10,764 bases of DNA from Clostridiales bacterium (lineage in GTDB: Bacteria; Bacillota; Clostridia; Christensenellales; Aristaeellaceae): positions 1-10,764 of the forward strand of contig JAAZAQ010000322.1 in the NCBI GenBank assembly GCA_012514225.1, written 5' to 3'. The notes beneath the pieces are model-generated. The model did no database searches and was not told the DNA's origin. It saw only the letters and a list, made by a program, of their open reading frames with translations. The translations under genes were made by a program, and so were the position numbers. Of the stretch, positions 1-10,764 are shown piece after piece (position 1 is the first letter of the stretch; the number at the start of each line of letters is the position of its first letter).

Positions 1-622
1 AACCTTTCGCCTGCGGGTAGGCGTTGCGCGCCGCGCCGGGTTTCAGGCCGGTTTCCGGCCACAGGAACGCCGGCGCGCCCAGGATGCCCTGCGCCATCAG
101 CAAGCCCAGGCAGGTCTTTGCGTCCTCAATTTCGCCGCGCATGACCTTTTGCACGGCCTCTGCCAGCGGCATGCGCACCAGACGCAGGAACTCGTCCGGG
201 TCGGCGTGGGGGGCGGCCTGGCTCAGTTCGGTCGCCAGGTACAGGGCGATGCGCTCGGTGCAAAAGCCGGGCGTCGTGACCACGTGCGCCATTTTTTGCC
301 ATTTGCCGGCTTTCAGCCCCGTTTCCTCCTCCAGTTCCCGCCGCGCGCACTCGAAGGGGTCCTCCTCCTTGAAATCCAGCTTTCCCGCGGGGATTTCAAG
401 CGTCACCCGGTCGATCGCCACGCGGTGCTGGCGCACCAGGGTCACGTTGCCCCGGGCGTCCACCGGCACCACCGCCGCGGCGCCGTTGTGCAGCACGATT
501 TCCCGCCCGGCCGTCCGGCCGTCCGGCAGGCTCACCTGCCAGGTCTCCACCTCCAGCACCCTGCCCTGGAAGATGGGCGTCGTGGCAACGACGGTTTCCC
601 TGAGCTCCGCGTCCTGTTTCAT
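1..622 (-). CDS. Nudix hydrolase, ADP-ribose pyrophosphatase-like (3' end beyond the window)
   Basis: Probably hydrolyses ADP-ribose or a related nucleoside diphosphate derivative to AMP plus a sugar phosphate in the cytoplasm. Seen: 207 residues from an ATG at 622, open to the window edge. The Nudix box is at residues 80-102 (GKLDFKEEDPFECARR followed by ELEEETGL), with the metal-binding REL-EEE-TG core. The gap between the first G and the first conserved E is one residue longer than the strict GX5E consensus, a variant I recall from Firmicute homologues. Downstream TTPGFCTERIALYLA and EIEDAKTCLGLL match the usual ADP-ribose pyrophosphatase C-terminus. The family is normally about 180-210 residues, so little should be missing, although about 27 residues already follow the usual end. 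Start chosen because an AAAGGCGGG ribosome site lies just upstream. It has its own promoter and is separated by a terminator from the upstream secreted-protein gene. Family confident; exact substrate not. Confidence 0.88.
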   Translation of the reverse strand, partial: MKQDAELRETVVATTPIFQGRVLEVETWQVSLPDGRTAGREIVLHNGAAAVVPVDARGNVTLVRQHRVAIDRVTLEIPAGKLDFKEEDPFECARRELEEETGLKAGKWQKMAHVVTTPGFCTERIALYLATELSQAAPHADPDEFLRLVRMPLAEAVQKVMRGEIEDAKTCLGLLMAQGILGAPAFLWPETGLKPGAARNAYPQAKG

Positions 623-645
623 GCGCTTCCCGCCTTTCGGCACCC

Positions 646-675
646 AGTATACCTTCATGGGGGCGTTTGTCGCAA
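646..675 (-). promoter_or_regulatory. Predicted sigma-A promoter for the Nudix gene
   Basis: On the minus strand, a -35 box TTGCGA (670-675) and a -10 box TATACT (646-651) are separated by 18 bp, 23 bp before the Nudix start codon. It lies immediately after the terminator of the upstream gene, so the Nudix gene is probably its own transcription unit. Prediction from sequence only. Confidence 0.55.
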
Positions 676-704
676 GCGGTGTTCTTTTGTGGTTCGGCGC
701 ATGC

Positions 705-733
705 AAAAGGGGCGGGCCTTCCGGCGCCGCCCC
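705..733 (-). terminator. Intrinsic terminator of the secreted-protein gene
   Basis: Reading leftwards after the stop codon at 749-751, GGGGCGG pairs with CCGCCCC around an inner GCC-GGAA-GGC stem (709-733). A run of four T follows (705-708). The stem is very GC-rich but the U tract is short. It separates the unknown secreted protein from the Nudix promoter. Confidence 0.7.
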
Positions 734-748
734 AGGGGGAATCATCGT

Positions 749-2275
749 TCAGGGATTCACGGGCGCGGGTTCGGGCATCTCCTGCTCGCTTCCCTCCGTT
801 TCCGGCTCCGGCATGGCGGTCTGGCCGCCGCCCTGCAACAGCTGCAGCAGCGCCGGGCCTTCCTCCGGCAGCACCGTGTTCAGGTTCGAGAGCAGCGCGG
901 GCACGGCCTTCTGCAGGCTGGCTTCCAGCAGGGCGTTTGATTCCTCCGGCAGTTCGCCCTCCTTCAGCGTGACCACGGACGCGCCGTCCAGCAGGGGCGC
1001 GACGGGGGACTCCTCCGTGGGCGCCGTGTTGACCGAGACGGTCACCAGCGGCTCGGGGGAGCCCATGAACAGGCTCAGCACGCTGCTGCCCACCCGGGTT
1101 TCCAGGTTGTTGCTGCCGGCCAGGCTCAGGCTGACGTTAAGCCCGGAGGTCTGCAGGCTGAGGGTTAGGTCGTTGGTCATGGCCGGGCCTTCCGCCCCGC
1201 CCTTCACCTCAAAGGTCGCCAGCGTGTCGGTGAAATTCTGGCCGCCCTTGATATCCCCTTCCAGGGCGGCCCAGTCGATGGGGCCTGCCGGGGTGGCGGG
1301 TTCGCTGCCGGGCGCGGCCTGGGCTTTGACGATGATGCGGCCTTTGGTCTGATGCTGCTGCTCGGCGCCGGAGAACAACAGGTCCAGCTTCACGTTTTGC
1401 AGGGAGCCCTCCGGCGTGGCGGCGTCGATGTACAGCGCGTTGCCGTCGCCCTCGTAGACCCACCCGGTCAGCAGCGTCTGGTCCGGCTCAGCCAGGCCTT
1501 GCTGGGCCATTTTCTCCAGTTCCTGCCCCAGGTCCTGCGGCGCTTCCGCCCCTTCGGTCTTGGGCATGTCCTTCTCCAGCTGAGAGATGAACTGCTTGAG
1601 GTTTTCGTCCTGCTTGTAGACGTCCGCGATTTTCTGCATCAGCCCCGCGATGGCGTGGGTGGTCAGCGCGGCCTGGGTCCTTTTGGTGAAGGTGCCGTAT
1701 CCCTCGACGGTAAAGCTGCCTTCCTCCCTGGGCAGGCCCGGCAGCAGGCTGTTGAAGTACTCGGTCACCGCGCCCATGTAGGGCTGGGCAAGCCGCTGGA
1801 TTTGCTCGGGATTGAACTGCACCTGGCTGACGGAGCTGAACATCTTCTTAAGCATCGCCGGGTCCGCGCTCAGCGCAATGCCGGGCAGCAGGTTGGTGGT
1901 CAGGTGGTTGCCGTAGCTTTCCGCGTCGTAGGCGACCTGGAAGTCAATCAGGCTGCCCTTTTCGGTGCCCAAAGTGCCCGACGCGCCGCCCTTGCCGCCG
2001 ATGAAGCGCAGCTTCAGCTTGTTCACGGCGTTGATGACGGTGGTGAACTGGGTGGTTGTGGCTTCATCCATCGGCGCGCCGGTCATCATGCCGATGATGC
2101 CGGCCAATTGCGGGTGCAGCTTGATTTCCGCCTCAACCTGCGAGTTCCCGTCGAAATCCAGGTACTCGGACAGCTTGAGGCCGGCGGCGGGCGCTTCGGC
2201 GAACGCGGGCAGCAGGCCCGCGCCCAGCATCAGCGCCAGGACCAGGGGGAGGACGCGCCTCGTCAATTGTTTCAT
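749..2275 (-). CDS. Secreted protein of unknown function, cysteine-free
   Basis: Not recognised. 508 residues, starting at an ATG with AGGAGG five bases upstream; an in-frame ATG at 2293 exists but lacks such a site. Residues 1-26 form a typical Sec signal peptide: MKQLTRR, a hydrophobic core LPLVLALMLGAGLLP, and a signal peptidase I site AFA|EA. There is no lipobox cysteine and no cysteine anywhere in the protein. No later membrane segment or cell-wall sorting motif is seen. The body alternates amphipathic helix-like stretches (around residues 120-260) with a beta-rich threonine/serine/leucine region (around 360-430). It ends in a Pro/Glu-rich tail (MPEPETEG, EMPEPAPVNP). The product is probably released or loosely held outside the membrane. 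The LSEYLDFDGN segment after the signal peptide and the overall layout suggest a carrier- or sensor-like exported domain, but no family is claimed. Single-gene unit with its own promoter and terminator. Confidence 0.8.
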   Translation of the reverse strand: MKQLTRRVLPLVLALMLGAGLLPAFAEAPAAGLKLSEYLDFDGNSQVEAEIKLHPQLAGIIGMMTGAPMDEATTTQFTTVINAVNKLKLRFIGGKGGASGTLGTEKGSLIDFQVAYDAESYGNHLTTNLLPGIALSADPAMLKKMFSSVSQVQFNPEQIQRLAQPYMGAVTEYFNSLLPGLPREEGSFTVEGYGTFTKRTQAALTTHAIAGLMQKIADVYKQDENLKQFISQLEKDMPKTEGAEAPQDLGQELEKMAQQGLAEPDQTLLTGWVYEGDGNALYIDAATPEGSLQNVKLDLLFSGAEQQHQTKGRIIVKAQAAPGSEPATPAGPIDWAALEGDIKGGQNFTDTLATFEVKGGAEGPAMTNDLTLSLQTSGLNVSLSLAGSNNLETRVGSSVLSLFMGSPEPLVTVSVNTAPTEESPVAPLLDGASVVTLKEGELPEESNALLEASLQKAVPALLSNLNTVLPEEGPALLQLLQGGGQTAMPEPETEGSEQEMPEPAPVNP

Positions 2276-2322
2276 GGATACCTCCTGTTTCATTTCAAAT
2301 CAATGGAATCACGTACGACTCT

Positions 2323-2331
2323 AATATACCA
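2323..2331 (-). promoter_or_regulatory. Extended -10 promoter for the secreted-protein gene
   Basis: Minus strand TGGTATATT: a TGn-extended -10 box TATATT about 48 bp upstream of the start codon at 2275. No convincing -35 box is seen at 17-18 bp (the sequence there reads CGTTTA), which fits an extended -10 promoter. Prediction only. Confidence 0.5.
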
Positions 2332-2338
2332 TGATGGA

Positions 2339-2392
2339 CCCGCGGTAAACGCGGGCGAGGTTCGAAGCCGCCGGGTGGAACGCGTCCCGGCG
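2339..2392 (-). terminator. Two GC hairpins after the aldolase-MtnA gene (weak terminator)
   Basis: Just downstream of the stop codon at 2400 on the minus strand, CGCCGGG and CCCGGCG (2369-2392, 10-nt loop) form a 7-bp stem. CCCGCG-TTTAC-CGCGGG (2339-2355) forms a 6-bp stem. Neither is followed by a T run, so termination may be inefficient and some read-through into the secreted-protein gene is possible. Confidence 0.3.
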
Positions 2393-2399
2393 CCTGTTG

Positions 2400-4187
2400 T
2401 CAGCCCCCCATGAGCCGGCGCAGCCCGTCCGAAAACGGCGGCCGGATGACGCCGCGCTCCGTCACAATCGCGCTGACGAGGGAATGCTCCGTCACGTCGA
2501 AGGCGGGGTTGTACACACGGACGCCCTCGGGCGCCATCCGTTCCCGGTACCACATCCGGGTCACCTCGTCCTGCGCCCGCTGCTCGATGGGGATTTCGCC
2601 GCCGCTGGCCAGGCTCATGTCGATGGTGGACGTCGGGGCGCAGACAATCATCGGAAGGCGGTAGTGCCTGGCCAGGATGGCCACGCCGGAGGTGCCGATC
2701 TTGTTGCAGCAGTCGCCGTTCGCGGCGATGCGGTCGGCGCCGGTGACCACGGCCTGGACCCAGCCGTTCTTCATCACCTGGGATGCCATGTTGTCGCACA
2801 CCAGCGTGACGTCCACCCCGGCCGCCTGCAGCTCGAAGGCGGTCAGCCGCGCGCCCTGCAGCAAGGGGCGCGTCTCGTCCGCGTAGACTTTGAACGAACG
2901 TCCCCGTTCCAGCCCCACGTAGACCGGCGCCAACGCCGTCCCGTACCGGACCGTGGCCAGCCGGCCTGCGTTGCAGTGGGTCAGGATGGCGCCGACGCCT
3001 GCCAGCGCGGTCAGCCCGTGCTCGCCGATGGCCCGGCAGGCGGCGACGTCCTCATCAATCATTGTTTGCGCCTCCGCAAGCAGGCGCACCCGGATTTCGG
3101 GCAGGGGGAGCGCCTCGCCTCTGCGCGCGACGGCCATCATCCGCTCGATGGCCCAGAACAGGTTGACGGCGGTCGGCCGCGCGGAGGCCAGCGCGTCGGC
3201 CGCGGCTTTCAGCTTCCGATAGAAGGGCGCGTAATCCGTTTCCCGTGTGTTCACAGCCGCCAGGTATACCCCGCAGGCGGCCGCCACGCCGATGGCCGGG
3301 GCGCCGCGCACCTGGAGCGTGCGGATGGCCTCCCGGATTTCTTCCGTGGCCGTCAGCTTGAGCATCTCCAGCCGGTTGGGCAGCTGCGTCTGGTCGATGA
3401 TGACCAGGGCGCGGTTTTCCGCGTCCAGCGCGACGGTGTCGGGGAAGGTCCGGCCGCTGTCCGGGTCAGCCATCGGCGCCTCCTTCCGGGCGCCCGGCGC
3501 CTCTTCAGCCAAAGGTATTCCGCCCAGCCGGATGCCCAGTTTCTCCCGGATGGCCAGCAGCTCCTTCAGCTGCCCGGCGCCGAGCGCCTGCGCGCCCACA
3601 GGCCCCAGGCCCAGGTGGGTGAGAATCAAGGCCAGGTGCTCCATCGCCTCCAGCCGGTAATAGGCCTCCGTCAGCGTACGCCCCCAGGCGACCGGCCCGT
3701 GGTTGCCCAACAGCGCGGCGTTGTACTTCGAATAACAGGGGGCGATGCCCTCGGCCACCGCCGGCGTTCCGGGGGTCTGGTAGGGCAGGCAGGGCACTTC
3801 ACCCAGAAAGACCACGGCTTCCGGGTACAGGGTTTGCGTCAGCCCCTTCCCGGCGATGGCGAAGGCGGTGGACAGCGGCGGGTGGGCGTGGACGACCCCG
3901 CCGATGTCCGGGTTTTCCCGGTAGGCGCGCAGGTGCATCTGGATTTCGCTGGAGGGGCTGAGGGCGCCCTGCCGCAGCACGCTGCCCTCCCGGGTCAGCA
4001 GCACCAGGTCCTCCTCCCGCATGAACCCCTTGGACACGCCCGAGGGCGTCGCCCAGACGTTCCCCTCCCGGGTCAGGCAGGTGATGTTGCCGTCGTTGGC
4101 GGCGACGTAGTTGCGCTGGTACATCCGTCGCCCGATGTCCAGTATCAGTTCCCTGGCTTCCCGGTTTCCCGGCAGGCTCGAGCCCAT
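2400..4187 (-). CDS. mtnA: Fused class II aldolase / methylthioribose-1-phosphate isomerase (MtnA)
   Basis: Cytoplasmic two-domain enzyme of 595 residues. Residues 1-225 are a class II (L-fuculose-phosphate type) aldolase. The zinc ligands E81, H100, H102 (VVHAHPP) and H163 (GNHGPVAWG) have the spacing of FucA E73/H92/H94/H155, all shifted by eight. Residues 239-595 are MtnA: RGAPAIGV at 294-301, the catalytic-type cysteine C405 (THCNAG) and D485 (TGADRIAANGD), 80 residues apart as in Bacillus MtnA, then NKIGT. Known chemistry: MtnA isomerises 5-methylthioribose-1-P (or 5-deoxyribose-1-P) to the ribulose-1-P. A class II aldolase then yields dihydroxyacetone phosphate plus methylthioacetaldehyde or acetaldehyde (DHAP shunt). 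Inferred: the fusion catalyses both consecutive steps. Start chosen at 4187 (GGGAGG, six bases upstream) rather than the in-frame ATG at 4238, which would lie within the promoter transcript start region. The kinase or phosphorylase for the pathway is not in the window. Confidence 0.93.
   Translation of the reverse strand: MGSSLPGNREARELILDIGRRMYQRNYVAANDGNITCLTREGNVWATPSGVSKGFMREEDLVLLTREGSVLRQGALSPSSEIQMHLRAYRENPDIGGVVHAHPPLSTAFAIAGKGLTQTLYPEAVVFLGEVPCLPYQTPGTPAVAEGIAPCYSKYNAALLGNHGPVAWGRTLTEAYYRLEAMEHLALILTHLGLGPVGAQALGAGQLKELLAIREKLGIRLGGIPLAEEAPGARKEAPMADPDSGRTFPDTVALDAENRALVIIDQTQLPNRLEMLKLTATEEIREAIRTLQVRGAPAIGVAAACGVYLAAVNTRETDYAPFYRKLKAAADALASARPTAVNLFWAIERMMAVARRGEALPLPEIRVRLLAEAQTMIDEDVAACRAIGEHGLTALAGVGAILTHCNAGRLATVRYGTALAPVYVGLERGRSFKVYADETRPLLQGARLTAFELQAAGVDVTLVCDNMASQVMKNGWVQAVVTGADRIAANGDCCNKIGTSGVAILARHYRLPMIVCAPTSTIDMSLASGGEIPIEQRAQDEVTRMWYRERMAPEGVRVYNPAFDVTEHSLVSAIVTERGVIRPPFSDGLRRLMGG
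3471..3485 (-). promoter_or_regulatory. Internal ribosome binding site and start codon at the MtnA domain junction
   Basis: Within the fusion gene, the minus strand reads AAGGAGG-CGCCG-ATG: a near-perfect Shine-Dalgarno (3479-3485) five bases before an in-frame ATG (3471-3473, residue M239). Starting here gives a 357-residue protein, the normal length of stand-alone MtnA. It may allow separate synthesis of the isomerase, or be a relic of two formerly separate genes. Confidence 0.6.
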
Positions 4188-4240
4188 TTTTGTCCTCCCT
4201 GTTCGTCCCCTCGGCGGGTATTTCGGGATTTCCGCCATCG

Positions 4241-4269
4241 ATTATAGCGCAAGCCCTGTCCGGCCGCAA
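4241..4269 (-). promoter_or_regulatory. Sigma-A promoter for the aldolase-MtnA gene
   Basis: On the minus strand, a perfect -10 box TATAAT (4241-4246) has a weak -35 box TTGCGG (4264-4269) at 17-bp spacing. Transcription would begin near 4234, giving a leader of about 46 nt before the start codon at 4187. It is back to back with the promoter of the TIR gene. Confidence 0.65.
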
Positions 4270-4299
4270 AACCGCGGCCTGCAAGCCGGGCTCGCCGCA

Positions 4300-4308
4300 T
4301 GGTATAAT
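4300..4308 (+). promoter_or_regulatory. Extended -10 promoter for the TIR-Crp/Fnr gene pair
   Basis: TGGTATAAT: a perfect TATAAT (4303-4308) with a TGn extension, start expected near 4315. The -35 region is poor (CTGCAA at 4279-4284, 18-bp spacing). Divergent from the aldolase-MtnA promoter, with the two -10 boxes about 56 bp apart. Confidence 0.65.
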
Positions 4309-4350
4309 CGGCCGAGAACCGCCGGGGTTTCCGGCTGCCGGAGGTGCGGC

Positions 4351-4860
4351 ATGAAGCAAAAGGTCCGCCTGTTCATCTCCTATGCGCAAAGGGCGTCCGG
4401 TGCGGCGGAGTCCTTCTGCGCGGCGTTCGAGGAATACTGCGCCTGCTCCAGGAGCTACGATTACGCGTTCTGGCGGGACGTCGACCTGCTGCCGGGGGAG
4501 AAGTGGGAAGCGGTAATCATGGATCAGCTTTCGCGCTGCGACGGCGGCCTCCTGCTCATCAGCCCGTCCTTCCTCAACTCCGCCTATATTTCCCGCGTCG
4601 AGATGCCAGCCCTCATGCGCCCGGACAAGGTGCTCATCCCGGTCGGCCTGCTGAAAATCAACCTGGAGCGTCACGACCTGCGCGGCCTGAAGGAACGGCA
4701 GATTTACAGCCTGAAGCCCAAAGGCGGCGGCGAGGCCCGCTATTGGGACCAGCTGGGCAAAAGGGCGCGTGCGGACTTTATCGACGGCCTGTTCACGGCG
4801 CTGGAAAAGCGCCTGGACAAACGGCGCGCCATGGAGCCGGCTAATCATGATGAAGCCTGA
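4351..4860 (+). CDS. Small stand-alone TIR-domain protein
   Basis: 169 residues, essentially one TIR domain with a short helical tail. Seen: box-1-like RLFISYAQ (residues 6-13), box-2-like WRDVDLLPGEKW (41-52), the core strand GGLLLISPSF (65-74), and then SAYISRVE ending in E84. E84 occupies the position of the catalytic glutamate of NAD-cleaving TIR enzymes. The tail (133-160) contains the aromatic DFIDGLFTALEKRL helix seen in many bacterial TIR proteins. There is no signal peptide or membrane segment, so it is cytoplasmic. Bacterial TIR domains are known NADases or makers of cyclic ADP-ribose signals, often in anti-phage systems such as Thoeris, but no Thoeris effector gene (ThsA) is present here. 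Start chosen at 4351 with GGAGGT five bases upstream. The 3' end overlaps the next gene by 14 nt, implying translational coupling with the regulator. TIR fold confident; NADase activity inferred from E84; biological role unknown. Confidence 0.85.
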   Translation: MKQKVRLFISYAQRASGAAESFCAAFEEYCACSRSYDYAFWRDVDLLPGEKWEAVIMDQLSRCDGGLLLISPSFLNSAYISRVEMPALMRPDKVLIPVGLLKINLERHDLRGLKERQIYSLKPKGGGEARYWDQLGKRARADFIDGLFTALEKRLDKRRAMEPANHDEA

Positions 4861-5578
4861 CGCCGCGCCGGGCAGCCGGCCCTGCTGCGGCTGCGCCGGG
4901 GGCGGTCCGCTGTGCACCGAGCGCGTTTTCCTGTTTGCCGGGCTTTCCCGGGACGAGCAGCTTTCCCTGGTCCGGACGGCCCGGCACAGCGCCTACGGCA
5001 AGGGGGAGCGCATCTTTTCCGTTCAGGATCCGGCGGACTGCGTGCTCATCGTCCGCTTTGGCAGCATCAAGCTGGTCCGCGTTGGGCCGGACGGCCGGGA
5101 AGTTTTGCTGGACGTCCTGGCCTCCGGCGACGCGCTGGGGGAGCACGCGCTGTTTTCCAATGAAACCTATGGCGTGGACGGTATCGCGATGGAGGAAACC
5201 GGCGTCTGCCGCATCGCGGCGGCTTCCGTGACCGCTTTGGCATCGCAAAGCCCCGGGATGGCCCGCGGCCTGCTGCGCTCCATGGGGCGCAAGCTGGGCG
5301 ACGCCCGGCAGATGGCGGAAATCCTCTCCCGCTCCCAGGCCGGCGCCCGCCTGGCGGGTTTCCTTCTCTATCGCGCCCACCTGTCGGGGGACGGCCGGGT
5401 GCGCCTGTCCCAGGAGGAAATCGCCGCCTTCCTGCACCTCAGGCGTGAGACGGTGTCGCGGAAACTGTCCGGCCTGTGCGCCGCGGGGGCCGTGCGGACG
5501 GCCGGATACCGCGACATCGAGGTGACCGACGCCGCGCGGCTGCTGGAAATCTTCACGGGGCAGGGGGAACCCGGGTAA
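4847..5578 (+). CDS. Crp/Fnr-family regulator with FNR-like cysteine set
   Basis: 243-residue DNA-binding regulator. Residues about 25-135 form the cyclic-nucleotide-binding-like beta-roll (FGSIKLVRVGPDGREVLLDVL, SGDALGEHALF), followed by a dimerisation helix and a C-terminal winged helix (RLSQEEIAAFLHLRRETVSRKL, 186-207). Cysteines C13, C16 and C23 (C-x2-C-x6-C) plus C121 (ETGVCRI) line up with E. coli FNR C20, C23, C29 and C122, the [4Fe-4S] ligands. C14 is extra. The recognition helix R200-E201-TV-S204-R205 combines the CRP-type R-E...R contacts with the FNR-type serine. Inference: an O2- or NO-responsive activator or repressor binding a TGA-containing palindrome. The ATG at 4847 has GGAG ten bases upstream; ATG at 4850 is an alternative. 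It overlaps the TIR gene and sits directly before fprA, a likely target. Family certain; cluster binding inferred from cysteine spacing. Confidence 0.92.
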   Translation: MMKPDAAPGSRPCCGCAGGGPLCTERVFLFAGLSRDEQLSLVRTARHSAYGKGERIFSVQDPADCVLIVRFGSIKLVRVGPDGREVLLDVLASGDALGEHALFSNETYGVDGIAMEETGVCRIAAASVTALASQSPGMARGLLRSMGRKLGDARQMAEILSRSQAGARLAGFLLYRAHLSGDGRVRLSQEEIAAFLHLRRETVSRKLSGLCAAGAVRTAGYRDIEVTDAARLLEIFTGQGEPG

Positions 5579-5582
5579 GCGC

Positions 5583-5594
5583 GCCGCCGGCGGC
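5583..5594. repeat. GC palindrome after the regulator gene
   Basis: GCCGCCGGCGGC, a perfect 12-bp palindrome five bases after the regulator's stop codon. No T run follows, so it is at best a weak transcript end or pause site; some read-through into fprA is possible. Confidence 0.4.
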
Positions 5595-5618
5595 AAGGAC
5601 GGAGAAAAGGAACCGGAG

Positions 5619-5634
5619 CGTGAGTTGAATCACA
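5619..5634. promoter_or_regulatory. Candidate Crp/Fnr operator upstream of fprA
   Basis: CGTGA-GTTGAA-TCACA: perfect inverted GTGA/TCAC arms with the 6-bp spacing of CRP/FNR-family sites (CRP consensus TGTGA-N6-TCACA; nine of ten arm bases match). Its centre at 5626.5 is 41.5 bp before the transcription start predicted from the -10 box, the classic class II activator position. The adjacent regulator carries matching recognition-helix residues. Confidence 0.55.
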
Positions 5635-5639
5635 GATAC

Positions 5640-5649
5640 GGATGCATCC
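5640..5649. promoter_or_regulatory. Second palindrome in the fprA promoter
   Basis: GGATGCATCC is a perfect 10-bp palindrome lying between the Crp/Fnr-like box and the -10 element, about -28 to -19 from the predicted start. It could be a repressor site or chance; no known operator consensus is matched. Confidence 0.25.
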
Positions 5650-5652
5650 ATA

Positions 5653-5661
5653 TGGTATGAT
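5653..5661 (+). promoter_or_regulatory. Extended -10 promoter of fprA
   Basis: TGGTATGAT: -10 box TATGAT (5656-5661) with a TGn extension and no good -35 box at 17 bp, consistent with a promoter that needs an activator. Predicted start near 5668, about 38 nt before the start codon. Confidence 0.6.
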
Positions 5662-5705
5662 AAAGCAAAACCGGCGTCTGGGCTGGACATCAGGAGGAGG
5701 GCGGC

Positions 5706-6896
5706 ATGCGCAAGAAGATCAAGAACAACGTGGACTGGGTCGGCAAAATCGATTGGGAGCTGCGGGAGTTCCACGGCTCGGATTTCTCCGTGAACCGGGG
5801 CTCCAGCCAGAACGCCTATTTAATCCGGGAGGAGAAGACTGTGCTGGTGGACACCGTGTGGGCGCCCCACGCCCGCGAGTTCATCGACAACCTCAAGCAG
5901 GAAATCGACCTGAAGGACATCGACTACATCGTCACCAACCACGGCGAAATCGACCATTCCGGCGCGCTTCCGCTGCTGATGGCGGAAATCCCGGGCACCC
6001 CCATCTATTGCACCGCCAACGCGGTCAAATCCCTGGTGGGCCAGTACCACCACCCGGAGTGGAATTTCAAGACCGTGAAGACGGGGGACACGCTGGACCT
6101 GGGCAATGGCAAGCAGCTGATTTTCGTGGAGATGCGCATGCTCCACTGGCCGGACAGCATGGCCGCCTACATGACGGGGGACAACATCCTCTTTTCCAAC
6201 GACGCCTTCGGCCAGCACTACGCGGTGGAGGAGCTGTTCAACGACTGCTGCGACCCCTGCGAATTGTGGTACGAGGCGATGAAGTACTATGCCAATATCC
6301 TGAACCCCTTCTCGCCGCTGGTCACCAAGAAAATTGAGGAAGTGGTCGCCCTCAACCTGCCCATCGACATCATCGCGACCAGCCACGGTGTCATCTGGCG
6401 GGACAATCCCCTGCAGATTGTCCAGAAATACGCGCAGTGGGCGGACGCCTACCAGGAGGACCAGGTCACCATCGTCTACGACACCATGTGGGACAGCACC
6501 CGCGTCATCGCCCATGAAATCGCGGGGTACATCAACAAGTTTTCGCCGGACACCAAGGTCAGGGTCTATAACCTCTCCAACACCGACAAGAACGACATCA
6601 TGACGGAGGTCTTCCGCTCCAGGGCCATCGCGGTGGGCTCGCCCACGGTGACCAACAGCATCCTGAGCTCCGTTTCGGGCTGGCTTGCCTTCCTCAAGGA
6701 ACTGAAGTTCAAGAACAAGAAGGCGGCGGTGTTCGGCTCCTATGGCTGGTCCGGCGAGGGCAACAAGGAACTGCGCGCCAGGCTGGCGGAGGCCGGGTTC
6801 GAGGTCGTGGAGCCGGAGGTCAGGGCAAACTGGAAGCCGACCCGGGAGGAATTGCTGCCCTCCGAGGCGGTCGCCCGGGCGCTGGCCCAGGGCTGA
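5706..6896 (+). CDS. fprA: Flavodiiron protein (NO/O2 reductase), FprA/NorV type
   Basis: 396-residue cytoplasmic flavodiiron protein that reduces O2 to water and/or NO to N2O using electrons from rubredoxin or a similar donor. The N-terminal metallo-beta-lactamase-like domain has the full diiron ligand set H79, E81, D83, H84 (NHGEIDHSG), H147 (MLHWPDS), D166 (SNDAFGQH) and H227 (ATSHGVIW). The numbering equals my recollection of E. coli NorV, and long stretches such as IYCTANA and GDTLDLGNGKQLIFVE match NorV closely. From about residue 253 a flavodoxin domain follows (VTIVYDTMWDSTR, GSPTVTN, FGSYGWSGEGN) that binds FMN. The C-terminal rubredoxin domain of NorV is absent, so a separate rubredoxin is needed. 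Start supported by AGGAGG eight bases upstream. It lies just after the Crp/Fnr regulator and behind a promoter with a matching palindrome, suggesting control by that regulator. Start, family and active site certain; preference for NO or O2 cannot be read from the sequence. Confidence 0.96.
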   Translation: MRKKIKNNVDWVGKIDWELREFHGSDFSVNRGSSQNAYLIREEKTVLVDTVWAPHAREFIDNLKQEIDLKDIDYIVTNHGEIDHSGALPLLMAEIPGTPIYCTANAVKSLVGQYHHPEWNFKTVKTGDTLDLGNGKQLIFVEMRMLHWPDSMAAYMTGDNILFSNDAFGQHYAVEELFNDCCDPCELWYEAMKYYANILNPFSPLVTKKIEEVVALNLPIDIIATSHGVIWRDNPLQIVQKYAQWADAYQEDQVTIVYDTMWDSTRVIAHEIAGYINKFSPDTKVRVYNLSNTDKNDIMTEVFRSRAIAVGSPTVTNSILSSVSGWLAFLKELKFKNKKAAVFGSYGWSGEGNKELRARLAEAGFEVVEPEVRANWKPTREELLPSEAVARALAQG

Positions 6897-6904
6897 GGCG
6901 CCGG

Positions 6905-6922
6905 CCCGGCGTCTTCGCCGGG
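6905..6922 (+). terminator. Hairpin directly after fprA
   Basis: CCCGGCG-TCTT-CGCCGGG: a perfect 7-bp stem with a four-base loop, nine bases after the fprA stop codon. The next bases (ACAGCATTC) are not a T run, so on its own it is a weak terminator or a 3'-end-stabilising hairpin. Confidence 0.4.
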
Positions 6923-6933
6923 ACAGCATTCAA

Positions 6934-6965
6934 AGGCAGCCGGGAGATTCGCTCCCGGCTGCCTC
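6934..6965. repeat. Left terminator-like stem-loop, direct repeat copy A
   Basis: A perfect 12-bp stem (GGCAGCCGGGAG, loop ATTCG, CTCCCGGCTGCC; 6935-6963) within a 32-bp segment repeated exactly at 7146-7177, flanking the 180-bp element. On the minus strand the stem is followed by TTTG, so this copy could terminate the leftward aldo-keto reductase transcript. Confidence 0.85.
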
Positions 6966-7145
6966 AGACTGTCGAAAAAGGTCTGCGGACCTTTTTCGAT
7001 TCGGAGGATTGCTGCGGAATGTTTTCGCTGTTCGCGAAAACGCCGCGCGCGTCCGGCAGAGCCGGACGACCGATTGTAATCGGTGGGCTGCTGCCCCCCG
7101 ATGCCCCCTGCATCATAGTCTGTAGTATGGTTCTTTGACACCCTG
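6966..7145. mobile_element. 180-bp non-coding terminator-flanked element, copy 1
   Basis: Recurs at 10341-10521 with roughly 88% identity by eye; the first 66 positions differ at two sites. Imperfect terminal inverted repeats: the left end reads CAGACTGTC (its first C shared with the duplication) and the right end, reverse-complemented, CAGGGTGTC. Internal stem-loops in order: 12 bp TCGAAAAAGGTC-TGCG (6972-6999), GTTTTCGC-TGTTC-GCGAAAAC (7021-7041), GTCCGGC-AGA-GCCGGAC (7051-7067), ACCGAT-TGTA-ATCGGT (7069-7084), GGGC-TGCT-GCCC (7085-7096), GATGC-CCCCT-GCATC (7100-7114). CAGACT (6965-6970) can also pair with AGTCTG (7117-7122). No credible protein. Probably a MITE-like or structured intergenic repeat. 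It sits between convergent fprA and the aldo-keto reductase gene. Confidence 0.75.
6972..6999. terminator. Bidirectional terminator-like hairpin inside element copy 1
   Basis: TCGAAAAAGGTC-TGCG-GACCTTTTTCGA: the stem begins with A5 and ends with T5, so either strand gives a hairpin with a U tract in the lower stem. This could stop transcripts from fprA (rightward) and from the aldo-keto reductase gene (leftward). The same hairpin is unchanged in copy 2 (10347-10374). Confidence 0.5.
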
Positions 7146-7177
7146 AGGCAGCCGGGAGATTCGCTCCCGGCTGCCTC
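7146..7177. repeat. Right terminator-like stem-loop, direct repeat copy A'
   Basis: Exact 32-bp repeat of 6934-6965, carrying the same 12-bp stem-loop (7147-7175). It lies 14 bp beyond the stop codon of the aldo-keto reductase (minus strand). Because the segment is itself palindromic, the two copies are both direct and near-inverted repeats of one another. Confidence 0.85.
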
Positions 7178-7191
7178 GTCGTCTGCCTGCG

Positions 7192-8031
7192 CTACATCGC
7201 GTAAATCCGCTTGATGTTGTTCGGGTCCGTGTGTGGCATCCCGGCTGGCTTTCCGGTGTCCAGCAGCGCGATGGCCGCCATATCGCTCGCGCTGAGCCGG
7301 AAGTCGAAGATCTGGAAATTTTCCCGGATGCGCGCCTTGTGCGTGGACTTGGGCAGCGCGCAGACGCCCCGCTGGGTCAGCCAGCGCAGGCAGACCTGGG
7401 CGGTCGTCTTGCCGTGCTTCTCGCCGATGGCCTTGAGCACCGGGTTTTCCAGCAGGTCGGTCTTCCCCTGGGAGAAGGGACCCCAGGCCTGGTGCGCCGT
7501 GCCGTACTCCGCGAGGGTTGGCTCCATCTCCCGGCGCTGGTGGTAGGGATGGGTCTCCAGCTGATCGACGTGCGGCCGGATTTCGTTGTTCAGCGCCAGG
7601 TCGGTCACCCGGTCGGCGTAAAAGTTCGACACCCCGATGGCCCTTGCGCGCCCGTCTCTAAAAAACCGCTGCGCGGCGCGCCAGGCGCCGTACACGTCCC
7701 CGAAGGGGTGGTGCAGCAGGTACAGGTCGACGTAGTCCATCCCCAGCCGCTCGAGCGACCGTCCGAAGGCGGGCGCCGCTTTCTCCTCCGACATGTCGGA
7801 AATCCACAGCTTGGTGGTGACGAACAGTTCCCCCCGCGGGACGCCGCTGTGCCGGATGGCTCGGCCGACCGCCTCCTCGTTCCCGTAAAACTGCGCGGTG
7901 TCGATGAGCCGGTATCCGGCTTCCAGCGCGTCGCCGACCGCGCGCTCGCAGACCGCCAGGTCCTTGATCAGGTAGGTGCCAAAGCCCAGCAGGGGCATGC
8001 TGGCGCCGGTCGCCAAGCGGATGAATTCCAT
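7192..8031 (-). CDS. Aldo-keto reductase
   Basis: 279-residue cytoplasmic NAD(P)H-dependent reductase with the (beta/alpha)8 aldo-keto reductase fold. The catalytic tetrad is D44 and Y49 (LIDTAQFYGNE), K74 (VTTKLW) and H107 (YLLHHPFGD). The family signature GFGTYLI is near the N-terminus and the C-terminal cofactor region is present (LRWLTQRGVCALPKST, residues K and S-T-H-KARIREN). Length is normal for the bacterial AKR5-like group (about 270-285). Start at 8031 chosen because GGGAGG lies six bases upstream; an in-frame ATG at 8127 would overlap the upstream regulator. It follows the HxlR regulator gene by 19 nt and is surely co-transcribed. Substrate unknown; HxlR-controlled reductases commonly act on reactive aldehydes or quinones. 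Downstream lies the duplicated stem-loop with the 180-bp element. Confidence 0.93.
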   Translation of the reverse strand: MEFIRLATGASMPLLGFGTYLIKDLAVCERAVGDALEAGYRLIDTAQFYGNEEAVGRAIRHSGVPRGELFVTTKLWISDMSEEKAAPAFGRSLERLGMDYVDLYLLHHPFGDVYGAWRAAQRFFRDGRARAIGVSNFYADRVTDLALNNEIRPHVDQLETHPYHQRREMEPTLAEYGTAHQAWGPFSQGKTDLLENPVLKAIGEKHGKTTAQVCLRWLTQRGVCALPKSTHKARIRENFQIFDFRLSASDMAAIALLDTGKPAGMPHTDPNNIKRIYAM

Positions 8032-8050
8032 AAGTTGCCTCCCGGTCGCG

Positions 8051-8401
8051 TTATGAGGTCTCCATCTCCCCGTGCTTGCGGGAGATGGCCAGGATATGCC
8101 GCAGGGTGTGGGTGATTTCCCCGCCAAAGTCCGTCAGCAGGTACTCGCTGCGGCGGGCGTCTTCCGCGGGGTTGTTCTTGGACACCAGCCGGGAGAGGGT
8201 CAGCGCGCCCAGCTTGCGCTGCAGCTCCGTATCGCTGATGTCGCTCACGCTGGCCCGGATGTCGGAATACCGGGTGGCGCCCTGCTCAATCGCAAAGAGA
8301 ATCATCGGGTTCCAGCGGCCGCCGATGATGGATTCCATCAGCCGCAGGCCGGAGTCCAGGTTCACGCTTCCGAAATTGTCAAACCGGTCATACTCGCTCA
8401 T
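8051..8401 (-). CDS. HxlR-family winged-helix regulator
   Basis: 116 residues, the usual HxlR/MarR-like size. Seen: GLRLMESIIGGRWNPMILFAI (the helix with the family's GG-[KR]-W hallmark), RYSDIRASVSDISDTELQRKLGAL (helix-turn-helix with the IS-x-x-x-L recognition helix), and the wing and tail SRRSEYLLTDFGGEI-like segment (ARRSEYLLTDFG). Many HxlR regulators have a cysteine near the N-terminus that senses electrophiles or hypochlorite; here the equivalent region (SVNLDSGL) has none, and the whole protein has no cysteine. So a ligand other than a thiol-reactive one, or a different mechanism, is likely. Start at 8401 has GGGGAGG six bases upstream. First gene of a two-gene operon with the aldo-keto reductase, transcribed away from katA. 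An inverted repeat over its own -10 box suggests autoregulation. Confidence 0.9.
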   Translation of the reverse strand: MSEYDRFDNFGSVNLDSGLRLMESIIGGRWNPMILFAIEQGATRYSDIRASVSDISDTELQRKLGALTLSRLVSKNNPAEDARRSEYLLTDFGGEITHTLRHILAISRKHGEMETS

Positions 8402-8442
8402 GCGCGTCCTCCCCGCTGCTGTCGTATCTCTGTGCTCCGCTT

Positions 8443-8461
8443 CCATTCTAACAAGGAATGG
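8443..8461. promoter_or_regulatory. Candidate HxlR operator over the -10 box
   Basis: CCATTC-TAACAAG-GAATGG: perfect 6-bp arms around a 7-bp centre, covering the -10 box (8445-8450) of the HxlR gene. Position and symmetry fit a repressor site for a dimeric winged-helix protein. It also lies about 40-60 bp upstream of the katA promoter. Confidence 0.5.
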
Positions 8462-8473
8462 GGGGATGGACAA
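8445..8473 (-). promoter_or_regulatory. Sigma-A promoter of the HxlR-aldo-keto reductase operon
   Basis: Minus strand -35 TTGTCC (8468-8473) and -10 TAGAAT (8445-8450), spacing 17 bp, with a TGn extension before the -10. About 43 bp upstream of the HxlR start codon. Confidence 0.65.
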
Positions 8474-8500
8474 GGAAAGGAAAGCCAACAGATTTGTTCG

Positions 8501-8530
8501 TTGACCGGCTACAACCGCATCCGGTAGGGT
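8501..8530 (+). promoter_or_regulatory. Possible katA promoter
   Basis: A good -35 box TTGACC (8501-8506) has only a poor -10 (TAGGGT, 8525-8530, 18-bp spacing). An inverted repeat ACCGG-N12-CCGGT (8504-8508 and 8521-8525) spans the spacer. The weak -10 suggests an activated promoter or an alternative sigma factor. No PerR-like TTATAAT palindrome is visible. Confidence 0.35.
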
Positions 8531-8553
8531 AAGGTGACAAGAGGCACAGCGAC

Positions 8554-8569
8554 GCCGGCGGCCGCCGGC
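8554..8569 (+). promoter_or_regulatory. GC palindrome in the katA leader
   Basis: GCCGGCGGCCGCCGGC, a perfect 16-bp palindrome that can form a GCCGGC-GGCC-GCCGGC hairpin in the mRNA, 20 bp before the katA start codon and ten bases before its AGGAGG site. Possible mRNA-stabilising or translation-modulating stem. It is not followed by a T run. Confidence 0.4.
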
Positions 8570-8589
8570 ATGAAGAAAAGGAGGAAGAA

Positions 8590-10278
8590 ATGAAAGACCC
8601 GACCCGGAAAAACGGCTTGGGCGAGCACGCCCTCAGCCGCAACGACGTCATCGGGGCGGAGCCCCGCATCACGACCGCCGCCGGCGCGCCGGTGGAAAAC
8701 AACCAGGACAGCATGGGGGCGGGCGCCCGGGGACCCCTGGCCCTGCAGGACGTCTGGCTGCTGGAAAAGCACGCCCACTTCAACCGCGAGCTCATCCCCG
8801 AGCGGCGCATGCACGCCAAGGGCTCCGGCGCCTTCGGCACCTTTACCGTCACCCATGACGTCACGCGGTACACCAAGGCGAAAATCTTCTCGGAAATCGG
8901 CAAGAAGACCGAGATGTTCGCCCGCTTTTCCACCGTCGCGGGGGAACGGGGCGCCGCGGACGCGGAGCGCGATATCCGCGGGTTCGCGCTGAAGTTCTAT
9001 ACGGAAGACGGCAACTGGGACATGGTGGGCAACAACACCCCGGTGTTCTTCTTCCGGGACCCCCTCAAGTTCATCGACCTCAACCACGCCGTCAAGCGCG
9101 ACCCCCACACCAACCTGCGCTCCCCCAACAACAACTGGGACTTCTGGTCCTCCCTGCCCGAGGCGCTGCTGCAGGTGACCATCGTGATGTCCGACCGCGG
9201 CATCCCCAGCTCCTACCGCCACATGCACGGCTTTTCCAGCCATGCCTATTCGCTCATCAACGCGCAGGGCGAGCGCTTCTGGGTCAAGTTCCACTTCCGT
9301 TCCCAGCAGGGCATCCAGAACTACACCGACCAGGAAGCTGAAATGGTCGCCGGGAAAGACCGGGAAAGCCACCAGCGCGACCTGCTGGAAGCCATCCGCC
9401 AGGGCCGTTTCCCGAAATGGAGGATGTATATCCAGGTCATGACCCGGGAGCAGGCCGACGCGATGGAGAACAACCCCTTCGACCTGACCAAGATGTGGCT
9501 GAAGAAGGATTATCCGCTGATTCCCGTCGGCGAGTTCGAGCTCAACCGCAACCCGGACAACTACTTCGCCGACGTCGAGCAGTCCGCCTTCGCGCCCAGC
9601 AACGTGGTGCCCGGCATCAGCTTCTCGCCCGACCGGATGCTGCAGGGCCGCCTGTTCGGCTACGGCGACGCGCAGCGCTACCGCCTGGGCATCAACCACC
9701 ACCAGATTCCGGTCAACCAGCCCCGCGGCGTCGCAAAGCCGCACGCCTTCCACCGCGACGGCCGGATGCGCGTGGACGGCAACCTGGGCGCCGAGAACCA
9801 CATCGAGCCCAATTCCTACGGCAACTGGACCGAGGCGCCGGACAACTACCAGCCCATGCAGCAGGGCGGCGACGTCTACCGCTACGACTTCCGCGCGGAC
9901 GACAGCGACTACTACACCCAGCCGGGCCTGCTCTTCCGCGCAATGACGGATGACCAGAAGCGCGTGCTGTGTGAAAACACCGCCCGCAACATGGGGGACA
10001 GCACCCTGCAGATCAAGCACCGGCACATCCACGCCTGCTACCAGGCGGACCCCGCCTACGGAGAAGGCGTCGCCCGCGCCCTGAACATCGACCTGAAGGA
10101 CGTGGACCTCAACCTGCCGGCACGCGATTCCCGGGAGAACAACTTCAAGGCCAACCACGCCCATCCGGAACTCAACGTGCCCGGTGAAGACCGTTCCAAG
10201 GCCGCGTGGGAAGAAATCAAGACGGACTACGATCCGAAATCCTTCGTCGAGCCGGAGGACGACCCCTACCTTCTCTGA
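8590..10278 (+). CDS. katA: Monofunctional heme catalase, small-subunit type
   Basis: 562-residue catalase (2 H2O2 to 2 H2O + O2), cytoplasmic. Seen: the distal active site [20 protein letters not shown] with catalytic H75; the second distal residue N148 in [10 protein letters not shown]; and the proximal heme ligand Y358 in [14 protein letters not shown], with R354 beside it. The NADPH/heme-fold segment [13 protein letters not shown] and the C-terminal helical region are intact. Length is that of small-subunit (clade 3-like) catalases with a C-terminal extension ([13 protein letters not shown]); there is no flavodoxin-like domain of the large-subunit type. AAGGAGG lies five bases upstream of the ATG. 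Codon use is GC-rich like its neighbours. It is a single-gene unit ending at a duplicated terminator stem-loop. Together with fprA it suggests that an otherwise anaerobic cell copes with oxygen exposure. Confidence 0.97.
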
Positions 10279-10317
10279 TTCTCCAGGCGCCCCGGCGGTA
10301 TTCGCCGCGCCTTTCCC

Positions 10318-10340
10318 CGCCGCCCCCTCCGGGGCGGCTC
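10318..10340. repeat. Left terminator-like stem-loop, direct repeat copy B
   Basis: GCCGCCCC-CTCC-GGGGCGGC (10319-10338), an 8-bp stem, 40 bp after the katA stop codon. The 23-bp segment recurs at 10522-10544 with one loop difference. It is unlike the stem-loop at the other locus. This copy is followed by TCAGACTG rather than a T run. Confidence 0.85.
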
Positions 10341-10521
10341 AGACTGTCGAAAAAGGTCTGCGGACCTTTTTCGATTCGGAAGATTGCTGCGGAATATTTT
10401 CGCTGTTCGCGAAAACGCCCCGCGCGTCCAGCAGAGCCGGACGACACGATGATTATCAGTGGGCTGTCGCCCCCCGAAGCCCCCTGCATCATGGTCTGTA
10501 GTAAGGTTTATTGACAAACTG
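10341..10521. mobile_element. 181-bp non-coding terminator-flanked element, copy 2
   Basis: Same orientation and nearly the same length as 6966-7145. Begins AGACTGTCG and ends GACAAACTG, so the terminal inverted repeats are CAGACTGTC and CAGTTTGTC. The 12-bp A5/T5 hairpin (10347-10374) is unchanged. Later stems are kept with substitutions: TTTTCGC/GCGAAAA, GTCCAGC/GCCGGAC, and CACGAT-GATT-ATC(A)GTG replacing ACCGAT/ATCGGT. No credible protein: frames through it differ between the copies. It lies just downstream of katA. Confidence 0.75.
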
Positions 10522-10522
10522 C

Positions 10523-10550
10523 GCCGCCCCATCCGGGGCGGCTCTTTCTT
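10523..10550 (+). terminator. Intrinsic terminator downstream of katA (repeat copy B')
   Basis: GCCGCCCC-ATCC-GGGGCGGC (10523-10542) followed by TCTTTCTT: a classic 8-bp GC stem with a U-rich tail. This is probably the original katA terminator, now separated from the gene by the 181-bp element and a duplicate of the stem. Confidence 0.8.
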
Positions 10551-10695
10551 ATAAACCGGCTGGAAATCTGGATGGGAAAATCCCCTGAATCGTATTGCGC
10601 CCGCAGTCGGGCCTGGCGGAAACCTTCATGAATGCAAGCCTGCGCTTCCGCAGGAGCCCGGCGACAAAACAATTTGAAATATGCGCCGGAATCCC
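10551..10695. other. Non-coding spacer before the heat-shock promoter
   Basis: I see no gene here. The only structure is a perfect small hairpin CCTGCG-CTTC-CGCAGG (10639-10654), not followed by a T run, and a short GGGAAAATCCC palindrome (about 10574-10584). Base composition becomes more AT-rich toward the promoter. Confidence 0.5.
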
Positions 10696-10724
10696 TTGAC
10701 AACCCGGGTTTCGCATGGTATGTT
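10696..10724 (+). promoter_or_regulatory. Strong sigma-A promoter for a heat-shock operon
   Basis: Perfect -35 TTGACA (10696-10701), 17-bp spacer and -10 TATGTT (10719-10724) with a TGn extension. The predicted start near 10731 is immediately followed by the CIRCE operator. Confidence 0.85.
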
Positions 10725-10733
10725 CTAGGAGCG

Positions 10734-10760
10734 TTAGCACTCGACCAATGAGAGTGCTAA
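10734..10760 (+). promoter_or_regulatory. CIRCE operator (HrcA binding site)
   Basis: TTAGCACTC-N9-GAGTGCTAA, an exact match to the consensus, three bases after the predicted start. HrcA bound here represses chaperone operons (groES-groEL or hrcA-grpE-dnaK) until heat or misfolded protein titrates GroEL. The controlled gene lies beyond the right edge. Confidence 0.97.
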
Positions 10761-10764
10761 CAAT

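Follow-up and report, generated by a model that had tools for sequence, protein, structure and literature searches.

The DNA analysed here, a stretch of 10,764 nt that we call the window, very probably carries two IS1182-type non-autonomous elements (MITEs) inserted at hairpins, with a target duplication that comprises the whole target hairpin. Global alignment of the two copies (6966-7145 and 10341-10521) gave 90% identity (163 of 181 columns identical), close to the ~88% of an earlier note that had described two similar copies of 180/181 bp. The direct repeats reported in that note, exact over 32 bp around copy 1 and 23 bp long with one loop mismatch around copy 2, were recovered at the same positions, and comparison of the hairpins agreed with its view that they are site-specific, the sequences at sites 1 and 2 being unrelated.

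Element copies and duplicated hairpins in the window

The imperfect terminal inverted repeats of the element, CAGACTGTC / GACAGCCTG, were also found as previously described. Copy 1 has the left end CAGACTGTCGAAAAAGG and the right end TTGACACCCTG, and the C at 6965 is common to its left end and the repeat. At site 1, a 31-nt hairpin was anchored at the element end. Both window insertions sit at stem-loops directly behind genes: a metallo-beta-lactamase/flavodoxin-domain gene (5706-6896, by domain matches) lies upstream of site 1 and a catalase gene (8590-10278, by a catalase domain match) upstream of site 2. Judging from the position at gene ends and the T-tract in many copies, the target stem-loops are putative intrinsic terminators.

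Table 1. Features of the two insertion sites, in coordinates of the window.
Feature	Positions	Strand	Remark
Site 1 left duplicated hairpin	6934..6965	+	Exact 32-bp direct repeat with 7146-7177
MITE copy 1, IS1182-type ends	6966..7145	+	Ends resemble full-length IS1182 elements
Copy 1 subterminal hairpin, left end (TCGAAAAAGGTCTGCGGACCTTTTTCGA)	6972..6999	+	
Copy 1 conserved structured core	7014..7108	+	Core relatives in other genera; pairs kept by double changes
Site 1 right duplicated hairpin	7146..7177	+	Exact 32-bp repeat of 6934-6965
Site 2 left duplicated hairpin	10318..10340	+	23-bp direct repeat with 10522-10544, one loop mismatch
MITE copy 2	10341..10521	+	90% identical to copy 1
Copy 2 subterminal hairpin	10347..10374	+	
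Copy 2 structured core	10389..10484	+	By alignment with copy 1
Site 2 right duplicated hairpin, then T-rich stretch	10522..10544	+	

The MITE core consists, in order, of GCGGAATG, a hairpin, CGCC-CGC, CCGGCAGAGCCGG, CGATT, and a G-rich hairpin. For 8 of 14 predicted pairs, at least one sequence had both sides changed with the pair kept, and among 50 genera sampled from one family, 14 had the core. Rfam at the gathering threshold gave no match in the window or six related loci. When part of one copy (L002) was scanned permissively, the best match was Hrs13 (26.4 bits, below its threshold of 52), covering the terminator. A derivative of a group IIC intron was rejected, as Rfam found no intron ribozyme in the window or the six related loci. 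The core is an uncharacterised structured element that merits separate study.

Full-length IS1182 partners

The search for full-length elements with similar ends, a check proposed in the earlier note, yielded IS1182-family insertion sequences of ~1.5 kb with one DDE transposase and the same flank pattern. Their ends are of the type CAGNCTGTCRAAAAA, and the MITE ends in the source genome (G000), CAGACTGTCGAAAAAGG / CAGGCTGTC, are comparable. Two of them, L185 and L186, are autonomous, and at the position of the subterminal left-end hairpin of the MITE, L185, L186, and a third full-length element, L236, also have a hairpin. The transposases of L186, L185 (P0001), and L217 scored 415, 420, and 356 bits, respectively, against the profile NF033551 (cut-off 270). 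An IS1634 origin was rejected, as each of the three partner transposases matched NF033551 best; the IS1634 profile matched one of the three, at 20.7 bits (cut-off 100). The L186 transposase contains the Pfam domains DUF772 and DDE_Tnp_1_6 and had no PDB relative at E 0.01.

Of 80 fetched loci named IS1182, 61 had usable flanks. At 42 of these, including L301, which is a segmental copy of L236, a complete hairpin of 19-64 nt was directly repeated on the two sides. The longest duplicated target was a 64-nt perfect palindrome. No matched hairpin pair was found at the remaining 19 of the 61 loci, where 27 of 31 recognisable ends adjoined a hairpin, compared to 10 of 116 control positions. At nine of these 19 loci both ends adjoined hairpins that differed from each other, an arrangement that requires either misassembly or recombination between copies. 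Target choice was common to the MITE and full-length IS1182, with hairpin duplication in both.

No match to NF033551 (IS1182) or PF01609 (DDE_Tnp_1) was found in the source assembly, which is 89% complete, and no NF033551 match in G002, G007, and G009, congeners that bear the element. The mobiliser is therefore proposed from the similarity of the ends, and an IS1182 DDE transposase would have to act in trans. The kind of ends and the flanks shared with full-length IS1182 elements support the suggestion of the earlier note that the MITE may be moved in trans by a transposase absent from the window. A genome of another genus (G192) holds both a MITE relative (L057) and the intact insertion sequence L186. 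Matches to PF01609 in two genomes, G001 and G003 (five rows), were discarded, the one that was checked being IS5-like. Four weak PF01609 matches in a genome of a second genus (G050) were IS1182 remnants with different ends, preceded by another insertion-sequence gene, and do not represent the partner of the MITE. Casposon- or CRISPR-like integration was set aside after the IS1182 partners had been found.

At its target, the transposase seems to read secondary structure, either a cruciform or a folded single strand, not sequence. Instead of a double-strand cruciform, the transposase might read the terminator hairpin in DNA that is single-stranded at the replication fork, or an RNA intermediate might be involved; we regard this alternative as unlikely. 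A terminator hairpin forms easily on a single strand, such targets are used by group IIC introns, and the present data fit cruciform and single-strand recognition alike. However, complete duplication and the joining of both ends require breaks in both strands at symmetric feet, which a cruciform supplies directly, and the partner has terminal inverted repeats and a transposase of the DDE type.

Duplication length, flanks, and empty sites

Most DDE transposases produce target duplications of near-fixed length, their cuts being a set distance apart on B-DNA. We compared duplications and hairpins at 76 sites, drawn from 21 of the 26 G000 places (excluding L012 and L013 at contig ends and the partial L024-L026), 25 G050 loci, and 41 IS1182 sites that were selected for having a repeat (excluding L301). 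At 66 of the 76 sites, no more than 2 nt separated the end of the duplication from the foot of the hairpin that was anchored at the element end, while permutation controls gave a mean of 24% and a maximum of 42% (10,000 permutations). The feet of duplication and hairpin were more than 2 nt apart at 10 of the 76 sites (5 of 19 in G050). Duplication length was correlated with hairpin length (Spearman 0.89, Pearson 0.61, 76 sites), and an earlier search with unanchored hairpins at 35 MITE sites gave a Pearson coefficient of 0.71. Target shape, and not a fixed ruler, thus determines how long the duplication is.

An ordinary long and variable staggered cut with a preference for terminators, in which the foot match is a by-product of the insertion place, is very improbable. 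Duplications of 8-514 bp are reported for IS1549 / IS1634, which resemble the present element in their long variable target duplications and belong to another transposase family, and the accessible part of the publication offers neither a link to hairpins nor a model (PMC2266710). In the present elements, by contrast, the duplication tracks the hairpin site by site and up to 64 nt, with the correlation and foot matches given above. A cut independent of structure is disfavoured because duplication length follows hairpin length.

The source genome contains the 180/181-bp element, a small mobile DNA of gut bacteria, at 26 distinct places (L001-L026, 41 match rows), with L024-L026 being partial copies and contig ends truncating L012 and L013. 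Among the 24 copies with both flanks present, the left flank scored higher against its own right flank than against the right flank of any other copy in 17, with narrow margins in L009, L015, and L020. An 18th exact pair (22 nt) was found in L010, where another copy scored higher because the hairpin of L010 recurs in other flanks. No flank pair was found in 6 of the 24 copies (L016, L018, L022, and the partial L024-L026). At paired sites in G000, the duplicated segment was the whole stem-loop. Flanks therefore match within sites and not between them, in line with the expectation of the earlier note.

A 211-bp cousin element in G050 showed a direct repeat scoring at least 12 at 19 of 25 analysed sites, with repeat lengths of 16-39 nt in the clear cases; 30 loci had been fetched, and L128, L130, L132, L134, and L136 were excluded as nested or partial. 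Within ~190 nt to the left and ~170 nt to the right of the core, a clear duplication was found at ~8 of 47 cousin loci, four of them in G050. Most of the remaining cousin loci were divergent. A DNA search of phages and plasmids gave no match to the element. The terminal-inverted-repeat pattern, searched with three mismatches in six genomes, gave listed counts above those of a reversed-pattern control and was swamped by chance matches.

Element-free orthologous loci in congeners had exactly one hairpin at 10 of 10 clean loci, representing three sites, where the hairpins correspond by place and not by sequence in stretches delimited by hand. Ten sites had been queried, and both flanks were conserved at three among the matches listed. 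Thirteen loci were fetched, and L348, L350, and L351 were excluded by eye, their intergenic stretch or right flank not being cleanly conserved. The hairpins are palindromic, paired around the element, and together with its ends resemble extra inverted repeats. Nevertheless, the alternative of co-evolving outer arms raised in the earlier note, which would have to diverge fast, can hardly be maintained, as the hairpins have unrelated sequences at most sites, range from 16 to 64 nt, are single at the ten clean empty loci, and differ between the two ends at nine unpaired IS1182 loci. Flank matching and the single-hairpin empty loci instead support the claim that a small element targets terminators and duplicates the entire hairpin.

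Known systems and proposed mechanism

Hairpin targeting is less unprecedented than first thought, because the IS1182 family (IS1272) has already been published as targeting stem-loops (PMC5678879, PMC4923244). IS1272 and TnSha1, which share the transposase family and stem-loop targets with the present element, insert at stem-loops, several of which are terminators, without sequence preference, and model A of Wan et al. has target structures of 21-85 bp (PMC5678879, PMC4923244). However, IS1272 deletes the hairpin wholly or partly without target duplication (PMC5678879, PMC4923244), whereas the element here keeps and doubles it; a hairpin stands on both sides, in contrast to an IS1272-type replacement with the hairpin deleted and no duplication. 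Duplication of the whole stem-loop is a possible branch of the Wan et al. 2017 model (Fig 13 pathway b), and the accessible parts of these publications give no example (PMC5678879, PMC4923244).

Two other systems share single features with the element. Group IIC introns also insert at intrinsic terminators, after the hairpin, but are RNA-mediated and are not known to duplicate it. REP/REPIN sequences with RAYT transposases are small intergenic palindromic repeats moved in trans, and their hairpins are part of the element, whereas the hairpins here belong to the site.

In the mechanism that we propose, the transposase would recognise a cruciform or hairpin at the target, both element ends would be joined at the two 5' feet of the hairpin, and repair would then copy the hairpin, leaving one full copy on each side. 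Since a hairpin stays on each side and a T-tract accompanies the left-end hairpin of the element itself, transcripts probably still terminate there, and insertion is probably near neutral.

More broadly, and with slightly less than even confidence, we suggest that DNA shape, not sequence, is what a subgroup of DDE transposons recognises, cutting the 5' feet of a cruciform with no fixed stagger and duplicating 16 to at least 64 nt, and that one MITE lineage serves as a vehicle by which a conserved, structured core resembling RNA reaches gene ends throughout a bacterial family. With duplications that track the hairpin, dozens of sites document hairpin recognition as it occurred in nature, and the proposed branch of the IS1272 model becomes directly testable. 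That the terminator is doubled rather than broken suggests why these elements accumulate at gene ends.

Copies and flanking hairpins in the source genome

Sequence inspection of the window placed both copies of the small non-autonomous element (MITE) and both pairs of flanking repeats where the earlier note had put them, and the two copies were 90% identical (163 of 181 alignment columns). An element search of the source genome (G000; 1.93 Mb in 401 contigs, 89% complete) gave 41 match rows, which represented 26 distinct places (L001–L026), three of them partial and two cut by contig ends. The remaining rows were mostly self-hits of the internal palindrome at 6972–6999. At L026 1200–2000 (reverse strand; contig C270), the right half of an element lay directly downstream of what we take to be an RNase P RNA gene.

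For the 24 copies with both flanks, each left flank was compared by score with the right flank of the same copy and with those of every other copy. The own pair was best in 17 copies, as anticipated if flanks are alike within a site and not between sites, with a narrow win at L009, L015, and L020. L010 also had an exact flank pair, but the same hairpin was present in other flanks. No flank pair was found at six of the 24 copies (L016, L018, L022, and the three partial copies). The repeated segment was an entire stem-loop, with lengths of, for example, 20 nt at L006, 25 nt at L003, and 32 nt at L001. The hairpin AAAGAAGTGTCTGCGGACACTTCTTTGATTTGGGAG in the L010 and L020 flanks is a multicopy repeat in the genus, occurring at many places in genomes G003, G009, and G000.

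The joined flanks of ten source-genome sites were searched against 11 genomes of the genus (G000 included), and both neighbours were conserved in congeners at a minimum of three sites (L002, L006, L019). Exactly one above-threshold stem-loop was present between the two genes in all ten clean stretches (of 13 fetched; intergenic limits set by hand), consistent with the proposal that empty sites have a single hairpin, while the filled counterparts had one stem-loop on each side of the element. Empty-site hairpins matched those of filled sites in position and differed in sequence.

The interior of the MITE has the order GGAATG, hairpin, CCCCGC, hairpin, GATACGATT, hairpin. This core is kept across genera; the ends vary. 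In a raw count over 22 sequences from 17 genomes, in whose alignment parts of hairpins 1 and 3 are visibly out of place, both sides had changed with pairing kept in at least one sequence for 8 of 14 predicted pairs. The core matched no Rfam family at the gathering threshold, and a motif search did not find it in the loci of three full-length elements (G155, G192, G168).

Features of the window and full-length IS1182 elements of related genomes
Feature	Position or length	Content	Flanks and ends
MITE core	7014–7108 and 10389–10484	relatives at loci L031–L106	
Open frame	2400–4238 (-)	one 612-aa frame, class II aldolase domain joined to IF-2B-type domain; presumably like methionine-salvage MtnB + MtnA in one chain	
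Open frame	4111–4860 (+)	adjoins Crp-type regulator; putative TIR-domain protein, as we assume from its appearance	
Repeat after second site	10733–10761	GTTAGCACTC-N9-GAGTGCTAAC; taken here as a CIRCE-like putative heat-shock operator	
G192 IS1182 element	1.49 kb	intact 479-aa transposase	between two copies of AAACCACCCGTCAAACGGGTGGTTT; ends CAGCCTGTCAAAAAAGG / CAGCTTGTCAAAGAAG
G155 IS1182 element	1.54 kb	gene with in-frame stop	between two copies of AGCCTTGCATTTTTGCAAGGCT; ends CAGACCATCGGCAAAG / CAGACCATCTTCAAA

Cousin elements and full-length IS1182 partners

A family search with a cousin element from G007, in which about four candidates were scored per genome so that the counts are lower bounds, gave matches in at least 35 of 200 genomes (G000 among them) and at least 14 of 50 genera. 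Genome G050 (4.2 Mb, three contigs) had many copies of a 211-bp cousin (48 match rows). The flanking by hairpins described for the window extended to this cousin, with a direct repeat scoring 12 or more at 19 of 25 analysed copies and clear cases from 16 nt (L109) up to 39 nt (L107, L108). In a wider set of 47 cousin loci (four of them from G050), clear duplication was seen at only about eight. Most of the remaining loci were divergent, and the search covered ~190 nt to the left and ~170 nt to the right of the core, irrespective of element ends. At four G050 loci (L128, L130, L132, L136), internal MITE hairpins were interrupted by another small repeat (AGGACGCGAAGCGTC... or a similar sequence), which may itself be an element that seeks hairpins.

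The IS1182 transposase profile NF033551 had matches in 17 of the 40 genomes profiled, four above the cut-off, and none in G000, G002, G007, or G009. The G192 transposase scored 415 bits (cut-off 270) and contained DUF772 and DDE_Tnp_1_6 domains. The full-length element with like ends that the earlier note had called for was found: the ends of the G192 element resemble those of the G000 MITE, and those of the G155 element resemble the G050 MITE. We therefore class the element in the window as an IS1182-type MITE. In G050 (contig C3), four IS1182 remnants (L176–L179) had different ends (GGGGCCGTTGCAC) and another insertion-sequence gene ahead. Two of them (L177, L178) lacked a hairpin pair and were A-rich in the left flank and T-rich in the right; judging from the sequence, the element looks to have taken the place of the hairpin.

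Hairpin duplication across IS1182 loci

Scanning named genomes with the G192 transposase gave 187 coding stretches of relatives. The best 80 of the 187 were used, which by their titles were mostly from draft Clostridia genomes; ten came from the Chakrabartyella piscis genome, which is complete. Among the 61 of these with usable flanks (no less than 250 nt on the left and 150 nt on the right), a duplicated hairpin of 19–64 nt lay directly outside the ends at 42, and mismatched left–right flank pairs mostly scored 11–17. L301 and L236 were one segmental duplication, leaving 41 independent paired loci. L286 had a perfect 64-nt palindrome on each side. At L278 and L284, the hairpin copies differed solely in the 2-nt loop (GA versus TC, the reverse complement), and from sequence one copy looks flipped.

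Both ends were recognisable in 12 of the other 19 loci. Nine of the 12 (L231, L247, L249, L255, L258, L265, L267, L271, L274) had a hairpin abutting each end, the two being unlike; mixed pairs of this kind would arise if copies recombined or drafts were misassembled. L283 had the appearance of a decayed hairpin pair. A hairpin adjoined 27 of 31 recognisable ends of unpaired loci, compared to 10 of 116 control positions 90–210 nt further out.

Target duplication lengths for IS1182 are very variable according to reviews of insertion sequences. We compared repeat and hairpin lengths at the 76 sites where a repeat was scored, comprising 16 of 21 in G000, 19 of 25 in G050, and 41 IS1182 loci selected for having one. 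At each site, the best hairpin with its anchor no more than 3 nt from the right element end was determined with the left flank unused, and its 3' foot was set against the repeat end. The two were at most 2 nt apart at 66 of 76 sites (G000, 14/16; G050, 14/19; IS1182 loci, 38/41), while site permutation gave a mean agreement of 24% and a maximum of 42% in 10,000 trials. The lengths were correlated (Spearman 0.89, Pearson 0.61), and an unanchored hairpin search at 35 MITE sites gave a Pearson coefficient of 0.71, the median difference being 2 nt. The interpretation of the earlier note, a mobile element that duplicates hairpins, is supported.

Proposed mechanism and relation to published IS1182 targeting

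Staggered joining of the two element 3' ends would leave a target repeat on either side with the element between. Since the stagger is as long as the hairpin at short and long targets alike, the joins would be at the hairpin feet. The simplest picture of the duplication is a target extruded as a cruciform, each arm of which would be joined once at its 5' foot, with gap filling afterwards.

Wan et al. (2017) drew this branch (their pathway b) alongside the stem-loop replacement described for IS1272 (PMC5678879); Furi et al. (2016) described targeting of hairpins and terminators, with deletion (PMC4923244); a 2025 paper had IS1182-type enzymes acting with or without target duplication (PMC12056078); a genome survey listed IS1182 as one of ten families overrepresented between convergent genes (PMC9208149); and the entry for the IS1182 element ISPse1 is read here as a 4-bp repeat (PMC3281130). 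According to Wan et al., the stem-loop is replaced by IS1272, whereas the hairpin is doubled at the majority of the G000 MITE copies and IS1182 loci studied here. In the portions of the openly licensed literature searched, no report of whole-hairpin duplication was found, and insertion-sequence curators may already have seen it. Hairpin targeting by the IS1182 family is already published, and hairpin duplication is a new variation on it.
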